Shown here piece after piece: positions 1 through 64,000 of a stretch of DNA of 64,000 bases. How positions within the stretch are numbered: the first letter of the stretch is position 1; each line of letters begins with the position of its first letter. This DNA comes from a virus. The stretch lies in IMG/VR virus record IMGVR_UViG_3300009285_003054, positions 62,001 to 126,000 of that record; one strand, 5' to 3'. The position numbers were made by a program, and so were the translations under genes. The notes beneath the pieces are model-generated. The model ran no database searches and was not told the origin of the DNA. It was given only the letters and a program-made list of their open reading frames with translations.

Positions 1-781
1 GTCTGTTGAGGATGCTGAGATCTTCGAGAAGGTGGAGTCTACCCGGGAGGCAGCAGGTAGACTCAGTGGTCCGCTAGGAGGGAAAAAACTTCCACGCGGC
101 ATCTCGGAAGATGGCAAACCAATATGGTCCGAGGTAATATCTGAGTACGCTCCGCAAATTACCGGCCTTGGGGGTGGGGACAGATTTCGTGAGTGGGCAA
201 CAGCTATCCTTATTTACCAGCAGACTTGCTTCGAACAGAGTATATCCCCTTGGAATCCAGGGGTTGCGTCGTTATCTCCTTCTCCAGGAGAAGGAGAAAG
301 CAAACGAGCACGTCTAGTGAAGACACTAAATCTAGCAACCAAGTTAGGGCTAGCCAAAGCGAGGAGGATATGTGGGAGTCTCCGTAATGACTATGGACTG
401 AACTTTCCTACGAAGGCTAGTGTGCATACCGCAAAATACATCCCAGGACATGACATTCTCTGGATTTCGGCTGTTTATCAAACCTCTTTGCCACCAGGTA
501 GCAAAGAGAGGTCGAACATTAATAGTGCATTATTGGGGAAATGGGGTTTCGTAAAAGGCGGCGGATCCTCTAAAAAGATCCTCCTCTCAGGGGGCAAGTC
601 TGGGTATCTCGTTGATTTTTGGTCCGAGAAAGGACAGACTTTCCTCCGCTTGGTCATCCCTATTACCCGGGCCAATGCATTCCTTCTAATCCAGGATCGA
701 ATTCAGGACATTCCCGAACTAGAGCGGCGACTCCAATCCGTGGTGAAACGCTGGTGGCGGGGTGGGTATGAATTCAAATAG
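1..781 (+). CDS. Hypothetical protein, 5'-truncated at window edge
   Basis: The reading frame is already open at base 2 and stays open to the TAA ending at 781, so the true start probably lies left of the window. A GTG at 32 could serve as a start, but no convincing ribosome binding site precedes it. The visible part is about 260 residues. It begins with an acidic stretch, followed by a Gly/Lys-rich segment and a basic middle section (KTLNLATKLGLAKARRI). I do not recognise the family. It is the first of three closely spaced plus-strand genes leading to the tmRNA, and the next gene starts 28 bases later. A virion or packaging role would fit the neighbourhood but is only inference. Confidence 0.6.
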   Translation, partial: SVEDAEIFEKVESTREAAGRLSGPLGGKKLPRGISEDGKPIWSEVISEYAPQITGLGGGDRFREWATAILIYQQTCFEQSISPWNPGVASLSPSPGEGESKRARLVKTLNLATKLGLAKARRICGSLRNDYGLNFPTKASVHTAKYIPGHDILWISAVYQTSLPPGSKERSNINSALLGKWGFVKGGGSSKKILLSGGKSGYLVDFWSEKGQTFLRLVIPITRANAFLLIQDRIQDIPELERRLQSVVKRWWRGGYEFK

Positions 782-808
782 AAATAGGTCTTTCCCAAAG
801 GAGCTGTG

Positions 809-1246
809 ATGTTGGCAGCATATAACGGTAGGATATCTTTTCTGATCCCCGAAGACACTGCTCTGGATCCGTTAGGAATCGAGGACAATCTGGAATCGGT
901 ATTGGAAGTACTGGAGCCACGTCTGATTTTCATCAACTTTGGGTCCGAGACCGTCGAATTGACCATCACCCGCACGGTCAACTTAGGTGTATCCGCAGAC
1001 CCAGAGGACACTGGCAGTGTCACAGAAACGTTAGTGGATGGGCATGCTTTGGCATCGGGGGATTCCTATACATACACTCCGAATTTTCACTCACTGGTCG
1101 TATCCGAAACAACCCCATCCATCACACATTACGCTGCATTTGATGGCACGGGGACCACAACAGACAACGTGGTCCAGCTGTTTGTTTCGGGATGGGTGGA
1201 GGAAACCACCCGCAGTAACCTTCTCAATTACACCCGGCCTGCGTAG
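809..1246 (+). CDS. Hypothetical protein, likely small beta-rich virion protein
   Basis: This gene encodes 145 residues. An AAAGGAG ribosome binding site at about 797-803 favours the ATG at 809 over the in-frame GTG at 806, which would be too close. The sequence is rich in Val, Thr and Gly with alternating hydrophobic residues (ELTITRTVNLGV) and has no Cys, as in small beta-sandwich decoration or fibre proteins. No family is recognised. It sits 9 bases ahead of the 700-residue gene that follows, so the two are probably co-transcribed and co-translated. Confidence 0.6.
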   Translation: MLAAYNGRISFLIPEDTALDPLGIEDNLESVLEVLEPRLIFINFGSETVELTITRTVNLGVSADPEDTGSVTETLVDGHALASGDSYTYTPNFHSLVVSETTPSITHYAAFDGTGTTTDNVVQLFVSGWVEETTRSNLLNYTRPA

Positions 1247-1255
1247 GAGAATTCC

Positions 1256-3358
1256 ATGATAACCGAGAAGCAACAATCACCAGATCTTTCACCACCCCTG
1301 TTCCTCCGGAAACTCGCATTGACGGGTGTAGCCGCTTTAGATAGTATGAATCCCGAGGATCACCCGACTCTGCGATCGGCTGTGGCACTACACTGGGTAG
1401 ACACATATGACGCTGCGATGCAGCGGGTGGCGTTGGTGACACTAGATGGAAAACACGGGAAGATTACTCCCGAATATCAAAAGGAGCAGATCTCACTACA
1501 GCGCCGACTCCAAGCGCAAGTGACTGCATTGGCACATTGTGCAGTGGCGCTCCGTACATTCCGAGGATACAATGTCGGCGATCTCCCTGGGTACCTGGAT
1601 GCGTGTTCCGGGGAGGTCAACAACATACTGGATCGAATGGACCTCGCAGTGGGGCATACTTCCGCCAGCGCAGTAGAAATCCGAACTGCTGCGTCTGCTG
1701 GGGAAGGTACCCTCCGCGACGTGCTCACAGACATCCTAGAAAGTGCACACAAGCAACGTAGTAACTTTGCGAAGGTGTATACAATCCCTGCAGCGTTCCG
1801 GGGAGCATTGCGGCATGATGCTGGTGTCAAAGAGTTACAGGGGATTGTACCGCCAATCAGTGGGCCTCAGAAGCGTGCGGCCCAACGAGTATTCGACTCG
1901 GAGGGACTGGACGCATTTATGCCGACTATTCAGTCTAAGGATCTGACTGCGGTATATCTCCGTGCAATTGAGACATACCGAAACAACCTCAAGAATGGCA
2001 CCCTTAGGGGTGGTGGGTATGGTGAGACAGTATTCAAAGTCAAGTGTCGTGCGAAACATACTGTCGAGTATGTGTTATTGTCCCACGAAGATTCGTCAGT
2101 GCAGTGGACGTTGGCATTTAAGACCACCGCGTTCACTACCTGTGGGCTGATCTTCCGCTTTGTACTCAAATCCGATGGGATAGCTAGGGTGCTCAACTCT
2201 TGGGTACAGGGTGCTATGGCCGCAATGCAAGATGCAACGGAAGATCCCGAAGCTGAACTGAATTATCAAGTCGAGATGATTGGACATGCAATACGGGATG
2301 GTGAAGATCACATTCTCCGATCATGGGCGGGGGACAAGGTTCACAGTGAAGTATCTCTGGGAGAGACACCCGACACATGTGTGATCAAGTTGGAGTTGCT
2401 CCGAGCAACGGAATTGACGTTCGACACCGACCCGAATACCAAAAGAAAACAGTTCTTGAGGTTCCATGCTTACAATCGGACACTGATGGGTGGCAGACAC
2501 TCGGCAGAAGAAAAAGCCAAAGAGGCGATCCATAAGCTAGGTGGGGATGTTCAAGGTGTACAAGAGATTAAAGATCATTCCGCAGATCTGCGGACCAACG
2601 GCTTTCGTTTCTTTTTGACTACCCCGCTCGCAGTTGATCGAACAAAACTGGTAAAGTCGTTGGCTGACTTGGCATGGTCCCTGGGGAAGGGTAAACGCGA
2701 CGACTCCGATGATGCTGAGACGATCAAAACGTTCGAGGCGCAACACGGTGTAAGCACCAGCAAAGCGCAGTCCCTCAAGCGTACCCGTGCAGCAGAACAA
2801 GGAAAACTGCTCCAGAAAATTACCGAAATACTCAACTCATCTGAGATTATGCTCTCAGACAAAATGCGTAAGCAGCTAGAACGGTTGGAATGGGGGATGC
2901 AGAACAAAGCAGTGACCGATCTCAACTCGCTTATGATCACCATTCCCGCACGGCTAGAGATGATAGAAGAGCGGTTCACACGAACAAGAAAAGCATCCGT
3001 GGGAAGTAGGTCGGTTATGGATCTACAGAAACTCCATGGGTTCCTCCAACGTCAATGCCGCATACCTTATACACTCTCCACCCGTCTACAAGAGCACGGG
3101 GTTACCAAAGAAGCTATCCCTACATCAGCAAAATTGACGCAGATGTTGGTAGCACAAGCCCAGAATGACATCCACCGTACAGGGGTTGGGCCAGATCGAA
3201 TGATCCTTCGCATTCCCCATGGGGTAGTGGCAGAGTCTAAGGAATGCTTATCACAAGTAGTGACTGCTGGGATGACCCTGCGCTTCGGGAATGAGAGAGA
3301 CGTGCTCGTAGTGGATGCGCAATTGCACCCACTGACTATTCAACAAATGAGTCTGTAA
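1256..3358 (+). CDS. Large hypothetical protein, 700 aa
   Basis: An AGGAG site six bases upstream supports the ATG at 1256. The product is 700 residues, soluble and mixed alpha/beta. It has a helical N-terminal third, a central region around residues 250-420, and a helical, Lys/Arg-rich C-terminal part (about 480-600) likely to form coiled coil. There is no signal peptide or membrane segment, and I see no catalytic motif. The length and position next to other unknown late-type genes fit a structural or internal virion protein, but I do not recognise the family. It ends 20 bases before the mature tmRNA 5' end, so any tmRNA promoter must lie inside this gene or the tmRNA is processed from a longer transcript. 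Confidence 0.6.
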   Translation: MITEKQQSPDLSPPLFLRKLALTGVAALDSMNPEDHPTLRSAVALHWVDTYDAAMQRVALVTLDGKHGKITPEYQKEQISLQRRLQAQVTALAHCAVALRTFRGYNVGDLPGYLDACSGEVNNILDRMDLAVGHTSASAVEIRTAASAGEGTLRDVLTDILESAHKQRSNFAKVYTIPAAFRGALRHDAGVKELQGIVPPISGPQKRAAQRVFDSEGLDAFMPTIQSKDLTAVYLRAIETYRNNLKNGTLRGGGYGETVFKVKCRAKHTVEYVLLSHEDSSVQWTLAFKTTAFTTCGLIFRFVLKSDGIARVLNSWVQGAMAAMQDATEDPEAELNYQVEMIGHAIRDGEDHILRSWAGDKVHSEVSLGETPDTCVIKLELLRATELTFDTDPNTKRKQFLRFHAYNRTLMGGRHSAEEKAKEAIHKLGGDVQGVQEIKDHSADLRTNGFRFFLTTPLAVDRTKLVKSLADLAWSLGKGKRDDSDDAETIKTFEAQHGVSTSKAQSLKRTRAAEQGKLLQKITEILNSSEIMLSDKMRKQLERLEWGMQNKAVTDLNSLMITIPARLEMIEERFTRTRKASVGSRSVMDLQKLHGFLQRQCRIPYTLSTRLQEHGVTKEAIPTSAKLTQMLVAQAQNDIHRTGVGPDRMILRIPHGVVAESKECLSQVVTAGMTLRFGNERDVLVVDAQLHPLTIQQMSL

Positions 3359-3378
3359 TCTGTAAAGAGAGAATGTAC

Positions 3379-3789
3379 GGGGGTGACTTGGTTTCGACGG
3401 GGAGACTCTAGGTACACACAGAAGTCGAGGTAAGGATCACCTTACGATCCAAAAAAATCAGGTGCGAACAACACCAAACACTACGCATCCGAACCCGCAA
3501 GGATGGTTGCGTAGTCCAGGGATCTTGAATCTCTGGTGCTCTGTAGAGACTAGCCGAATCTTCGGGGTATAATTTAGGCTACACGACCCCTATCAGGATT
3601 ACTAGTTCAATGGGTTGATAGTGGGAGTGTATTGGTGATTACCCACAGAACTCGAGGGGGAAAACACCCTTCCCTTATTCATGGGTGGTGCCCGCTTACC
3701 AGCACCAGTGGCAGTAAACGGTAAGCAAGTTGACTAACGTTGTGTGTACCGAATCTTTTCGGACGGGGGTTCGATTCCCCCCACCTCCA
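3379..3789 (+). ncRNA. ssrA: Transfer-messenger RNA (tmRNA), one-piece
   Basis: This is a complete one-piece tmRNA that would rescue stalled ribosomes by trans-translation. The 5' end GGGGGUG (3379-3385) pairs with CACCUCC (3782-3788) to form the alanyl-type acceptor stem, followed by the hallmark GACUUGGUUUCGACGGGGA segment. The 3' end carries the T-arm GGGGGUUCGAUUCCCCC. The 3' CCA is not encoded; discriminator A3789 is followed by CTT. Hairpin GUAAGG/CCUUAC (3430-3445) fits the PK1 position before the tag frame. The tag stop codon lies in a stem, CUACGCA/UGCGUAG (3481-3487 with 3508-3514), exactly as in helix 5 of bacterial tmRNAs. Further stems downstream match the pseudoknot region. No SmpB gene is visible in the window, so host SmpB would be needed. 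Confidence 0.95.
3464..3514 (+). other. tmRNA tag-peptide reading frame
   Basis: Reading from resume codon GCG at 3464, the tmRNA internal frame encodes the 16-residue tag ANNTKHYASEPARMVA and stops at UAG (3512-3514) inside the helix-5 stem. The Ala resume codon, the Asn-rich start and the stop codon in the stem all follow the usual layout. The tag is longer than typical bacterial tags of about 10 residues. It ends in Val-Ala rather than the Ala-Ala usually read by ClpXP. The other two frames do not give a short Ala-started tag. Confidence 0.8.
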
Positions 3790-3826
3790 CTTTTAGAAAC
3801 GATAAAAAATGAAAGGATGAAATGAC

Positions 3827-4015
3827 ATGATGATGACACTGGAAGAATGTGCAACAATTACAGATGTTTGTGAGCTATTGGAAGCTACTTACGAAGACGC
3901 TGCTAGCGAAGACGCCCGCGCTAAGCACCATAAGCGCTATCTTACTGTGATCGATGCTTATCAAGATAGCTTCGATCTTAGTAGAAAACTTGGGGTCAAG
4001 GACTACCTGTTTTGA
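3827..4015 (+). CDS. Small acidic hypothetical protein, 62 aa
   Basis: An AAAGGA site at 3812-3817 precedes the start. Three consecutive Met codons begin at 3827, and any of them could be used. The 62-residue product is acidic and helical (LEECATITDVCELLEATYED) with no recognised family. It lies 38 bases after the tmRNA 3' end with no terminator between, so the tmRNA may be cut from a transcript that continues into this gene. A strong terminator follows at 4145-4173. Confidence 0.5.
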   Translation: MMMTLEECATITDVCELLEATYEDAASEDARAKHHKRYLTVIDAYQDSFDLSRKLGVKDYLF

Positions 4016-4144
4016 TATAGAAGCAATAGTTGACCGCCTTCTTCAAGTGAATGCGACGTAAGTCCCGTGGGTATTATGTATGTGGCGACTGCGGCAAGAG
4101 TTGAAACTCGTTATAGAATGACGAGGAGTAGCAAGCAGCCGTGG
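4016..4144 (+). other. Untranslated stretch before terminator
   Basis: No convincing gene is seen here. A 17-codon frame at 4052-4105 contains CGDCGKS, like half a zinc knuckle, but has no clear ribosome binding site. Weak pairings (CTGC/GCAG enclosing CTCGT/ACGAG, about 4089-4136) hint at a folded 3' leader. With the terminator that follows, this stretch could be the 3' UTR of the 62-aa gene or a small RNA. Confidence 0.3.
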
Positions 4145-4173
4145 AAAAGGTAGGGAGAAATCCCTACCTTTTT
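4145..4173 (+). terminator. Rho-independent terminator
   Basis: The 11-bp stem AAAAGGTAGGG/CCCTACCTTTT (4145-4155 with 4162-4172) has a six-base loop and ends in a T-run. This is a classical intrinsic terminator on the plus strand, closing the unit that contains the tmRNA and the 62-aa gene. Confidence 0.9.
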
Positions 4174-4193
4174 CTTTTGGGTAATCTGAAAAT

Positions 4194-4201
4194 CTCTAAA
4201 G
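4194..4201 (+). promoter_or_regulatory. CTCTAAAG motif, possible phage promoter element
   Basis: The octamer CTCTAAAG lies between the terminator and the gene at 4326. Here it is also one arm of a small hairpin, TCTCTAA/TTAGAGA. The same octamer recurs ahead of several minus-strand genes (gyrA, gyrB, the SNF2 gene and the gene at 43071-43361). TATACG follows about 14 bases downstream. The promoter role is inference. Confidence 0.35.
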
Positions 4202-4325
4202 CTTAGAGAAGAGGATATACGTATGGAATGGTAGTAAAATACTAACCGCCAGGATTCACAACAGAAGCACGTAAGTGGTTTCGGCTAGGGGATCACACCC
4301 ATCCTGGGTTCACTAGAGGTGATGT

Positions 4326-4538
4326 ATGAATGGTAAGATTGGAGACCTGGTTCGGATTGCCGTCCCGCATCCAGGCCCACACACGATTGACTCCATTCGT
4401 CAATATGTGGATGGAAAACTTTGTGATATGTATTGGGGTGTAGTAGTCGGATCTTATCACGAAGGCACGACAGAGATAAAATTGACTCAAGGGATGGGGT
4501 GGCGCGAGGATGTGACGCACGGATTCGGAGACGACTGA
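4326..4538 (+). CDS. Small hypothetical protein, 70 aa
   Basis: An AGAGGTG site just upstream supports the ATG at 4326. The 70-residue product begins MNGKIGDLVRIAVPHPGP and reads like a small beta-barrel (SH3-like: KIGDLVRI followed by WGVVVGSY). No family is assigned. It follows the terminator at 4145-4173 and so probably has its own promoter in 4174-4325, where a CTCTAAAG motif is the best candidate. Confidence 0.55.
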   Translation: MNGKIGDLVRIAVPHPGPHTIDSIRQYVDGKLCDMYWGVVVGSYHEGTTEIKLTQGMGWREDVTHGFGDD

Positions 4539-4640
4539 ATCACGATTATATCATGAGGATTGACCATACTGTTTCGGCCCAGGTCATTTCGACTGTGGGT
4601 GATCAACGGCCCGGATGTCCGGGCATTAATGAGGTGAATG

Positions 4641-4988
4641 ATGAAGTACGTGATGTTGTTCTTGTTCTTGGTACTGTTGCCATTCAATGTGATCGCCGAG
4701 GTCGCAGTGCAGCCGCAGATTCCTCCATTCTGGGATGAGGTTGATTGCACAGATGACCTCGGGGAGCTGTCCGATGCCAATGTGTGCCATCATTTCAATA
4801 CTGGTAGTTTCGAGTGGGACCTGATGGATGTCGAGTCATACGTCTGCTATCAGAGCCCTATTGTCGCCCCGCTTAGCTATGTCTGCTTCGTGTCGTTCAC
4901 ATACCCGCCCGATTTGGAATGTTCCGCTACTTTTGGGCAAGTGTGGGGAGACCAAGTGGGGGACGGTATTACATGCCCCTTGGAGTGA
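4641..4988 (+). CDS. Small exported Cys-rich protein
   Basis: The GAGGTG site at 4631-4636 fits the ATG at 4641 better than the one at 4638. The 115-residue product starts with a Sec signal peptide: Lys2, then a strongly hydrophobic run (MLFLFLVLLPFNVIA) with likely cleavage before EVAV. The mature part is acidic with six Cys, as in disulphide-stabilised exported proteins. There is no lipobox. I do not recognise the family. A phage-encoded exported protein could act in superinfection exclusion or envelope change, but this is inference. It is the last plus-strand gene before the long minus-strand block. Confidence 0.6.
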   Translation: MKYVMLFLFLVLLPFNVIAEVAVQPQIPPFWDEVDCTDDLGELSDANVCHHFNTGSFEWDLMDVESYVCYQSPIVAPLSYVCFVSFTYPPDLECSATFGQVWGDQVGDGITCPLE

Positions 4989-5014
4989 TTGTTCCTACCC
5001 AATACCCACTATAA

Positions 5015-5037
5015 TCCAGGGTGGCATCAACCCTGGA
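5015..5037. terminator. Hairpin between convergent gene blocks
   Basis: A perfect 8-bp inverted repeat, TCCAGGGT/ACCCTGGA, has a 7-base loop and lies between the last plus-strand gene and the last minus-strand gene. There is no T-run on either side, so it is a possible but unproven bidirectional terminator. The remaining bases, 4989-5114, hold nothing else recognisable. Confidence 0.4.
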
Positions 5038-5114
5038 ACCCACCCGACAGCTTAACCCCAATTCAGCAACCCACGTGATATCAATTTTCTCCAAGCACCG
5101 GTGCCGGAGGGTTG

Positions 5115-5951
5115 TTATGCCAAAGAAGCATAACTATCGGAGCTAATTATCGGTTCCCCAGCAAGCTTCGGGATTTCCAGATCTCTCCTCCGGGAAACTT
5201 GCTGGCCAAAGGTAGTAGAGAGATATTCCGCTTGTAGTGCGGCATGGTTTGTTATGCGTGGTGTGATTCTTCTAGCGGATACTGTAAAGGAGTAGCCCCG
5301 AATTTCAAGTGGCTCACCTGCATCCAGGTTTAACCCATTGATCCCCCCGGGATCAAGCTTCCCCTCAATAGTAAGTGACGGGTAAACAACAGATGTCTGA
5401 ATGATAATGAGATCATTAGATCGACCATCCGGTAATATTCGGGGATCTTCGAGGAGCAGTTCGGTTAGTGCGTAGAGAGTATCCAACCCACCAGGGATTC
5501 TAATCTCACCGTCCCAACCGATCCGTACCGGAATACAATTTCCGGTGTTTAGTGTGTAGCTGAATGGCACTTCATCTAGGTATGCGCCCAAGCGATCAGC
5601 CCGCTCTGCACTGGATTGAAACGAGTGCAGCACCTCGCCACCACCACATTTCTCCAGAACCTCCCGAGTCTTCAGAATAAAACCATACTGCGATGGGTTT
5701 AACTCGGCGTAGATGACTGAGAAATCCGCGCCACCGGAAGGGGTATAGATCCCTTCCTTCCGTCCGATTCGGGTGAACATAAAGGGTGCGCGGATCAATC
5801 CTGTAGTAGCTTCAATTGAGTGTGCGCGGGACTTCAAGACACTGGTGAGTTCCGGAATTGCCTTGAATCCCGCACTCGATGCAGCAGTTTCCACATCGGA
5901 TTGTGTGGATGGTTGGGTAGTTATCTCGGTGACGGTTAATATATCCGACAT
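5115..5951 (-). CDS. Hypothetical protein, probable virion component
   Basis: The gene encodes 278 residues, has AGGATC as a weak ribosome binding site, and is the last gene of the minus-strand block. The N-terminus is Thr/Ser-rich. The remainder is mixed alpha/beta with no Cys-rich or catalytic motif apart from a CGGG turn. It starts 13 bases after the preceding gene ends, so they are co-transcribed. No family is recognised. A structural role is suggested only by company with the other tail and baseplate-like genes upstream. Its 3' end overlaps a small hairpin (TTATGC/GCATAA, 5115-5133). Confidence 0.55.
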   Translation of the reverse strand: MSDILTVTEITTQPSTQSDVETAASSAGFKAIPELTSVLKSRAHSIEATTGLIRAPFMFTRIGRKEGIYTPSGGADFSVIYAELNPSQYGFILKTREVLEKCGGGEVLHSFQSSAERADRLGAYLDEVPFSYTLNTGNCIPVRIGWDGEIRIPGGLDTLYALTELLLEDPRILPDGRSNDLIIIQTSVVYPSLTIEGKLDPGGINGLNLDAGEPLEIRGYSFTVSARRITPRITNHAALQAEYLSTTFGQQVSRRRDLEIPKLAGEPIISSDSYASLA

Positions 5952-5964
5952 AATGGATTAGATC

Positions 5965-6789
5965 CTAGCCCTTTTGGGTGCGACCCGTCCCTTTGATCTT
6001 CGTCTGTTTATTGAGCATCGCATCTACCGCTAGTGTAGGGTCAACACACCCCTTCTTGGCAGACTTCGCCTGTGCTCTACCCACCAGTGTATCCGATGCC
6101 CAGTCGATAACAGAGTTGTCAAATAGTGTACGTCCATCAAGGTTCTCACCTTGACATCGGGCGTTGCCCATGATATAACCGAGGTCTTCCTGTGTCAAGC
6201 GCAGGTTCTTGAATTCCGCGATGGCTGCGCGGGGCTTTAATTGACCCGCCTCTACTCTACCGCAGATAGCCATCACCCTATTCTGCACCACCGGGGGGCG
6301 ATCATCCTCCACAGGCTTTCCGCCACGATCATCGGGGTGCTGTGAGTCAAACCGGGTCTGTCCGGATGGCATTACACCACCCTCTCTTCGCATTTTGTCT
6401 CCATCGGATTCGCGGATCCCTTTGGAACGTGTGGTGAGCCTTTCTCTCTCTTCTTTGGCGTCGTCCGTGGCCAGGATCATCTGTGCCTTTTTTGCCGCTA
6501 TTGGGCGCAGCAACCCGTGGTTGATATACGCCCAGAGATCTGCTGACTCTAGGAGTACATCGTGGGGCACTGTGTCCGTAATGCGGATGGGGAGAAATGA
6601 GTCTGGGAAGTTGACGTGGATGGTCTTCCCTCGAGAATCTGTGAACGCCAAAAAGTGGACTGCTCGGGTCCCATATGCTTCATCCGACGTGTTGGTAAGC
6701 CATAGCGCCTTTTTGGCATCTAGTAGCTCGCGAGCATGTTCCGCGTGGCGCGATGATTTGGTGCCTAATGTGGGAAGTAGTACTCTCAT
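5965..6789 (-). CDS. Hypothetical protein, 274 aa
   Basis: An AAGGAGG site six bases upstream fixes the start at the ATG at 6789 (MRVLLPTLG), 18 codons inside the longest open frame. The 274-residue product is basic. A compact N-terminal half (residues 1-115) is followed by a charged, probably disordered linker (about 115-160, rich in Arg, Asp and Gly) and a helical C-terminal part ending in a Lys/Gly-rich tail. No family is recognised. It follows the homing-endonuclease gene at 6881-7849, which may have been inserted between it and the 414-residue gene at 7891. Confidence 0.55.
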   Translation of the reverse strand: MRVLLPTLGTKSSRHAEHARELLDAKKALWLTNTSDEAYGTRAVHFLAFTDSRGKTIHVNFPDSFLPIRITDTVPHDVLLESADLWAYINHGLLRPIAAKKAQMILATDDAKEERERLTTRSKGIRESDGDKMRREGGVMPSGQTRFDSQHPDDRGGKPVEDDRPPVVQNRVMAICGRVEAGQLKPRAAIAEFKNLRLTQEDLGYIMGNARCQGENLDGRTLFDNSVIDWASDTLVGRAQAKSAKKGCVDPTLAVDAMLNKQTKIKGTGRTQKG

Positions 6790-6880
6790 GCGATTCCTCC
6801 TTGTATTATCCGAAGAGATCCTGATCCACTCGGTCAGGACCAAATACGTTTAATATCTAAGGGTCCTGTAAGATACTATA

Positions 6881-7849
6881 TTAGACACTAAGTTTCTGTA
6901 TTTCTCTCCGAATGAGTTTTTCATACCTATCGGGGTTTTTGCGTAGGGCATAGTCCTCTAGTACAATACAGCGTATACCGCGCCTAGCGTATTCGTTAGC
7001 CATGTGATCGACCTCTTCCTTGGTGTGCCAAGGACCATACCCTATAACCTCTACTACCAGTAGAGGTTTTCCATTCTCCACCGGCCCGCGCCAACAGTAA
7101 GAGAAATCGGGATTTTTATGCCATCTCTTACCATTAGGTCTTCTTAGCCTTACCCGGTATGTCATATTTGTGAGCGTTGGAATTAGACCATCTATCGCTC
7201 TGGAAACCAAAACCCACTCGGTTTTGTTGGGTATTCCAATTTTCCCAGAGGAGCACAGGACATTCCTGGTTTCAAACGACCTAGCATAGCACTTTGATAG
7301 ATCCTCTGGAGATCGATTTTTCCACCAGCGCTTGTGGTTTTCTACTTGAAACTCCCGGGAGGCATAACCACACTTACTCCGTTTTACATAGATAGATGGT
7401 TTGGATCTCACATAACCGTGACTCTGAAGTAGTCTCTGTGTCTCCGGGATAGACATCTTCCTTCTGAATGCTACTTTGAGCAGTGTGATCTCCTCTTTTT
7501 CGTATTGGTATTTGTGTCTTTTCTCTGAGGATATTCCCAACTCCGATCTCTTCCCTGCAACCTGACTGGCCAGCCTATGAAATCCGTGAACACCCAGTAT
7601 TGTCGATGTCTTCTTAGCAGTCCAATGCAATTGATTGGCCTTATGGAGTATCCGGAGTTCCTCTTCCGACCAGAAATGTCTTGATTTAGTCGGTAGACAC
7701 CCAAGATGGATTCGCCTCTGTGTAACCGCGCTGTATGTCCGAATATACCCCTTCTTCCTGAGCATACGGACAGCTTGTGGCACGGAGTTATAATCCTGTC
7801 GCAGGAGAATGTCGTCTTCCTCCTGTACCCATGCTCTGTATTTGTGCAT
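6881..7849 (-). CDS. Homing-endonuclease-like protein: three HTH repeats plus VSR/PD-(D/E)xK-type nuclease
   Basis: The 322-residue product has three tandem HTH (SANT/GcrA-like) repeats in the first about 160 residues. Each has an acidic EE-containing first helix and ends in a variant of the Arg-rich motif seen as SAVTQRR and SIYVKR. A basic linker follows, then a C-terminal nuclease-like domain with KTEW, KNPDFSYC and LLVVEVIGYG, giving the spaced acidic residues of a VSR/PD-(D/E)xK fold. Repeated DNA-binding modules plus a small nuclease are typical of free-standing phage homing endonucleases. The start is uncertain: I prefer ATG 7849, but an in-frame GTG at 7867 lies in the loop of an 11-bp hairpin. 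Base composition is visibly A-richer than in its neighbours, consistent with mobility. Confidence 0.7.
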   Translation of the reverse strand: MHKYRAWVQEEDDILLRQDYNSVPQAVRMLRKKGYIRTYSAVTQRRIHLGCLPTKSRHFWSEEELRILHKANQLHWTAKKTSTILGVHGFHRLASQVAGKRSELGISSEKRHKYQYEKEEITLLKVAFRRKMSIPETQRLLQSHGYVRSKPSIYVKRSKCGYASREFQVENHKRWWKNRSPEDLSKCYARSFETRNVLCSSGKIGIPNKTEWVLVSRAIDGLIPTLTNMTYRVRLRRPNGKRWHKNPDFSYCWRGPVENGKPLLVVEVIGYGPWHTKEEVDHMANEYARRGIRCIVLEDYALRKNPDRYEKLIRREIQKLSV

Positions 7850-7853
7850 TATA

Positions 7854-7889
7854 TAGATAAACCCCACTGTGTTGTATAGGGTTTATCTA
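7854..7889 (-). promoter_or_regulatory. 11-bp hairpin over the start of the endonuclease gene
   Basis: A perfect inverted repeat, TAGATAAACCC/GGGTTTATCTA (7854-7864 and 7879-7889), has a 14-base loop. It begins right after the stop codon of the upstream gene and ends 5 bases before ATG 7849, so it covers any ribosome binding site and the alternative GTG start. In T4-like phages such hairpins repress translation of homing endonucleases from read-through transcripts. It could also be a weak terminator. Confidence 0.65.
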
Positions 7890-7890
7890 A

Positions 7891-9135
7891 TCACAATAGA
7901 CCCAAGGAGTTCAAGAATTGGATCATCGTGGTGGAGGATTGTGATGACACTTTGAATACGGTGTTGTACAGGTGCCTCGCTCGTGTTGGTCGCGTGGCAA
8001 CTACCCCTACTGGGCGGATGTGCCGTAAGAAGTCAGTCTTCACCGCAGTCAACTGATCCCGGAGTTCTGCCCGGTACCTCTCCAGCATAGACTCAATCCC
8101 GCCCGTCTGGTCTTGGTCCAACACTGTCTGCTGCCCGGAGAAGTTGAATGCTAGATCAACCGCGAGTCCTAGCTGCCCGCAATATACCCAGTACGCTGCC
8201 CCCAGGACTACGAATACACCCATTTGTTCGGGGCAGTTGACCACAGACCATGACGTAGTAGGAAAGGTCATATTGACCAGTTGAAGACCACGGAGAATAC
8301 CGGAGAATACATCAGTATCTCGGATAGCCTGTTTAGAGGAAGCACGTTTCTCTAGCTTGTCAACAATGAAACGGACATCCGGGACAAAGTTCAACGCTGA
8401 TCGGCTAAGTACCTTGATGAACTGGTAGACTAGATCTCCGGGTTCACTGGCGGATTCCTGAATTGTCCAGAATACTTGCCAATCACCTTCGGTGAGATTG
8501 ACCGTGGTGAACCCGGTGACTTTGCTATAGGGAATGTCGAGGTAGTAGATGTAGACACCATCCCCTGCCTGAGATTGCTTGATGTCGTAAGGTCCCGACC
8601 CCCCCCTGACCGTAGGCATGAGATAAGTGTCTTCTGCCGTCCCCAGAGGGATCTCTACCTCTACGTTGTAGAGTTCTACCAAGGATCGATACATGATACG
8701 CACACCCTTTCCCGAGATTACCACATAGTAGCGTTCGGAATTGGTGGCTTTCACTACAGTCGGGTCGTGGACAGAAAACGTAGTCCTATAGACCTCGTGT
8801 CTGCCAGCAGCAGTGAGTATCTCCGCAGCAAACTGCCAAAACTCCCCAATACCAGTTAAGTCAGCGTCAATGGGTGTGGAAAATCGATAGACCCAGTATC
8901 CGGGGTTTTGACTGCTTTGCACCGCGGGAGGTGTGGCAGTTAGGTAGACTTCTCCGTCAGGATCATAAATTTGAATTCTGGGATAAATCGCAGAGTTCCC
9001 GGGAATGACTGGGACCAACCGAGCGTCATCCTGCCAGAAGCCAAATTCAAAGGCTTTCTCTACCCCTCGATACGCTACTTCCTGCGCATGGGATACATTG
9101 GTTTCTGTGCGGGGTTGGCTGGTGTTATTGGGCAT
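7891..9135 (-). CDS. Probable baseplate or tail structural protein, 414 aa
   Basis: An AAGG site lies 9 bases before ATG 9135. The 414-residue protein is beta-rich in its first about 250 residues, with Ig-like stretches (IQIYDPDGEVYLTATPPAV) separated by Gly/Pro turns. It then becomes helical, with a Gly/Ala/Tyr-rich hydrophobic segment near 310-330 and a charged helix near 360-390. There is no catalytic motif. It follows the 345-residue gene with a 6-base gap. The composition fits a baseplate or tail-associated structural protein, but no family is recognised. Confidence 0.55.
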   Translation of the reverse strand: MPNNTSQPRTETNVSHAQEVAYRGVEKAFEFGFWQDDARLVPVIPGNSAIYPRIQIYDPDGEVYLTATPPAVQSSQNPGYWVYRFSTPIDADLTGIGEFWQFAAEILTAAGRHEVYRTTFSVHDPTVVKATNSERYYVVISGKGVRIMYRSLVELYNVEVEIPLGTAEDTYLMPTVRGGSGPYDIKQSQAGDGVYIYYLDIPYSKVTGFTTVNLTEGDWQVFWTIQESASEPGDLVYQFIKVLSRSALNFVPDVRFIVDKLEKRASSKQAIRDTDVFSGILRGLQLVNMTFPTTSWSVVNCPEQMGVFVVLGAAYWVYCGQLGLAVDLAFNFSGQQTVLDQDQTGGIESMLERYRAELRDQLTAVKTDFLRHIRPVGVVATRPTRARHLYNTVFKVSSQSSTTMIQFLNSLGLL

Positions 9136-9141
9136 AAGGAA

Positions 9142-10179
9142 TTACCTTCGGCTTCGGGTGTTGACTCTTTTGGTAGGAAAGTACTTTCGGACAAACTTCA
9201 TGGTTTCTGGGCTGATCTCGATAGTAACCTCCTGATCATTCGGTGGGTGGAGGATCACCCCCGCATTGTGTAAGCTTGCCCGGAGTTGATCCCATATTCG
9301 ATAGTCTTCAGTGTTCTTGTCTTGACTGGATAGTAGTGGTATATCCCCAAACCCACTGTCATTTCCGCAGCCCCACACCAATAGGTCCCCGGCCATACCG
9401 CGCCGCGCATGGAACCGTACACTATACATCTTTTTCTTTGTCTTGTCGGTGCTGGTCTCTGGTACTGACATTGCAGGTAGCGACTGTAGGAACTGTATAA
9501 CCTCGGGCGGTACAGTTGTCCACACCAATGGCTGTTCTTCATTGGGTATATTTGTGTTGTATGGGAAGTATCGTGACCACTCTCGCGTGATGTCTTGTGG
9601 CCTTACCAATCGATAATTGGTGTCAGACAGGAGTTTCCAACTAATCTCGGATGCTGACTCGACAGCGTGATATTGATACTCAACGGTGGTGGGCTGTATC
9701 ATTGATCTATATACGTTACGAATAAGTTGTGTCGGCACTGCAACTGTTCCGCTGTGATAAGTCACACCATTGAATACCTTCTCACTAAGAGTAGCCGCCT
9801 GTACTAGGCCCATAAACTCCGGGATAACCATGTATCTGGGAATGATTAGCTTTCGGTGATTTGACCCTTTGTGGCGTTCGATTACAATCAGCGTATCTGG
9901 CCCTAGTGACACCCATACACGACTGTTGAATGCTTTTGGTAGTAGGTTGTCAGGATTGACTGGGTTTAGTTGCAACGGCGGCGGTTCAACTGGATGAAAT
10001 TGACCGTCCAGCCGATCTGGATACTGCATACCCAACTCGTTACATAATGCACGCAGTACTGCCCGGACGCGACAAATAAGAGGTGCTACGTCCATTGTAG
10101 TACTCGATACACAAAGTACCCCAGACTGCATCTGATCGAGTAATACCTGAAGCTGGGTTTTAGCTGTGTCTCTAGACAT
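9142..10179 (-). CDS. Hypothetical protein, 345 aa
   Basis: The ATG at 10179 overlaps the TAA of the giant helicase gene (TAATG), so translation is coupled. The 345-residue product has an N-terminal helical part, a Pro-rich stretch near 65-80 and a basic C-terminal tail ending NTRSRR. No motif or family is recognised. Coupling to the SNF2 helicase could mean a shared role, but adjacency is the only evidence. Confidence 0.5.
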   Translation of the reverse strand: MSRDTAKTQLQVLLDQMQSGVLCVSSTTMDVAPLICRVRAVLRALCNELGMQYPDRLDGQFHPVEPPPLQLNPVNPDNLLPKAFNSRVWVSLGPDTLIVIERHKGSNHRKLIIPRYMVIPEFMGLVQAATLSEKVFNGVTYHSGTVAVPTQLIRNVYRSMIQPTTVEYQYHAVESASEISWKLLSDTNYRLVRPQDITREWSRYFPYNTNIPNEEQPLVWTTVPPEVIQFLQSLPAMSVPETSTDKTKKKMYSVRFHARRGMAGDLLVWGCGNDSGFGDIPLLSSQDKNTEDYRIWDQLRASLHNAGVILHPPNDQEVTIEISPETMKFVRKYFPTKRVNTRSRR

Positions 10180-13100
10180 TATGCTACCTCATCTGCATCC
10201 AACGAGTTGTAAATCTCTCGAAGCTTATCTATCACATTAGCAAGGGGGTCTTCCGGATTAGTTACTTTTGGGAGCGGTGGTAGTTTTGGACCTTTTTTTC
10301 CAGAAGTTGCTACCGGTTCCACAGGTGGTGGGGTTGTTTCTGGTTGTTTAATTACCCCCTTTGCGCCCCTCGCGTTTGCTAAGTACGCATCAACATCGGC
10401 CTTTGGTACACCCCGTTCACCCAACTGCCACATTATCCCCGAGATGGCACTTACGCTCTCATGAGTTCCCGGTAGAGAGCGTGAGTATATGTCGATTTGT
10501 GTTCGGAGCAAAGCTGCATCCGCCTTGGGCATGTATATTGTTGTAGTGCCAATTTGAACTTTCTCGGTTTCTGGCTTACTATCAGGCTTTTCACTTGGTA
10601 TCGGTTTGTCGATGCCTCTCACTGGCGCTGCCGAAGGAGTTGGGTGGGTAACCGGAGTTTTCTGTGGGCGCATTTTGAGACTCAAGTCAAAAGCGGGAAC
10701 AAGTGAGAACGCTGTATCCAGCTCAGTTTTGAACTCGTCCCAATTCTGGACCTGATACCCACCGTCAGCCAACCTCTTGATAATCTTGCTAGCAGCATCC
10801 CGGTTCAAGCACTGCGCCCAGTAGGCCGAGTGCTGGACTTTGAATCTCGCACTTGGGCAAGCTTGGAGTACAGCATTGGATTCCATTTTCCTAATGGCTG
10901 CATATGTGTCCGAACCAATCTGGAGAACGTGGAGGATAGGCTTGACTTTCCCTGAACGTTTCTTGAGAATCCTCATCTCCCCTAATTGTTCTCTGGCCCG
11001 GGTAGCGTGAGATTTGAGTTTCATGTCTTTAAGGACACGCCGAATCTCACCATCCCAGGAATCGGGATTCTTGGGGACAATCCCGTGTGTCCCCAAGTCT
11101 TTGAGGATGCGCTTTGCGTCGGTGATGTTCGCGAGTTTGCGCATCACTAATGCGTTGAAGAAACGGAATCCAAACCGGCGGAGTTTGACTCGGTCATCTT
11201 CATCACTTCCAACAGCTAGATAAGTGATTCCGTTGAACGTAACCACATGCAAGTTCTCTATCACTGTATCTGGATAGGAAGTTTCATCTTCGGGGGAGGG
11301 GGTAGTTGGAGATTCCTCTGGACTTGGCTCCGGTGGCACAGCGTCTACTGGGGTACTTGCAGAGTCCATCATCAATTCCGACTGATGGGCTTGCTTCCAG
11401 TTCCAAGAGTAGTCATCGGGCATTTCCTCATCAAAGGAATGAGATATCTCCTGGAATCTCGTTAAGACACTCTCGGGAATAGCCAATTCAGGAAGGATGT
11501 CCTTGTTACTCCGGATGGTCTTGATCTCAAGCCCCTCGTCATCCACATTCCTAATATCCCCAAGCAGTGTTTCCTTTGAGTCCTGATCGAAATGGTATCG
11601 CAGCGTATACTCAAACTTAGGTCGTCCCTTAGCATCACCCAAGTTTCGCCGATATATAACATATGCCTCGTGGCGCCCACCGTCGTATTCGGAGTTGTAT
11701 CCACAATCATGCACTGCCACTAGCTCCCATGGCTCTTTGACTTTCTCAGTCCGTGGTGGATCAGTCGGCGTTTCTTGCTGTGGTGTAGGTTCTGGCTTTT
11801 GCTCTGGGGTAACCGGAGCAGACTTGGGTATCGGAGGTGCAGTTGTCACTGGCTTTGTGGCTTCTGGAGTAGTAGGTACGTTAGGAGTTCCCGCTGGAAC
11901 CAAAAAATTTGGATCTGAACCAGTAGGGATAGCCTGTTCCAACTCGCCATCCTTTCCATATACTCCTGAATGGTACGCCTTTCCGTCTTTGAACTTGGTC
12001 ATTTCAAAGTGTGAGTACCCGGTTTCGTGAACCAAGGCAATCCATTCCGCCAGTCGGCTTGGGGCTTTACGAGTGAAGTATGTGTCACCATCTGAATCCA
12101 CATACTTGAGACCCAATGACCTAGCGTCACCATCATTTTGGATGACCTCCATGAGCCAGTCGTCATCAACCACAATGTACGGTGGCGGACCATTCCTCTT
12201 GGCACTCTCATAGAACTTGCATCGGAATGGTGCCGTAATATCCTCTTGTGCGTACTCGGGGAGGTACCCCAAGATCTTCCGAGACCCGGGCACTGGGCTT
12301 CCAGCACGTTGTAGCATCTCGTGACCCAGTTCGACCGACAAGCGTTTACTGTCTTCCATGTCGTAATCATATTGAGCGTCATATCTCTCAATGTACGACC
12401 CGATCTGATTCAACTCAAGGATAGCTGCGGGGTTGACTTCTGGATGCCCCAGATCATTGATCGAAGCAGGGGAGAGTACTTCAGGGGTCATGATAATAGG
12501 ATCCAGCTCCACATCATCACTGAAATCCGAGTTGACCTTCCGCATATAGTGGTACTTGCACAATAATCTGCCATATTTGGCCACCTCGCCTGTACCCTCT
12601 GTTACGATTGCGTGAATGAATACCTTGGTTGCTTTGGAACCTGGGCGAAAAACCCGCCCGTACACCTGCTCTGTTGGCCCCGGGGACCAAAGAATGTCAG
12701 CCCTAATAACGCAATTAGCAAACTGTAGATTGTGCCCCTCTCGCAAGGACTTGTCCACAGCGCACAGCACCTTGACGCTAGGATCATGTCGGAATGCATC
12801 CAGGGATGCCTGCATCCCTGCCTCGTAGTACACGAGATTCGTGGCGCCAATGGTGGTACTGAACTTGGGAAGCCACTGTTTGAAGTGTTCAGCGCTCTCG
12901 CGGTGCTGAACAAAGAGGATGACCTTCCCGATACTTCCGTCGGACATCTTACTGTCTTCGGAACTGAAATGCTCATCGATTATCTCGGCAGCTTTCCTAA
13001 CCTTGGGACTTACGGCATCCTCTGGTTTCATCTTGGAAATGATTTTCCTGATTCTCAGAAACTCTGTGGGTATTTTACTCAATCTCGATACGGACTCCAT

Positions 13101-15677
13101 TTCTCCGGTTGTCTTGTTCCTTTCCCGTCCTTCCAACTGCCCACCAATGGTGGCAGTAGGACATGTAAGGTACTGATCGAGGACCAAGATCTTCAACAGC
13201 AACGCTGCTTCCCCTGACCCCTCTTCTGCTTCGTCCAGCTCGTCGGTAGCCCCCTGTGAGCTGTTCCATACGGCAGCTATCTTAGCGTCATAGAACGGAT
13301 TATCTGGGTTCTGTAGCTGGTCCAGGATCTCCTTCCAGATCGCGTTGTAGAACTTTTGGAGAGTGGGGGAGAGTCGAACAGCATGTCTACGTTCAATCCG
13401 CTCAGGCAGCATGTACATCCAGTACTGGCGTCGCATGGAGATCATGCCCAAATCACGGATAAGATCTCCTCGGATGTTTTTCAACGATTCAGTGGAATAG
13501 GCTATTACACTACCACCTTCAGTTTCGAGATCATATCGAGAGCAGAAGTCTTCCCATGTCCCGAAGAATGTGGGATCCAGAAATTTCAGTTGCCCAAAAA
13601 TATCCCCGGGAGTATTCGGGAACACTGTCCCTGAGCCAATACGCCGCACGGCAGCGCTGGACATTGCGCAACATGCGGAGTTGACATCACTGTCGGGATT
13701 CTTTATCCGATGGCTCTCGTCCAGAGTCACCATGTCTACTCCGCACTCTTCTACCAACCAGGTCCCCTTCCAAAACACTTTTTCAAACTTTGGTTGACCC
13801 GCTTTTTTTCCCCGAGTATAGACCTTTCCTGTGTCGATCAATATGGGTTTGTACGCCAACCATGAGTATGAAATCAAGATGATCGTATTTGGTGGGGCTG
13901 CGGTAATGATATCACGAACGGTATCTTTGACATCATCTTCCCCGTTGTCCCATGCTTTCCATGACTGCGAGGTAATTGCAATCACGTTGATGTCGCTGCC
14001 GAACTTATGGAGGATCTCATCCACTTGCTGAGCAATGGTGTTCCCGGGCATAATCACAGCGGGGCGTTTAGCTCCCCCAGCTTGCACCATCAACATGGCG
14101 TCTATGATACAGTTCAGCACCGTCTTCCCACCGCCCATATCCATATCAATAATGGCAACATCGGGGGAATTTGCAAGATGTGCAGCCGCAAGGGCTTGGT
14201 GCGGGAACAATTCGACGCCTTTCCCCAAATGAGGGATAGGTGGGCAATCTTCTGGTTTTAGACCAGAATGTTTTCTGATAAGATCATCCCGCTCATATTT
14301 GAACTGCTCGTACTTATGTCCCTCTGATACCGCTAGCCGAGCGGCTACGTAGAAGTCATCTGACCAGAAAGCGGAAGCAATGAATGCGTCCCCTCGATTC
14401 TCACGATGCGAGTCTCCACCCGAGAAGTGGTCATCTTGAGTTTCGGTGGCCACCTGAAGGCCATCTTTGAAATGGGGGATGCTCGCAGCTTCTCTAGCAG
14501 GGAGCCACGGTGGGATCTTCTTTGTTATATGGGTCTTTGCGTCAAATTCCTGTGTGAGTTGGGTAGGAAGAGTTCTCCCTGCCAATATATTGTCGCCGTT
14601 CTCTACACCATCTCCAGCATAATACCCATGATCAGCACAGTACTTAACTCGAGCACGATATTGATCGGCTATGCGCAGTAACTCTTGTCTCTCCACTACC
14701 CTGTTTTCCACCCATTTCTGAGCCTCTGGGCTTAACGGTTGTGTTCCAGTCATTTCTCCTTCAATTTGATTCAATTCCCGTACTCTATCAGTATCCCCGC
14801 TGTTCTGAGCATTACTTTTCATTGCCCAGACATCCCCTTCCCCGGGGATGCCGTAGACATCTTGAAGGAAGATGTCTCGATCAATGATGGGGATTTCTGG
14901 CTTTCTACGAAATCCCCACTTATCGGAAGTAGATACCTGAGTTTGGAAGCTCTGGTACACTTGGGTGGTATAGTCTGGATAGCCCACACCATTTCCGCCA
15001 GCTACTAGATCTGCAACGTCGTCGGGGATAGTGCATGCACGATCGAGCAGCTTGATCTTGTCTATCGTGCGTATTGGTTGGATTGATTCAAGAATTAGTT
15101 TACTACGCTTTCCATCGGTGTTGTAGTATTCAATCAACCGATCGGCAAGGCTGATCCGGAAGATTCGATTGGCAAATGTGTGAATTGGGTTCTTTGGTGG
15201 TTCATACCTCTGCTCCGTAGGTTTCCCCATCTTCTCGAAAAGCTTCTGTCTTTCCGCATCAATGATCTTTCTCCACTTCGATTTAACCGCATCTCTCTCA
15301 GCCCAGCCCAAATTACCTTGTTGTATTTCTCTTTCCTGGTCCTTCCGTCTGTCGCGCTCGAGTGTAGACAATGCTTCGTTATAATCCTGCCACAACCTCA
15401 ACTTGGTCAAATAATCCGGTGTATTGTACGCACCTGGATATGTGTAATCTCCTCGATCACGCATAGCAATCCATTTTTCGTACTGATGATCAGCCTCGTC
15501 AGCTTCATGGGTTATGTCGAATTCTCGTTCGATATAGATGTATCGTGGATTCTTCCCGTGTGCAAACTTGAAGTACCCAGGTAGGCTACGGGCCAGCACA
15601 CTGGCTAGGAGTACGCTCACAGAAGGATTGCGCAGTTCTATTGTCGGGTAAGTGTTCTTCAATACCGATGAAGCCAT
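10179..15677 (-). CDS. Giant SNF2-family (SF2) helicase/ATPase, 1832 aa
   Basis: A GGAG site six bases upstream supports ATG 15677 (MASSVLKNT). The longer frame with a TTG start has no such site. The ATPase core starts near residue 490. Walker A is DMGGGKT (about 513-519), the DESH box of motif II lies near 660, and GSGTVFPNTPGD corresponds to motif III. The C-terminal RecA lobe carries VILFVQHRESAEHF and EQVYGRVFRPGS (motif VI with Arg finger). About 490 N-terminal and 800 C-terminal residues flank this core. The tail has two Pro/Thr-rich linkers and two similar about 65-residue modules (GITYLAVG... and DTYAAIR..., each ending in a Trp-containing segment). Large SNF2 proteins in phages can be virion-packaged antirestriction or DNA-remodelling factors, e.g. 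DarB of P1. No methyltransferase domain is seen here. Function is inferred. Confidence 0.8.
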   Translation of the reverse strand: MASSVLKNTYPTIELRNPSVSVLLASVLARSLPGYFKFAHGKNPRYIYIEREFDITHEADEADHQYEKWIAMRDRGDYTYPGAYNTPDYLTKLRLWQDYNEALSTLERDRRKDQEREIQQGNLGWAERDAVKSKWRKIIDAERQKLFEKMGKPTEQRYEPPKNPIHTFANRIFRISLADRLIEYYNTDGKRSKLILESIQPIRTIDKIKLLDRACTIPDDVADLVAGGNGVGYPDYTTQVYQSFQTQVSTSDKWGFRRKPEIPIIDRDIFLQDVYGIPGEGDVWAMKSNAQNSGDTDRVRELNQIEGEMTGTQPLSPEAQKWVENRVVERQELLRIADQYRARVKYCADHGYYAGDGVENGDNILAGRTLPTQLTQEFDAKTHITKKIPPWLPAREAASIPHFKDGLQVATETQDDHFSGGDSHRENRGDAFIASAFWSDDFYVAARLAVSEGHKYEQFKYERDDLIRKHSGLKPEDCPPIPHLGKGVELFPHQALAAAHLANSPDVAIIDMDMGGGKTVLNCIIDAMLMVQAGGAKRPAVIMPGNTIAQQVDEILHKFGSDINVIAITSQSWKAWDNGEDDVKDTVRDIITAAPPNTIILISYSWLAYKPILIDTGKVYTRGKKAGQPKFEKVFWKGTWLVEECGVDMVTLDESHRIKNPDSDVNSACCAMSSAAVRRIGSGTVFPNTPGDIFGQLKFLDPTFFGTWEDFCSRYDLETEGGSVIAYSTESLKNIRGDLIRDLGMISMRRQYWMYMLPERIERRHAVRLSPTLQKFYNAIWKEILDQLQNPDNPFYDAKIAAVWNSSQGATDELDEAEEGSGEAALLLKILVLDQYLTCPTATIGGQLEGRERNKTTGEMESVSRLSKIPTEFLRIRKIISKMKPEDAVSPKVRKAAEIIDEHFSSEDSKMSDGSIGKVILFVQHRESAEHFKQWLPKFSTTIGATNLVYYEAGMQASLDAFRHDPSVKVLCAVDKSLREGHNLQFANCVIRADILWSPGPTEQVYGRVFRPGSKATKVFIHAIVTEGTGEVAKYGRLLCKYHYMRKVNSDFSDDVELDPIIMTPEVLSPASINDLGHPEVNPAAILELNQIGSYIERYDAQYDYDMEDSKRLSVELGHEMLQRAGSPVPGSRKILGYLPEYAQEDITAPFRCKFYESAKRNGPPPYIVVDDDWLMEVIQNDGDARSLGLKYVDSDGDTYFTRKAPSRLAEWIALVHETGYSHFEMTKFKDGKAYHSGVYGKDGELEQAIPTGSDPNFLVPAGTPNVPTTPEATKPVTTAPPIPKSAPVTPEQKPEPTPQQETPTDPPRTEKVKEPWELVAVHDCGYNSEYDGGRHEAYVIYRRNLGDAKGRPKFEYTLRYHFDQDSKETLLGDIRNVDDEGLEIKTIRSNKDILPELAIPESVLTRFQEISHSFDEEMPDDYSWNWKQAHQSELMMDSASTPVDAVPPEPSPEESPTTPSPEDETSYPDTVIENLHVVTFNGITYLAVGSDEDDRVKLRRFGFRFFNALVMRKLANITDAKRILKDLGTHGIVPKNPDSWDGEIRRVLKDMKLKSHATRAREQLGEMRILKKRSGKVKPILHVLQIGSDTYAAIRKMESNAVLQACPSARFKVQHSAYWAQCLNRDAASKIIKRLADGGYQVQNWDEFKTELDTAFSLVPAFDLSLKMRPQKTPVTHPTPSAAPVRGIDKPIPSEKPDSKPETEKVQIGTTTIYMPKADAALLRTQIDIYSRSLPGTHESVSAISGIMWQLGERGVPKADVDAYLANARGAKGVIKQPETTPPPVEPVATSGKKGPKLPPLPKVTNPEDPLANVIDKLREIYNSLDADEVA

Positions 15678-15712
15678 GATTTGCTCCGAGTTGAAATTAG
15701 CTGAGTCAGCTA

Positions 15713-15720
15713 CTTTAGAG
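15713..15720 (-). promoter_or_regulatory. CTCTAAAG motif upstream of SNF2 gene
   Basis: The octamer CTCTAAAG lies 36 bases before the preferred start of the SNF2 gene, with TAATTT 13 bases downstream of it. It is one of five exact copies found next to gene starts in this window. A promoter role is inferred. Confidence 0.35.
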
Positions 15721-16050
15721 GTTTCCTTTGTCGGGTTCAATAGCGCATGTGGGGTGTGTGTCTACGGTATCCTCATCTCCTCCCAGGATATCATCCCCCA
15801 TTCCGAATGCATCTTTCGCACGTTCGGAATAGTATTCAGGACGAGATACTATATCATTCCAGAAAGGTGGCATAGTTAGATTGAATTCGCTACCTTTCTG
15901 GATCAATAGTGTAACTACAGTTTGTCTGTCAGTTTCACTCAAGCGGAGCAATTCTGGTAGGGTCCAACGAACCATCTCAGAAATGACATGGTTTCGATCA
16001 GTAAGAATCAGTGCGGACGAGATGTCTTTTATATGTGACTTGGGTTTCAT
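15715..16050 (-). CDS. Small hypothetical protein, 111 aa
   Basis: An AGGAG site six bases ahead of ATG 16050 supports this gene. The 111-residue product is helical in its first two thirds (WTLPELLRLSETDRQTVVTLL) and ends in a very acidic, Gly/Asp-rich tail (MGDDILGGDEDTVD). This is the shape of a small assembly chaperone or clamp, but no family is recognised. It ends 37 bases before the SNF2 start and lies 14 bases after the 254-residue structural gene. Confidence 0.5.
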   Translation of the reverse strand: MKPKSHIKDISSALILTDRNHVISEMVRWTLPELLRLSETDRQTVVTLLIQKGSEFNLTMPPFWNDIVSRPEYYSERAKDAFGMGDDILGGDEDTVDTHPTCAIEPDKGNL

Positions 16051-16064
16051 CTTTTTCTCCTGTG

Positions 16065-16829
16065 CTACACACCACTCCGACCAAAATTGGCACCCAGATG
16101 CACACGGAGAGTATCACCCGCAATGCCTGTTACCACCGGATGAATCCACGCCGAGCTTGGTAACATTTCAATTCTCCTACCCACTACATTGGCTTCGGTT
16201 GAATCGAGGTAAACTGCTGAAGTAATGGGATTGAATGCGTAGAGACTCAACCCAATCACCGATGCACCTACGCTCCTGGATACCTCAATTACCAAGGTAT
16301 TCAACCCCGAGAGACCTCCTTGCTGTGGGATGTAGATGAATCGATCTGAGTCTGCAGCAGGTAATGCTGGGTCGGCAATGATATCCTTGTATAGTATTCG
16401 TGGTTCAATGCAGAACCTTGTGATCTCTGACCCTGTAAGGACAAAACCGTCTGCGTAGCCCCAAGCTGCTGGGTCGTTCGAGGGTATCCCTGCGATTTCG
16501 GAGAGTTCTCTTCCAGCATTCACTACCTTGGCTGTCATTGCTCCGACATTTACATACTCAGAGAGCTCCCTTCGTGTACGCTCCCCTAACAACCAGAGTT
16601 GTTCCAATGGAACCGTGAGACCCCCACGTCCGACCCAGAGAGATTTGGAATCCCGCACGAGCCCCATTCGGCGTTGTGACCTGACTGCACCCTCCACGTA
16701 CACTCCAGCCGCGGTCTCGTCTTTTCCAATACCAAGAGCTAACGACCGTCGGGCTTGTGCGCTTAGTGCCACGAATTGAGCATACGCATAATTTATTTCG
16801 AGTTTGATATACGAGGTTTCCAGTGCCAT
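16065..16829 (-). CDS. Probable virion protein, 254 aa
   Basis: GAGGAGAGATGC precedes ATG 16829. The 254-residue product has a helical N-terminal 60 residues and then beta-rich Gly/Val/Ile segments (SRSVGASVIGLSLYAFNPI), with no Cys in the first half and no catalytic motif. It is 11 bases downstream of the Zn-type 318-residue gene, with which it probably forms a baseplate or connector module. No family is recognised. Confidence 0.5.
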   Translation of the reverse strand: MALETSYIKLEINYAYAQFVALSAQARRSLALGIGKDETAAGVYVEGAVRSQRRMGLVRDSKSLWVGRGGLTVPLEQLWLLGERTRRELSEYVNVGAMTAKVVNAGRELSEIAGIPSNDPAAWGYADGFVLTGSEITRFCIEPRILYKDIIADPALPAADSDRFIYIPQQGGLSGLNTLVIEVSRSVGASVIGLSLYAFNPITSAVYLDSTEANVVGRRIEMLPSSAWIHPVVTGIAGDTLRVHLGANFGRSGV

Positions 16830-16840
16830 GCATCTCTCCT

Positions 16841-17797
16841 CTAGGGGACCTTTGTATATGGTTCATAAGGCTGTACCAGCCGAGAAGTGCCATCATACCC
16901 TACCAGATGGCCCGCTGGTTTGAAAGGCTCTAGCGTGGTAAGTTTCCACCGTGTAGCATCTCGCACACGCACAAAGAAATCTTTGACACCAAGGTCCCGA
17001 AGTTTGGTGCCAAAAACCATCTGCAACGTTTGCCACGAGTCATAAAGGCCCATGTCGCCGAGGGTGATGGATTGACTATCCTTAGGGATGTCAACTGGTA
17101 CAGTGATTTCTGTACGTGTACGATAGCGCACATGAAAGAATGTCACCTTCGGATTCTTTCCCTTAGGGGATCTCCCCATGAGTATCCGAAAAACTAAGGT
17201 GGTTGGGAGACCGGATGAATCAAGTAACCTACTCTCCACTGCGTCTTTTCCCACTACCTCCGTAAAGGTAGACTCGGTGCTCTTCCGAACATAGAGAGTG
17301 ATACGAGTTCCGACGGGTTGGTACGCACCAAGCTTCATCATGTCAATCAGCCCGATATTGGGTTGAATTTGTACCGTCCAGTCTATCCACCCTCGGACGG
17401 CATTGTTGATCAGGGTGAAGCTCTGTGGGCGTGTCTGTGCGTCAAAATCGGGGGCAACGTTCACGGTATTGCATGTGGTGCTGCAGTCTAAGCAATCCCA
17501 AACACACCCGTATTTCTTATACCCAGTAGGGATGCCCACACCATAACATACCGGACAGTCAAAGTCTTGTTCGGACTCTACCTCGGTCCAACATGTGCAC
17601 ACTCGACCGAACTTTATGCGACTAAAGTACAGAAAATCCACTGGATCGGTAGCTACTGAGATTCGGTGGTGTTCTGATACCCGAGGAATGAGATCTTCGC
17701 GAATGTGTGTAGTTACCACGTCTTCCAGGTGGTCAATACGTGTAGAGGTACGTCGCTCAATGCTTATCTCATCACGTCCTCCGAATATGGTAGCCAT
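16841..17797 (-). CDS. Baseplate-like protein with two Cys4 zinc motifs
   Basis: The 318-residue product has eight Cys in two clusters: C67, C69, C81 and C84 (CTCW...CPVC) and C98, C102, C105 and C109. This is consistent with two zinc ribbons in the N-terminal third, joined by a GVGIPTGYKKYG turn. The C-terminal 200 residues are beta-rich. Zn-bearing structural proteins of this kind occur in phage baseplates and tail completion modules, so the role is an inference from composition and place. The ribosome binding site is AAGGCGGAATGGT ahead of ATG 17797. A 12-bp tandem repeat lies in its leader. Confidence 0.55.
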   Translation of the reverse strand: MATIFGGRDEISIERRTSTRIDHLEDVVTTHIREDLIPRVSEHHRISVATDPVDFLYFSRIKFGRVCTCWTEVESEQDFDCPVCYGVGIPTGYKKYGCVWDCLDCSTTCNTVNVAPDFDAQTRPQSFTLINNAVRGWIDWTVQIQPNIGLIDMMKLGAYQPVGTRITLYVRKSTESTFTEVVGKDAVESRLLDSSGLPTTLVFRILMGRSPKGKNPKVTFFHVRYRTRTEITVPVDIPKDSQSITLGDMGLYDSWQTLQMVFGTKLRDLGVKDFFVRVRDATRWKLTTLEPFKPAGHLVGYDGTSRLVQPYEPYTKVP

Positions 17798-17824
17798 ACC
17801 ATTCCGCCTTTTACTGGATGTTCA

Positions 17825-17848
17825 TAGAAAACCTAGTAGAAAACCTAG
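17825..17848. repeat. Perfect 12-bp tandem repeat
   Basis: TAGAAAACCTAG occurs twice head-to-tail in the 81-base gap upstream of the 318-residue gene. It could be a protein-binding site or a slippage product. Nothing else is seen in the gap. Confidence 0.7.
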
Positions 17849-17878
17849 ACTCGGTATGGCAGGAATGTACGGCTAATG

Positions 17879-18784
17879 TCACCGGATGTCAATTTCTACT
17901 GAAATCCCAATTTCTTGAAATCTCCGCAGTGTCGCGTTTCTAATCCGATGATCTCGCATACTTATGCGCTGTCTGTGTGATAAGTTTCCCGTGTATGGGA
18001 GGTTGTCTATAATCCTCCTCAATTCGGAGCGACTCATTGTTATCCCCAAGAGAGATGCAAGCATTTCTTGTATTTTTGGGAGTCTCCCGTCCGGTACAGG
18101 GGCTTCAGTACTCTGTATCCGGAAACTGATGTGACTATCAGATACCGGGGGTCCTTCTGTTGGGACTGGGGTACTCGGGATGTCATCCCGAGTACCCACA
18201 GGAATTGTAGGTACATCATTCTTTTTGTGTACGAAAGTGTGTGACAGGTGGGTAATGGTGGTGTATGGGGTCGACATGGTATTTGGAATCTGGTGGCCCT
18301 TGCTCTTTCTGATATCGAACAGTACAACCCCCCTATACTCACCATCAAATAATACAATAACCTCGTATGGGAGGTTAGGTTGGGTCTTTGCTGTCTCGGT
18401 AATAGCAAAGACATCGTCGTGCGTGAATGCCCCGTGCACTATCACAATGGAGTAGCCTTTGTGCAGAGCCGCTCTGACTTTGGTCAATGACCGCTCTAAG
18501 CGAGAGCGGTCATTGGCAAGTTGCTCATCAGCAGGTAGTGTTATTCTACCCATGCTGTCTTTCAGCTCATCCTCCGGGGAGATGACCACCACCGGAGTGT
18601 GCTCAGTGGCTACTGCGCCTACTACAGATGCGTATGTTGAATCTAGATCTGTGGGTAGATCTTTCCGCTCCGACGTGCGTGTGGATAAGTAGGCGGCACC
18701 TCCAGCTAGCAACCCGACAATATCTTCCCTCCGGCCACCAATCGGCCCCGAGACAATGATAAGATACCTGTTTGCGAGGTTCAT
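17879..18784 (-). CDS. Degenerate P-loop kinase-like protein
   Basis: The 301-residue protein starts with a beta strand and glycine loop, YLIIVSGPIGGRRED. This resembles a Walker A motif, but the Lys-Ser/Thr pair is replaced by Arg-Arg-Glu. A second strand, YSIVIVHGAFTHDD (about 115-128), is like the lid region of polynucleotide kinases. The C-terminal 70 residues are basic and helical. It may be an inactive or altered kinase fold. The AGGA site lies just before ATG 18784 and overlaps the stop region of the 482-residue gene upstream, so translation is probably coupled. Confidence 0.45.
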   Translation of the reverse strand: MNLANRYLIIVSGPIGGRREDIVGLLAGGAAYLSTRTSERKDLPTDLDSTYASVVGAVATEHTPVVVISPEDELKDSMGRITLPADEQLANDRSRLERSLTKVRAALHKGYSIVIVHGAFTHDDVFAITETAKTQPNLPYEVIVLFDGEYRGVVLFDIRKSKGHQIPNTMSTPYTTITHLSHTFVHKKNDVPTIPVGTRDDIPSTPVPTEGPPVSDSHISFRIQSTEAPVPDGRLPKIQEMLASLLGITMSRSELRRIIDNLPYTGNLSHRQRISMRDHRIRNATLRRFQEIGISVEIDIR

Positions 18785-18785
18785 A

Positions 18786-20234
18786 TCATCCTGTCTGTAG
18801 CATGGGGACTACGGTCCCTTCTTCAATGCTTAGGGAATCGAAATCCCCTATACCCTCTGTGTACTCCCTCACTCGTATCTTTCCACAAGCCTTGGCCATT
18901 GCACTTCCTTTCGGAAACTTATAGTACCTGGCTAGGAAGTGCACCGCATAGCTAGGGGATCTGGCAAATACCAAGTCTTTATCCCCCTCTACCTCCACGA
19001 TATATGCTTTTGGCTTGCTCAATACTGTTCCAATGTTTTCTCGCATGCTATCCCAATCCACACCCATATACTCGCAAATTAGTACGCCTAGTACCCCTTC
19101 GTCTCGAGGGGCAGTAACACCCTTTTTCCGCATCCATTTGTCAAACTGATCGTCCCCTGAAAGGAGGATGTGCAGGAATGTCTGCTCCGTTTCCCCTAAC
19201 TTCTTTGAGAGGATCTCGACATACTCATGATCGTATACTTGATCTTCCCCATGTCTCCCACCGTCGTCCTCTTCCGCAAGTACATCCTCAATACTACACC
19301 CACCATCTTCGGATGTTTGATGTATAGACACTGTGGTGGGTGTGTAATCCCTATCAGTGTCTAAGTGGGTAAGCTTTACCACCCTATCCGAACATGCGCA
19401 GTACCCACAAAACAAGTCATCCAGGGAAAGCCCCTCAGGAGACAAAGGGAACTTCTTTAGCACATCGGGGATAGTGAGTACCCCCTTGTTTTTGCGGTGT
19501 TCCCACTCCCGTAGGCAATGGGGGCAACGCAGCTCAGGGACCTTGCGGATGGGCTTGCGCTGTTCTGCAAGACAGTACTCCCTGATTCTTTCAGCCTCGC
19601 GGGGGAGGCTGACTGCAATAGACCCCATAATCCTTTCCCGGCTGGGATAGGAACTGTAGTAGTTGGCAATCCGCACGGCTTCTACCATCAACTCTGCCTC
19701 CGGATCGAAACCCGAGTCATACTTTGAAAGGAAACGTAGCTTCAGATAAGCCAGACGCTTAGCTATCTTTTGCGACTCGGTGAGGACCCATGCGTAGTCC
19801 TCCTTCGAGATTCGATAAATGCTCCGAGTTTGAATTGTGGCCAATTCGGATGGGGTGAGGAGATCTAAGCAACGCTTGATGTCACCGGGGTGGGTTTTGT
19901 ATACTCGGAGGATATCGGGAATGGCCGTTCCTGATGAGGCTAACACAATAGCCCTCCACATGTCACTCATGACGTACCAGGAGTATGTTATATTATCACG
20001 CAGAACTCGAATCTGCGCAGTGACCTCGGTATCATCTACACCTTTAAGGGCTTTTCTGACCCACAACCTCAAGGCATTGCTGAATGCCCTGCCATCGGAG
20101 AGACTAAGTGAGTATCGATAAATAGCACCACAGATAGCATCCAGTGTGGCATCTTCTGTCTCTCGACCAAGAACCCCGTCCACCATATCGGGGATGCTGG
20201 GGTGTTTAATCCCATACTTACTTCGCTTTTTCAT
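18786..20234 (-). CDS. Zn-finger protein with sigma-like helical region
   Basis: The gene encodes 482 residues with AGGAG 8 bases before ATG 20234. A helical segment near residues 165-230 (AYLKLRFLSKYDSGFDPE followed by EAVRIANYY) resembles sigma-70 region 2. A Cys4 zinc motif follows (CPHC ... CGYC, about 240-285). An acidic loop comes next, then a segment near 360-400 (LGETEQTFLHILL) reminiscent of region 4. This could be a divergent phage sigma or a transcription regulator; the evidence is pattern-level only. The AAA+ gene ends 22 bases upstream, and this gene is tightly linked to the 301-residue gene that follows. Confidence 0.4.
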   Translation of the reverse strand: MKKRSKYGIKHPSIPDMVDGVLGRETEDATLDAICGAIYRYSLSLSDGRAFSNALRLWVRKALKGVDDTEVTAQIRVLRDNITYSWYVMSDMWRAIVLASSGTAIPDILRVYKTHPGDIKRCLDLLTPSELATIQTRSIYRISKEDYAWVLTESQKIAKRLAYLKLRFLSKYDSGFDPEAELMVEAVRIANYYSSYPSRERIMGSIAVSLPREAERIREYCLAEQRKPIRKVPELRCPHCLREWEHRKNKGVLTIPDVLKKFPLSPEGLSLDDLFCGYCACSDRVVKLTHLDTDRDYTPTTVSIHQTSEDGGCSIEDVLAEEDDGGRHGEDQVYDHEYVEILSKKLGETEQTFLHILLSGDDQFDKWMRKKGVTAPRDEGVLGVLICEYMGVDWDSMRENIGTVLSKPKAYIVEVEGDKDLVFARSPSYAVHFLARYYKFPKGSAMAKACGKIRVREYTEGIGDFDSLSIEEGTVVPMLQTG

Positions 20235-20255
20235 AGGTCGCGCTCCTATTTATTC

Positions 20256-22088
20256 TCAAAACCCACCAGTAACTGCCAATACACTACTCAACCCAATGTC
20301 GTCGATATCCTTCCATGTTGGGTTGAGCACTACCCTAACAGGGGTACTTCGAGTTTCTCGAAAGAGTGCTACCCCCTGCTCTGTGTAATCCCCCCACGCC
20401 AATTTGCGAACAGCTCGTGACATAATTCTACCGGAGCTATCTCTAGTAAGATCCGTAAGCAAGATCAGCCCCGAAGTGACATCATCAACTACGAAGAAAG
20501 GATCCAAGAATATGATCTGCTGTACTTTCGGATTCCCATCCTGTACTGTCAGGATTAGCACCCTGTTCCTATGTGAGTCTTTTTCGGGGAGAGTATCCCG
20601 CCCACGTGCATACTTGATCAGGATTGGGTAGAATCCCGATTGATAGTGAGTGAGATCATCAGCATCCCCACTCTGCGCCAGGAATGCCAAGTACGAACCG
20701 GCTATGACGTTTTTGTTATTCCAGACGCTCAGGAATTTCCCTACGTCAGCTTCAACACAACAAACGGCATCTCCCCGACCCCGTGGTTTTTTCCCTCCTA
20801 GAATCAAAGCCAATTCTGAGAGGGATGCACCATGGTGCGGGTTTTCCAATGCAAATGTTTTCAGTCGCCACCTCCGAACCAGAGTGTCCTTGACATCCCC
20901 CGGGATGGTGGTACACTGCCTAATATGTGGCATCTCACTCTGGAATCCTCGGATAGATGCCAACGTGGTCATCTGATCCATAATGTTTAGTGTGTCAGAT
21001 GCCCATCCTGCAGTGTCAAAGCCTACTGCGGCACTACCGGTCACACCCTGTTTAACAATGTCCCCTAACCTAATATTACGAAATTTGCTACGTACAAACA
21101 CAGGAGCCAGAATTTCCCCCATTCTGCTTAGAAAATTTCCCTCTATAATAACCCCAGAGCTTACACCCTGCCCCGACCAAGGGACAACCCCGTAAAACTG
21201 TGGGATAGTGGCGTGCACAACCCGACCTAGAACATCAGGATTAAGGATGAAGTCATAATTCTTGTCGCGGATATAAAGGAGTACGAGGCGCTCACACATC
21301 CGGAGGATGTACTTGGCCTGTCTGACAGAGAACGGCACTCGATACTCTTGTATCAGTACCTTTGCCACTTCTTGAATAGCTGTGGATACACTCTCGCGCG
21401 AGCATATCCCGGATGAATAGATTGCGTTGGTGTCTTTCTTGGCTACCCGGATAGCCACTCGGAGAGACCCCAATATATCCGCGTCATTTCTGTTCTCATC
21501 ATCTACATTAGAGAACAGTGCCTCGTGGAAGAGATTGTTGCTATCATCAGCGGACACTCCCAATTCCTGAAACTCGGAAAGGGATGGTGCCCAAACATAG
21601 CAAAACCGCTGGGCCATGGGGGATGTGAGGTAGGTAGCAGTGACATCCAGATCGGGTGGGTTCATTGCACTCATGACCAACCTAGCTGCTGTTGGTCTTC
21701 CCAACAGCTTGCGTGTGCGAATGAACTCTAACAAATAGTGTTGCAGGGATTGGGGCGCGCGGTTAGGCTCGTCCAATAGGACCGCTTCTTTATCCCAGAT
21801 GGATAGGTCGTCGTGGATAAACTCAACCTTGCGTTCTTTCTGCAGGGCGGGGATATCCAAGAATCCCATTAATGCGTCCCGATGAAGTTCGGGACAATGG
21901 TAGGCTTTGAAGTTTACTTCCCCGTAGAACGCCCGAGCTATTGCTCTCCCGGCTACAGTCTTTCCTGTACCCGGCGCACCCACTATCATAATGGGGATGT
22001 CTGCCATCACCGCGCCTATGATAATCGGTTCGTAGACATCCCATCCTATGATGCCCATGCGTCTTATTCGGTTATCTTTGTCTGCCAT
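20256..22088 (-). CDS. MoxR-type AAA+ ATPase
   Basis: GAGGA five bases before ATG 22088 (MADKDNRIRR) gives the start. A Met 16 codons further upstream lies at the -10 of the promoter and so is unlikely. The AAA+ core contains Walker A GAPGTGKT (37-44), Walker B AVLLDEPNR with D106 and E107, sensor 1 Asn143 in MSAMNPPD, and an Arg-finger candidate R161. MoxR ATPases remodel partner proteins, usually together with a VWA-domain protein. No VWA partner with a MIDAS motif was found in the window. The C-terminal 350 residues are an unrecognised extension, making the protein (610 aa) longer than typical MoxR (about 320). Confidence 0.85.
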   Translation of the reverse strand: MADKDNRIRRMGIIGWDVYEPIIIGAVMADIPIMIVGAPGTGKTVAGRAIARAFYGEVNFKAYHCPELHRDALMGFLDIPALQKERKVEFIHDDLSIWDKEAVLLDEPNRAPQSLQHYLLEFIRTRKLLGRPTAARLVMSAMNPPDLDVTATYLTSPMAQRFCYVWAPSLSEFQELGVSADDSNNLFHEALFSNVDDENRNDADILGSLRVAIRVAKKDTNAIYSSGICSRESVSTAIQEVAKVLIQEYRVPFSVRQAKYILRMCERLVLLYIRDKNYDFILNPDVLGRVVHATIPQFYGVVPWSGQGVSSGVIIEGNFLSRMGEILAPVFVRSKFRNIRLGDIVKQGVTGSAAVGFDTAGWASDTLNIMDQMTTLASIRGFQSEMPHIRQCTTIPGDVKDTLVRRWRLKTFALENPHHGASLSELALILGGKKPRGRGDAVCCVEADVGKFLSVWNNKNVIAGSYLAFLAQSGDADDLTHYQSGFYPILIKYARGRDTLPEKDSHRNRVLILTVQDGNPKVQQIIFLDPFFVVDDVTSGLILLTDLTRDSSGRIMSRAVRKLAWGDYTEQGVALFRETRSTPVRVVLNPTWKDIDDIGLSSVLAVTGGF

Positions 22089-22134
22089 TTTTTCCTCGGA
22101 GCTTGAGGTGCATTGAACTACTGGCACTAATGAC

Positions 22135-22164
22135 ATAATACCACTAAATGTGCCCGAGTGTCAA
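22135..22164 (-). promoter_or_regulatory. Sigma-70-type promoter for the AAA+ operon
   Basis: On the minus strand a perfect -35 TTGACA (22159-22164) is followed after 18 bases by -10 TATTAT (22135-22140). Transcription would start near 22128, leaving a leader of about 40 bases before ATG 22088. It lies in a 144-base gap between the 283-residue gene and the AAA+ gene and is the clearest host-type promoter in the window. Confidence 0.8.
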
Positions 22165-22232
22165 GGGATTTTTTTGAGACAAATTTGTGGTGATTTTACA
22201 AGAGGTTATGGTGGTGGGTCATCGGAGATGTA

Positions 22233-23084
22233 TTAGGACTGATCCGAGTTGGATGCAATCCCTGCGCGCTCGAAGTAGTTGACGTTCATACCGTAGTAAT
22301 CAAAGACTGCTGTGGCGATTGCAGTCGAATCCACCGTTACCTCGACAAACACGGACTCCCCGTCGACCAGCCAGTCCACTACGGTCTGGGAGAAAGTGAA
22401 TTCCATGGTGTGGTATGTGGCTGTCTTCCGTTCGGCTGCTGTATCGTGCGCGGTATCGTATGCACCGCTGGTGTGTAGTGCCGCACCGGCAGCCATCTGG
22501 GATCCTGTGGTAGGCTTGCTGTTCTTGTACACCACCAGGGTCACGTCGGCCACCGCAGCAACTGTGATACCATAGACCATCTCGAGACTGCGCAGTTTCA
22601 CACCACCCTCGCCATTGCGGGTCAGCATTTCTGGTGGCAACTCCACTAGAAATTTCTCGACAGCAGCCCCGGCAGTTCTTCGTTGATACCTGCGGTGGTT
22701 GGTATCATCGTATGTGTCGGTCCACACGCCAGACACACTTACGAAATGGGTATGTGGAGTGAGGAACGCAGATCCCCTTCGCACGTATCCAGCAGGTTCT
22801 CCGTAGGCCATCAACTCACTGATGGACGTGATTACCCGACCATCGATCTCAATGTTGATGGCGCCACCATTCCAGAGATTCTTGAGACAGGTGGCCAATC
22901 TCCCACGGTTCCGATGCAGCATTGCGGTCGGGATGTATGTGGACGTCGGGTATTGTGAGTTGGTTCCAATCATGTAGCTGGAAATCCCATCGCCTGCTGG
23001 CTGGGTCCCTGTCTTTGCGTCCAGGCCGTTGATCCCGACATGGGCTAGCCGTGCGGTTACTTTGATTCCACTTTGGAATGACAT
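22233..23084 (-). CDS. Probable virion structural protein, 283 aa
   Basis: GAAGGAG precedes ATG 23084. The 283-residue product is rich in Gly, Ala, Thr and Val, has no Cys, and alternates turns and beta strands (GITVAAVADVTLVVYKNSKP). This fits a tail or baseplate-associated shell protein. No family is recognised. It closes the tape-measure transcription unit, since a promoter for the next operon lies just downstream. Confidence 0.55.
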   Translation of the reverse strand: MSFQSGIKVTARLAHVGINGLDAKTGTQPAGDGISSYMIGTNSQYPTSTYIPTAMLHRNRGRLATCLKNLWNGGAINIEIDGRVITSISELMAYGEPAGYVRRGSAFLTPHTHFVSVSGVWTDTYDDTNHRRYQRRTAGAAVEKFLVELPPEMLTRNGEGGVKLRSLEMVYGITVAAVADVTLVVYKNSKPTTGSQMAAGAALHTSGAYDTAHDTAAERKTATYHTMEFTFSQTVVDWLVDGESVFVEVTVDSTAIATAVFDYYGMNVNYFERAGIASNSDQS

Positions 23085-23117
23085 ACAGTGTTCTCCTTCG
23101 TCTGTGCTATTTCCGGA

Positions 23118-23630
23118 TCAGAAAAAGTCCTTGACCCGGATGGTTTGCTGTGCTGGTGCCCCATCCGCAGAGGTCGATGAGTTATCAGTGTTGGGATGAA
23201 GCCTCCCTGCTGTTAGAGCTAACAGCGTGAGTTGTCGTTGGAGAAATGGGCGAAGTCCAGCCTTCGAGTGGTTCCACTCGAAGGCTAAGAGTTTGAGCTT
23301 CCCCACCACTGCCCGAGGAAGCTCAATGGTAATGCGTACCGTCTCTGGTAGTGTGGCATCACCCTCCCGCATCTTTTGAAATTCGACGGCTACTCGATTG
23401 GCTAGCTCCAGGATTATGCGGGCCCCACGTTTGGTATAGAGCATATTCGCATAATCCTGAGCCTTAACCCCATTTCCGTGGAGAAGCATTTCTGCTAGAC
23501 GATGCAGTGTGTGGTGACACCCCGGACAAAGCATTACTGTCGGTCCTGCTGCACCCCCAGCCGCTTGGGGTGTCAGGTGATGCTCCTGCAGTAACTCATC
23601 TGGAAAGTCTTTTCGGCAGATGCACTGCAT
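23118..23630 (-). CDS. HNH endonuclease domain protein
   Basis: The 170-residue product carries a compact HNH motif in the first 45 residues. C2 and C4 lie at the start and HH17-18 in EHHLTPQAAGG. The PGCHHTLHRL segment (about 36-45) supplies the second metal His and further Cys. The C-terminal 120 residues are helical and basic. HNH proteins in phage late regions serve in DNA packaging or as mobile endonucleases, and the sequence alone does not decide which. It lies between the small gene at 23634 and a structural gene, with 3- and 33-base gaps. Confidence 0.7.
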   Translation of the reverse strand: MQCICRKDFPDELLQEHHLTPQAAGGAAGPTVMLCPGCHHTLHRLAEMLLHGNGVKAQDYANMLYTKRGARIILELANRVAVEFQKMREGDATLPETVRITIELPRAVVGKLKLLAFEWNHSKAGLRPFLQRQLTLLALTAGRLHPNTDNSSTSADGAPAQQTIRVKDFF

Positions 23631-23633
23631 ATG

Positions 23634-23906
23634 TCACCACGTCTGAATGACACGGATAGGGTAGGACGCCACTGTTGACTGAAGGCCCTTTGGAAGCTGA
23701 CAGGATGCTTGCAATTCGGGTATACTGTACCTACGGGTCAAATCAATTTCCTTTCTAGGTTTGAGTGCTATGATTTCTGGGGAGTGGGTAGGTCGTTTAC
23801 CCTTCCCTGGGGTGAAACGGACCATTGTGCAATTCACCTCGACACCCCCATCATTGACCACGACAACCCGCCCTGCTTGGAGTGCCTGGGCTAACCTTTG
23901 TGACAT
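23634..23906 (-). CDS. Small basic protein downstream of tape measure
   Basis: GGAGGATAAG before ATG 23906 is a strong site. The 90-residue product is basic and beta-rich (GRVVVVNDGGVEVNCTMVRF) with no recognised family. Placed directly after the tape-measure gene with a 1-base gap, it could be a tail-tip or baseplate hub accessory; this is inferred from order only. Confidence 0.5.
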   Translation of the reverse strand: MSQRLAQALQAGRVVVVNDGGVEVNCTMVRFTPGKGKRPTHSPEIIALKPRKEIDLTRRYSIPELQASCQLPKGLQSTVASYPIRVIQTW

Positions 23907-23907
23907 C

Positions 23908-26688
23908 TTATCCTCCGCGTGTACTCTTCAACCGGTCGTACTCAGCGGGAATGCTGAGTGCACCCTCGATCTCTAATTGCATAGGAACGGTAACCGTTGC
24001 CATTCCGTTCGAGTTTACTCCAGTGACCTTGCCTACACCGCGCCCCCCGGTAATCGTTGATGTAAGATTCTGTCCAGATGCCCGATCTAGTGGGCGTGCA
24101 ACTGAACTCCGGGTACTTTGATATGCCTCTATTGGCACGTCGGTTTTTGGTTGCTTGTCCAGTTTGATCATCTCCCGCCAAGCTGCTTCTGTGGTAGGAT
24201 CCATCCCTCTACTTGAGAGAGAAGTGAGTAACTGTGTATGCCTAAACATTTCATCAGAAATGACATTCTGAGTATGGAGTTGTTTGGTAAGCCCCGGATC
24301 TTCCGCAAGATACTGGACAGCTCCAGAGTATTGCCCTTTTCCGAAATCTACTTCCGATAGGGGGTGCCCCAATAGTTGGGACAATTTGATCAGCCCCTTC
24401 TTCATCCCACCAGCCCTAGCCGCCATCATAACAGGTGCGAGCATTGTACCTGCGGTTACCATACCTATAGCTGCAGGGGCTAATATTGCACCCGCCCCTG
24501 CAGCCCCCCCTACTGCACCAGTGCCCGCTGCACCTGACGCAGCTGCACCACCGCTTCCGCCACCGAAAATGCCGGACATAGCACCCAATGCACTCCCACC
24601 AAGCCCCACTGCTTTGGCGCCCAACCCACCCAATGCCGCCTTACCTGGCATTCCTAGCATAGCCCAAATCATTGCTGCGCTCAGGCCCTTCCTTCCGATG
24701 CCTTTGGCCTTCTCCTTACCCGACTCCGGATCTGCTGCGCTATCCGGAGAGAGCATGTAGTCCCCTGCCATGTATGCCGCTAGCATTGTCAGCGGGTTGG
24801 TCATAGCTCTCCGGACTCGACCTGGGGACTTTGATGGTGGTGCATCTGTAGTGGCAGGAGGTGCCCCTACAACTGTAGGGGCGTGTGCTTTACTTTCTGG
24901 AGATGTTCCGGCTACGATTGGTGGAACCTTTCCGGAGGTAGCTCCAGGCCCACCCATCCCAACGACACGCAGCGCTGTTCCAGCAGAGAATGGTGCCAGC
25001 GCTCGTTGCATACCAGATGTTACGGCTGGTACTACAGCCGTAGCAGGGGTGGCACCTTTACCTACTGCCCCGGGGGCTGCTGATGTGCGCATAGCTGCCG
25101 AATACTCGGCAGCACCCAACGCCATCTGTTGAGTAGCCACTGCGGCAGCTTGGAGCTTTGGTAGCACACCAGACACTGCTCCCCGGATGCTTATAAATGT
25201 TTTGATGAACTGCCCAGCAGCTAGGACACCGGCGACTAGTGCATATTTAGAGACATTTCCGAAATCTTCAAAGTGTGCGGAAATGTCACCTATTATCCGA
25301 TCAATTGGGACCAATGCTCGATCCAGAATGGGGATGGTGGTGACTTTCCCACCTTCTGCGCGAATGAGTGCAGTCATCCCTTCAACGTTGTCGGTAATTT
25401 TTTGAGTTTCTTTTTGTTGACCTTCATACTGCGCGGTGATTCCCCGCATTACTTCTTCTACGGAGGACGCATCTTTGAGCTGTCGAGCCAACTCAATTGC
25501 TTGGCCTCTGCTGAGATGCCTCATGTTCATAAGGATTGGTACGATATCTCCAGTAGACGATCCCAACTCCTTAGTAAGTTTTAGCAACTCTTCAATTCCC
25601 ATCTTGGATGTTGCTAAAGTGTCAGCCAACTGAAGTCCCAGGTCACGAGCGTTGGTGGTTGCTACCATTCCGGCAACCTTCTGTAGTTCCGCCTGTTGTG
25701 TCTCTGTGAAATCCTGCAAGAATTCTTTGGCTAACTCCCCTCCGGGTTCAATAGCTGCTTTTAGACGGTCCAACATCCGCAGACCAACATTCATGGTCAT
25801 GGCATCTTCATCACCCCCGGTGATGAACTGCCCCATGGCCTTTCCGGCTTCCAGTGTGGCGTTGTACGACTGCTTCGCTAGATTGGCTTGTTTAACTGAG
25901 TACGCCATCGCAGCCGATAGATTTCCCAGATTCTGCGTGAATCCGTGTGTTCTTGTGGATGCTTCCTCTACAATTCGAGCGAAGTCATCCCCCCAAAGCA
26001 TTGCCTTGTCGGATCCCAAGCGCTGTAGCTCGGCGTTAACATTTCGAGCCGCACCGTACACATCCAAGAGACTTTTCATCGCATGGTCAGCTGATTCCCC
26101 ATACTGGAACATCCGCGTTGATGCTTGTTTTACCAATTCTGTGCCATCTACCCCCATCACTTTGGCATAGCGGATTGTAGCGTCTGTGAGTCTTTTTATC
26201 TCACCTTGCTGTTTTCTGTTGATCCCCCCGAGGAATCGTTGGGTTTTCATCCATTCGTCTGACACCCGCCGAATGTTCTCGACCTCAATTCCGTACAGTC
26301 GAGCCATTCTTACGTCTTGCTGCACTACCTTTTGGTACTCTCGAGCGCGTTTGGCCACTGACTCATAGGAAGTGGATGCGGTATTGATAGATTGAGTAGT
26401 CAGTAGGAACTGTTGGGTGGCCGAGGCAGATGACGTTGTGGCTATACGATAGGCACGGTGTGCTAGTGCGGCAGTAGTCAATGATGCTGCATACTTCTCA
26501 ATGGTCCGTCTACCCCACTCGAACGCATCGTTGACTTTCTTTTGGACCCCCTCTAACCGGTCTTTTTGTTGGAGGAATTCGTGGTCACTTTGACCTGCCT
26601 CTTTCCGTAACTCTGCCTCTTTTTCGAGGAGCTTGATGCGTTCCTCTATAAGATTGTTGATGGCCTTGTGGATAGATGTTTCGGCCAT
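23908..26688 (-). CDS. Tail tape measure protein
   Basis: The 926-residue protein has the standard tape-measure architecture. The first about 450 residues are long charged helices and coiled coil. A hydrophobic patch lies near 455-480 (YALVAGVLAAGQFI), followed by a Pro/Ala-rich linker. A long Gly/Ala-rich hydrophobic region (about 640-750) is suited to membrane passage. The start overlaps the stop of the frameshifted chaperone ORF (TAATG), the gene order found in most long-tailed phages. Using the usual 0.15 nm per residue, tail length would be roughly 140 nm, an estimate only. Confidence 0.85.
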   Translation of the reverse strand: MAETSIHKAINNLIEERIKLLEKEAELRKEAGQSDHEFLQQKDRLEGVQKKVNDAFEWGRRTIEKYAASLTTAALAHRAYRIATTSSASATQQFLLTTQSINTASTSYESVAKRAREYQKVVQQDVRMARLYGIEVENIRRVSDEWMKTQRFLGGINRKQQGEIKRLTDATIRYAKVMGVDGTELVKQASTRMFQYGESADHAMKSLLDVYGAARNVNAELQRLGSDKAMLWGDDFARIVEEASTRTHGFTQNLGNLSAAMAYSVKQANLAKQSYNATLEAGKAMGQFITGGDEDAMTMNVGLRMLDRLKAAIEPGGELAKEFLQDFTETQQAELQKVAGMVATTNARDLGLQLADTLATSKMGIEELLKLTKELGSSTGDIVPILMNMRHLSRGQAIELARQLKDASSVEEVMRGITAQYEGQQKETQKITDNVEGMTALIRAEGGKVTTIPILDRALVPIDRIIGDISAHFEDFGNVSKYALVAGVLAAGQFIKTFISIRGAVSGVLPKLQAAAVATQQMALGAAEYSAAMRTSAAPGAVGKGATPATAVVPAVTSGMQRALAPFSAGTALRVVGMGGPGATSGKVPPIVAGTSPESKAHAPTVVGAPPATTDAPPSKSPGRVRRAMTNPLTMLAAYMAGDYMLSPDSAADPESGKEKAKGIGRKGLSAAMIWAMLGMPGKAALGGLGAKAVGLGGSALGAMSGIFGGGSGGAAASGAAGTGAVGGAAGAGAILAPAAIGMVTAGTMLAPVMMAARAGGMKKGLIKLSQLLGHPLSEVDFGKGQYSGAVQYLAEDPGLTKQLHTQNVISDEMFRHTQLLTSLSSRGMDPTTEAAWREMIKLDKQPKTDVPIEAYQSTRSSVARPLDRASGQNLTSTITGGRGVGKVTGVNSNGMATVTVPMQLEIEGALSIPAEYDRLKSTRGG

Positions 26689-27386
26689 TACTTCTTACCT
26701 TTGGGTCGTGGGTACTGCTTCCCTAGACCCGTGTGCATTTGTTGTTTAAACTCCGATTTGGAGCCCGCATGTAGTGGTGTCTGTTTGGCTACCGTATCAC
26801 CACCGCGTGGATCTGATTCGTCAGAGTTCTTGCCACCCTTATGAATCTGGCTAGGTTTGTACTTCGGACGGGCTCCGGGGAACACCCCAGACGCAGCCAA
26901 TGCTTGAAAAAACTCGGCTTTGGATGCCTGAGAGAGATCGACAATCTCACCATCTCCTTCCTTGGGAACGTAGTCTCCCAAGGCTATCGGGAGATTCTGC
27001 TGTGTCCCTCCGGGAAGGGGCACTTGTTTAGCCAACTCCTTGATAAAATCTCCCGGAGCTACCAGAAGAGACAGCGGAATGGTCACTCCCCGATCCCACT
27101 GTTGTTTTGACTCTTCCGAAGGGGGTGACTTAGTAGTGCGGGCTAAGCGATGGATCGTCTCAGATGTCCAGCGGGTTCCTAGTATACCCTCTAGCGAGTT
27201 ACCCAGGCGCTCGTCCCTATCGCGTTGATGCTTGCGCATGGCCCAGGCATTGAACACCCGCACCCTGGATGGTGCATGAGTCAAGTCTTGGATTGCGGGG
27301 TGGGTCGTAGGTAGGCCTGTGTAGCCGATTATGAAGGCAAGATCACATAAATCCGGGTCAGACTCTATATCTGACCAGAGAGAGGA
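26688..27386 (-). CDS. Tail assembly chaperone, -1 frameshift extension (gpT-like)
   Basis: This frame has no plausible ATG or GTG start. The first start-like codon, TTG 27284, lacks a binding site. The frame stays open upstream into the end of the 27365-28081 gene in the -1 frame, directly behind a C_CCU_UUU slippery heptamer and a stem-loop. About 32 residues of clearly coding sequence (e.g. DLCDLAFIIGYTGLPT) precede that TTG. It is therefore most likely made only as a fusion to the upstream protein, like lambda gpGT. The extension is about 232 residues: an N-terminal helical part, then a hydrophilic Lys/Gly/Pro-rich tail ending KGKK. Its stop overlaps the tape-measure start. Confidence 0.85.
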   Translation of the reverse strand, partial: SSLWSDIESDPDLCDLAFIIGYTGLPTTHPAIQDLTHAPSRVRVFNAWAMRKHQRDRDERLGNSLEGILGTRWTSETIHRLARTTKSPPSEESKQQWDRGVTIPLSLLVAPGDFIKELAKQVPLPGGTQQNLPIALGDYVPKEGDGEIVDLSQASKAEFFQALAASGVFPGARPKYKPSQIHKGGKNSDESDPRGGDTVAKQTPLHAGSKSEFKQQMHTGLGKQYPRPKGKK

Positions 27387-27392
27387 AAAGGG
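27356..27392 (-). promoter_or_regulatory. Programmed -1 ribosomal frameshift signal
   Basis: On the minus strand the slippery heptamer CCCTTTT (27392-27386) is in the correct X_XXY_YYZ phase of the upstream gene. A 9-base spacer follows, then a perfect 7-bp stem-loop GGTCAGA/TCTGACC (27376-27356) whose loop holds the zero-frame stop codon. The -1 frame is blocked by a TAA just upstream and open afterwards, so the shift window is narrow and the heptamer is the only good site in it. Confidence 0.88.
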
Positions 27393-28081
27393 CTGGTATT
27401 TGTAGCCTCCACGTTATCTGCGGGGGGCTTTGCAATACTCCCACACTGTGGGCAGAAGATCCAACCGTCTTGCTCTATGCGTGTCCGCAAGACGACCATG
27501 TCTGGCTCGGAATACTCTTGGATGAAGTGGCAAGATTGGCACTTGAATGTATGTTTCAGCGGTACTCGATCTTCCGGGAAAGTGATGGTAGATGGAAATG
27601 CTTGGTTGTACTGATCGTAGAGCCAGGTTATCATCTCTCTATCAAAACCAGAGCCACTGGTCAACATCCGTAGAAAAGCAGATGCTGCCATTCTCCGAAC
27701 ATTCATTGGGGGATACAATGGGTCAGACACTGTCGATTTCTGCTCTTCTGAAAAGATCCCCGGGAATGCGCACTCTACAAAGATCCAGAGTGGTATGTCG
27801 TTGACTGCTAGCACACTCAGTGCCACCGTGGCGCTACTGAGTTCGATGTTAGTAGCCACTTGCGCCGACATGATATCCTCAGTAGACGTAGGCATGTAGA
27901 TCCGCGAAGAGGACGCAATCCACAACTGATCGGAATGCCCGTTTATTCCTGACAGGGTGAACATCCATTCCCTGTTGTTGCACCGGATGGGGCCGACCTT
28001 CTGGGTTTTGGGTTGGGCTAGCCCAAAATCCTCTCGAAATAGATTAACCAGCTCCTGTGCGGGGGTTATTCGTGATGTCAT
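27365..28081 (-). CDS. Tail assembly chaperone, zero-frame product (gpG-like) with zinc ribbon
   Basis: ATG 28081 overlaps the upstream TGA (ATGA) and has AGGAG 9 bases ahead, so it is preferred to the longer frame from 28150. The 238-residue product has a mixed fold and, near the C-terminus, a Cys4 zinc ribbon (CQSCHF ... CPQCGS). The slippery site lies eight codons before the stop. Position immediately ahead of the tape measure, plus the -1 frameshift into the next frame, is the defining layout of gpG/gpGT tail assembly chaperones, which bind the tape measure before tube polymerisation. A zinc ribbon is unusual for this role. Confidence 0.75.
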   Translation of the reverse strand: MTSRITPAQELVNLFREDFGLAQPKTQKVGPIRCNNREWMFTLSGINGHSDQLWIASSSRIYMPTSTEDIMSAQVATNIELSSATVALSVLAVNDIPLWIFVECAFPGIFSEEQKSTVSDPLYPPMNVRRMAASAFLRMLTSGSGFDREMITWLYDQYNQAFPSTITFPEDRVPLKHTFKCQSCHFIQEYSEPDMVVLRTRIEQDGWIFCPQCGSIAKPPADNVEATNTSPFPLSGQI

Positions 28082-29175
28082 GCTGCTACACTCCTGTCCT
28101 TTGGCGGTGTTCCGAGATCCCACTGCGATATTGATATTTTTCCCTTGCACTCCGAGGGGAGGATAATATAGTACACATGCTCCCCGCGGACCCGCATGGG
28201 GGTGAGCGGAAGGAAGTACCCAATATACTCCCGATACTTAGGGCGCTTTAGTAGGCGACCAAAATGTTCCTCTGCCTTTCGCCTACTGTATGGCTCCTCG
28301 GAGGGGAGGAGGTTTGCAGGTACTGCGAGCAAACGGCAGTTGTGGATTTGCTTGTATGTCCCAAAGACAGTGTCACTCCTAATCTTTGCGGCTAACAGTG
28401 CTTTTTCCGCACCAACATCATAAGTGAACTTACTCAGGATTACCGGCCAGGTTGCTACACCAGCATCGGGAGTAGTCTGCAAGTGCAAATCATACAAGTC
28501 GTGAGCACGTTCTACAAGTAGAACATCCCTAACCTCGGATGTCATTCCTATTTCTTGGTCGGAGTATTTTTGAGTCTCCTCCCGCGATGTGTCAAGTTCG
28601 GGAAGACTATCTTCCCCTTTCTTCCCGAACAGCTGCTCATTTATCACCGCCAGTGTGGCCATTTTCCTATCACCACCGAACTGACCTACAACTGCGTCTA
28701 CTTGCTGATCAAATGCGAGAGCTTTAATCTTTCGGATGCTTCTCTTTTTCTCACCACTACCTGGCTGTAATGGATCATGGAGTCCTAATCGAATGTGGCG
28801 CATTACACCATTTGCAAGCCGAGAACAGCTTTGTGCTATCCCGTCAAATTCCTTAATCCAATCGGGAAATTCTTCGGAGGTTAGTGGTTTGACCAATGCA
28901 GTCAGCATCCGCTGTCTCAAGTCGGACAGGGTGAATGCTAGATCAATAAGGAACATCTCCGGAAATGGTGCACCTAGCTCTTCCAGTTTAGCAAGTGCCA
29001 TTACTTTCCGAGTAAGTAAACAGATCTGCGCATCCACCCGCAAGATGGATTTCATCCGAATTCTACTTAGTTTTCCTTTCGGAGGTAGGGTCAGATTTAT
29101 TATTTGAATTGCCCCCTTCGAGATTTCAATTAGGTGAGTATGTATCTGATCATGCGTCGTTATTACTTGCTGCAT
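28078..29175 (-). CDS. Hypothetical protein, 365 aa
   Basis: GGGGAT precedes ATG 29175. The 365-residue product is largely helical and basic in its first 170 residues (RIRMKSILRVDAQICLLTRK), with a beta-containing C-terminal half. No motif or family is recognised. It is translationally coupled to the chaperone gene (ATGA overlap) and lies 42 bases after the sigma factor gene's neighbour boundary. A role in tail assembly is possible from order alone. Confidence 0.5.
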   Translation of the reverse strand: MQQVITTHDQIHTHLIEISKGAIQIINLTLPPKGKLSRIRMKSILRVDAQICLLTRKVMALAKLEELGAPFPEMFLIDLAFTLSDLRQRMLTALVKPLTSEEFPDWIKEFDGIAQSCSRLANGVMRHIRLGLHDPLQPGSGEKKRSIRKIKALAFDQQVDAVVGQFGGDRKMATLAVINEQLFGKKGEDSLPELDTSREETQKYSDQEIGMTSEVRDVLLVERAHDLYDLHLQTTPDAGVATWPVILSKFTYDVGAEKALLAAKIRSDTVFGTYKQIHNCRLLAVPANLLPSEEPYSRRKAEEHFGRLLKRPKYREYIGYFLPLTPMRVRGEHVYYIILPSECKGKISISQWDLGTPPKDRSVAA

Positions 29176-29217
29176 CTGCTAATCCCCGATGCTAGAGTTT
29201 TATGTGATATTCCTTTA

Positions 29218-29934
29218 CTACCCCAATTCAGCCATAATACCCGTAGACTTTCCGTGCTTACGCAATTTGACCAGTGCCGCTTCCATGATCTGAAATGCTC
29301 GCTGCCGACTGATCCCCATGGTCTTGGCTATACTAGGGATACTGCTTGGGACTTCTGCGAGGTACCTCTCCAGAATAACTCGACGTTGTGTACATGACAA
29401 CACCTTAGTGTCATTCACCCAACCTCGTAAGAAAGCCGCTATCTCTGCTTGTTCAGCAAGATCATCTGGAGCCGCTGGTGCAGCATTGAAATCATCTATT
29501 ATGGCTGGCGGCACAATCTTACTATCTGGATACAAAATATCATCCCCTTGGTAGTCTCGTGTTTTGGTTGTCCACTCCCAGCAGTTGCTGACGAACTGAG
29601 AGATGAATGCTCGAACCCACCAACCCGCATAAGTAGTTACACGTGCCCCTGCACATGCCTCGGGATCATAACGGGATACCCCTACTATAAGTCCTTTGTT
29701 CCCTTCCTGGATGACATCCATTGGATCCACACCGGGATTCAAAAAGAAACCGCGCGCAAGCTTTACTACCAAACGTAGATTAGCGGATATCAATGTTTGC
29801 TTTGCCAACACATCTCCTTGTATCATTTGAAGCACCAGTGCTTGCTCTACCTCGCGTGTAAGTGGGTTACATTGGGGTGCACTCAAGCTGTGAAAGTAAG
29901 CTGTCAGCGCAGTGTCATGCTGATAAGCCGCCAT
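29218..29934 (-). CDS. Sigma-70-family RNA polymerase sigma factor
   Basis: GAGGG four bases ahead favours ATG 29934 (MAAYQHDTAL) over the GTG 13 codons upstream. The 238-residue protein has region 1.2 (about 8-40), region 2.1 (LISANLRLVVKLARGF, 48-63), region 2.2 (MDVIQEGNKGLIVG, 72-85), region 2.4 (TYAGWWVRAFI, 101-111) and region 4 with an HTH (SIPSIAKTMGISRQRAFQIM, about 190-209). Region 3 is short. It resembles RpoH/RpoD-type factors and would redirect host RNA polymerase to phage promoters, plausibly late ones. The gene lies behind a terminator at 30014-30051, so it has its own promoter. Confidence 0.93.
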   Translation of the reverse strand: MAAYQHDTALTAYFHSLSAPQCNPLTREVEQALVLQMIQGDVLAKQTLISANLRLVVKLARGFFLNPGVDPMDVIQEGNKGLIVGVSRYDPEACAGARVTTYAGWWVRAFISQFVSNCWEWTTKTRDYQGDDILYPDSKIVPPAIIDDFNAAPAAPDDLAEQAEIAAFLRGWVNDTKVLSCTQRRVILERYLAEVPSSIPSIAKTMGISRQRAFQIMEAALVKLRKHGKSTGIMAELG

Positions 29935-29976
29935 ATTACCCTCGAGTTTAGGCTTTTCTTGTTTCTCATTCACTTT

Positions 29977-30006
29977 ATAGAATATGTGATGATAGAATAT
30001 GTGATG
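29977..30006. repeat. Perfect 15-bp tandem repeat upstream of sigma gene
   Basis: ATAGAATATGTGATG occurs twice head-to-tail between the terminator and the sigma factor start. On the minus strand it reads as A/T-rich TATTCTAT blocks, with TTGCCA and TATCAT at 16-base spacing across it, so it may be a promoter or operator for the sigma gene. Confidence 0.6.
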
Positions 30007-30013
30007 TGTCTGG

Positions 30014-30051
30014 CAAAATTAAAGGGTCGTGAAATTACTCTCACGACCCTT
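30014..30051 (-). terminator. Rho-independent terminator
   Basis: On the minus strand the perfect 11-bp stem AAGGGTCGTGA/TCACGACCCTT (30041-30051 with 30022-30032) has an 8-base loop and is followed by TAATTTT. It ends the transcript of the exported-protein gene and separates it from the sigma factor gene. Confidence 0.9.
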
Positions 30052-30094
30052 GTCGGCATTGTCGATATGTCTATCTACAGGATAAGATGCACGT

Positions 30095-30505
30095 TCAAGC
30101 GTCCGCTAGGAATATGCTCATACGTGCATGCGCTTCCGCGTCGGTGTCAAAGTGATCGCACGGGATCCCACATACCATCTCACAGAGCAGGACCATCGAG
30201 TTTCGGATGGTCATAGCCTCCGAGATGTACCTGCGCTGTGGGATACCATACTGGCCGCTGTGGGAAATGGTGTCTGAAGCCAGGGTCACGATTGCGTCAG
30301 AACACTCACACCTGTGTTCGGGTCGATCGAGATTGACATAATTTAAGTGTTCATTGGTGTCGTCCACAATGGTGGCAGTGGCATCGCATCCCCCATCGGT
30401 GGTAGCGGCATTGCATCCATCGTCGGCACCGACTTCAAGTGGAAAAATAAAAAATAACGCACAAATCATCGCCAACAGAAATGCAGCATACGGTGGGCTT
30501 CTCAT
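30095..30505 (-). CDS. Exported Cys-rich small protein
   Basis: AAGGAAG before ATG 30505 supports the start. The 136-residue product begins with a Sec signal peptide (MRSPPYAAFLLAMICALFFI, likely cleaved near VGA-DD). The mature part has seven Cys and is acidic, with no lipobox or membrane anchor. No family is recognised. It is framed by an unusual two-stem RNA element upstream and a strong terminator downstream, so it is a well-delimited gene at the end of the decoration-protein unit. A role at the host envelope is inferred. Confidence 0.65.
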   Translation of the reverse strand: MRSPPYAAFLLAMICALFFIFPLEVGADDGCNAATTDGGCDATATIVDDTNEHLNYVNLDRPEHRCECSDAIVTLASDTISHSGQYGIPQRRYISEAMTIRNSMVLLCEMVCGIPCDHFDTDAEAHARMSIFLADA

Positions 30506-30575
30506 AGATGGCTTCCTTTCTTTTGCATGTGAACAATTACTGACAGAACTACTTTACAGAAACAAGGAAAGAAAG

Positions 30576-30619
30576 AGCTGGTCCGAACTGGCTTGGAATC
30601 AAACCCTGTCGGACCAGCT
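30576..30619 (-). promoter_or_regulatory. Two-stem RNA element between decoration and exported-protein genes
   Basis: The minus-strand RNA can form a perfect 11-bp outer stem, AGCUGGUCCGA/UCGGACCAGCU. It encloses a second 6-bp stem, GGUUUG/CAAGCC, with a 4-base loop. No U-run follows, only a pyrimidine-rich stretch, so it is an imperfect terminator or a processing or translational control element. Confidence 0.6.
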
Positions 30620-30687
30620 GCAGCACTCGTACCATCTTCAATATGGTTTGAGCACTCAGCACTACTTTACAGGAATGTCTGTGTTAA

Positions 30688-31092
30688 TTACGCTGCGTCG
30701 AATACCAACGGGATACGAATTGGCGCACACGGGATTCCGAGGATGGTGATGAGCATGTGGATGGTGGTATTCGTAGCCCCCACCACATCCACCACGTCGA
30801 GTACCAGGTCACCATGACTGTCGGTGGTGGCCAGACACGCTGCTTTGCCTGTGGCTGTGATGAGTACCCCTGCACCACCATCTGCGATGTTGTATGCTGT
30901 GGCCAGCGGTGGAAGGCAGTCCCCATCCAACAACTCTGCCTTCACATCGAAAGTGCTACCTTCGATTGCGTTGCCGTTGATGTCTACGATGTTGAGGGTC
31001 ACCAGAATGTGATTGGCGGCTTCTGCGCCTGCCACACCAGTGGGTGTTGTGATGGCTCGGGCCATCGCGGTGCCAATGTAATTCGTTGCCAT
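30688..31092 (-). CDS. Small decoration-like protein, paralogue A
   Basis: AGGAG 8-9 bases before ATG 31092. The 134-residue product is a beta-rich Ala/Thr/Val/Ile protein. It shares a layout with the 31167-31562 product: a similar N-terminus, ELLDGDCLPPLATAY versus ELVDGDCLPVLSAAY, GVLIT in the middle, and a C-terminus of matching shape. This is a clear tandem duplication. Small Ig-like proteins in pairs next to tail tube and sheath genes are usually abundant virion surface or tube-associated proteins. The exact role is unknown. Confidence 0.6.
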   Translation of the reverse strand: MATNYIGTAMARAITTPTGVAGAEAANHILVTLNIVDINGNAIEGSTFDVKAELLDGDCLPPLATAYNIADGGAGVLITATGKAACLATTDSHGDLVLDVVDVVGATNTTIHMLITILGIPCAPIRIPLVFDAA

Positions 31093-31112
31093 GCTTCAAT
31101 TCTCCTACAATA

Positions 31113-31154
31113 GAAAGGGTATCTGACTCCAAAGAAAGGGTATTTGACTCCAAA
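31113..31154. repeat. 21-bp tandem repeat (20/21 identical)
   Basis: Two copies of GAAAGGGTATYTGACTCCAAA lie head-to-tail in the leader of paralogue A, just upstream of its ribosome binding site. This could be an mRNA leader element or a slippage product. Confidence 0.7.
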
Positions 31155-31166
31155 GATCAGCAGGTA

Positions 31167-31562
31167 TTACACACCGTCATACGTGAGAGGGACACGTACC
31201 GGTTCACCCGGATAGCCGAGCACGGTGAGCATGAGGTAGATCGTGGCTACGATACCCCCGGCTACCTGCGTTACATCCAGCACAATACCGCCGGCTGCGT
31301 CAGATGTCACCATAACCTGTGCCTTGGCAGTAGTGGTGATGAGCACACCCTTGGCACCGACAGCCATGGTATAGGCTGCGGAGAGAACTGGTAGGCAATC
31401 CCCATCCACCAACTCCGCCAGTACCTCGGCGGTACCATTCGCCAGATTGCCGTCCATGTCTTTGATGTCAATGGTGACGGGAATAACGTTTGCTACTTCG
31501 ACTCCGACAGTGAATGTTGGGATCAAGATTGCTCGATTGAGGTTTCTTCCTACGTGTGCCAT
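31167..31562 (-). CDS. Small decoration-like protein, paralogue B
   Basis: AGGAG precedes ATG 31562 in a leader (AGGAGAATCAAGCTATGGCA) very like that of paralogue A. The 131-residue, beta-rich product is related to the 134-residue neighbour over its full length. No Cys-rich or enzymatic motif is seen. It follows the probable tube gene. Duplication followed by divergence may give two specialised virion surface proteins. Confidence 0.6.
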   Translation of the reverse strand: MAHVGRNLNRAILIPTFTVGVEVANVIPVTIDIKDMDGNLANGTAEVLAELVDGDCLPVLSAAYTMAVGAKGVLITTTAKAQVMVTSDAAGGIVLDVTQVAGGIVATIYLMLTVLGYPGEPVRVPLTYDGV

Positions 31563-31610
31563 AGCTTGATTCTCCTACTTGATGACCAAGAGAGACTGCA
31601 GGAATTGAAG

Positions 31611-32192
31611 CTATTTCTCACAACTCCTACGAACGTACATGAACTCCCCAGAACGGGTGATCCGGGTATCCCCACCTTCCGCCTCGAACCCATTGGGGTT
31701 CAGCCCGGTGAACCAGCATGCCCGATAGCGCCAGTGGCGATAGAGGGTAACATTCCGGAGCAGCACTTCATCCGCCCGGAAGGGTCTATCTTGGTCCACC
31801 AGATCCTCGAACACAGAGTCGGAGTCAGTGAGGCCAAAGGCCACCTCCGCCTCTCCCGCCCAGACTTCTACCCGCGTCATGGAGACAGTGTATCCGGAAC
31901 TGCCACCAGGGGTAAGATCGATGGGCTTTCCGAAGGTAGTAGACGACAATTCAAAAGAGTGCTGTGCTGTACGGGAATAGACCTGCGGCTGCCAGGAAGT
32001 GATCCTCCCGATGGGCGCGATGGATCCTCCGGTGAGACCACCCCCGTTCTCGGGACCGGCACCAATCGACACTCCGTGAAATGTCATATTGGCTCCGGCA
32101 CGGGATGCATCATAGAGTGCGTAAACCTCTACACCCCAATCGTTGGGAGCAGACCCAAAACTAGGTGACGCGATCTGCCCAGGATGACTCAT
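31611..32192 (-). CDS. Probable tail tube protein
   Basis: GGAG six bases ahead supports ATG 32192. The 193-residue product is beta-rich, starts Gly/Ser/Pro-rich, and has the two-sheet pattern with a Trp/Tyr-rich strand and acidic loop (RHWRYRACWFTGLNPNGFE) seen in T4 gp19-type tubes. Size (T4 gp19 is 163 aa) and placement between the sheath and the tape-measure genes agree. The assignment rests on size, pattern and order rather than a diagnostic motif. Confidence 0.5.
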   Translation of the reverse strand: MSHPGQIASPSFGSAPNDWGVEVYALYDASRAGANMTFHGVSIGAGPENGGGLTGGSIAPIGRITSWQPQVYSRTAQHSFELSSTTFGKPIDLTPGGSSGYTVSMTRVEVWAGEAEVAFGLTDSDSVFEDLVDQDRPFRADEVLLRNVTLYRHWRYRACWFTGLNPNGFEAEGGDTRITRSGEFMYVRRSCEK

Positions 32193-32301
32193 AAAATACT
32201 CCGAAACCCATTCTGTAGGGGTTAATTTTCGTTAAGGAAAGATTAAGGACGGATATTGCTGCTTGTCATTGGTAAACTAATAGTGTCACTTGATCGGGTG
32301 A

Positions 32302-32610
32302 TTATTTGATCTGCAGGGTTGTCCATCTGAATCCATCTGAAGTTGGTTTCTTTTTGTGTATAGCTGCCTTGGGTGTATACTTCTTCCCGTGCCAATTGTC
32401 AAAGAGTTTCTTAGTGGCACCATGGTGACTATCCGCTGCTTTGTAGTGTTTCGAGTGAATTCCTCGAATCTTCCTCCGTTCTTCCGGAGGAAGAGAAGTG
32501 AATTTCACCATCCTCCCAGACTTCGGAGACTTGAACTTCTTCCCTTCGATGGACTCGAGGAAGGAAATCCCTTTGTGTTCGGCTGATCCTCTTTTCGGAG
32601 GTGCAGCCAA
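32302..32610 (-). CDS. Basic protein with disrupted original start (short paralogue of 34037-34864)
   Basis: About 102 residues remain if translation starts at TTG 32610. The N-terminal 75 residues closely match those of the 34037-34864 product (GKKFKSPKSGRMVKFTSLPP is shared exactly). The paralogue starts MNIIAQVVNKYIRL. The same start is present here around 32664 but is broken by a 17-bp tandem duplication (32631-32664) that shifts the frame after six codons and ends in a TAA. Either TTG is used or the gene is crippled. The domain recurs in the 2H-phosphoesterase fusion, so a virion-associated role is plausible. Confidence 0.5.
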   Translation of the reverse strand: MAAPPKRGSAEHKGISFLESIEGKKFKSPKSGRMVKFTSLPPEERRKIRGIHSKHYKAADSHHGATKKLFDNWHGKKYTPKAAIHKKKPTSDGFRWTTLQIK

Positions 32611-32630
32611 TCGGATGTACTTACTTACGA

Positions 32631-32664
32631 TTTGAGCGATGATGTTCTTTGAGCGATGATGTTC
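32631..32664. repeat. 17-bp perfect tandem duplication breaking a gene start
   Basis: TTTGAGCGATGATGTTC is present twice in direct succession. Removing one copy would restore an uninterrupted frame beginning MNIIAQIVSKYIRLAAPP, matching the paralogue at 34864. The 17-base length is not a multiple of three, so the duplication acts as a frame switch. Confidence 0.9.
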
Positions 32665-33172
32665 ATTGGATGAGATCCTTATCTTTTCGATTCTTTGGGT
32701 TGGATGCTTTGCAGTAGATACTTTTACCGTCTGGCATGATCATCTGCAACATCCGACAATCTCTCCCACATTTCCGACAGTATGTCCGACCTTTTCCGTA
32801 ATCCAACCCCACACTTTCGGGGGATTTAGGGCAAGTACCTGTGTGCACGAACACTATGCTTCGCGCTTCCTGCACCGTGGCCGGAAGAGTACTCATGGCT
32901 ACCCGTAACACCGCAGCAGCTAGGATATTGGCTTTGCGCTGGACCACCCGTTTGGCTACCGGTTTCTTTTGCAACTTCTCTGCTCCCGCACGGTTGACTG
33001 CTGCGTAACCGGAAGCCATAGCTCTTCCCTCATCTCCGTGGGTGGATTGGTATACGGCATTAAAGGCATGCGCAAAAGTCCGAGCCAACTTATCGGTGAC
33101 ATTGGAATACGTCTTGCGGAGACGTTGCTTCACCATTTCTATTGATTTGGTATCATCTACCGGGTATGGCAT
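32663..33172 (-). CDS. Hypothetical protein with C-terminal zinc motif
   Basis: The 169-residue product has an N-terminal helical module (about 10-60, with AHAFNAVYQSTHGDEGRA) resembling short modules found in phage head proteins. A linker contains AEKLQKKPV, also present in the 34037-34864 product. The C-terminal zinc motif includes C134, CRKCGRDC and a final C near 158. Its stop codon overlaps the ATG of the broken gene downstream. It lies 6 bases after the 112-residue gene. Function is unknown. Confidence 0.5.
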   Translation of the reverse strand: MPYPVDDTKSIEMVKQRLRKTYSNVTDKLARTFAHAFNAVYQSTHGDEGRAMASGYAAVNRAGAEKLQKKPVAKRVVQRKANILAAAVLRVAMSTLPATVQEARSIVFVHTGTCPKSPESVGLDYGKGRTYCRKCGRDCRMLQMIMPDGKSIYCKASNPKNRKDKDLIQ

Positions 33173-33178
33173 TGAAGC

Positions 33179-33517
33179 TTATTCCTCTGAATGATTATTT
33201 TTACACCATATTTTGAAATCTACAAGTGCATGTTGTGTGACCTCTCGTACATTTCTATCTCTACCCAGATTATTTCGCCAGGCAGTTCTCCAAGCGTCCC
33301 TAATCGGCTCTTTCATCTCGTTTGGTAAGAGACGAAACGGTACGAAGTTCCTTTTCTTTGTTTTGAACTGGTTCTCTAGGATAGCGTGGCGGAAACCCTC
33401 TGCCATCCCCTTGTCAAACATCTTATCTGTCTTACCTGACGCCACATCCCCACTACCCATCTTCCACGTATCGGGAATACCCGATACGGCTTGGATTACC
33501 TTACACAAGATATTCAT
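33179..33517 (-). CDS. Small basic hypothetical protein, 112 aa
   Basis: Translation starts right at the end of the upstream gene (gap 1 base). The 112-residue product is basic and helical, with Trp-rich segments (EPIRDAWRTAWRNNLG), no Cys4 motif and no recognised family. It belongs to a run of five small genes between the sheath and the tube genes that share short sequence blocks. Confidence 0.45.
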   Translation of the reverse strand: MNILCKVIQAVSGIPDTWKMGSGDVASGKTDKMFDKGMAEGFRHAILENQFKTKKRNFVPFRLLPNEMKEPIRDAWRTAWRNNLGRDRNVREVTQHALVDFKIWCKNNHSEE

Positions 33518-33518
33518 A

Positions 33519-34022
33519 TCACATCCGAACGTTTGGTTGTTGACCTGAAGGTATTACGGAAGACTGGAAGTAATCCCGTACCAGCTTCCTCACTCGTTTT
33601 CCGAGAAGAAATCCGGTTGTACGCAGTACGTCTGAGCCCCCACCAGTGATCTGTGTGACAACCCCCCGAGTGCTACATTGAATATCCCGGTCACGTAGGA
33701 TAGCTCCCAGGATTTGCGCGAATTGACTCCGCGTGATGTTAGCCGTATCCCCAATGGCAGTAGCTTGGCTCTTCCCTCGAAGCCATTCCACCATATCCGT
33801 AATGGCTACGTTGCCCAATCGAACTTCCAAAACTTCCCCGTGGTGTTGGAAGTTCAAATGTATGCCTACAGATACGTTGTCGAGCAACAACTCTTCGGAT
33901 GTGAAGACACGGGGGATACCACCAGTAACCGCCGAGATAGCATACGCTCGGCTCTCCCACTCTTTGCTATCACTGGTGGCTACTCGACGGACGGATTCTG
34001 CGAGGATGTTGAATTTATGCAT
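33519..34022 (-). CDS. Hypothetical protein, 167 aa
   Basis: ATG 34022 (MHKFNILAESVRRVA) is preferred because its N-terminus looks like those of the neighbours. A GTG at 34061 would overlap the preceding gene by 25 bases. No strong binding site is visible for either. The product is mixed alpha/beta with a basic C-terminal helix (LGKRVRKLVRDYF) and no recognised motif. Confidence 0.45.
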   Translation of the reverse strand: MHKFNILAESVRRVATSDSKEWESRAYAISAVTGGIPRVFTSEELLLDNVSVGIHLNFQHHGEVLEVRLGNVAITDMVEWLRGKSQATAIGDTANITRSQFAQILGAILRDRDIQCSTRGVVTQITGGGSDVLRTTGFLLGKRVRKLVRDYFQSSVIPSGQQPNVRM

Positions 34023-34036
34023 AATCTGAGAACACA

Positions 34037-34864
34037 CTAGTTTCGTGGGCGTGATTTCCACGTCCCAGCGACCGGATGGACTCGTTCTACTGGTTTCTTT
34101 TGCAACTTCTCTGCCCGATGATGCTGCTGTGCAATCTTGGCCGCACTCGCGGCATTAGGTGCATGGAAACTCCGCGAACCCCCATAGAATTTGGTAATCT
34201 TCGGTCTGTAGGATACTTGTTTACTCTTTGGGTCGTATGTATACTTCCCATGTTTTTCGGATCGGGAATATGTCTTCAACGTACCTGGCCTGCCATCGTT
34301 CTCCGACCACCCTTTCCCCGGATGATTTTCTGCTAGTTTCTCTGTCGTAGTAACCTTGGAGATCTTGTCGTGATGCGCACCTGCTATTTTCTTAGCATGA
34401 TCGGAGTTGTGTGCTTGCCCAAGCTGAACCTTCTCTGAGGGTTTCGCTCCCTTGGGAAGATACGATACATGGCCGGCACGGCCAATGTAGTACGTTCCGT
34501 TACCCGTCTTGAATTTGGACCCTAAGTCCCCCGATGCCCATTTTCCCGTGACCGGGTGGCTTTGATCGGTTGTCTTCGTAGTAACCTTTCCCTGATTCTT
34601 CCCGTGCCAACCATCGAACAGCTTTTTGGTAACGGGGTGTACTCCATCCGAGGCTTTGTAGTGTCTCGAATGAGTACTCCGAATCTTCTTTTGTTCTTCG
34701 GGTGGAAGGGAAGTAAACTTCACCATCCTTCCGGACTTCGGAGATTTGAACTTCTTCCCTTCGATGGACTTGACGAAGGAAGTCTCTTTATGTTCCGGGG
34801 TTCCTCTTTTCGGAGGTGCAGCCAATCGGATGTACTTATTTACGACTTGTGCAATGATGTTCAT
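34037..34864 (-). CDS. Basic protein with FKSPKSG domain, 275 aa
   Basis: AAGGA precedes ATG 34864. The 275-residue product is very basic. Its N-terminal domain (about 10-90, GKKFKSPKSGRMVKFTSLPP then a HSRHYKAS helix) is shared with the 32302 gene and with the C-terminal part of the 2H-phosphoesterase fusion. The middle is Gly/His/Lys-rich, with repeated short beta units (YYIGRAGHVSYLPKG, YTYDPKSKQVSYRPK). The AEKLQKKPV block near the end is shared with the 32663 gene. It is probably a DNA- or capsid-associated virion protein; no family is recognised. Confidence 0.5.
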   Translation of the reverse strand: MNIIAQVVNKYIRLAAPPKRGTPEHKETSFVKSIEGKKFKSPKSGRMVKFTSLPPEEQKKIRSTHSRHYKASDGVHPVTKKLFDGWHGKNQGKVTTKTTDQSHPVTGKWASGDLGSKFKTGNGTYYIGRAGHVSYLPKGAKPSEKVQLGQAHNSDHAKKIAGAHHDKISKVTTTEKLAENHPGKGWSENDGRPGTLKTYSRSEKHGKYTYDPKSKQVSYRPKITKFYGGSRSFHAPNAASAAKIAQQHHRAEKLQKKPVERVHPVAGTWKSRPRN

Positions 34865-34884
34865 TGAGGAAGATCCTTCTGTTA

Positions 34885-37800
34885 TTAGGGTTCAACGATC
34901 CCGAAATTGTTGGAGTCCACCACGGCCAACCCGAAGGTATGGGTGATGGTGTGCCTACGATAGTACCCGTAGACGTACCGGAAAATGTTGGGGCTGGTGG
35001 TATCCCGGTATACTCGCACATCACTCCCGGAGATGATCTTGCGGGGTGTCCCCGCATCACTGAGGTATCTACCAATCTTGTGGGTGGAAACCAGTTCGCT
35101 CAGGGTACCTACTACTACGTTTCGTAGTGCTTCAGCACCCGCCAACGGATCCTCCGGGGTCAACGAGATAATCTGTGATTCAATGACCCCGTCAACCGCC
35201 CGAGTCACATACTTGTCCTGAATCCGGAGATTGGGAGATGCCCACTCCGTCATGGAATCGGTGGTCATTTCAGTGACCCACCTGTATACCCCAGTACCCA
35301 CTGAGTCCAAGAAGTTGATCCGTGCGGACCCGAGTACCTTGTTCTCAGCTTCTGTGAACGTCTGCACGGAATCAAATACCGTGAGTAGCGTCCGAAGACT
35401 GGTCATCCAGGGTTCTGCAAATCCGGCGTACTGCATGCAGAGCACTGCGGCAACGAAAGATCCATCCAGGGTCACCACGGTGGTTTTGCCGTCTGCCAGA
35501 GTGATGGTATAGGTACACTCGGTTGGCCCGACCATCACCCGCGTACCATGCGACTGGTTGTCCCCAAACACTGCCAGGGTGTTGATAGCAGTGTACGCCA
35601 GGGTATTCGGAGTGACAGAGTCCCCTACCTCTGTATTGAGGGGCATACCCACCCAGAGCATCCGGAGATTCTTCTGCAGGGGATCAGCTAGTTCGTCAAT
35701 TTGCTGCAGTTGGGTTCCAAGAGTCCCGAAGGCGCTCAGTACTACCATGTCAGTGATTCGAGTATCCTCGAAACAGGCTTCAATTGCGGTGTCATAGTCC
35801 GAATCTTGGTAGATCCCATCCTCATCGGCGTCTGCCACCTGGCATACGAAGAAACCGTTCCCATCGGGATTGAGCTTCCAAGCCAGGGAGTTGATGATGG
35901 CCAGGTGATTCGTGGTGCCCATGGGGAACAAGAGGGTCTCCCCCTCGTCCTTGCTACGCACGAAAATGGGAACATTATAGAGATCTGTACCCCGGAGGTA
36001 CTGTGCAGATAGGCGGTAAGAGTCTCCCGGAGTTGGCTCTGCACCCTTGTGTTGGTATACAACAGTAAGGTCGTCGGCTGGGTCAGCAGCTCCCAGGTCA
36101 ATAAAGCGGGTGTTGTCCCCACCTACATCCACCACAATGGCTGCACCAGTAATCGGAGTAGGCACACTATTCACTACTGAAACCAAAGTGTCCGGGGTAT
36201 GATTGAGGATGATGTAGTAGTGTCCGGCGGTTCCGGTGATGACCCCCAGGGAGTCTAGGATGATATCATCTTCGCTCACTGTCTCGGTTTCCTGAATCTG
36301 CACAGACCAGTCAATGACATCCGCAAGGGTAGTGGTCCAAGTGAAGATATCCCCAGCGCGGAATCGCGGGGTGCTCACATTCCGGACCATCATAGTGAGA
36401 CTTCCATCAAAGGTAATAGACTGGTCTGCCGTGATCGCAGTGAACGTCCCAGTACCCCCCTCGGGGGTCCCTGAGCTGAAGATAAAGGCTACTGACCCAG
36501 CGCCGGCTACTGATACCTCGGCTTCGTAGCTTCGATTGTCCTTCACATCCGGGACCACCCGTGGAGCAGCAATTGTTACAGTGAATGAGTCACCCACTAC
36601 GAAGTTTGTCGCTCCCAAATCTACCGCTATTTCGACACCCTCATCCAGATCTGCCGTGGCAGAATCAATCAGGACCGCAGTAGTCCCAGTGGCAATGCCA
36701 TCATCTCCGATGGCAGTCCAGGCCAACGTCACATTGGTGGTTCCGGTGATAGCCACTGTGGTGAGCTTGTAGGATCGATTCCAATCTCCGGTGAACTCGG
36801 ATGCCAGGGAGTGGATTGTGACTACTCCAGTACCTGTGTTTGCCGGATCTGGTACTACACTCCCGATTGTGGTGAACTGATTGGTGTTCTCGTGCAGTAC
36901 TGAACGTTCCACCACACCTACCCCGTAGGCTGTGTATGTCCATACGTCACCAACATCGAAAGTGCCCCCCTGATCCTGTACGGAGAACTTCAGCCCATAT
37001 TCCAGGGACACCACCGCACCCTCAACGGGGGTTATCTGATTAACAACACCTGCAGTAAGTACGTAGGTCGTATGGGTGGGATTGTGGTGTGCCATGTCAT
37101 TACCCAACGCAACCGGTGTACTGGACCAGGCGAATATGGCGGCACCCCCAGCCCCGCCCGTGGTGCATTCGATGGAGTAAGTTCGGTTGTAAGGGTGGGT
37201 ATACGTCGAAGTCGACGCAAAGTAGAGAATGCCGTCTCCAGTATTACCTCCGTCCACTGTCATTGAAGTGGTCCAATGCTCCTGTGCATCCTCCGGTGCG
37301 CCCCACACTGTTACACCGACTCCAGTGAATTCTGCCAATGTCAATGCGGAAGATGCCGCCACAATTGCTGTGGTAGTAGAAGCAGCCGTAATGTAGGTGA
37401 TGGTGATGACCTTGGTCGGGACATCCTCTACAACTGACAGTGCCAATCCGATTACAGTAACTATCTTAATCCCATTACCCGCAGGACCCTCAGTCAATGC
37501 AGTGACTGTGATATCTTCATTGTTGGCACCCAGCACTGTGCCTAGCGCGTAGTCTCCTCCTGAACCGTAGGCTTGCCCGGTCAGGTAGGTATTGCCTGCA
37601 TCCGGGACCCCATCGGTCACTGTTACTGGAAGGATGTAGTCCAGATACTCGGTAAAGTCTTTCCCACCAGGCCCCCTACCCATACTGATAATGCTGCGAA
37701 TGTCATCATAGGGGAGAGGATCCAGGACATCTCGGTCGATGCTCTGATACGTGATGTAGTAAGTGGTGGTGGTATTGAAATATCGTGTAGCGACGATGAC

Positions 37801-38124
37801 GCTGTCGTTGGCTACTACTGTCTGGGTGAAAGAGTATTTTGAACCATCCAGTTCTACACCATCCGAATCCACAATTTGGGTATTGGATTTGTTACCATCA
37901 CTCTGGAAGTCGAGTACTGCAGTGTAGGGGCCTGTCCCGGTGAAGGTAAGGGTCTCATCGGAAACCTTCGCCCTAATTATCTCAGAGTTGAGATATTGAG
38001 CTAGGCGACTTCCTTTCCCCACTATGACAGGCAGGCGGGGGTACCCAGCCAGATTTGGACCAGCCGATGGGCGAATGACAAACCCGATATAGTTCCCGGG
38101 CCGCAGAAAACTCGATGTCTCCAT
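34885..38124 (-). CDS. Contractile tail sheath protein
   Basis: AGGAGAGC precedes ATG 38124. The 1079-residue protein has the sheath layout: an N-terminal segment announcing a fixed ring subunit (PGNYIGFVIRPSAGPNLAG), several inserted beta-rich Ig-like domains (about 180-700), and a conserved C-terminal part with the handshake and core region (about 750-1079), ending FGLAVVDSNNFGIVEP. At 1079 aa it is much larger than T4 gp18 (659 aa), the excess being extra surface domains. It marks the phage as a myovirus. Neighbours are the tube candidate, tape measure and chaperones downstream. Confidence 0.8.
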   Translation of the reverse strand: METSSFLRPGNYIGFVIRPSAGPNLAGYPRLPVIVGKGSRLAQYLNSEIIRAKVSDETLTFTGTGPYTAVLDFQSDGNKSNTQIVDSDGVELDGSKYSFTQTVVANDSVIVATRYFNTTTTYYITYQSIDRDVLDPLPYDDIRSIISMGRGPGGKDFTEYLDYILPVTVTDGVPDAGNTYLTGQAYGSGGDYALGTVLGANNEDITVTALTEGPAGNGIKIVTVIGLALSVVEDVPTKVITITYITAASTTTAIVAASSALTLAEFTGVGVTVWGAPEDAQEHWTTSMTVDGGNTGDGILYFASTSTYTHPYNRTYSIECTTGGAGGAAIFAWSSTPVALGNDMAHHNPTHTTYVLTAGVVNQITPVEGAVVSLEYGLKFSVQDQGGTFDVGDVWTYTAYGVGVVERSVLHENTNQFTTIGSVVPDPANTGTGVVTIHSLASEFTGDWNRSYKLTTVAITGTTNVTLAWTAIGDDGIATGTTAVLIDSATADLDEGVEIAVDLGATNFVVGDSFTVTIAAPRVVPDVKDNRSYEAEVSVAGAGSVAFIFSSGTPEGGTGTFTAITADQSITFDGSLTMMVRNVSTPRFRAGDIFTWTTTLADVIDWSVQIQETETVSEDDIILDSLGVITGTAGHYYIILNHTPDTLVSVVNSVPTPITGAAIVVDVGGDNTRFIDLGAADPADDLTVVYQHKGAEPTPGDSYRLSAQYLRGTDLYNVPIFVRSKDEGETLLFPMGTTNHLAIINSLAWKLNPDGNGFFVCQVADADEDGIYQDSDYDTAIEACFEDTRITDMVVLSAFGTLGTQLQQIDELADPLQKNLRMLWVGMPLNTEVGDSVTPNTLAYTAINTLAVFGDNQSHGTRVMVGPTECTYTITLADGKTTVVTLDGSFVAAVLCMQYAGFAEPWMTSLRTLLTVFDSVQTFTEAENKVLGSARINFLDSVGTGVYRWVTEMTTDSMTEWASPNLRIQDKYVTRAVDGVIESQIISLTPEDPLAGAEALRNVVVGTLSELVSTHKIGRYLSDAGTPRKIISGSDVRVYRDTTSPNIFRYVYGYYRRHTITHTFGLAVVDSNNFGIVEP

Positions 38125-38162
38125 AACTTTGCTCTCCTAGTTGGGCGTTATCCACCCTCGAA

Positions 38163-38450
38163 TTATAACTCTCTGGCCTGGAGCAACCGCATAATGGGGG
38201 TTGTCAGGTTTGTGTCGTCTTGCAAGAGAATGACCATCCGGTCGCCGGCAACGTTCAGATCTGGCACCTCTGCTACCGTCCCAATTACCCCAGTGAAGTC
38301 CCCCAAGTCAAGGATCCCATCGCTAGTGTCATTCGTCACTTGGAGGTTATCTGCCCGAAGATAGAGATCTTCTCCCAAGGTATATTCGGAGTTGAGCAAG
38401 TCCCCGGGCACTCTGGTATAGTTGGCTACGATTTGGATAAGATTAGACAT
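38163..38450 (-). CDS. Small virion protein, 95 aa
   Basis: GAGGTATAGCCA precedes ATG 38450. The 95-residue, acidic, beta-rich product (LRADNLQVTNDTSDGILD) sits directly ahead of the sheath gene. The size and place fit a small tail completion or sheath-associated protein, but no family is recognised. Confidence 0.5.
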   Translation of the reverse strand: MSNLIQIVANYTRVPGDLLNSEYTLGEDLYLRADNLQVTNDTSDGILDLGDFTGVIGTVAEVPDLNVAGDRMVILLQDDTNLTTPIMRLLQAREL

Positions 38451-38453
38451 TGG

Positions 38454-41003
38454 CTATACCTCAGTCACGAGGGCTTGCACCACCGCAGTGGCTAATGGGC
38501 TATGTTTGGATCGTACCCAGCGTGACCCTGTACCCTCTTGCTCATGATCTCCATCTCGTGGGGTAAGCATCCTTCTCCGTTTAACCTTCCTCGATTCACC
38601 ATCAAAAGATGACGTTGCGCTGTACTCCTCTGGCTCAGGGTCGGTGTCAATTGCGCATATGTCTGCCGGGTCATCACCATTATCACAGGAGGATATCGAT
38701 GCTAGAAGTACAGCGCACGCCTCCTTATAAACATAAGCTTTGCGTTGGCTGTCGCGTTCTTTTTTCTCCATCTTCCCAACATAGTCATGGCGTCCTTCAG
38801 CAACGGCACGCAACTTGTGCACCGCTTCCTGCGCCCAGTGTTTCACCCCGTGGACCGCCAATGCCCCGAGATTGCGCATGAAGTTGAATACTGCGTAAAG
38901 CCTTCCGAACTTCTTATGATCCTTCGGGTACTGTTGAGTGGCTGAGTGGACCTTCTCGGGATCTTGCTGCTCGACATGGGACTGAAGGGCTTGCCTTCCT
39001 TCATCGTCCAACCCCATGTGCTCTGCTGCCTGTCCAAAGTGTCCTTTTTCCTCGGGTTGGATCTCTGTCGGATGAGTTTTGGGCTCGGGCTTATCCGTTT
39101 GTTGTGTTGGCGGGATCTTCCCTTTTGCGGAATGTTGAGCAGCCTGACCATGATGGGAAGTCTTCCACCGTTTGTAGAACTTGACTTGCTCGGGCCAAGG
39201 AAGGGAATCGAACAAGACTTTGTTACCTGTCCGCGGGGATCGAAACGTCTTGCCTTTGGCGCGCATTTTCTTTCGGAATGCTTGTGGGAAAGGATCTGCC
39301 CGATTCTTCTTGCGTGCTACTTCGGGACTCCCATCCTCTAGGTGGGGGTTGACTGCCGGTTTAGCTGCGAAGATAGGGTACGCCAGAATTATTTCGGGGG
39401 GTGTCCTGGCCAGTTGATCTCGTTCTTCTCGAAACTTGGCTTTGGCTGCTGCAGTCCGAAAGGAAGCTTCTTTACTCTCTGAGAATATCACATCCTCCAC
39501 TGGATCCTGGCGGTCAAAAGGCTTCTTGTATCTAAGGGTAGCATCCCTATCGTCTTCCTCATCCTGGGATATCACCTCATTCTCTGCCCCCGGATTATTA
39601 GCCAGTTGGGTACCTCTAAAAGATGACCAGTCGGGACGTGGGAGAAACCCCCGATTCTTGTAATCCCCGGGGTTGGGGCGGGATCTAATAGCCTGAATCA
39701 AAGAGGCACCTGATCGCACTCCCGGAGACTTGGCACTTTTGGTTGATGTTATTGCAGCGGTTGTATACAACCGCTGGGGCTCGACATCAATCATCACATG
39801 CTTTGGGGTCTGGGGTGCGCGGATAGTCTTGTCTCTCATGTGGGGATTGGGCCAGTCTTCAGTCTGTTCCTCGGGTGTTTCTCCATCTTGTTGCTTCTGG
39901 CGATCATATCGGAGGGTCTCCGCCATCCTGATCCTTCGGTGCGAATCCTTCCAATTCACACGGGTTATCCATTCCTGGACAAGTTGCGATTTTGGTTGGG
40001 TAACATTTGGGGTATCCAAATCGAGGACAGCCACGGGATGCCCATAAATGCTTTTGGTTGCACTCCTGGCATCCAATGTCTGTACGAGAAGCTTATCCGA
40101 TCCACTGGCGTAGGCCAGAATAACCCACCCCTGCTGCACAGCCTCTGCGGCTTGTTGCAAATCCGAAGCGAGCCGAGCAGGGCGTGCGGGATCATACTTT
40201 TGTGCCAGTACACTGTAATCTCGAATGTTGGTGGTAGATTGTCCGTTGGCAGCCACCATCTCGTGAAACTTCAAACAGCGTAGAGCGTGTCCAAGTTCTG
40301 TTTGGCTGTACGGTGATGGTGCCGTCTGCCATCGGTGTGCTGCAATGCGATAGGATTGATACAGTCCTACCCAATGACCCGGAGATGCCAACTGTGCAAG
40401 GATGGGGAAACTCTGAGTTTTGGCTGCAATCTCACGAGTAGAAGGTTGTGCTCCCAACCGATGGGTAACATAGGGTTCCTGTGTGGAGTCATTCACATCG
40501 ACGTGGCTGAGGGTCCATGTGGGGTAGACGATGTTCTGGTAGGGGGCTAATGCCAACTCAGCGTCTTCGCGAGTCCCTGTGAAGTAGCCCAGGGTGCTGT
40601 GTGGATCATACCGAGAGAATTGTTGTACGTCTTCCGGGAAGTACTCCTGTAGACCATCAGTCAGCTTGTGGTAGAGCGCTGCCAATTGTGTGTGGTCCAC
40701 GTAGTCGATGTAGATCGGTATGCGCCCACCGGAGTTAGGGGAGACAGCGAAGGTACCCAGTCCCCGTGGTTGGAGTGCGAAAGGTCCTACCTTACCCACA
40801 ATCTCCTGAACCTTATCCGAGATGACCGGCTTAAGTTTGGAGTCAACACCCTGAAGGTAGACCAGGGTGATGTGCATGTTTTCGGGGTCTTCCAGATCGA
40901 TCTTCCCCCCAAATTGCTTTTCCACATCCCTTTGTGTAGCTCGAAATGCTTCCGCAAAGTGGGGAGGGATCCTCGCAAGAATACAGATATTCTCTTTCGA
41001 CAT
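38454..41003 (-). CDS. 2H phosphoesterase domain fused to a large virion-type protein
   Basis: AAGG nine bases before ATG 41003 sets the start. The N-terminal 165 residues are a 2H phosphoesterase (LigT/2'-5' RNA ligase fold) with both catalytic motifs, HIT at 44-46 (HITLVYL) and HST at 135-137 (HSTLGYF). This fold cleaves or ligates 2',3'- or 3'-5'-linked RNA and cyclic nucleotides. The remaining about 680 residues are unrecognised until about 584-620, where the KTFRSPRTGNKVLFDSLP domain shared with two neighbouring basic proteins appears. The protein lies between the metallopeptidase and sheath genes. Packaging with the virion and action against nucleotide-based immunity is an attractive inference, not shown. 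Confidence 0.7.
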   Translation of the reverse strand: MSKENICILARIPPHFAEAFRATQRDVEKQFGGKIDLEDPENMHITLVYLQGVDSKLKPVISDKVQEIVGKVGPFALQPRGLGTFAVSPNSGGRIPIYIDYVDHTQLAALYHKLTDGLQEYFPEDVQQFSRYDPHSTLGYFTGTREDAELALAPYQNIVYPTWTLSHVDVNDSTQEPYVTHRLGAQPSTREIAAKTQSFPILAQLASPGHWVGLYQSYRIAAHRWQTAPSPYSQTELGHALRCLKFHEMVAANGQSTTNIRDYSVLAQKYDPARPARLASDLQQAAEAVQQGWVILAYASGSDKLLVQTLDARSATKSIYGHPVAVLDLDTPNVTQPKSQLVQEWITRVNWKDSHRRIRMAETLRYDRQKQQDGETPEEQTEDWPNPHMRDKTIRAPQTPKHVMIDVEPQRLYTTAAITSTKSAKSPGVRSGASLIQAIRSRPNPGDYKNRGFLPRPDWSSFRGTQLANNPGAENEVISQDEEDDRDATLRYKKPFDRQDPVEDVIFSESKEASFRTAAAKAKFREERDQLARTPPEIILAYPIFAAKPAVNPHLEDGSPEVARKKNRADPFPQAFRKKMRAKGKTFRSPRTGNKVLFDSLPWPEQVKFYKRWKTSHHGQAAQHSAKGKIPPTQQTDKPEPKTHPTEIQPEEKGHFGQAAEHMGLDDEGRQALQSHVEQQDPEKVHSATQQYPKDHKKFGRLYAVFNFMRNLGALAVHGVKHWAQEAVHKLRAVAEGRHDYVGKMEKKERDSQRKAYVYKEACAVLLASISSCDNGDDPADICAIDTDPEPEEYSATSSFDGESRKVKRRRMLTPRDGDHEQEGTGSRWVRSKHSPLATAVVQALVTEV

Positions 41004-41014
41004 ACAAAACATCC

Positions 41015-41869
41015 TTATAGGATTAGACCCAGGACGACTTTGGCAACACGCGAGACACTGGCAGGCGTAACTGGTAGCTCCTCGCGGTCATCATAATGGG
41101 TCTGATACCAATGTAGCCAGGTTTCCTGAATTCGATCAAGATCTGCTTTGACCATTCCGGATTCTACGTCTCTGATGTAACTCATGTAGATGTGAAGATC
41201 TTTTTCGAAAGCAGAACCCCACCCGCGTGCGCTATTCACAATCTCCCGGACGTGTGCCTCTACCTCAATGGGTTGGAGGTAGTAGCTCAATGGGTTTCGC
41301 TTCCGTTCGGATTGAGAGACATTGGACACAAAGTATCCCTCAACAGATTGCCGAGCGTGGGTCATCTCGTGCCCAATGGCTGCTGTACCATCATTGGTGG
41401 CTACCCGTTGAATAATCGCGTAATCCAGACTCGAATTCAAAGTGAACGTCACAGACAAAACACGGAGTATTCCGCGTTGAATGGAGAACACACCACTTGA
41501 TTCGGATTTGATTTTCTTGGCTTGTTGTTTAAGGGTTACCGTAGCCCGAAACTCATCAATCCCCAAGGCGTGGAAGGCATCCTCAACATCCGGAGTGATC
41601 TCCAATGCATCATCCCGCATGTGCATTTGATCCTTTGCACTACGGAATCGGGCCACTAAGGTACCTCTCCGGGTACGAGTCCAATGAAACCCCGCTACTG
41701 CGGGGGTTTCCCCCCAGTACTGTTTGCAATATCCAAGGATTTGATTACAAATTTTTCGGGGAACATGGTAGAGATCAATATCCCGGGGATCTAATGTATG
41801 GGTTGGGTCAGCCGATCCAGTAGCAACAAGGGGGGTTTGTTCGTATGGATCGAGGTATACAAAAGACAT
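41015..41869 (-). CDS. Zinc metallopeptidase (HExxH), 284 aa
   Basis: The 284-residue protein carries a zinc-binding helix with HEMTH (167-171, in AAIGHEMTHARQ). A downstream Glu (202 or 204 in QPIEVEAHVRE) lies about 31-33 residues after the second His, as in gluzincin-like peptidases. The N-terminal 150 residues are unrecognised. It could process virion proteins or act on host targets. It is 11 bases ahead of the 2H-phosphoesterase fusion and oriented the same way, so the two are probably made together. The divergent DNA methyltransferase begins 36 bases away on the other strand. Confidence 0.7.
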   Translation of the reverse strand: MSFVYLDPYEQTPLVATGSADPTHTLDPRDIDLYHVPRKICNQILGYCKQYWGETPAVAGFHWTRTRRGTLVARFRSAKDQMHMRDDALEITPDVEDAFHALGIDEFRATVTLKQQAKKIKSESSGVFSIQRGILRVLSVTFTLNSSLDYAIIQRVATNDGTAAIGHEMTHARQSVEGYFVSNVSQSERKRNPLSYYLQPIEVEAHVREIVNSARGWGSAFEKDLHIYMSYIRDVESGMVKADLDRIQETWLHWYQTHYDDREELPVTPASVSRVAKVVLGLIL

Positions 41870-41904
41870 GTGTATTCTCTACGGGGTAAAGATAAGTGAT
41901 TAGC

Positions 41905-42705
41905 ATGAGAAAACTGGGTATTATGCTATGGGGAAATTGCACAATGCTGTCAAAGCTAATACGGGGAGATTGCTTCTCGGTGCTCCCAAAACTACTGGAA
42001 AATCATTTCCAGTTGGTGTTCGCCGATCCTCCGTATAACACAGGGTCCACCAAACTTGTGCTTAGGCGCGCCCACACGAATGGGACGAGTGGAGACTGGA
42101 AACGAGTAGACGCGAAATGGGATCAATTCGTAGATCATACTGCATATCGGGATTTTACTACCCGATGGATGGAAGAATGCCTCCGAGTGATCAAACCCAC
42201 GGGAACTCTCTTTATATGCTGCTCCCATCACAGCATCGAAGCCGTTTTGTACTCCATTCGCCGCACAGGTCTGCGCGTGTTGAATATCATCACATGGCAG
42301 AAAGCCAATCCGATGCCCAACCTTACACGAAGGATGCTCACGCATTCTACCGAGTTCATTGTATGGGTCGGAAGGAATCCTGGATGGATATTTAACTACG
42401 AACAGATGAAGACCCACACCGAGAATGGTGTACAGCTTGGGGATGTCTGGAGATTCCCGGTGGTAGGTGGGAAGCAAAGGCTGAAAAACGCGGAGGGGAA
42501 AAGCTTACACCCTACGCAAAAACCGGAAGCACTAGTAGGAAGATGTCTGGAAATGGCTAGTAACACAGGAGATTGGGTATTGGATCCCTTCGGTGGAACC
42601 ATGACCACTGCGGTGATGTGTTTGCGGTTGAATCGAAGATTTATTTGTGTCGAGAAGGATAGGGAATACTATACAAGAGGGGTGAGTAGGCTCAGACTTG
42701 GTTAG
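41905..42705 (+). CDS. DNA methyltransferase, class beta (N6-adenine type)
   Basis: The motif order is that of class beta amino-methyltransferases: DPPYNTG (motif IV, about residues 40-46) comes first and the SAM-binding LDPFGGTMTT (motif I, about 225-234) near the C-terminus, preceded by HPTQKP. The DPPY tetrad points to adenine-N6 methylation, though N4-cytosine enzymes of similar build exist. The start is uncertain among GTG 41896, ATG 41905 and ATG 41944. It is the only clearly coding plus-strand gene between 5 and 64 kb. No cognate nuclease is adjacent, so it is probably protective or regulatory and may be a late arrival. Confidence 0.88.
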   Translation: MRKLGIMLWGNCTMLSKLIRGDCFSVLPKLLENHFQLVFADPPYNTGSTKLVLRRAHTNGTSGDWKRVDAKWDQFVDHTAYRDFTTRWMEECLRVIKPTGTLFICCSHHSIEAVLYSIRRTGLRVLNIITWQKANPMPNLTRRMLTHSTEFIVWVGRNPGWIFNYEQMKTHTENGVQLGDVWRFPVVGGKQRLKNAEGKSLHPTQKPEALVGRCLEMASNTGDWVLDPFGGTMTTAVMCLRLNRRFICVEKDREYYTRGVSRLRLG

Positions 42706-42748
42706 TTATTGCTGTCTGACCATACTTTTTCGATTGAACATTCTTTCC

Positions 42749-43042
42749 CTATACTGGCCAGCGGCTTAATAGATTTTGATAGTAGTGTATTCGCGCACTA
42801 CTGGACGCAGCCATCCTTGCATACTCAGCCTGGACCATACGATCCTTCCCCGACCTACGCATATGTGTCACATCTGGACCATGCACCGCAACATAGACGT
42901 ATCGATCATACTGCTCCAGCAAATTATCGATAATTTGCTGGAGATCGGATGCTTCCACCGCTCTCCCTAGTTGATCTTCCAGATTGTCCAGTGTGTAGTC
43001 GTCGTAATCTCCTGTGATCACACTGTAGTAGTCATGGTCCAT
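42749..43042 (-). CDS. Small hypothetical protein containing a 30-bp DNA palindrome
   Basis: AGGAG precedes ATG 43042. The 97-residue product is acidic and Tyr-rich at the N-terminus (DHDYYSVITGDYDDYTLDN) and basic at the C-terminus. No family is recognised. The segment LQQIIDNLLE is encoded by a perfect 30-bp palindrome. It converges with the methyltransferase gene across a 43-base gap that has no terminator-like hairpin. Confidence 0.5.
   Translation of the reverse strand: MDHDYYSVITGDYDDYTLDNLEDQLGRAVEASDLQQIIDNLLEQYDRYVYVAVHGPDVTHMRRSGKDRMVQAEYARMAASSSARIHYYQNLLSRWPV
42914..42943. repeat. Perfect 30-bp palindrome inside a coding region
   Basis: CTCCAGCAAATTATC is followed immediately by its exact reverse complement, with no spacer and its centre at ATCGAT. 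Either strand can form a 15-bp extended hairpin (with a minimal loop), or the site can bind a symmetric dimer. It codes for LQQIIDNLLE in the minus-strand gene. Confidence 0.95.
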
Positions 43043-43070
43043 ATATAATGGCTTCTCCTATCGGTATACA

Positions 43071-43361
43071 TCAGGGATATGCTGCGGAGGAGTCATCCAC
43101 ATGAACAGTATACCACGTACCAGACCCATCGTCATCCAAGTCTTCCTCCAACCCGGAAATGACCACGCAATCTTCGTTATCTCCAACATCACGGGTTGAT
43201 CTGGCATAGATAACTTCCGGGAATTTCGCTCCCGGCTTGTGAACTCTCACCACAATTCCTGTGGGTTCATAAGAGACTACGAATGTCTCCATTGTAGTCC
43301 CTTCATCTGCTTTCAGAGCAACCAGAACCTCATCGTGGGCATCCAGCTCCAGCTTCACCAT
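43071..43361 (-). CDS. Small acidic hypothetical protein, 96 aa
   Basis: AGGAG nine bases before ATG 43361. The 96-residue product is acidic (EEDLDDDGSG near the C-terminus) and beta-rich, with no recognised family. It lies behind a 112-base gap that contains a CTCTAAAG motif and a TTGTGG/CCACAA inverted repeat, so it may have its own promoter. Confidence 0.5.
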   Translation of the reverse strand: MVKLELDAHDEVLVALKADEGTTMETFVVSYEPTGIVVRVHKPGAKFPEVIYARSTRDVGDNEDCVVISGLEEDLDDDGSGTWYTVHVDDSSAAYP

Positions 43362-43458
43362 GACAAATCTCCTAGTTTATTGTGGACGAGGCCTACCCAC
43401 AACCCACCCGCCGTCCGCGTACCAGATTACAACACACCCCATAATAGGGCTGAAACAG

Positions 43459-43466
43459 CTTTAGAG
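43459..43466 (-). promoter_or_regulatory. CTCTAAAG motif with TATTAT downstream
   Basis: The octamer CTCTAAAG lies in the 112-base gap upstream of the 96-residue gene, with TATTAT 12 bases downstream of it on the minus strand. Of the copies in the window this one most resembles a two-part promoter. Confidence 0.4.
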
Positions 43467-43473
43467 AATTTGT

Positions 43474-44529
43474 CTAAGGGTGGATGGTTACTTCTCTCCG
43501 AGCCAATACTTCGGGGTGGGAATGTCCACTACCAGCAACTTCCCGCTGCCTGGTGGATACTACCTGGATCTCTACATTCCCAGGTCGAATCCCACGCAGG
43601 CATATACACCTCCCAGATTTGACCAAAGTAGCCACCCGATGATCAGAAACAATCACTTTCCAATCTCCCGGGAGAGTTGTCGGATTTCCTGCTGGATCAA
43701 ATAGTGAGTATTCACCTATCCGACCCATTTGTAGTCGACCTGATCCAGAGATAGAGGGGAGAATTGATTCCGATGCATTCACAGCAGTAGCCATTGTTAT
43801 AGGGGAGATCACACCCCCACGTAGGGAGCTATTAGACTCCATCGCTATCTCGATAGATGTAGATGTGGTCCACTTCTGATCGATCGGATCATCTGGCACC
43901 GCCTCTTTGGTCAGTGCCCCAAATGAGTTCTCTAGCGGAAGGGTAATTTGATATGTGGAATCACCCTCCGAACACACCAAATGATTACCTCCTCCGAGTC
44001 TGCGGAGGGGGGATCCGAGGATTTCGGATACCAACAATGCCAGATCCCCACACGTCCCCTCGTCATTGGCTCCAATGATAATATCAATGTTGATTGTAAG
44101 GGAGAGTGTCAGATCGTAATCTGCCAATAGCTTCCCTAGTCTCCTTCCACCCTGCAGGTCCCCCAACCCTGCTGGTCGATTCCGAAAACCACCGTCTACT
44201 AACAGAATAGCCGGTTGTCGTTCGGGGAGGGTCTTCATCATGCGTGCAACTTGCACCCTTCGCTGTGTAGGGTCCCCCGTTTCCCATGAGAACCCGGTCT
44301 CCACGTGGATATTCCTCTGTGCCGGGCGATTGAGTACAAAAGTTGCTGCTCGTGGTGAGTAACGTTCCAGCAGTATTCTCCGCGCAGTGTCTGGGGTAAG
44401 CCAGAGCTGGATGTACCGCTGGATTGCTGCTTTTGCAACATTGACCTCCCGCCCCCGTGGATTCTGAGCAACTGCTTCTGCAGTAGACACTGAGCGCCGA
44501 GTGTAATAGAATCCATCATCAGGTGTCAT
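43474..44529 (-). CDS. Probable virion protein, 351 aa
   Basis: ATG 44529 overlaps the upstream TAA (TAATG). The 351-residue product has a helical N-terminal 110 residues and then a Gly-rich mixed section (NIDIIIGANDEGTCGDLALL). A beta-rich C-terminal half follows (PSISGSGRLQMGRIGEYSLF, then an Ig-like tail). There is no MIDAS or other enzymatic motif, so it is not a VWA partner for the MoxR ATPase. A structural role is inferred from composition. Confidence 0.45.
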   Translation of the reverse strand: MTPDDGFYYTRRSVSTAEAVAQNPRGREVNVAKAAIQRYIQLWLTPDTARRILLERYSPRAATFVLNRPAQRNIHVETGFSWETGDPTQRRVQVARMMKTLPERQPAILLVDGGFRNRPAGLGDLQGGRRLGKLLADYDLTLSLTINIDIIIGANDEGTCGDLALLVSEILGSPLRRLGGGNHLVCSEGDSTYQITLPLENSFGALTKEAVPDDPIDQKWTTSTSIEIAMESNSSLRGGVISPITMATAVNASESILPSISGSGRLQMGRIGEYSLFDPAGNPTTLPGDWKVIVSDHRVATLVKSGRCICLRGIRPGNVEIQVVSTRQREVAGSGHSHPEVLARREVTIHP

Positions 44530-44819
44530 TACATAGCTCCAATTCTTCCGAAGAAGCCCAATGCTTCTTCAATAAATTCCTTGAGCCTGTCATCATCGAT
44601 CAGGCTGTTACCTACCTCTCGGGTAAAGACTACATCCGAAAGGTAGGTCTCGTGTATTGCAACTCTAACTTTTCTGTCAGCCGCACCCATTGAGACAACG
44701 CCTAAGCGAGAGTCAGTAACTACTCGAAAGATTGTCCCGTCAAATTCAACGAAGACATTCCCATCTACCCCCGGACAATCGGTGTAGGCCCAGGTAACAT
44801 GGGTACTTCGGGGTGGCAT
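44529..44819 (-). CDS. Small hypothetical protein, 96 aa
   Basis: GGAAG precedes ATG 44819. The 96-residue product has a beta-rich first half (DGTIFRVVTDSRLGVVSMG) and a helical end. No family is recognised. It is coupled to the 351-residue gene by TAATG and starts 81 bases after the next upstream gene, in a gap with a possible promoter. Confidence 0.45.
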   Translation of the reverse strand: MPPRSTHVTWAYTDCPGVDGNVFVEFDGTIFRVVTDSRLGVVSMGAADRKVRVAIHETYLSDVVFTREVGNSLIDDDRLKEFIEEALGFFGRIGAM

Positions 44820-44853
44820 ATATGCTACTTCCTAGAGAGAACCTGAAGGGTGT

Positions 44854-44885
44854 ATAATAGCGGTGTGTATGTGTGAGTTTGACAA
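44854..44885 (-). promoter_or_regulatory. Weak promoter candidate
   Basis: On the minus strand TTGTCA (44880-44885) and TATTAT (44854-44859) flank a 20-base spacer, longer than ideal. The -10 lies 35 bases before ATG 44819. It is kept as a weak candidate because it falls in a clear intergenic gap. Confidence 0.3.
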
Positions 44886-44900
44886 CCACTGGTGTGTGTT

Positions 44901-45158
44901 TTATTCCACCACATTCTGATCGGCGGGTATACTGCGGCATATACGCACTGGATATACGGGGTGGTTCATGCGCATAGTATATGTCCCGTAAGCTTTACCG
45001 TGTGATATGGATCCCTTGGACGGGACATTAGTGCTGTAATCCTCCTTTGTGGCACGAAATGCTGCTGCAATACCCCGTGCTAGCAGATTGAACACAGTCA
45101 ATACATCCGACCATGTATCTACGTCTTTGATCTCAATTACCACCGTCTTCAATCCCAT
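44901..45158 (-). CDS. Small hypothetical protein, 85 aa
   Basis: The start ATG 45158 has GAGG five bases ahead, and a GTG two codons upstream is in frame. It follows the gyrA stop at once, so it is coupled to gyrA. The product begins MGLKTVVIEIKDVDTWSDVL, has a helical centre and ends in an acidic tail. No family is recognised. Confidence 0.5.
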   Translation of the reverse strand: MGLKTVVIEIKDVDTWSDVLTVFNLLARGIAAAFRATKEDYSTNVPSKGSISHGKAYGTYTMRMNHPVYPVRICRSIPADQNVVE

Positions 45159-45160
45159 AC

Positions 45161-47413
45161 TCACCTCAGAATATAACAGGTTGATAGTCCGTCACTCTTT
45201 ACCCAAGACCCCACATCCACTCCGGCGAGGATCATCTTCTTACCAGATATAGTGGATACATAGTTCTTCTTTCCGACGACGAACACCACACTACTCCCCG
45301 GATTTACATCCTCCGGGGATATCCTCCCTACCCCGTTGGCCACTAGAAAGCCACCCTTTGGAACCACATAGACCAGAGGGGACTTTCGGGTACCCTTGAG
45401 CAGCTTCCTCCCTTGGCTGTTAGGTCTTTTGGTACCCAATGCAGATACCAATATAGATTCCCACTTCCCGCCACTCCTGGCGAACGCATACACTGTATCC
45501 GAATCTTGACACCCCCATGCACCAATCAACTCTGACTCAACGTCCATAGCCAGCGGTCTATACTCGGGACTCTTGGGTGGGTGTTCAACACATCCTATAT
45601 TTCCCGAACTGTCCATTACCATTAGCACAGGGAGACTTCCCTGGATCGTGCCTACTACATTTCGATATGCCGTGGCGCCCTGTGTCAGATACACCGATTT
45701 GAGGGTGTATGCGTCTCCAGATGCCTCAATCACAGTCACCGAGTCTTCTGCGGGGGTTAGGAAACCTTCAGGGAATTTCCCGCCTCTAGTAGGCAATGCA
45801 TCATATCCACGCAGAAAACCCTTTGCAGTCATGTGCCAGTACCCTGTAGCTGGCCCGCTGGGTAACTCCAGTTCGGGTACCTCATAAGCCAACACGGTGG
45901 GTACCCATTTCTTGGATAACGCTGCAAAGTCTTTCTGAATCCTTCTAATGTGATGCAGAATCACCGCGTCAATATCAAGAAGATCACTTTTGATCCGCCT
46001 GAGCTCCAGCAGGATTTCACGGATCGTTTCCTGCTGCTTACCCACACCCAATCGATCCATCGACCGGATCTTTTGCTCCAGCAGGTACTCTACTTGGTCA
46101 TCGGCGAGGGTAGTTTCTTTCCCGCCCCACCGGAATTTGATTTGGGCCTGAATCTCGCGTTTCTTTTCCTCCATGGGTTTTTTGGAACCCATGATCTTCC
46201 CGAGGATCTCTGCATTGCTAGCAGCTGCCAGCTTAGCCTGCTCCCGGTGTAGCTTCTCTCTCAACTGTGTCCGTTCCAGCTGGAGCATGACCGTTTCGAC
46301 ATCCCGCCGCCAATCTAACCAGGACCGCAAATAAGTCAACAAGTTCACGTGTTGAAAGGTGGGGGACCCATCAACGGTGTTGACAACATCGACTACGTTC
46401 CAGGAGTATGCCTTGAATGTCCGAAGTGCTGGGAGAATTCGATCCTCTACCACCCCTGGGTTCTTAAAGAGGACTGTAATCCGCGGCCCATCTTCATCCG
46501 ATTCATTGTTGAAGGCGATGATTTTCTTCTCTGCCTCCAGCGTCTCCAGTAGAGAGACAAATCCGGCTGGGTTGAATCCGGGGGCATAGCTAGTCACCAC
46601 CAGTTCGTGGCTGTCCTTGCCACGTGCAATATGGTGACTGCACATGTATCGGATGGTACCTTTCCCTTCGGAATACATGTCCAGAAGGTCTTCTTTTGGG
46701 GAGATCATATAAGAATGGCCATAGTCAGGACCCCCTAAGTGTCTAACAGCACCCTTGACTGTAGCGTTGTCTCCTTTCTGCAGGACGTACTCGGCGCACT
46801 TCAACACCTGGGGTAATCCATGCGCGGGGATCTCAGTAGCCGCACCCACAGCCACACCTGATGCTCCGAAAAGTAGAAGCATTGGTAGACGGGTAGGAAT
46901 GACTTGAGGTTCCTGGAACTCACCCGAGAAATTGGGTTCCATAGGTGCCACATTGATACACTCAAAATGGACCTCACCTATTTTGGAAAGGCGCACTTCT
47001 GTATACCGCATTGCAGCAGGTGGGTATAATGCTCGAGGAAATCCACCAAAGTTCCCCTGTGGGGATATCGGCGAGAACGGATGAGATCCATCTGGCGTGA
47101 TAGCCATGGGCTCCGGGTTAACCATGCGCACGAGAGCATCATATAGGCTCTGGTCTCCATGCGGATGGAAACGCGCCATGACATCACCAACGATAGCCGC
47201 ACTCTTCTTGTAGTTCCCTGTGGAGCGGATTCCCCGCTCCCACATAGAGTACAGTAATCGACGCTGAACAGGCTTCAACCCATCATGGATCTCTGGGATA
47301 GCCCTATCTTCAAGGGTGTAGATACCGTACCCGCGATACTTATCTGCTGCATAATCCTCTGCGGCTATAGTGTCACCGTTGGCAGTATCGTGCTTCTTAT
47401 GCTTCTGTTTCAT
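45161..47413 (-). CDS. gyrA: DNA gyrase/topoisomerase IV subunit A
   Basis: GGAAGG four bases before ATG 47413 (MKQKHKKHD) sets the start. The 750-residue protein has the type IIA breakage-reunion domain: DGLKPVQRRLLYSM (44-57), RFHPHGDQSLYDALVRM (81-97) and catalytic Tyr137 in AAMRYTEVRL, next to Arg136. C-terminal beta-propeller repeats follow. Together with the GyrB-like gene it would supercoil or decatenate phage DNA. The residue equivalent to Ser83 of E. coli GyrA is Gln88. Whether it is gyrase or topo IV in activity cannot be told from sequence; no clear GyrA-box was identified by eye. Confidence 0.93.
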   Translation of the reverse strand: MKQKHKKHDTANGDTIAAEDYAADKYRGYGIYTLEDRAIPEIHDGLKPVQRRLLYSMWERGIRSTGNYKKSAAIVGDVMARFHPHGDQSLYDALVRMVNPEPMAITPDGSHPFSPISPQGNFGGFPRALYPPAAMRYTEVRLSKIGEVHFECINVAPMEPNFSGEFQEPQVIPTRLPMLLLFGASGVAVGAATEIPAHGLPQVLKCAEYVLQKGDNATVKGAVRHLGGPDYGHSYMISPKEDLLDMYSEGKGTIRYMCSHHIARGKDSHELVVTSYAPGFNPAGFVSLLETLEAEKKIIAFNNESDEDGPRITVLFKNPGVVEDRILPALRTFKAYSWNVVDVVNTVDGSPTFQHVNLLTYLRSWLDWRRDVETVMLQLERTQLREKLHREQAKLAAASNAEILGKIMGSKKPMEEKKREIQAQIKFRWGGKETTLADDQVEYLLEQKIRSMDRLGVGKQQETIREILLELRRIKSDLLDIDAVILHHIRRIQKDFAALSKKWVPTVLAYEVPELELPSGPATGYWHMTAKGFLRGYDALPTRGGKFPEGFLTPAEDSVTVIEASGDAYTLKSVYLTQGATAYRNVVGTIQGSLPVLMVMDSSGNIGCVEHPPKSPEYRPLAMDVESELIGAWGCQDSDTVYAFARSGGKWESILVSALGTKRPNSQGRKLLKGTRKSPLVYVVPKGGFLVANGVGRISPEDVNPGSSVVFVVGKKNYVSTISGKKMILAGVDVGSWVKSDGLSTCYILR

Positions 47414-47505
47414 GCGACCTTCCGATGAAAGAAAACTACGCACAGGATTACATTCAAAAGACTATGGTCAAGTCGATTGTGTATAAACAGATGACTTCTA
47501 GTGGT

Positions 47506-47513
47506 CTTTAGAG
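47506..47513 (-). promoter_or_regulatory. CTCTAAAG motif upstream of gyrA
   Basis: The octamer lies 93 bases before the gyrA start in the gap after the 391-residue gene. It has no obvious -10-like hexamer at the spacing seen at the other copies. The promoter role is inferred from recurrence. Confidence 0.35.
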
Positions 47514-47560
47514 GATTTGATGATGTGCTGTAGCGGGGGTATGCTGGGTCGCAGTGGGTG

Positions 47561-48736
47561 TCAGATGTCGATGTCGTCCAGATCGTCAGCGGAGTAGCTT
47601 GGCGGCTGCAGGTCATACACATTGGCATCACTTGTCCCCTCCGGAGGATTCCATCCGTCCTGGGACATCGCTCTCCTGACAGTCACTATCAGATCACCCC
47701 TCTCGTGTCCTTGGCGGATCGCCTCGGGGATGAAAATAGGCAGTGCACTGAACTGATCGGAGTCTGGATCGTCACTAAGCCCTTCTCGATCGGAAAACTC
47801 TTTGGGGGATGTGAGCCACTTCCAAAGTGAACCGATTGCTTTCCGGTCTGCGGGAGCTCCCGGGTTGTAACAACTGATTCCGCTTCTGGGGGCATCAGAA
47901 AAGACCCCCAGAATCCCACCTATTCGGTCGGTGACCTCATGGGAGAACAAGATGTACTTGCGGAACCCGAACTTCTTCTTTCCCCCAGCCCTCATGATGA
48001 TGATCCTTCGAGAGAAGATGATCGCCTGGGAGGAAATGCCGTACATCGAGAAGCCATCTTGCATCTGGTGCAAGATGTGTGTGGCTTGATCTGTGCTTTC
48101 CTGATTCTGGCGAGCAATCATCTCGGCGATGGTTTCCACCTCCCGTTGCCTTGAGAAGATCTGATGAATCGGGAAGTTCTGCGGATACTCATCATTTCTC
48201 GGAGTTAACTCGGAACTCCGATCCTGCGATTCTTCCTGGGAGGCATCATCCCCACTTGGAGCATCCCCACTTGGAGATTGAGGAAGATCCCCCACCGCAA
48301 CCAGCTCGATGCGGGGGCGCAGAGGATCTGTGGGGATGGCGGTATCTTCGTTCGCCATGGAGGTAGCAGCATCATTGGGATTTTGCACGCTTAGCATCAG
48401 CTCCAGGACAGCTTGTTTGAAGTCATCGATATCAGTCTCCGATGAGCATTCTTGGATAATCTCGGATATGGTCGAGTCATCCAGCGTACATGTACACCCA
48501 CCCATGGTCGCATACAGCGCTTTCGCATCGGACAAAGCGAATGGGAATGAACCTTTTTCTCCCGCCATGGGGATGTCATCATCCTGATCGGTATCGATCT
48601 CATCGTCATCGTCTTCAGCATCCCCCTCAGTCTCCGGCACGACGGGACCTTTCATCTTTTTGACCATGTGCTTGTCGTCCATCCTCGGAATATCCTGCCG
48701 TACACCTGGCAGACTTCCCCTGTTCTTCTTTGACAT
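47561..48736 (-). CDS. Acidic hypothetical protein, 391 aa
   Basis: GGCGGAAATC precedes ATG 48736. The 391-residue protein is very acidic. It has a basic N-terminal 30 residues, an Asp/Glu stretch (DAEDDDDEIDTDQDDD, about 38-53), a Ser/Glu/Asp-rich disordered middle, and a folded C-terminal half with a basic segment (MRAGGKKKFGFRKY). It lies between gyrB and gyrA. A gyrase partner or a DNA-mimic would fit but is not supported by any motif. Confidence 0.5.
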   Translation of the reverse strand: MSKKNRGSLPGVRQDIPRMDDKHMVKKMKGPVVPETEGDAEDDDDEIDTDQDDDIPMAGEKGSFPFALSDAKALYATMGGCTCTLDDSTISEIIQECSSETDIDDFKQAVLELMLSVQNPNDAATSMANEDTAIPTDPLRPRIELVAVGDLPQSPSGDAPSGDDASQEESQDRSSELTPRNDEYPQNFPIHQIFSRQREVETIAEMIARQNQESTDQATHILHQMQDGFSMYGISSQAIIFSRRIIIMRAGGKKKFGFRKYILFSHEVTDRIGGILGVFSDAPRSGISCYNPGAPADRKAIGSLWKWLTSPKEFSDREGLSDDPDSDQFSALPIFIPEAIRQGHERGDLIVTVRRAMSQDGWNPPEGTSDANVYDLQPPSYSADDLDDIDI

Positions 48737-48839
48737 GATTTCCGCCCTCTTATTAGTTATTAGATTGCTGTGTTACGAAACGCACAAGGCGCTCATCTAC
48801 TAGTGACAAGAAGCCTTTAGGGGATTAGGAAAAACACCG

Positions 48840-50786
48840 TTATGTCAACCCTAGTAGGTCTTTGCGGAACCCTACGTCACTCCCTAACAGGTTGGCAACG
48901 TACTGTAAGGAGTTTCGATCCCCTTGGACCCGCACCAATCTTCGAGTTTTGGGCTCCATGGAAGTTTCCGCCAATTCGGCGGGTTGCATCTCCCCTAACC
49001 CCTTTATCCGAGTCACGGTAAGCTTACCGTGATATCCGCGTTCCCCCGCAAGTGTATTGACCGACTCCAGGGTATCCCCGAAGACCCGCCCCCGTGGCCA
49101 CTTTGCAGAAAATAGGGGTGGGAGACTAATCCACAAGCGACCGTCCTCCACAAAAGGTAGCATATATCGGAGAAAAAATCCCAAGAGTAGGGTAGAGATA
49201 TGACCTCCATCTTGGTCGGCATCAGCCATTATGATGGCCTTGCCTACCCTTGATTTGGATGGATCACATGTCTCTCCATGGTTTTCCAGATCATGCCCTG
49301 CCCCAATGGACCGAACTATGGCCCCATACTCCTCGTTGTCGAAGATCTTGGCTATTCGAGTAAGCCCTTCCTGAATCGGGTTCGGTGGTTTACCCTTCAG
49401 GGGGAGGATCTCTTGAAAGAGCACCCCACGAGCGTTGCGTGCTCGTGCTCTCACTGCATTGCCCCCTGCGGATGCGCCTTCTACAATGAACAGCTCTCGT
49501 TCTTCTTTGGTGCATCGTAGAGCGGTGGTGAGCTTACTGGGGAGCCCAGTCCTTCCCGTTTTCACATCTGCATAGGCTGCTTGAGTAGCCACACTTTTTG
49601 CGGTCTTGTATGCTTTCCTTGCTTCCGCCATGCGTACTGCTCTATCCACCAGAGCAGCAACCACAGTCCCATTGGCAGCAGCCCATTTCCCGAGGTGGGT
49701 ACTGAAGATCGTATCAGCCATTCCTGCGCATTCTGGGTTGTTGAGCCTGTTCTTTGCCTGCCCTTCAAAATGAGGCTCGCGCAGCATCACATGTGTGGCT
49801 ACCCGCAATCCTTCCCGGAAATCATCCCCAGTGACTCCGTCAGATTTGCAGTAGTCCGCCATGATTCGAGTAATCGCCCGCTTGGCTCCGGTTATGTGGG
49901 TGCCACCATCTTTCACGGGGATCATGTTGACCCACGAAAACCACTGCTCCTCGTCCCCATCTGTCCACCAGATGGCTACGTCCAATGCCTCTGAGTCGGG
50001 TCTGGGGGTGTCCATTAACTGAAACTTGCGGTCCACGAACTTTCCATGTACTCGGAAGGAAATGGGCGCGTCCAGCACCGGCTTTTCCTTCCTTCCTAAT
50101 CTTGTCCGGAGATACCCAGCCAAGCCTTCTTTGGATGTCAAGGTTGTGACACTTCCGTTGATATCCAGGGTTACCTTAAGCCCTGGACAAAGATATGAAA
50201 CCGAAGTAAGCCGCTCGCGCAAGATATCCGGGTCAAATGTAGTCTTCCCGAAGATGCTCCTGTCAGGGTGGAAAGTGACAGTAGTCCCGGAGTCTTTGGA
50301 CTTCCCAACCTTTCGAGTGGGATCCACCACCTTCCCCTTCCCAAACCCCACTTGGTAGAGCAGTCTACCTCTAACAGTGGTTACCACCATCCGATCGGAG
50401 AGTGCGCATGTGGCTTTCGCCCCAACACCATGAAGCCCCCCCGATATGGCGTAAGCCTGCTTCCCGAACTTACCCCCCATCATAGTTCGAGTGAAGATCC
50501 CCTCAATAGTGGGTTTCCCTGTTTGTGGATGCTTCTCCACTGGGACACCCCGTCCGTCATCAGACACTGTAACCTCTTGCTTCGTAGTGTTCAGTGTCAC
50601 CCCCAACGTTTTGCAGTGTCCTGCGAGGTATTCATCTACGGCGTTGTCGATTAGTTCCCACACCAGGTGGTGGAGTCCGGACTTGCCCGTATCGGGGACA
50701 TACATCCCTGGACGGGACCGGATGTGTGTCACCCCATCCATTGCTTGGATAGATGACGCATCATATGTAGACACTGTCTTTGCCAC
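48840..50786 (-). CDS. gyrB: DNA gyrase/topoisomerase IV subunit B
   Basis: AGGAG six bases before GTG 50786 is the start signal. The 648-residue protein has the GHKL ATPase domain with catalytic Glu44 in WELIDNAVDE, DGRGVPVE (77-84) and GGLHGVGAKATC (116-127). It also has the TOPRIM domain, with Glu436 in IVEGASAGGNA and the D-x-D pair in ADADQDGGH (521-529). At 648 residues it lacks the insertion of E. coli GyrB, as in Gram-positive GyrB or ParE. It pairs with the GyrA-like gene two genes downstream. Confidence 0.95.
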   Translation of the reverse strand: MAKTVSTYDASSIQAMDGVTHIRSRPGMYVPDTGKSGLHHLVWELIDNAVDEYLAGHCKTLGVTLNTTKQEVTVSDDGRGVPVEKHPQTGKPTIEGIFTRTMMGGKFGKQAYAISGGLHGVGAKATCALSDRMVVTTVRGRLLYQVGFGKGKVVDPTRKVGKSKDSGTTVTFHPDRSIFGKTTFDPDILRERLTSVSYLCPGLKVTLDINGSVTTLTSKEGLAGYLRTRLGRKEKPVLDAPISFRVHGKFVDRKFQLMDTPRPDSEALDVAIWWTDGDEEQWFSWVNMIPVKDGGTHITGAKRAITRIMADYCKSDGVTGDDFREGLRVATHVMLREPHFEGQAKNRLNNPECAGMADTIFSTHLGKWAAANGTVVAALVDRAVRMAEARKAYKTAKSVATQAAYADVKTGRTGLPSKLTTALRCTKEERELFIVEGASAGGNAVRARARNARGVLFQEILPLKGKPPNPIQEGLTRIAKIFDNEEYGAIVRSIGAGHDLENHGETCDPSKSRVGKAIIMADADQDGGHISTLLLGFFLRYMLPFVEDGRLWISLPPLFSAKWPRGRVFGDTLESVNTLAGERGYHGKLTVTRIKGLGEMQPAELAETSMEPKTRRLVRVQGDRNSLQYVANLLGSDVGFRKDLLGLT

Positions 50787-50829
50787 GCATAGCTCCTATG
50801 TAATGTCCGCTGATATTAGCTTGTGCGCT

Positions 50830-50837
50830 CTTTAGAG
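50830..50837 (-). promoter_or_regulatory. CTCTAAAG motif upstream of gyrB
   Basis: CTCTAAAG lies 44 bases before the gyrB start, followed after 11 bases by TAATAT. It is also part of a palindromic CTCTAAAGAG. It is one of the two best-formed copies of the recurrent motif. Confidence 0.4.
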
Positions 50838-50868
50838 GAACCAGATAAGGTGCAAGCAACGGCTTTGG

Positions 50869-52086
50869 TTAGTACACCACCGTTATACAAAAGTCAAACT
50901 GCTCTGAAGCGGAGATACCCTGTGGTGGAATAGTAATTCGCATTTGGTGGTGGTTACTTACATTAGGTTCGGACGTGCACCAATGCACCAATGCAGTATG
51001 CAGTATCCCTACTATTTCACCAGGATGGAACGTTCGTTTAAACAGTGTTTTGTAGGAGGTAGTCGTAGGGTATACAGTATAACACACAAGAGGATTTGCA
51101 GCTGACAGTAACTCAAGCATAGTGAATCGAAAACTCACACCTTTTGGGTACGCCCCTCTAATAACAGAATCCTTGTGATCGAGAAAAATCTCCTTTATTA
51201 TTCGAGCTATGTCATCTAAACTACAGGCGGATTCTGATTCCCCAGACTCTAGCTGGGTATGTACAGGCTGCTTCACACTTGGTATTGGTAGTCGGGTAGT
51301 GTCTCTACCAATTTCTACAGAAATCTCATGCTTGTTATCGATATCTGAAAAGGTCGTGGTTCTGCTAGGCAAAAGCACATCGGTGTGCAAATCACATATA
51401 CATGGAGGAAATACTAATTTGCCAATGTGTCCGTTCAGTATTTTCTTCAAATCAGTTTGCGGGTCAAGATACTGTGCTAGCTTACCTCCGATTACACTTC
51501 CCCAGAGATCCCTAGACAGATGTACTACCACTTCTGATGGGTTATCCTGCGTCCCGGATATATACTGGATTAGATTTGCACATTCAATAAAAACTTGGCT
51601 AGTCAATCGATTTCTCTTGATTACACGCCCTGACTCGTGTGTGCGACATGTTCCCGGAGGATCCTCTCTTTGAACTGACTCCACACCATCTACAGTAGTA
51701 TGTGCTATATTATGTGCGGATCCTAAGCTATCCGCTAATACAGATAACACAGCTTGCATCTGCATTGCTTTGGTTGAGTAATTTGGATTCTCTACAATAT
51801 TTGGATTCTCTACAATATAGGGATCCAGGATTGACACGACTGCAATCCCCATATAGACCCATTTCAACCGCACATCCTGGGGAAGTTGTTTCCACTCGGG
51901 ACAATCCTCACCGAGGAAATTCTTCCCCCGATTGACTCCCGCTGAATTATAGATGGCATATAGCATTTGTCCGACATCGCTGTCATCGGACCCTCCGGAA
52001 TCGTATCCGGTTGCGTAACAGCATTTTGGAAGGTGCTGCGCATTCTGTGTAGTTTGTCCGACTAGTGATTCATTCAATTTGGCCAT
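50869..52086 (-). CDS. Hypothetical protein, 405 aa
   Basis: AAGGAAA seven bases before ATG 52086 (MAKLNESLVG) is preferred to the ATG nine codons upstream. The 405-residue product is of mixed composition, with scattered Cys (CCYATGYDSGGSDDSD near 20-35; PPCICDLH near 235) but no regular metal motif. It contains an in-frame duplication IVENPNIVENPN near residue 95. No family is recognised. It starts 42 bases after the metalloprotease gene. Confidence 0.5.
   Translation of the reverse strand: MAKLNESLVGQTTQNAQHLPKCCYATGYDSGGSDDSDVGQMLYAIYNSAGVNRGKNFLGEDCPEWKQLPQDVRLKWVYMGIAVVSILDPYIVENPNIVENPNYSTKAMQMQAVLSVLADSLGSAHNIAHTTVDGVESVQREDPPGTCRTHESGRVIKRNRLTSQVFIECANLIQYISGTQDNPSEVVVHLSRDLWGSVIGGKLAQYLDPQTDLKKILNGHIGKLVFPPCICDLHTDVLLPSRTTTFSDIDNKHEISVEIGRDTTRLPIPSVKQPVHTQLESGESESACSLDDIARIIKEIFLDHKDSVIRGAYPKGVSFRFTMLELLSAANPLVCYTVYPTTTSYKTLFKRTFHPGEIVGILHTALVHWCTSEPNVSNHHQMRITIPPQGISASEQFDFCITVVY
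51781..51816. repeat. 18-bp in-frame tandem duplication
   Basis: ATTTGGATTCTCTACAAT is repeated exactly twice, encoding IVENPN twice in the 405-residue protein. It is in frame, so the protein is intact. It belongs to the set of short tandem duplications in this window. Confidence 0.9.
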
Positions 52087-52128
52087 GACAGATTTCCTTT
52101 TCGACTCCCCCATTTCAGTCCATCGGAT

Positions 52129-52731
52129 TCAACGCAAGTAACCTAGCTGGTGTAATTCTTTACGTCGATTATTTGGTATGGTTCTCGGACCAAAGAAGCA
52201 TGCGGCAAAAATCTCAGCAGCATACTCGTCTACATTGACCAACGACCGTCGAGACGGGATGAACGAGTTGTACCACTTTTGACCATGAGCCTGCCATACG
52301 GTTATAAGAGATACAGTAGCCACACGTTCCATGGCCTGCCTGTACAAGTTTTCGAAGACACTGAATTTACTTGATGTCAAGACGTGAGACGCAACAATAT
52401 GCCCAATTTCGTGTACCAAGACACGCTCGTCAACCGCACCCATTGCCACAAACGGACGATCATGACGAGAAAACGCGGACCATTCTCCGCGATGAGCATT
52501 GTCGTCGGTTCGTGTGAAACCTATCTGAAAAGTAATCTTCGGAAGCTTTAGCCGCATTCTTGATGTGATTGCCTGTAGTGTTTGATCAATCAGGTTCACT
52601 GCCAACCAAAACTCCGCCGGAGTAAAATCACCCAATCCACTGGCCGGCATGAATGCTCTAAAGGTAGATTTATCGATTTGGCAATCCTGTGTGACGTTGG
52701 TATAGGATGTTCCAATTGTAGCACTACGCAT
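52129..52731 (-). CDS. Zinc metalloprotease-like protein (HExxH), 200 aa
   Basis: GGAG seven bases before ATG 52731 (MRSATIGTSY) sets the start. The 200-residue protein has HEIGH at 107-111 (VLVHEIGHIVASH). A downstream acidic segment VDEYAAEIF (168-176) can supply the third zinc ligand. It resembles small ImmA/IrrE- or M78-like minigluzincins rather than large secreted proteases. Such phage proteins may cleave regulators. It is distinct from the 41015-41869 peptidase. Confidence 0.7.
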   Translation of the reverse strand: MRSATIGTSYTNVTQDCQIDKSTFRAFMPASGLGDFTPAEFWLAVNLIDQTLQAITSRMRLKLPKITFQIGFTRTDDNAHRGEWSAFSRHDRPFVAMGAVDERVLVHEIGHIVASHVLTSSKFSVFENLYRQAMERVATVSLITVWQAHGQKWYNSFIPSRRSLVNVDEYAAEIFAACFFGPRTIPNNRRKELHQLGYLR

Positions 52732-52776
52732 GTACATACTCCATCTCAAATGAATGACTGAATGAGCATTGCCGCG

Positions 52777-53646
52777 TTAGCCTGGTAGGGAGTATATGCC
52801 CCGCATCCCAGCCAACCACCCTTCCGATTTTCGCCCGTCGGACCACAAGATCCCAATATATACATCCCCTTGTCTCTCTGGAGTTTTCTCTTCAGGATCC
52901 TGATCGGAATCTGGGTTTTCCAACAATGGTCCGGTATATGTCACCACACCATGTTGACCTCGATCATCCACCACAGGTGCATTCGAGTGTAGTCTTTCAC
53001 CCAAATCCGCTATAGGGACCCACCCACCCTCGGATACATCATCCATAAGCGCATGTGTGGGACACATTTGATGTTGGTATCTTCCTGAACGATTGTTAGT
53101 ACTCCCGTAGAATGTCTGATCCCCACGGCTCTCGAAGTAGGTAATCTGAACGAGTCGTTGGCCTGGGTATATTATGGTAGGCTCTACTACTACAATCTCG
53201 AGAGTCCACCTCCCACAGAACCCGTTGTCACCCCTACCTGCAGTTACGTGGGTAAAAATCCCGAGTCGGCCAGTAGAAGATCTGCCGTCGAGGTAGGGTA
53301 TAAGTCCCCACGATTCGGTGTACTCTCGTGTAACCCCGAGATAAAGTGTCGCAGGTCGAAGGATCCAGCAATCTTCTCTTGTTACTGGGTGTAGTATTAG
53401 CGGAACCACTTTTGTTACAGGTGGCCTTTTGGAGTCGATCACACCAGCTAATCTACCCCCGAATGCATCAGACGTTAATGCAATCTTTCTATTACCCTCA
53501 TTGACGATATCCCCTGAGTACATCCGCAGCTCATCTCCAAGGTGAAGGTCCACGGAATTGGAGTTGACACAGGCTGGATCGAACGGGTTGATTACAATCG
53601 TTCCTTTGGTAATCTGGTTTTTGATTTCCGCACCGGTGAGAATCAT
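52777..53646 (-). CDS. dcd: dCTP deaminase with C-terminal extension
   Basis: The 289-residue product has the dCTP deaminase/dUTPase fold signatures. These are SVDLHLGDEL (31-40), GRSSTGRLGI (121-130, containing the conserved Arg and Ser residues), and HVTAGRGDNGFCGRWTLE (133-150) with the catalytic Glu150. It converts dCTP to dUTP (or dUMP) for the thymidylate pool. The known enzymes end near residue 190; about 100 extra residues follow here, acidic and ending in a Trp-rich segment. It is coupled to the GNAT gene upstream (ATGA overlap). Confidence 0.88.
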   Translation of the reverse strand: MILTGAEIKNQITKGTIVINPFDPACVNSNSVDLHLGDELRMYSGDIVNEGNRKIALTSDAFGGRLAGVIDSKRPPVTKVVPLILHPVTREDCWILRPATLYLGVTREYTESWGLIPYLDGRSSTGRLGIFTHVTAGRGDNGFCGRWTLEIVVVEPTIIYPGQRLVQITYFESRGDQTFYGSTNNRSGRYQHQMCPTHALMDDVSEGGWVPIADLGERLHSNAPVVDDRGQHGVVTYTGPLLENPDSDQDPEEKTPERQGDVYIGILWSDGRKSEGWLAGMRGIYSLPG

Positions 53647-54194
53647 TTTCCACCCTTTGAATCCGTGAATGTCTCGGTACGGTTATTCGGAGAGTACCCT
53701 ATACCCTCTGGCAAGTATGCGACGACTTCCGAATGGTTGACAACCGTATACCGCGACCATATACCCATGATTTCCTTTGATACCAGCAAAGTTAGCCCCG
53801 AAAAACACAGCCCCATTTTCGCCGCCATGGCCATGGCCGAATAGTTGGTGTTGGAAATCATCGTGCTGACGGGCCAGTGCACTACTACCTGCTCCAGAAG
53901 CATAGTCGCCACCCTTTGTCTTTGGTACTCGGGGTGGACAATCAATGATTCTATCCATATATGCATCTCCATCCCCGCATAGGGATGCATCATGGTAAGC
54001 CTACCCAACCCAAATGAGGTAAGTCGGTAGCATAGGTAACCCACGAGCACGCCTGAATCATGTTGGGATACACATACTGACCCAGAGATCACGGACAACG
54101 CCATGTCGAAAGGGTTCGACATGGGTCTCCCCCAGACTAGCGTCTCTAAGTTGATAATGCCGTCAAGATCAGATGTGGTTGCGAATCTAATCAT
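53643..54194 (-). CDS. GNAT-family N-acetyltransferase
   Basis: AGGAG precedes ATG 54194. The 183-residue product has the GNAT core, with motif A IWIESLIVHPEYQRQRVATM (about 80-99) containing the Q-R-Q-R-V-A acetyl-CoA pyrophosphate loop. A beta4 strand comes before it and a C-terminal NTNYSAMAMAAKMGL helix after it. The substrate is unknown. Coupled to dCTP deaminase and near the methyltransferase/GNAT genes, it may act on a nucleotide, but protein acetylation is equally possible. Confidence 0.8.
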   Translation of the reverse strand: MIRFATTSDLDGIINLETLVWGRPMSNPFDMALSVISGSVCVSQHDSGVLVGYLCYRLTSFGLGRLTMMHPYAGMEMHIWIESLIVHPEYQRQRVATMLLEQVVVHWPVSTMISNTNYSAMAMAAKMGLCFSGLTLLVSKEIMGIWSRYTVVNHSEVVAYLPEGIGYSPNNRTETFTDSKGGK

Positions 54195-54204
54195 GATTGA
54201 TCTC

Positions 54205-55182
54205 CTATGTGGGGAATGTATACCCTACCTTGCTGGCTAGCAGAATTAACCGCTCCTCACTTATTCCATACAGGTGATCTCGATCGTAGGTGATATCTTT
54301 GATTCGAGATTTGATGCTTCCTCGGGACAGCAACCGAACATGCTCGGGGTTGAAATGGTGCTCCACAGCTACCCGCGCCGCATCATTCAATGTCTCACCG
54401 TAGCAGATCGGGAGGATCTGCTGGATTGGATCCTTCGATTCGGCATGCACATCTGCAGGCAATTCTTCCACTAGTCGCGCCGTCTCTGCATTGATGTACT
54501 GTTGATCCATCTCGTTCTCATAGAGTACTACCATCATTAGTCTCTGAAGGATCCCGGGGAGAATATCTTCACTCACTCGATTCCTATATGTTATGGGAAA
54601 ACAATTGACAACAATTTCAGGAATCTTCTCCATTCGTCCAAGGACACTCTCTTGGGATACTTCAGACACTGTACAGAGATCCCCAAGCTTGGATAATACC
54701 CAAGACGTTGCACCAGCAAGAGAAAGTTCCGCCAGCAAAGACACGAAGTGGGGGGCAGTACTCATTAGTACTGTTTTCAACTCTATAGCCGCCTTGACAA
54801 ACGAGAGTCTTGCCTTTTCTTGAGAAGGAAAAGGCATCAGTATCGAAGAAAGGAGGAACTCGAAATCAGGAGGGTGTATTTTGAATACTATTGTATGCTC
54901 ACGAACGACTATGTGGATAATATACCGCATTAACATATAGAACCGCTGCCACGTATTGGTCATGCGGAACAATCGATACCATGCTGCTGTGTTCTCACAT
55001 CTGGCCAACTCAGAACAAAATTCCAAGTCTACGTCAACCCTAACCTCACCAGTCCGGAAAATTCGACAAGTATCACGTGCGTAACGGGTGGTAAACCCAT
55101 ATTGCTTGCGCAGAGAATACTCGGAAATCCGTATAACTCTTGGGTCTAGTAACAAATCTCCAATGCTCACCTTTTTTGACAT
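54205..55182 (-). CDS. Hypothetical helical protein, 325 aa
   Basis: AAGGAG eight bases before ATG 55182, which overlaps the upstream TAA (TAATG). The 325-residue product is almost all helical, with hydrophobic patches (RFYMLMRYIIHIVV near 80-93) but no clear membrane anchor or catalytic motif. No family is recognised. Strict coupling to the Cys-rich metal protein upstream suggests the two act together. Confidence 0.5.
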   Translation of the reverse strand: MSKKVSIGDLLLDPRVIRISEYSLRKQYGFTTRYARDTCRIFRTGEVRVDVDLEFCSELARCENTAAWYRLFRMTNTWQRFYMLMRYIIHIVVREHTIVFKIHPPDFEFLLSSILMPFPSQEKARLSFVKAAIELKTVLMSTAPHFVSLLAELSLAGATSWVLSKLGDLCTVSEVSQESVLGRMEKIPEIVVNCFPITYRNRVSEDILPGILQRLMMVVLYENEMDQQYINAETARLVEELPADVHAESKDPIQQILPICYGETLNDAARVAVEHHFNPEHVRLLSRGSIKSRIKDITYDRDHLYGISEERLILLASKVGYTFPT

Positions 55183-56126
55183 TACGACAACTCCTTTTTA
55201 AGTAGGGTATCTCCGCGAGCAAAGGATCCATCTGGAGAAAGGATCTTTCGATCTAGTGACACCACAACACCTTTGTGGAACATTCCCAATTTCGGAAGGA
55301 CACACTCTCTACAAAGATCAAACTTTCGCATTTGAACTGGAAGGAACTTGGATTCCCCAGTGGTCAGATCTCGATACCTGTCCCAAAATTCAACCCCCAC
55401 ACCCTCGCAAGCAGGACAATCTGGCCGAGCAATAGTTTGAAGAAGACTTTCTCTCCAGATTGGTTGTGCTCCTCGAATGGTGGAGTATATTAGATCATCC
55501 GACAACTCAAAAGTGAACGTAGTCAGTTTGTCACATGCTGTCGGGGTATAATTGAGATAATATCCCCACCACGAGGGGATAAGGAAGTTCCAGAGGTAGA
55601 TGAATACATTAGCCGTGTCATGGAGCATTTGATTTATGCGGACATCCCCCAACCTCTGGAGCATACTTCGAGCACCTATTGGGGCATTAATAACCGCTGA
55701 GCGGGGGTTCCCGGGTTCTAACCAAGTAGGCCATAGTCGGCATAACAGTGGGCGCTCTGTCGGGGGTAGTTGGCAGTGATGCGTAGTCTTGCAGGTAAAT
55801 CCGGTTTCGGGCATCTCATCTATTACAGGTTGGCAGGATGTCTCTTCCCGATGGTGTGGGCAGGTTGCCCCAAGGGTTCCGTCGGGAATGTCATCTTTAC
55901 CCGCTAGCATCCGATATGCCTCCTCCCCGGGGAACACTTGTACCGGGGTTTGGTCATTGACTGGAAGACCCAGCTGGGATGTCGCCCAACAAACGCTCTG
56001 CAAGATCACCGAAGGGCACTTGGTGTAGAGTTGATCAAATACAATAAACCGGTACTGCTCCAATGCTGGGGGCAGTGCCAGTGTATCAAATATCCCCTGA
56101 CCGAGTTGCTTGGATGATATGAGCAT
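55182..56126 (-). CDS. Cys-rich metal-binding protein (YkgJ-like motif)
   Basis: GGAAAGG nine bases before ATG 56126 (MLISSKQLG) sets the start, inside the end of the upstream gene. The 314-residue protein has an N-terminal Cys cluster (about 88-135: ATCPHHREETSC, FTCKTTHHC, RPLLCRLWPTW). Its RPxxCRxWP ending is typical of YkgJ/UPF0153 iron- or zinc-chelating proteins. A second Cys4 motif follows near the C-terminus (CPAC ... CREC). A metal or Fe-S enzyme is likely. It lies between the GNAT-like and helical proteins, possibly in one pathway. Confidence 0.55.
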   Translation of the reverse strand: MLISSKQLGQGIFDTLALPPALEQYRFIVFDQLYTKCPSVILQSVCWATSQLGLPVNDQTPVQVFPGEEAYRMLAGKDDIPDGTLGATCPHHREETSCQPVIDEMPETGFTCKTTHHCQLPPTERPLLCRLWPTWLEPGNPRSAVINAPIGARSMLQRLGDVRINQMLHDTANVFIYLWNFLIPSWWGYYLNYTPTACDKLTTFTFELSDDLIYSTIRGAQPIWRESLLQTIARPDCPACEGVGVEFWDRYRDLTTGESKFLPVQMRKFDLCRECVLPKLGMFHKGVVVSLDRKILSPDGSFARGDTLLKKELS

Positions 56127-57453
56127 CGATTTGTTCCTTTCCAAAGATATCCACCATTAACTCATACAACCGTCTTTCCTCAGTAATCCAGGGTAAGCCT
56201 GCGCCTCTAAGAAGAGACGACCATGCCCATTCAAGATACTCTTGAGTATCCCATTCGGAAGGGAGCATTTCCCGTTCATCGGGGTACATGTCTGATGCCA
56301 TCAGCGGATCACCATCGGGATCTTCCGATTTTACTACCAATCCTATCCGACCAGCATTCTCTACCGCACAGATAGCCAAGTGTGCATACGTGCGGAGAGG
56401 GATTTTAGGTAGAGAGTTTCGATTCTCCCACATACCAAGCCCTACCCCAAATGATGGTACAGTGTGGGTTGCCCACCGACGTTTGTATTCATGTCTGTTG
56501 TCGAAATCTCCTGAGTAATCTTCGCCGTAATGATCTGCTCCGATGATTACGTCTGGGACGTGCAGCACGGATGATCCTTCTTGGATCAACGCAAGCATGG
56601 CAAAATTCCCGACCTCTTCCTCGCGAAGGCTCACGTCATAAATTGTTGACCTCGACATCCACCCACCTACACCCAAGTGGAAAAGCACATCAACTCCGAC
56701 TAAATTGTCACCCCGAAAGATCCCATATATTCGGAGTTGTCTCTGAGAATCTGGCTGCTGCGCGATCTCCCGCAGGATGCCAATGTCATAAGTGTGTGAT
56801 CCAGGGACGTTGCCGTACCACTCCCACCACTGTTGATAGAGCCATCCGAATTTCTCTGTCTTGGTAATAGTACTGCCGTCCTGCAGTACATAGGCATATC
56901 CAAGTGCCTTAGTATTTGTCAACATCCGTCGAGTGTTCTTTCTAAATTTACTCGACGGATGTTGACTAATGTAATCTTCCGCACTTGATGTCATAATCGC
57001 GTGGTTTATCACCCCGGAGGTAAACCCTGGGAGACTACGGAGATTGCTACCCATGCTGGTGACATCACACATATTTACCAAATCGAGAACATATCCCTCT
57101 TCTTGTGCAATTTCAAACGCACGGGAGATACAGTGAAGATCCGGGGCGAACCAATCCCATCGCTTCAATTCAGGATATGGGACACCATATCCCCCGTTAA
57201 TGGAGAAGTCACTCCACTCTCCGATCTCATTCTGGTAGAGAGGCATCGAAAAGATGCATCTTCCATCAAGAACCACATCAAAAAGACGATAAGGGGTGGC
57301 GAGTGTCCTCGGGTTGTCATCCAGGCATTGTTGGTATAACTCAGTCCATGTCCGCTGGTACATCCCAGCCAACTCTTGGTTCCAGATGAGATCTTGATGG
57401 AATCGAGCACACCAGGGATGCTCTACTGGGTGTATGATTACTTCAGCAGCCAT
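56086..57453 (-). CDS. GNAT/FemAB-like acyltransferase, 455 aa
   Basis: AAGGACT precedes ATG 57453. The 455-residue protein has a double-GNAT look. A basic helix SKFRKNTRRMLTNTKALG (about 167-184) is followed by IYGIFRGDNLVGVDVLFHLG (about 242-261), an acyl-CoA-binding type of strand-loop, as in FemAB or Acetyltransf_6 proteins. The C-terminal half of the 57456-59408 product has the same order of segments (KWRNAKKVHDEMG, DGELFGVDIFIRLYG), so the two are paralogues. It could transfer an acyl or aminoacyl group onto a nucleotide or peptide. The substrate is unknown. Confidence 0.6.
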   Translation of the reverse strand: MAAEVIIHPVEHPWCARFHQDLIWNQELAGMYQRTWTELYQQCLDDNPRTLATPYRLFDVVLDGRCIFSMPLYQNEIGEWSDFSINGGYGVPYPELKRWDWFAPDLHCISRAFEIAQEEGYVLDLVNMCDVTSMGSNLRSLPGFTSGVINHAIMTSSAEDYISQHPSSKFRKNTRRMLTNTKALGYAYVLQDGSTITKTEKFGWLYQQWWEWYGNVPGSHTYDIGILREIAQQPDSQRQLRIYGIFRGDNLVGVDVLFHLGVGGWMSRSTIYDVSLREEEVGNFAMLALIQEGSSVLHVPDVIIGADHYGEDYSGDFDNRHEYKRRWATHTVPSFGVGLGMWENRNSLPKIPLRTYAHLAICAVENAGRIGLVVKSEDPDGDPLMASDMYPDEREMLPSEWDTQEYLEWAWSSLLRGAGLPWITEERRLYELMVDIFGKEQIDAHIIQATRSGDI

Positions 57454-57455
57454 GA

Positions 57456-59408
57456 TTAGTCCTTACCAAATTGATCCATGTCGACGTTGGTGATCTCACT
57501 ACGGTCTGGGACACCGTAGTGGGGATCACTGTTCACACCACAACACATCATATCGTAGTGGGAATATGTGTACTTGTAATATGTTCCGATATCTTTATCG
57601 TTCCACACACCGTCTTCCACATCCTCCCCGCCATGACTGTACGCCAGGACGCCGTATTTGTGAAGTGCCACCGCGGCACTCCAGCAGAAGAACCTCCCCG
57701 GTTGATATTTCTTACGATCGGTCAGCGTGTTATGTGCGAACCAAAGTCGCTCCCACAGTTTTCCGTACAGCCGGATGAATATGTCTACTCCAAACAGTTC
57801 CCCATCTGGTGCGTAGACCGGGAAGCATAGCATATTATCTTGCTCCCTACCCAAGTCCCTGCAGTATTGAGCCGAGTGTCCAAGCAGTCGGAAGTTCAGC
57901 TCAAACCATGGGTTTCCAATGGTCGGGATAGGATCCTCGAATAGGTCGAACCACTTACGAATACTGGCGTATGCTTCCACGGGAAGCATACGCCAGGGTA
58001 GAGGATCCCCGTAGTACCAGCCCATCTCATCGTGAACCTTCTTTGCGTTCCGCCACTTCCACGCTTTCTTGGATGGGTATGAGTTTGCAAACTCCTCGAA
58101 AGAAGGAAACGTCCGCGTGATGGGGGTTGAAAAGTTCTTGAAAATGTAGGGGGTTGTTCCGAATCGAGCAATCAGATCCTGATGAGGCAGTAGATGAATT
58201 CCAATATTGAAAAATGTCCCACAAACATTGTAGGATGGATCATCCCGATCATCGAACTCCACGTTCCATGTCTGTTTGTCCCGCAACTGTCGGAGGATAT
58301 CTACCCCATCGATCAGAGAGTCTACATCCGGCGCAAACCATTGCCACATCCTGCTTGACGAGGGTGTAGGTTGGCACGACACCAATGATGGTCCCCTCGC
58401 CAGGAGTTCATGTTTGTAGTGCGGATAAGCTAGCAGCAACTTGGATCCACGATACACTTCGAGGAAGGTATGGTACCCCATGTCAAGAACAGCCTGCACT
58501 CCACTAGGGGTATACATTGGGTGTGTTTGAAAGGGAAGTTTCCCCCCAATGTAATCGACTGTCCTAATTCGGATGTCGCCCCAATCCTGGAACAGATAAC
58601 GCGGAACTCGATGTCTAACAGTTACGGAACATATTCTTCGTAGTGGATCGCTGTAGACTTTCCCTGGTTCTGTTACCTCAGTCTGCCAAAATAGGTGGAG
58701 GTTGTCCTTGATTGTGTCCCGCCAAATCTCAGAAGAAAAGACGTTGCTGTGTGGATCAGGTGGACCGTGTGGCTCCAGTATCGTTTCTGGGTCGTAGTGG
58801 TTTAGGAATTCGGTTTCTTTCTGGAGACTGGGAACTGCTAGCTCAAGATAGATTAACTTGTCGACTACCTGCATTATTCGATAGACTGCTGCCCCCATGT
58901 CATCGAGACTCAAATGTTGCAGTGTCAAAAATGAGCATACCACATCATACCGTACAGGAAATCCGGCGGCTTTCAGTCTCTCCGACGAGATGTCCGACGC
59001 CGAACACAGCATCAGATGTGTTCCAGGGCACGCAGTTCGGATAATATACTCACTCACATCCAACCCAAACACAGATGCATGATACCCGTGTTCGAGGAAG
59101 ACATCTTCTACCGCCTTCCCAAAATAACCTCGAGCGCATCCTACGTCCAGAATGGTCATTCCGTCACGAATAACATCCACATTCTCTAGGATATGGAAGA
59201 ATCGCTCGGCCATCGCATCCCATGTCTGGTCTCCCTCATCATCTTCAAGATAACCCTGGTAATCCTCGTTGTACCCCTTGAGCACCCCACCCGGATCGTC
59301 AAAGTACGTCTGATCGAACACAGCGGGGGACGCTGTCTTACCTCCGTCAATTTCCTCATCTTCCTCTTCCTCTTCCTCTTCGATAATATCTTCGTTAGGG
59401 TCACCCAT
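57456..59408 (-). CDS. SAM methyltransferase fused to GNAT-like domain, 650 aa
   Basis: The start ATG 59408 overlaps the polymerase stop by 8 bases. After a Glu-run (about 9-20), residues 60-260 form a class I SAM methyltransferase: motif I ILDVGCARGYFG, acidic loop FGLDVSEYI, and motif IV-like YDVVCSFLTLQH. It lacks DPPY or PC, so it is a small-molecule or protein type rather than a base methylase of the usual kind. Residues about 300-650 match the GNAT-like neighbour. The methyltransferase-acyltransferase fusion with a paralogue next door, downstream of the DNA polymerase, suggests multi-step modification of DNA or nucleotides; this is inference. Confidence 0.7.
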   Translation of the reverse strand: MGDPNEDIIEEEEEEEDEEIDGGKTASPAVFDQTYFDDPGGVLKGYNEDYQGYLEDDEGDQTWDAMAERFFHILENVDVIRDGMTILDVGCARGYFGKAVEDVFLEHGYHASVFGLDVSEYIIRTACPGTHLMLCSASDISSERLKAAGFPVRYDVVCSFLTLQHLSLDDMGAAVYRIMQVVDKLIYLELAVPSLQKETEFLNHYDPETILEPHGPPDPHSNVFSSEIWRDTIKDNLHLFWQTEVTEPGKVYSDPLRRICSVTVRHRVPRYLFQDWGDIRIRTVDYIGGKLPFQTHPMYTPSGVQAVLDMGYHTFLEVYRGSKLLLAYPHYKHELLARGPSLVSCQPTPSSSRMWQWFAPDVDSLIDGVDILRQLRDKQTWNVEFDDRDDPSYNVCGTFFNIGIHLLPHQDLIARFGTTPYIFKNFSTPITRTFPSFEEFANSYPSKKAWKWRNAKKVHDEMGWYYGDPLPWRMLPVEAYASIRKWFDLFEDPIPTIGNPWFELNFRLLGHSAQYCRDLGREQDNMLCFPVYAPDGELFGVDIFIRLYGKLWERLWFAHNTLTDRKKYQPGRFFCWSAAVALHKYGVLAYSHGGEDVEDGVWNDKDIGTYYKYTYSHYDMMCCGVNSDPHYGVPDRSEITNVDMDQFGKD

Positions 59409-62400
59409 CTGATTTTCTCCCGCTGTGCTGTTGTTTTCTGAGATACCTAATATAGCGCATCGCCCCTTTCGGATACTTGCCCCACTTCTCTTTATGTTCC
59501 AATGCCACCCTCATTAGGATTACTTCGAGCATAGGAATAGAGAAGTCCCATTCGTGAAGATCACCCCACCTAATGCCGATCCCAAAGTCACATTCCATCG
59601 GAGCCACGAACTTCACCCCGAAGTGTTTAACCATGTGTCGCATTGCCCACTTCGATAAACATAGCTCCATAACCCGGACGGCGCGTGGCACATCCTCGAA
59701 CGGTACTTCCATATAGATAGCGTCATGAACGGTGTTGACCAGTTTCCAGCGCCCTTGCAGCTTGTTGCGCAGGATATAACGCTGGAGGATACCAATAGCT
59801 ATCAAGCAGGCATCCGATGCTACCCCTTGAATCGGGGAGTTCTTAGCCTGCTTCTCAGCATGGGACTGAACCCACTCAGGTGCATTTTCCCAGATAGCTG
59901 GGTTGAACCGTCGTCGTCGCCCCAGAATGGACTCGACATAACCATTCTTGCGTGCATCATCCGGCCAGGTTTGCAATCTGCGGGCAAATCGCACGTACTT
60001 AGAATCAAAAGCATTACAAAGCCGTTTCGTTGCAGCTACATCTTTTTTGATCTGGGATGCAATCGATTTGATCCCTCGACCATACATGTACCCAAAGACA
60101 ATTGTCTTTGTCTCGGTGCGGAGGTTTTTAGTAACATCGTGGATGTCTACCCCAAAAAACTCCGATGCCGTCATCCGGTGGATGTCGCCTTTAAGGGATG
60201 CCTCAACCCGAAGGAATAACACATGCTTAAGAGCTTCCCCACCCTCGAGAGCAATCTCCTGGATCCGTATGGCCTCGGAATTCAGTGGTACGGACTTTTT
60301 CTTTTTCCCCCGGTCACACCATTTGGCTTTCTTCTCGAGGGTAAGGTATTCTCGATACAGGGTATGTGTCTTTGGGTCAAGGTGATTGACAACCTTTCGA
60401 TAGGCATCCCGTGCAGCCCGGCCTTGATAGAAGAGCTTCCCGAGTACCTTATCCTCTGATTCGTTAGCCCCCATGCGGACCTCGTTCGCCATGAGGTCCG
60501 CTCCTACTAACACCCTATCGCGGGGGCTAATCAGGATGTTTTTAGCCGCTTTCTTGGGGGGTGTATTTGCTCTCGGAAAGTTTGCCATGTTGGGGTTGGA
60601 GTGTGCCAACCGAGCGGTCACTGTTGATGTCAACCCAAAGGTTCCGCGTACTCGACCATCTGTGCGCATATCGGGGTCCCCGGTGTCCGGGTGTACCCAT
60701 TTGTATATAGCGTTAACAAACGTTGACACGAGAACGTGCAAGCCGTTCCAGTCTTTGACAATAGCCGCCTCGTTCAGTGGATTCCCGTCTTCGTCCCACT
60801 CGCCATATACCTCATAAAATGATGCATTGACTTGGGGGAGTTTGCCCTTCTCTGTAAACGATACGGGCTCCAGCCCCATCTCATCAAAGAACAGCATCCG
60901 CAGGTGGGCATCTTTAGTTAGGGACATCACCCAGGGAACTCCACCCCAGAGTGAGTGGATATTGCTTGACTCCTGTTTCCATATCCGTTTGTTTACCACT
61001 TGAGCCGGTCTGGATTTTTTAAGCTTGTCCACCAGACCGTACATTGATTTAAGTAAGACGCTTCTCTTTGGGTCGAGGAGCCTACGCAGCTCATCAATAT
61101 CGGCAAGAAACCCATTCTGTTCCATCGCCACGATACCCAGGTAGGCATCTGAGTAAAGAAAGTAAACCAAGCGAAGGAGTTTCTCCCGGTAACCCTGCCC
61201 TTCCGCCTCAATCAGTAGTTCCTGGAACAGTCGCCATAGTCCCCATGCGTCTTTCCCACCATACTTCCGCAGACGATCCAGCGTCCAGTTGACTACATTC
61301 CAACGGTCTGCTTTATCATCGCCATCGTAGGCATACTCGTCCCCCAAATACATCCGAGTGAGCAATGAGAGAGATAACCCTCGTTCTCTGTCTGGGTAGT
61401 AATACTCCTTCGGATCTCGGGATCCTGCTATCCGATTCTCATCCAGCAAGTATGCCACTTGCATGGAGTCGACCACTGGGTTATTAGTGACATCCACCCC
61501 TAACTCTCGGTGAATTTGATGCAAGTCGAACACTGCTTTATGCATCAACCAAATCCAGCGATTGACCTTGCGTGTTTTGCCACCCAGTTTGACAGTCGCA
61601 GCAGTAAATACCTTGCGTAGGAGTGCGGATATCTTCGGAAAATCGTCTGTGAAGAACGGGGTCTGTGGATGCTTGAGCGGGATGACATACGCTGTTTCCC
61701 CATCCCACGAGAATTGGATAGATACCATGTCATTGTCGTAGACTCGATGGAGGTTGCGGTCCTCCGTATCACACGCAACCACACTTCCCCGAGGAAGTGT
61801 AAGGATTTGTTTAACTATCTTGCGTACCCCCGCTACCGTTTCTACAAGAACACTTTTTCCCTCTCGGATGTCTTTGAAACTCTCCGATGCGGCAGCTCTT
61901 CCGGAGAGCTGAATCGCTTTTCGGATATCCTTGACAAACTCCCTCCCAGCATCAGTGGCAAGTCCACCCTGCCGCTGAACATACGAGGGGTGGTATGCAA
62001 AGAGGTAGGTTACCCCCGCTTGGTGTTTTACTTGCCCTCTTATGCGGGTTATCCCATCAGCTTGCGGGAAGTGTTCCTGCACTGCGGTATTCCCAAGCAA
62101 AACAACCACCTTAGGGTGGTATTTTTTGAGATTTTCCCGGAAGTAATGTGCACAAGCCGTCTGCTCCTCCGCAGTGGGTGCACGGTCCATACCCTGCTTA
62201 TCAATCGGGCGACATTTCACCCCGTTATCAAACCCACACCCTTCTAATCCGCCATTGGTTTGGTGTAGCACATCTCGAAGTAGCGCCCCTGACTTACCCC
62301 TTGGGTTGAATGGTATGCCATCCTCGTCCTCAGTCTTACCCGGAGCATCTCCCTTGAAAAGCACGTCAAGACTCCCGCTTACGGAGGGGTGAAACTCCAG

Positions 62401-62499
62401 CGGAACACACGAAGTGGTGATATGATCAGCATGGTATAGAGGACAATTTAGACACACGGATTGCCGTTGCCTTCGGCAGAATTCTGCGGAAGTTGGCAT
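59401..62499 (-). CDS. polA: DNA polymerase I family A fused to family-4-type uracil-DNA glycosylase
   Basis: The gene encodes 1032 residues, and GAGGT precedes ATG 62499. Residues about 1-195 form a family-4-type UDG. The Fe-S Cys are C16, C19, C96 and C116. GDAPGKTEDEDGIPF (50-64), VKCRP and HPSY (170-173) complete the signature. A DEDD 3'-5' exonuclease follows, with D244 and E246 in ACDTED and a D in HKAVFDLHQ. The family A polymerase has motif A VGADLMANEVRMGA, motif B KTIVFGYMYGRG and motif C TVHDAIYMEVP. Motif C has HDA in place of the usual HDE. It replicates phage DNA. The UDG domain could sense or remove uracil during synthesis. Confidence 0.92.
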   Translation of the reverse strand: MPTSAEFCRRQRQSVCLNCPLYHADHITTSCVPLEFHPSVSGSLDVLFKGDAPGKTEDEDGIPFNPRGKSGALLRDVLHQTNGGLEGCGFDNGVKCRPIDKQGMDRAPTAEEQTACAHYFRENLKKYHPKVVVLLGNTAVQEHFPQADGITRIRGQVKHQAGVTYLFAYHPSYVQRQGGLATDAGREFVKDIRKAIQLSGRAAASESFKDIREGKSVLVETVAGVRKIVKQILTLPRGSVVACDTEDRNLHRVYDNDMVSIQFSWDGETAYVIPLKHPQTPFFTDDFPKISALLRKVFTAATVKLGGKTRKVNRWIWLMHKAVFDLHQIHRELGVDVTNNPVVDSMQVAYLLDENRIAGSRDPKEYYYPDRERGLSLSLLTRMYLGDEYAYDGDDKADRWNVVNWTLDRLRKYGGKDAWGLWRLFQELLIEAEGQGYREKLLRLVYFLYSDAYLGIVAMEQNGFLADIDELRRLLDPKRSVLLKSMYGLVDKLKKSRPAQVVNKRIWKQESSNIHSLWGGVPWVMSLTKDAHLRMLFFDEMGLEPVSFTEKGKLPQVNASFYEVYGEWDEDGNPLNEAAIVKDWNGLHVLVSTFVNAIYKWVHPDTGDPDMRTDGRVRGTFGLTSTVTARLAHSNPNMANFPRANTPPKKAAKNILISPRDRVLVGADLMANEVRMGANESEDKVLGKLFYQGRAARDAYRKVVNHLDPKTHTLYREYLTLEKKAKWCDRGKKKKSVPLNSEAIRIQEIALEGGEALKHVLFLRVEASLKGDIHRMTASEFFGVDIHDVTKNLRTETKTIVFGYMYGRGIKSIASQIKKDVAATKRLCNAFDSKYVRFARRLQTWPDDARKNGYVESILGRRRRFNPAIWENAPEWVQSHAEKQAKNSPIQGVASDACLIAIGILQRYILRNKLQGRWKLVNTVHDAIYMEVPFEDVPRAVRVMELCLSKWAMRHMVKHFGVKFVAPMECDFGIGIRWGDLHEWDFSIPMLEVILMRVALEHKEKWGKYPKGAMRYIRYLRKQQHSGRKSDG

Positions 62500-62564
62500 G
62501 TTGCTACCTCAATGAAATGATTTGGTATTACCTTGTAGTCTTTAGGCAGGGTAGGGTAAGGGAG

Positions 62565-62957
62565 TTAGTCGGGTTGGGGGATTTCAAAGTGTTGTAGCAA
62601 TGCCTGTAGGGTAAGTGATCCAATACGTTTGATCACTTGTTCTCTCTGCGGAGTACGTATTGCCAGCCACTTGGCTTGCAACTCTACGAAGGGTTCGACC
62701 AGGCAACCCTGTGATCGGATGGCAGAGAAAAGCTCAAATCTCCGAGAACCCAAAGTTACGGTAAGCATTCCCTGAGTAAACTCTAGGGGGAGCCGAACGC
62801 CATTCTCTGCTATCAACAGACATACTCCTAGTGGAGTGCTTGGTCGGATTGATCCCACTGCTTCAGGCATCGGAGCATTTCCTAAAATGGCGTCTCTCCG
62901 GAGAGATCCAAGTTTGTCTCTTACAATGGGTAGTCTACTCTTCCCGCAGCATGCCAT
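62565..62957 (-). CDS. Small hypothetical protein, 130 aa
   Basis: A GGGGG stretch precedes ATG 62957, which overlaps the upstream 64-residue gene by 23 bases. The 130-residue product starts with a CC pair, has a basic beta-rich middle (GMLTVTLGSRRFELFSAIRS) and ends in a helix. No family is recognised. It sits between QueE and the polymerase. Confidence 0.45.
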   Translation of the reverse strand: MACCGKSRLPIVRDKLGSLRRDAILGNAPMPEAVGSIRPSTPLGVCLLIAENGVRLPLEFTQGMLTVTLGSRRFELFSAIRSQGCLVEPFVELQAKWLAIRTPQREQVIKRIGSLTLQALLQHFEIPQPD

Positions 62958-63129
62958 CAGAAACCCCCGTCTTCCTCACGGAATCAACAAACTCTTCTCT
63001 GTGCTCAATCTGGAGCGTCAATTTTGGTTTAGTCCGGATACCCATAGTCACATCTGACACTGTGGCTTGAGCCAACACTACCTGTCGAGGTTGTATTGAT
63101 ACACATCGAGTTTTTCTATAGTTGGACAC
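62935..63129 (-). CDS. Small hypothetical protein, 64 aa
   Basis: A GTG start at 63129 lies 2 bases after the QueE stop, with GAGGGCGG ahead. The 64-residue product is basic and beta-rich (PKLTLQIEHREEF). It overlaps the next gene by 23 bases. Probably translated by coupling to QueE; no family is recognised. Confidence 0.45.
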   Translation of the reverse strand: MSNYRKTRCVSIQPRQVVLAQATVSDVTMGIRTKPKLTLQIEHREEFVDSVRKTGVSDGMLREE

Positions 63130-63131
63130 AG

Positions 63132-63878
63132 CTACCGCCCTCTTTCGCCATCCCAGATTAATGTGTGAAGCCGAGTGGATAAGTTGAACCCGGAGTGTAG
63201 AATCTTGTCTAAAATACCCTCTAGTGAGAAGCTCTGAAGTCTCTGAATAAGACCCTCTCGATTCCTACACTCTGGCATGATCCAAACGTTACCTGGTTGA
63301 ATTTTATAGTCACTAACAATGCGTGATACAATGTGGAACTCTAATTCCGAAGATATTACAAATTTGAATCGGAGTGAGTCAGCCGGTACACGACTAGTCC
63401 ATTCCCGGAAGTCGATCCCAGTGGACCCTGAATCGGCGGAAGCTAACTTTGGGGATACGGTAAATTTGACGTAATCCGGTATCTCCCAAGATGGGTAGAT
63501 TTCACCATTGGTTTCGATCTCGACCCGAAACCAATTTAAGATGATGGCCAGTAGATCCAAATCCTCTGACACATGTATCATGGGCTCACCCCCCGTGAGT
63601 ACAAATAGTCTTCTTTGCAGATAGTCTTTCGTAAATCCTGGATCCAGGGTCATCTCTTTTGCGGTCATCATAGTAATCTTTGTCGGATCGAGCACACCTT
63701 TCTTCCATGCGTACTCTGTGTCACACCACCGACAGTGTAGGTTACACCCGGCCATCCGAACGAATCTGGCCGGGGAGCCAATCGACGGACCCTCCCCCTG
63801 GAATGAGTCGAACATTTCAACGACTGGGTATTTTTTCTGATCGATCATCGGTACCTCCACTGGACTGCCCCAACCCAT
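63132..63878 (-). CDS. queE: 7-carboxy-7-deazaguanine synthase (QueE)
   Basis: AGGGG six bases before ATG 63878 (MGWGSPVEVP) is preferred to a GTG 14 codons upstream. The 248-residue radical-SAM protein has FDSFQGEG (23-30), the cluster motif CNLHCRWCDTEYAW (C45, C49, C52) in the QueE pattern, and the SAM-binding LTGGEP near 96. QueE makes CDG, the precursor of preQ0 and 7-deazaguanine bases used in queuosine and, in several phages, in modified DNA guanine. Other pathway genes (folE, queD, queC, dpdA) are not in this window. Confidence 0.9.
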   Translation of the reverse strand: MGWGSPVEVPMIDQKKYPVVEMFDSFQGEGPSIGSPARFVRMAGCNLHCRWCDTEYAWKKGVLDPTKITMMTAKEMTLDPGFTKDYLQRRLFVLTGGEPMIHVSEDLDLLAIILNWFRVEIETNGEIYPSWEIPDYVKFTVSPKLASADSGSTGIDFREWTSRVPADSLRFKFVISSELEFHIVSRIVSDYKIQPGNVWIMPECRNREGLIQRLQSFSLEGILDKILHSGFNLSTRLHTLIWDGERGR

Positions 63879-63975
63879 ATACCACCCCTTTAGTGTGCGG
63901 AGATATCCAGTAATCTCCACCTAAATCGACCACAATAGCGTACACACCCTCGGAGGCAAATAACACTTTTTTCAT
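63817..63975 (-). CDS. Possible small protein upstream of queE
   Basis: An open frame from ATG 63975 encodes 52 residues (MKKVLFASEGVYAIVVDLGG...) with a protein-like pattern, and it overlaps the queE start by 62 bases in another frame. No good ribosome binding site is seen. It may be real and coupled to queE, or a chance frame. Confidence 0.35.
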   Translation of the reverse strand: MKKVLFASEGVYAIVVDLGGDYWISPHTKGVVYGLGQSSGGTDDRSEKIPSR

Positions 63976-64000
63976 ATCCAATTGGAGGATATAATCGACA

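Follow-up and report, generated by a model that had tools for sequence, protein, structure and literature searches.

Complete phage-carried genes for tmRNA, the RNA that releases stalled ribosomes and marks their incomplete protein for degradation, are an already known kind. Lists of phage tmRNAs go back to at least 2014 (PMC4131195), such genes were found in 402 of the 18,146 phage genomes of a 2021 collection (PMC9004378), and the 2025 tmRNA database contains 79 phage sequences (PMC11915505). Across tmRNAs, the commonest tag length is 10 aa and the shortest 2 aa, and the CCA end is not always encoded in the gene (PMC11915505). A well described phage case is Methylophage Melnitz, whose complete phage-carried ssrA was proposed to maintain the hijacked translation, recycling of host proteins having been proposed as well (PMC9004378). 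Full-length RNAs with a tag frame are also encoded in the large genomes of phages Bxz1, Cali and Wildcat, Bacillus phage G, Streptomyces phages Daubenski, Anedea and Riptide, and Mycobacterium phage Phabba.

The gene reported here is an ordinary-looking member of this group. It lies in a window of 64,000 nucleotides that corresponds to positions 62001-126000 of a 176,803-base IMG/VR virus record (G000). It shares with the named phages a full-length RNA, a tag frame and the large phage genome; it differs from them in the tag, and DNA-level alignment with their tmRNAs is limited to 30-38 bases at the T-arm/acceptor end. When the tmRNA DNA was searched against 50,697 phage records, matches were likewise confined to the T-arm and acceptor. 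The Melnitz gene is two-piece and accompanied by a glutamine riboswitch, whereas ours is one-piece, with no second Rfam match in the window. Phage DS6A carries an inhibitor form reduced to the tRNA-like domain and devoid of a tag reading frame, unlike the 412-nt gene with a tag frame found here.

The terminase and portal proteins of the record are approximately 28-34% identical to those of Pseudomonas phages Voja-6 and PaBG, phage NCTB, Rhizobium phage RHph_I42, Xanthomonas PhiXhv, Dickeya JA11 and Vibrio GR11A. The source is a large uncultured phage, distantly related to the large myophages of PaBG/Voja-6/JA11 type. Its replication set comprises a type II topoisomerase, a DNA polymerase, a DnaB-like helicase, a ligase, RecA, an SMC-like protein and clamp-loader proteins. 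Because the record carries terminase, portal and replication genes, and phage genes with orthologs flank the tmRNA left and right, the gene lies inside a phage genome and is not host contamination. No tRNA, SmpB, phage integrase or ClpP was found in the record. The first ~225 and last ~75 bases of this “linear” record belong to a common in-frame 12-base tandem repeat (LIPD repeats in the protein), so the record may represent an almost complete circular genome that was opened within the repeat.

ARAGORN, applied to the whole window, called one tmRNA, at 3379-3790 on the plus strand, with the tag ANNTKHYASEPARMVA, and no tRNA. The Rfam model RF00023 matched 3379-3792 over model positions 1-374, with 102.9 bits (E 4.2e-39) for a curated cut-off of 47 bits, and was the sole Rfam match in the window. 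Both the ARAGORN call and the end-to-end match place the gene in the one-piece, non-permuted form and outside the two-piece class. Its fold had a z-score of -3.7 relative to shuffled sequence, none of the shuffles being as good. The original prediction, made from the letters of 3379-3789, was of a full one-piece tmRNA encoded by a phage; the covariance model recovers that segment at full length, and this result, the ARAGORN call and the phage-gene context bear the claim out. Position 3789 is indeed the discriminator base, but the gene extends to 3790 once the first C of CCA is counted, which gives the length of 412 nt.

The landmarks of a standard tmRNA could be followed along the gene. The acceptor 5′ strand GGGGGUG (3379-3385) pairs with CACCUCC (3782-3788) at 7 of 7 positions, a G3-U70 wobble included. 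A G3-U70 pair is the mark of alanine tRNAs. With this stem intact, a pseudogene with a disrupted acceptor stem, a case raised at the outset, is ruled out. The 3′ part, 3764-3790 on the plus strand, comprises the T-arm (GGGGG-UUCGAUU-CCCCC), the acceptor 3′ strand, the discriminator A and the first C; stem and T-arm were found as predicted, both by reading and in the RF00023 alignment. After the discriminator the genome goes on with C-T-T, so that the encoded part of CCA is limited to its first C; the gene end, CCUCC-A-C followed by UU, agrees with the earlier statement that CCA is not encoded. By inspection of their 3′ ends, about 11 of the 26 other one-piece ARAGORN calls gathered also lack an encoded CCA. 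The D-loop segment reads GGUUUCGACGGG, the helix 2 core is 9 bp long (GGUACACAC/GUGUGUACC), and the conserved GACUAA is present ahead of the helix 2 return strand.

The tag frame, 16 codons plus UAG, occupies 3464-3514 on the plus strand (gene positions 86-136). Its resume codon GCG stands in the conserved context AAAAAAAUCAGGUGCGAAC, aligned by RF00023 to UGCaAAC, and the stop UAG sits in the 3′ strand of helix 5 (CUACGCA/UGCGUAG). ARAGORN, the translation and the RF00023 alignment thus agree with the helix-5 stop and GCG-started frame first noticed, and in its factual description of the tmRNA the original prediction was correct. Standard tmRNAs typically contain four pseudoknots, and four possible ones were written for this single sequence, three with a simple script and one by eye. 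The script gave pseudoknot 1 at 3427-3450 (GAGGU/ACCUU and GGAUC/GAUCC), a probable pseudoknot 3 at 3656-3687 (GGGGGAA/UUCCCUU and CACCC/GGGUG) and pseudoknot 4 at 3686-3726 (UGGUGC/GCACCA and GCUUACC/GGUAAGC), all on the plus strand; as written, pseudoknots 3 and 4 have two bases in common, which makes their limits approximate. The candidate pseudoknot 2 (UAGCC/GGCUA and GGGGU/ACCCC) was read by eye.

Compared with the bacterial standard tmRNA (ssrA), the likeness covers the whole model, from acceptor, G3-U70 pair and T-arm to helices 2 and 5 and resume context, with candidate pseudoknots. The differences are the 16-aa tag, against a commonest length of 10 (PMC11915505), its Met-Val-Ala end, and the unencoded CCA, which some other tmRNAs share. 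The original prediction called this tag atypical. Length and Val-Ala end stand, but the adjective is weakly justified: among 84 distinct tags besides that of the window, collected by pattern scans of viral contigs and from terminase relatives, 20 have at least 16 aa, 16 have a C-terminus other than Ala-Ala and 11 have both, with a median length of 13, in a sample that mixes one-piece and two-piece forms, may include host or prophage contigs and contains a few questionable ARAGORN calls. Restricting the count to one-piece tags (n = 26) left 5 with at least 16 aa and 3 not ending in Ala-Ala. The window tag is longish, with a rarer ending, yet within the range of phage tags.

On its left, the tmRNA follows a 700-aa gene with no assigned function (1256-3358, plus strand), whose stop lies 20 bp before it. 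On its right come a 62-aa ORF (3827-4015, plus strand) and a strong intrinsic-terminator-like hairpin with 14 pairs and a U-rich tail (4143-4174, plus strand), which closes the plus-strand operon. No sigma-70-like promoter was found directly upstream of the tmRNA, and its transcription is thus assumed from the operon layout. For the 700-aa protein, searching phage records gave no match, and scanning viral contigs directly yielded no relative that could be confirmed; an ortholog, 35% identical, was detected only in the fetched record of the closest relative (G006).

Relatives of the phage were gathered from viral contigs by terminase alignment (n = 50). The best terminase match, 59% identical, is G006/L159. 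The left neighbours of the tmRNA, the 700-aa gene included, have orthologs in conserved order in G006, and also in order in G017; the right-hand genes (G000 67115-79797) have orthologs in both as well. At the syntenic site of G006 the tmRNA is absent: a convergent gene starts ~140 bases past the 700-aa ortholog, and no tmRNA was found anywhere in this 52-kb record. Neither G017/L170 (terminase 53% identical, 250.8 kb) nor the seven named phage relatives tested gave a tmRNA above cut-off. A tmRNA was present in 6 of the 50 terminase relatives, one-piece in L239 and L240, two-piece in L241, L243, L244 and L245. These six genes belong, as ours, to one distant phage clade in which tmRNA is sporadic; they differ from it in their tags, and some are permuted, so that they are apparently separate acquisitions. 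Because forms and tags differ, and because the syntenic site of the closest relative is empty and so few of the 50 carry the gene, these comparisons suggest repeated, separate gains of tmRNA among terminase relatives. The L239 tmRNA is 46% identical to that of the window. In a comparison confined to tmRNAs gathered from viral contigs, the nearest one-piece form is ~53% identical over the aligned part, and in a tree of one-piece phage tmRNAs, read for its topology only, the window gene falls close to L101 and L071, with long branches.

Partial RF00023 matches of ~76 nt in the relatives were mostly tRNAs, those of L241, L243, L244 and L245 being parts of the two-piece tmRNAs. Two of these four have tags ending in QAANA. 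The L240 gene (1501-1940, minus strand) scored 97.6 bits with RF00023 and received no ARAGORN call; its T-loop, GTCGGAG, and its D-region are unusual. Its tag, read manually, is ANTVIEKVKGFFTADNYGFDQLAAA, which has ADNYGF in common with the L239 tag, ADNYGFEARLAA.

We consider it quite probable that a large phage has here acquired an intact ssrA and carries it as accessory cargo that works with host machinery and ordinary ClpXP-type proteases. The RNA would probably be transcribed at the end of the plus-strand operon, then trimmed and completed with CCA by host enzymes. Host AlaRS would charge it with alanine, the G3-U70 pair being present; the charged tmRNA, bound to SmpB and EF-Tu of the host, would then enter ribosomes that have stalled on broken mRNA in the course of infection. 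Alanine followed by ANNTKHYASEPARMVA would be added and the ribosome would be released at UAG, leaving the tagged products to ordinary ClpXP-type proteases of the host. Neither SmpB nor ClpP having been found in the record, it is probably the SmpB and proteases of the host that the RNA relies on, and it could function only where the host has retained SmpB. Eleven other tmRNA-bearing viral records also yielded no recognisable SmpB, and therefore reliance on host SmpB looks common. The phage may benefit through sustained translation or through recycling of host proteins.

Other readings were weighed against that of an ordinary working ssrA. The original prediction held that this tmRNA may give tagged proteins a different protease fate. 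In a more specific form of this reading, the 16 residues and the Met-Val-Ala end would divert the products from ClpXP, so that they are stabilised or handed to another protease or adaptor. The rarity of the Val-Ala end, seen in one other of the 84 tags (AANDNAPFEGYALVA of L058), agrees with such a specialised tag, as does the search for ANNTKHYA in representative bacterial genomes, where none of three matches lay within a tmRNA; these matches therefore gave no host clue. Long and non-Ala-Ala tags are nevertheless frequent in viral tmRNAs, and a phage-encoded ClpP was not found. Moreover, of the common engineered variants of the E. coli tag, AANDENYALVA shows the fastest degradation, ahead of AAV and ASV in E. 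coli and Salmonella, and its loss persists in part without ClpXP (PMC11003136). MVA is chemically near LVA, and, provided that host proteases are enterobacteria-like, the ending of the window tag speaks for a normal degron; by this analogy a Val-Ala C-terminus is consistent with a strong one. A diverted fate is thus unsupported, and we regard it as improbable. A variant in which the phage tmRNA competes with that of the host, its phage-specific tag being handled differently, for instance spared from the host protease or overloading it, is a shade less probable still.

The original prediction also offered compensation for loss of the host's own tmRNA; in a wider version, the phage RNA would stand in for a host tmRNA that was lost, or inactivated by phage or host during infection. 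This would provide a clear selective reason to carry a full gene, but just 6 of 2031 complete bacterial genomes lack ssrA (PMC4131195), which makes host loss unlikely a priori, and the RNA would be of no use to a host devoid of trans-translation altogether, as no SmpB was found in the phage record. Replacement is therefore very unlikely, and neither it nor a special fate has positive support. At the other extreme, the gene could be a passive leftover without function in the phage, a host ssrA picked up through imprecise excision or because it served as an attachment site. ssrA is often an integration site of mobile elements (PMC11915505), and the empty syntenic site of the closest relative would fit such a capture. 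However, no phage integrase was found in the record, the gene is full-length with its pairings intact, it is flanked by a gene and a terminator within a phage operon, and its nearest viral-contig counterpart is only distantly similar. A passive relic seems to us just as unlikely as replacement, and the reading as accessory cargo used with host machinery is preferred.

The gene extends the set of phages with complete tmRNA by a divergent branch. One-piece and two-piece tmRNAs are scattered, inside a single distant terminase clade, among relatives that mostly lack tmRNA, a pattern that fits repeated gain as cargo. Should phage tags turn out to be matched, or mismatched, to the proteases of the host, genes of this kind would offer a direct handle on why phages carry tmRNA.

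Two further features of the record were observed. The portal gene, outside the window (G000 50673-53225; L004 10673-13225), contains an intein-like insertion between two portal halves; residues ~385-470 match Pfam Intein_splicing with E 1.8e-6, although the match stays under the curated cut-off. Within the window, 10179-15740 on the minus strand encodes an 1853-aa helicase-family protein, with a PHROG DNA helicase match at residues 484-1053 and partial matches in G006 and G017.
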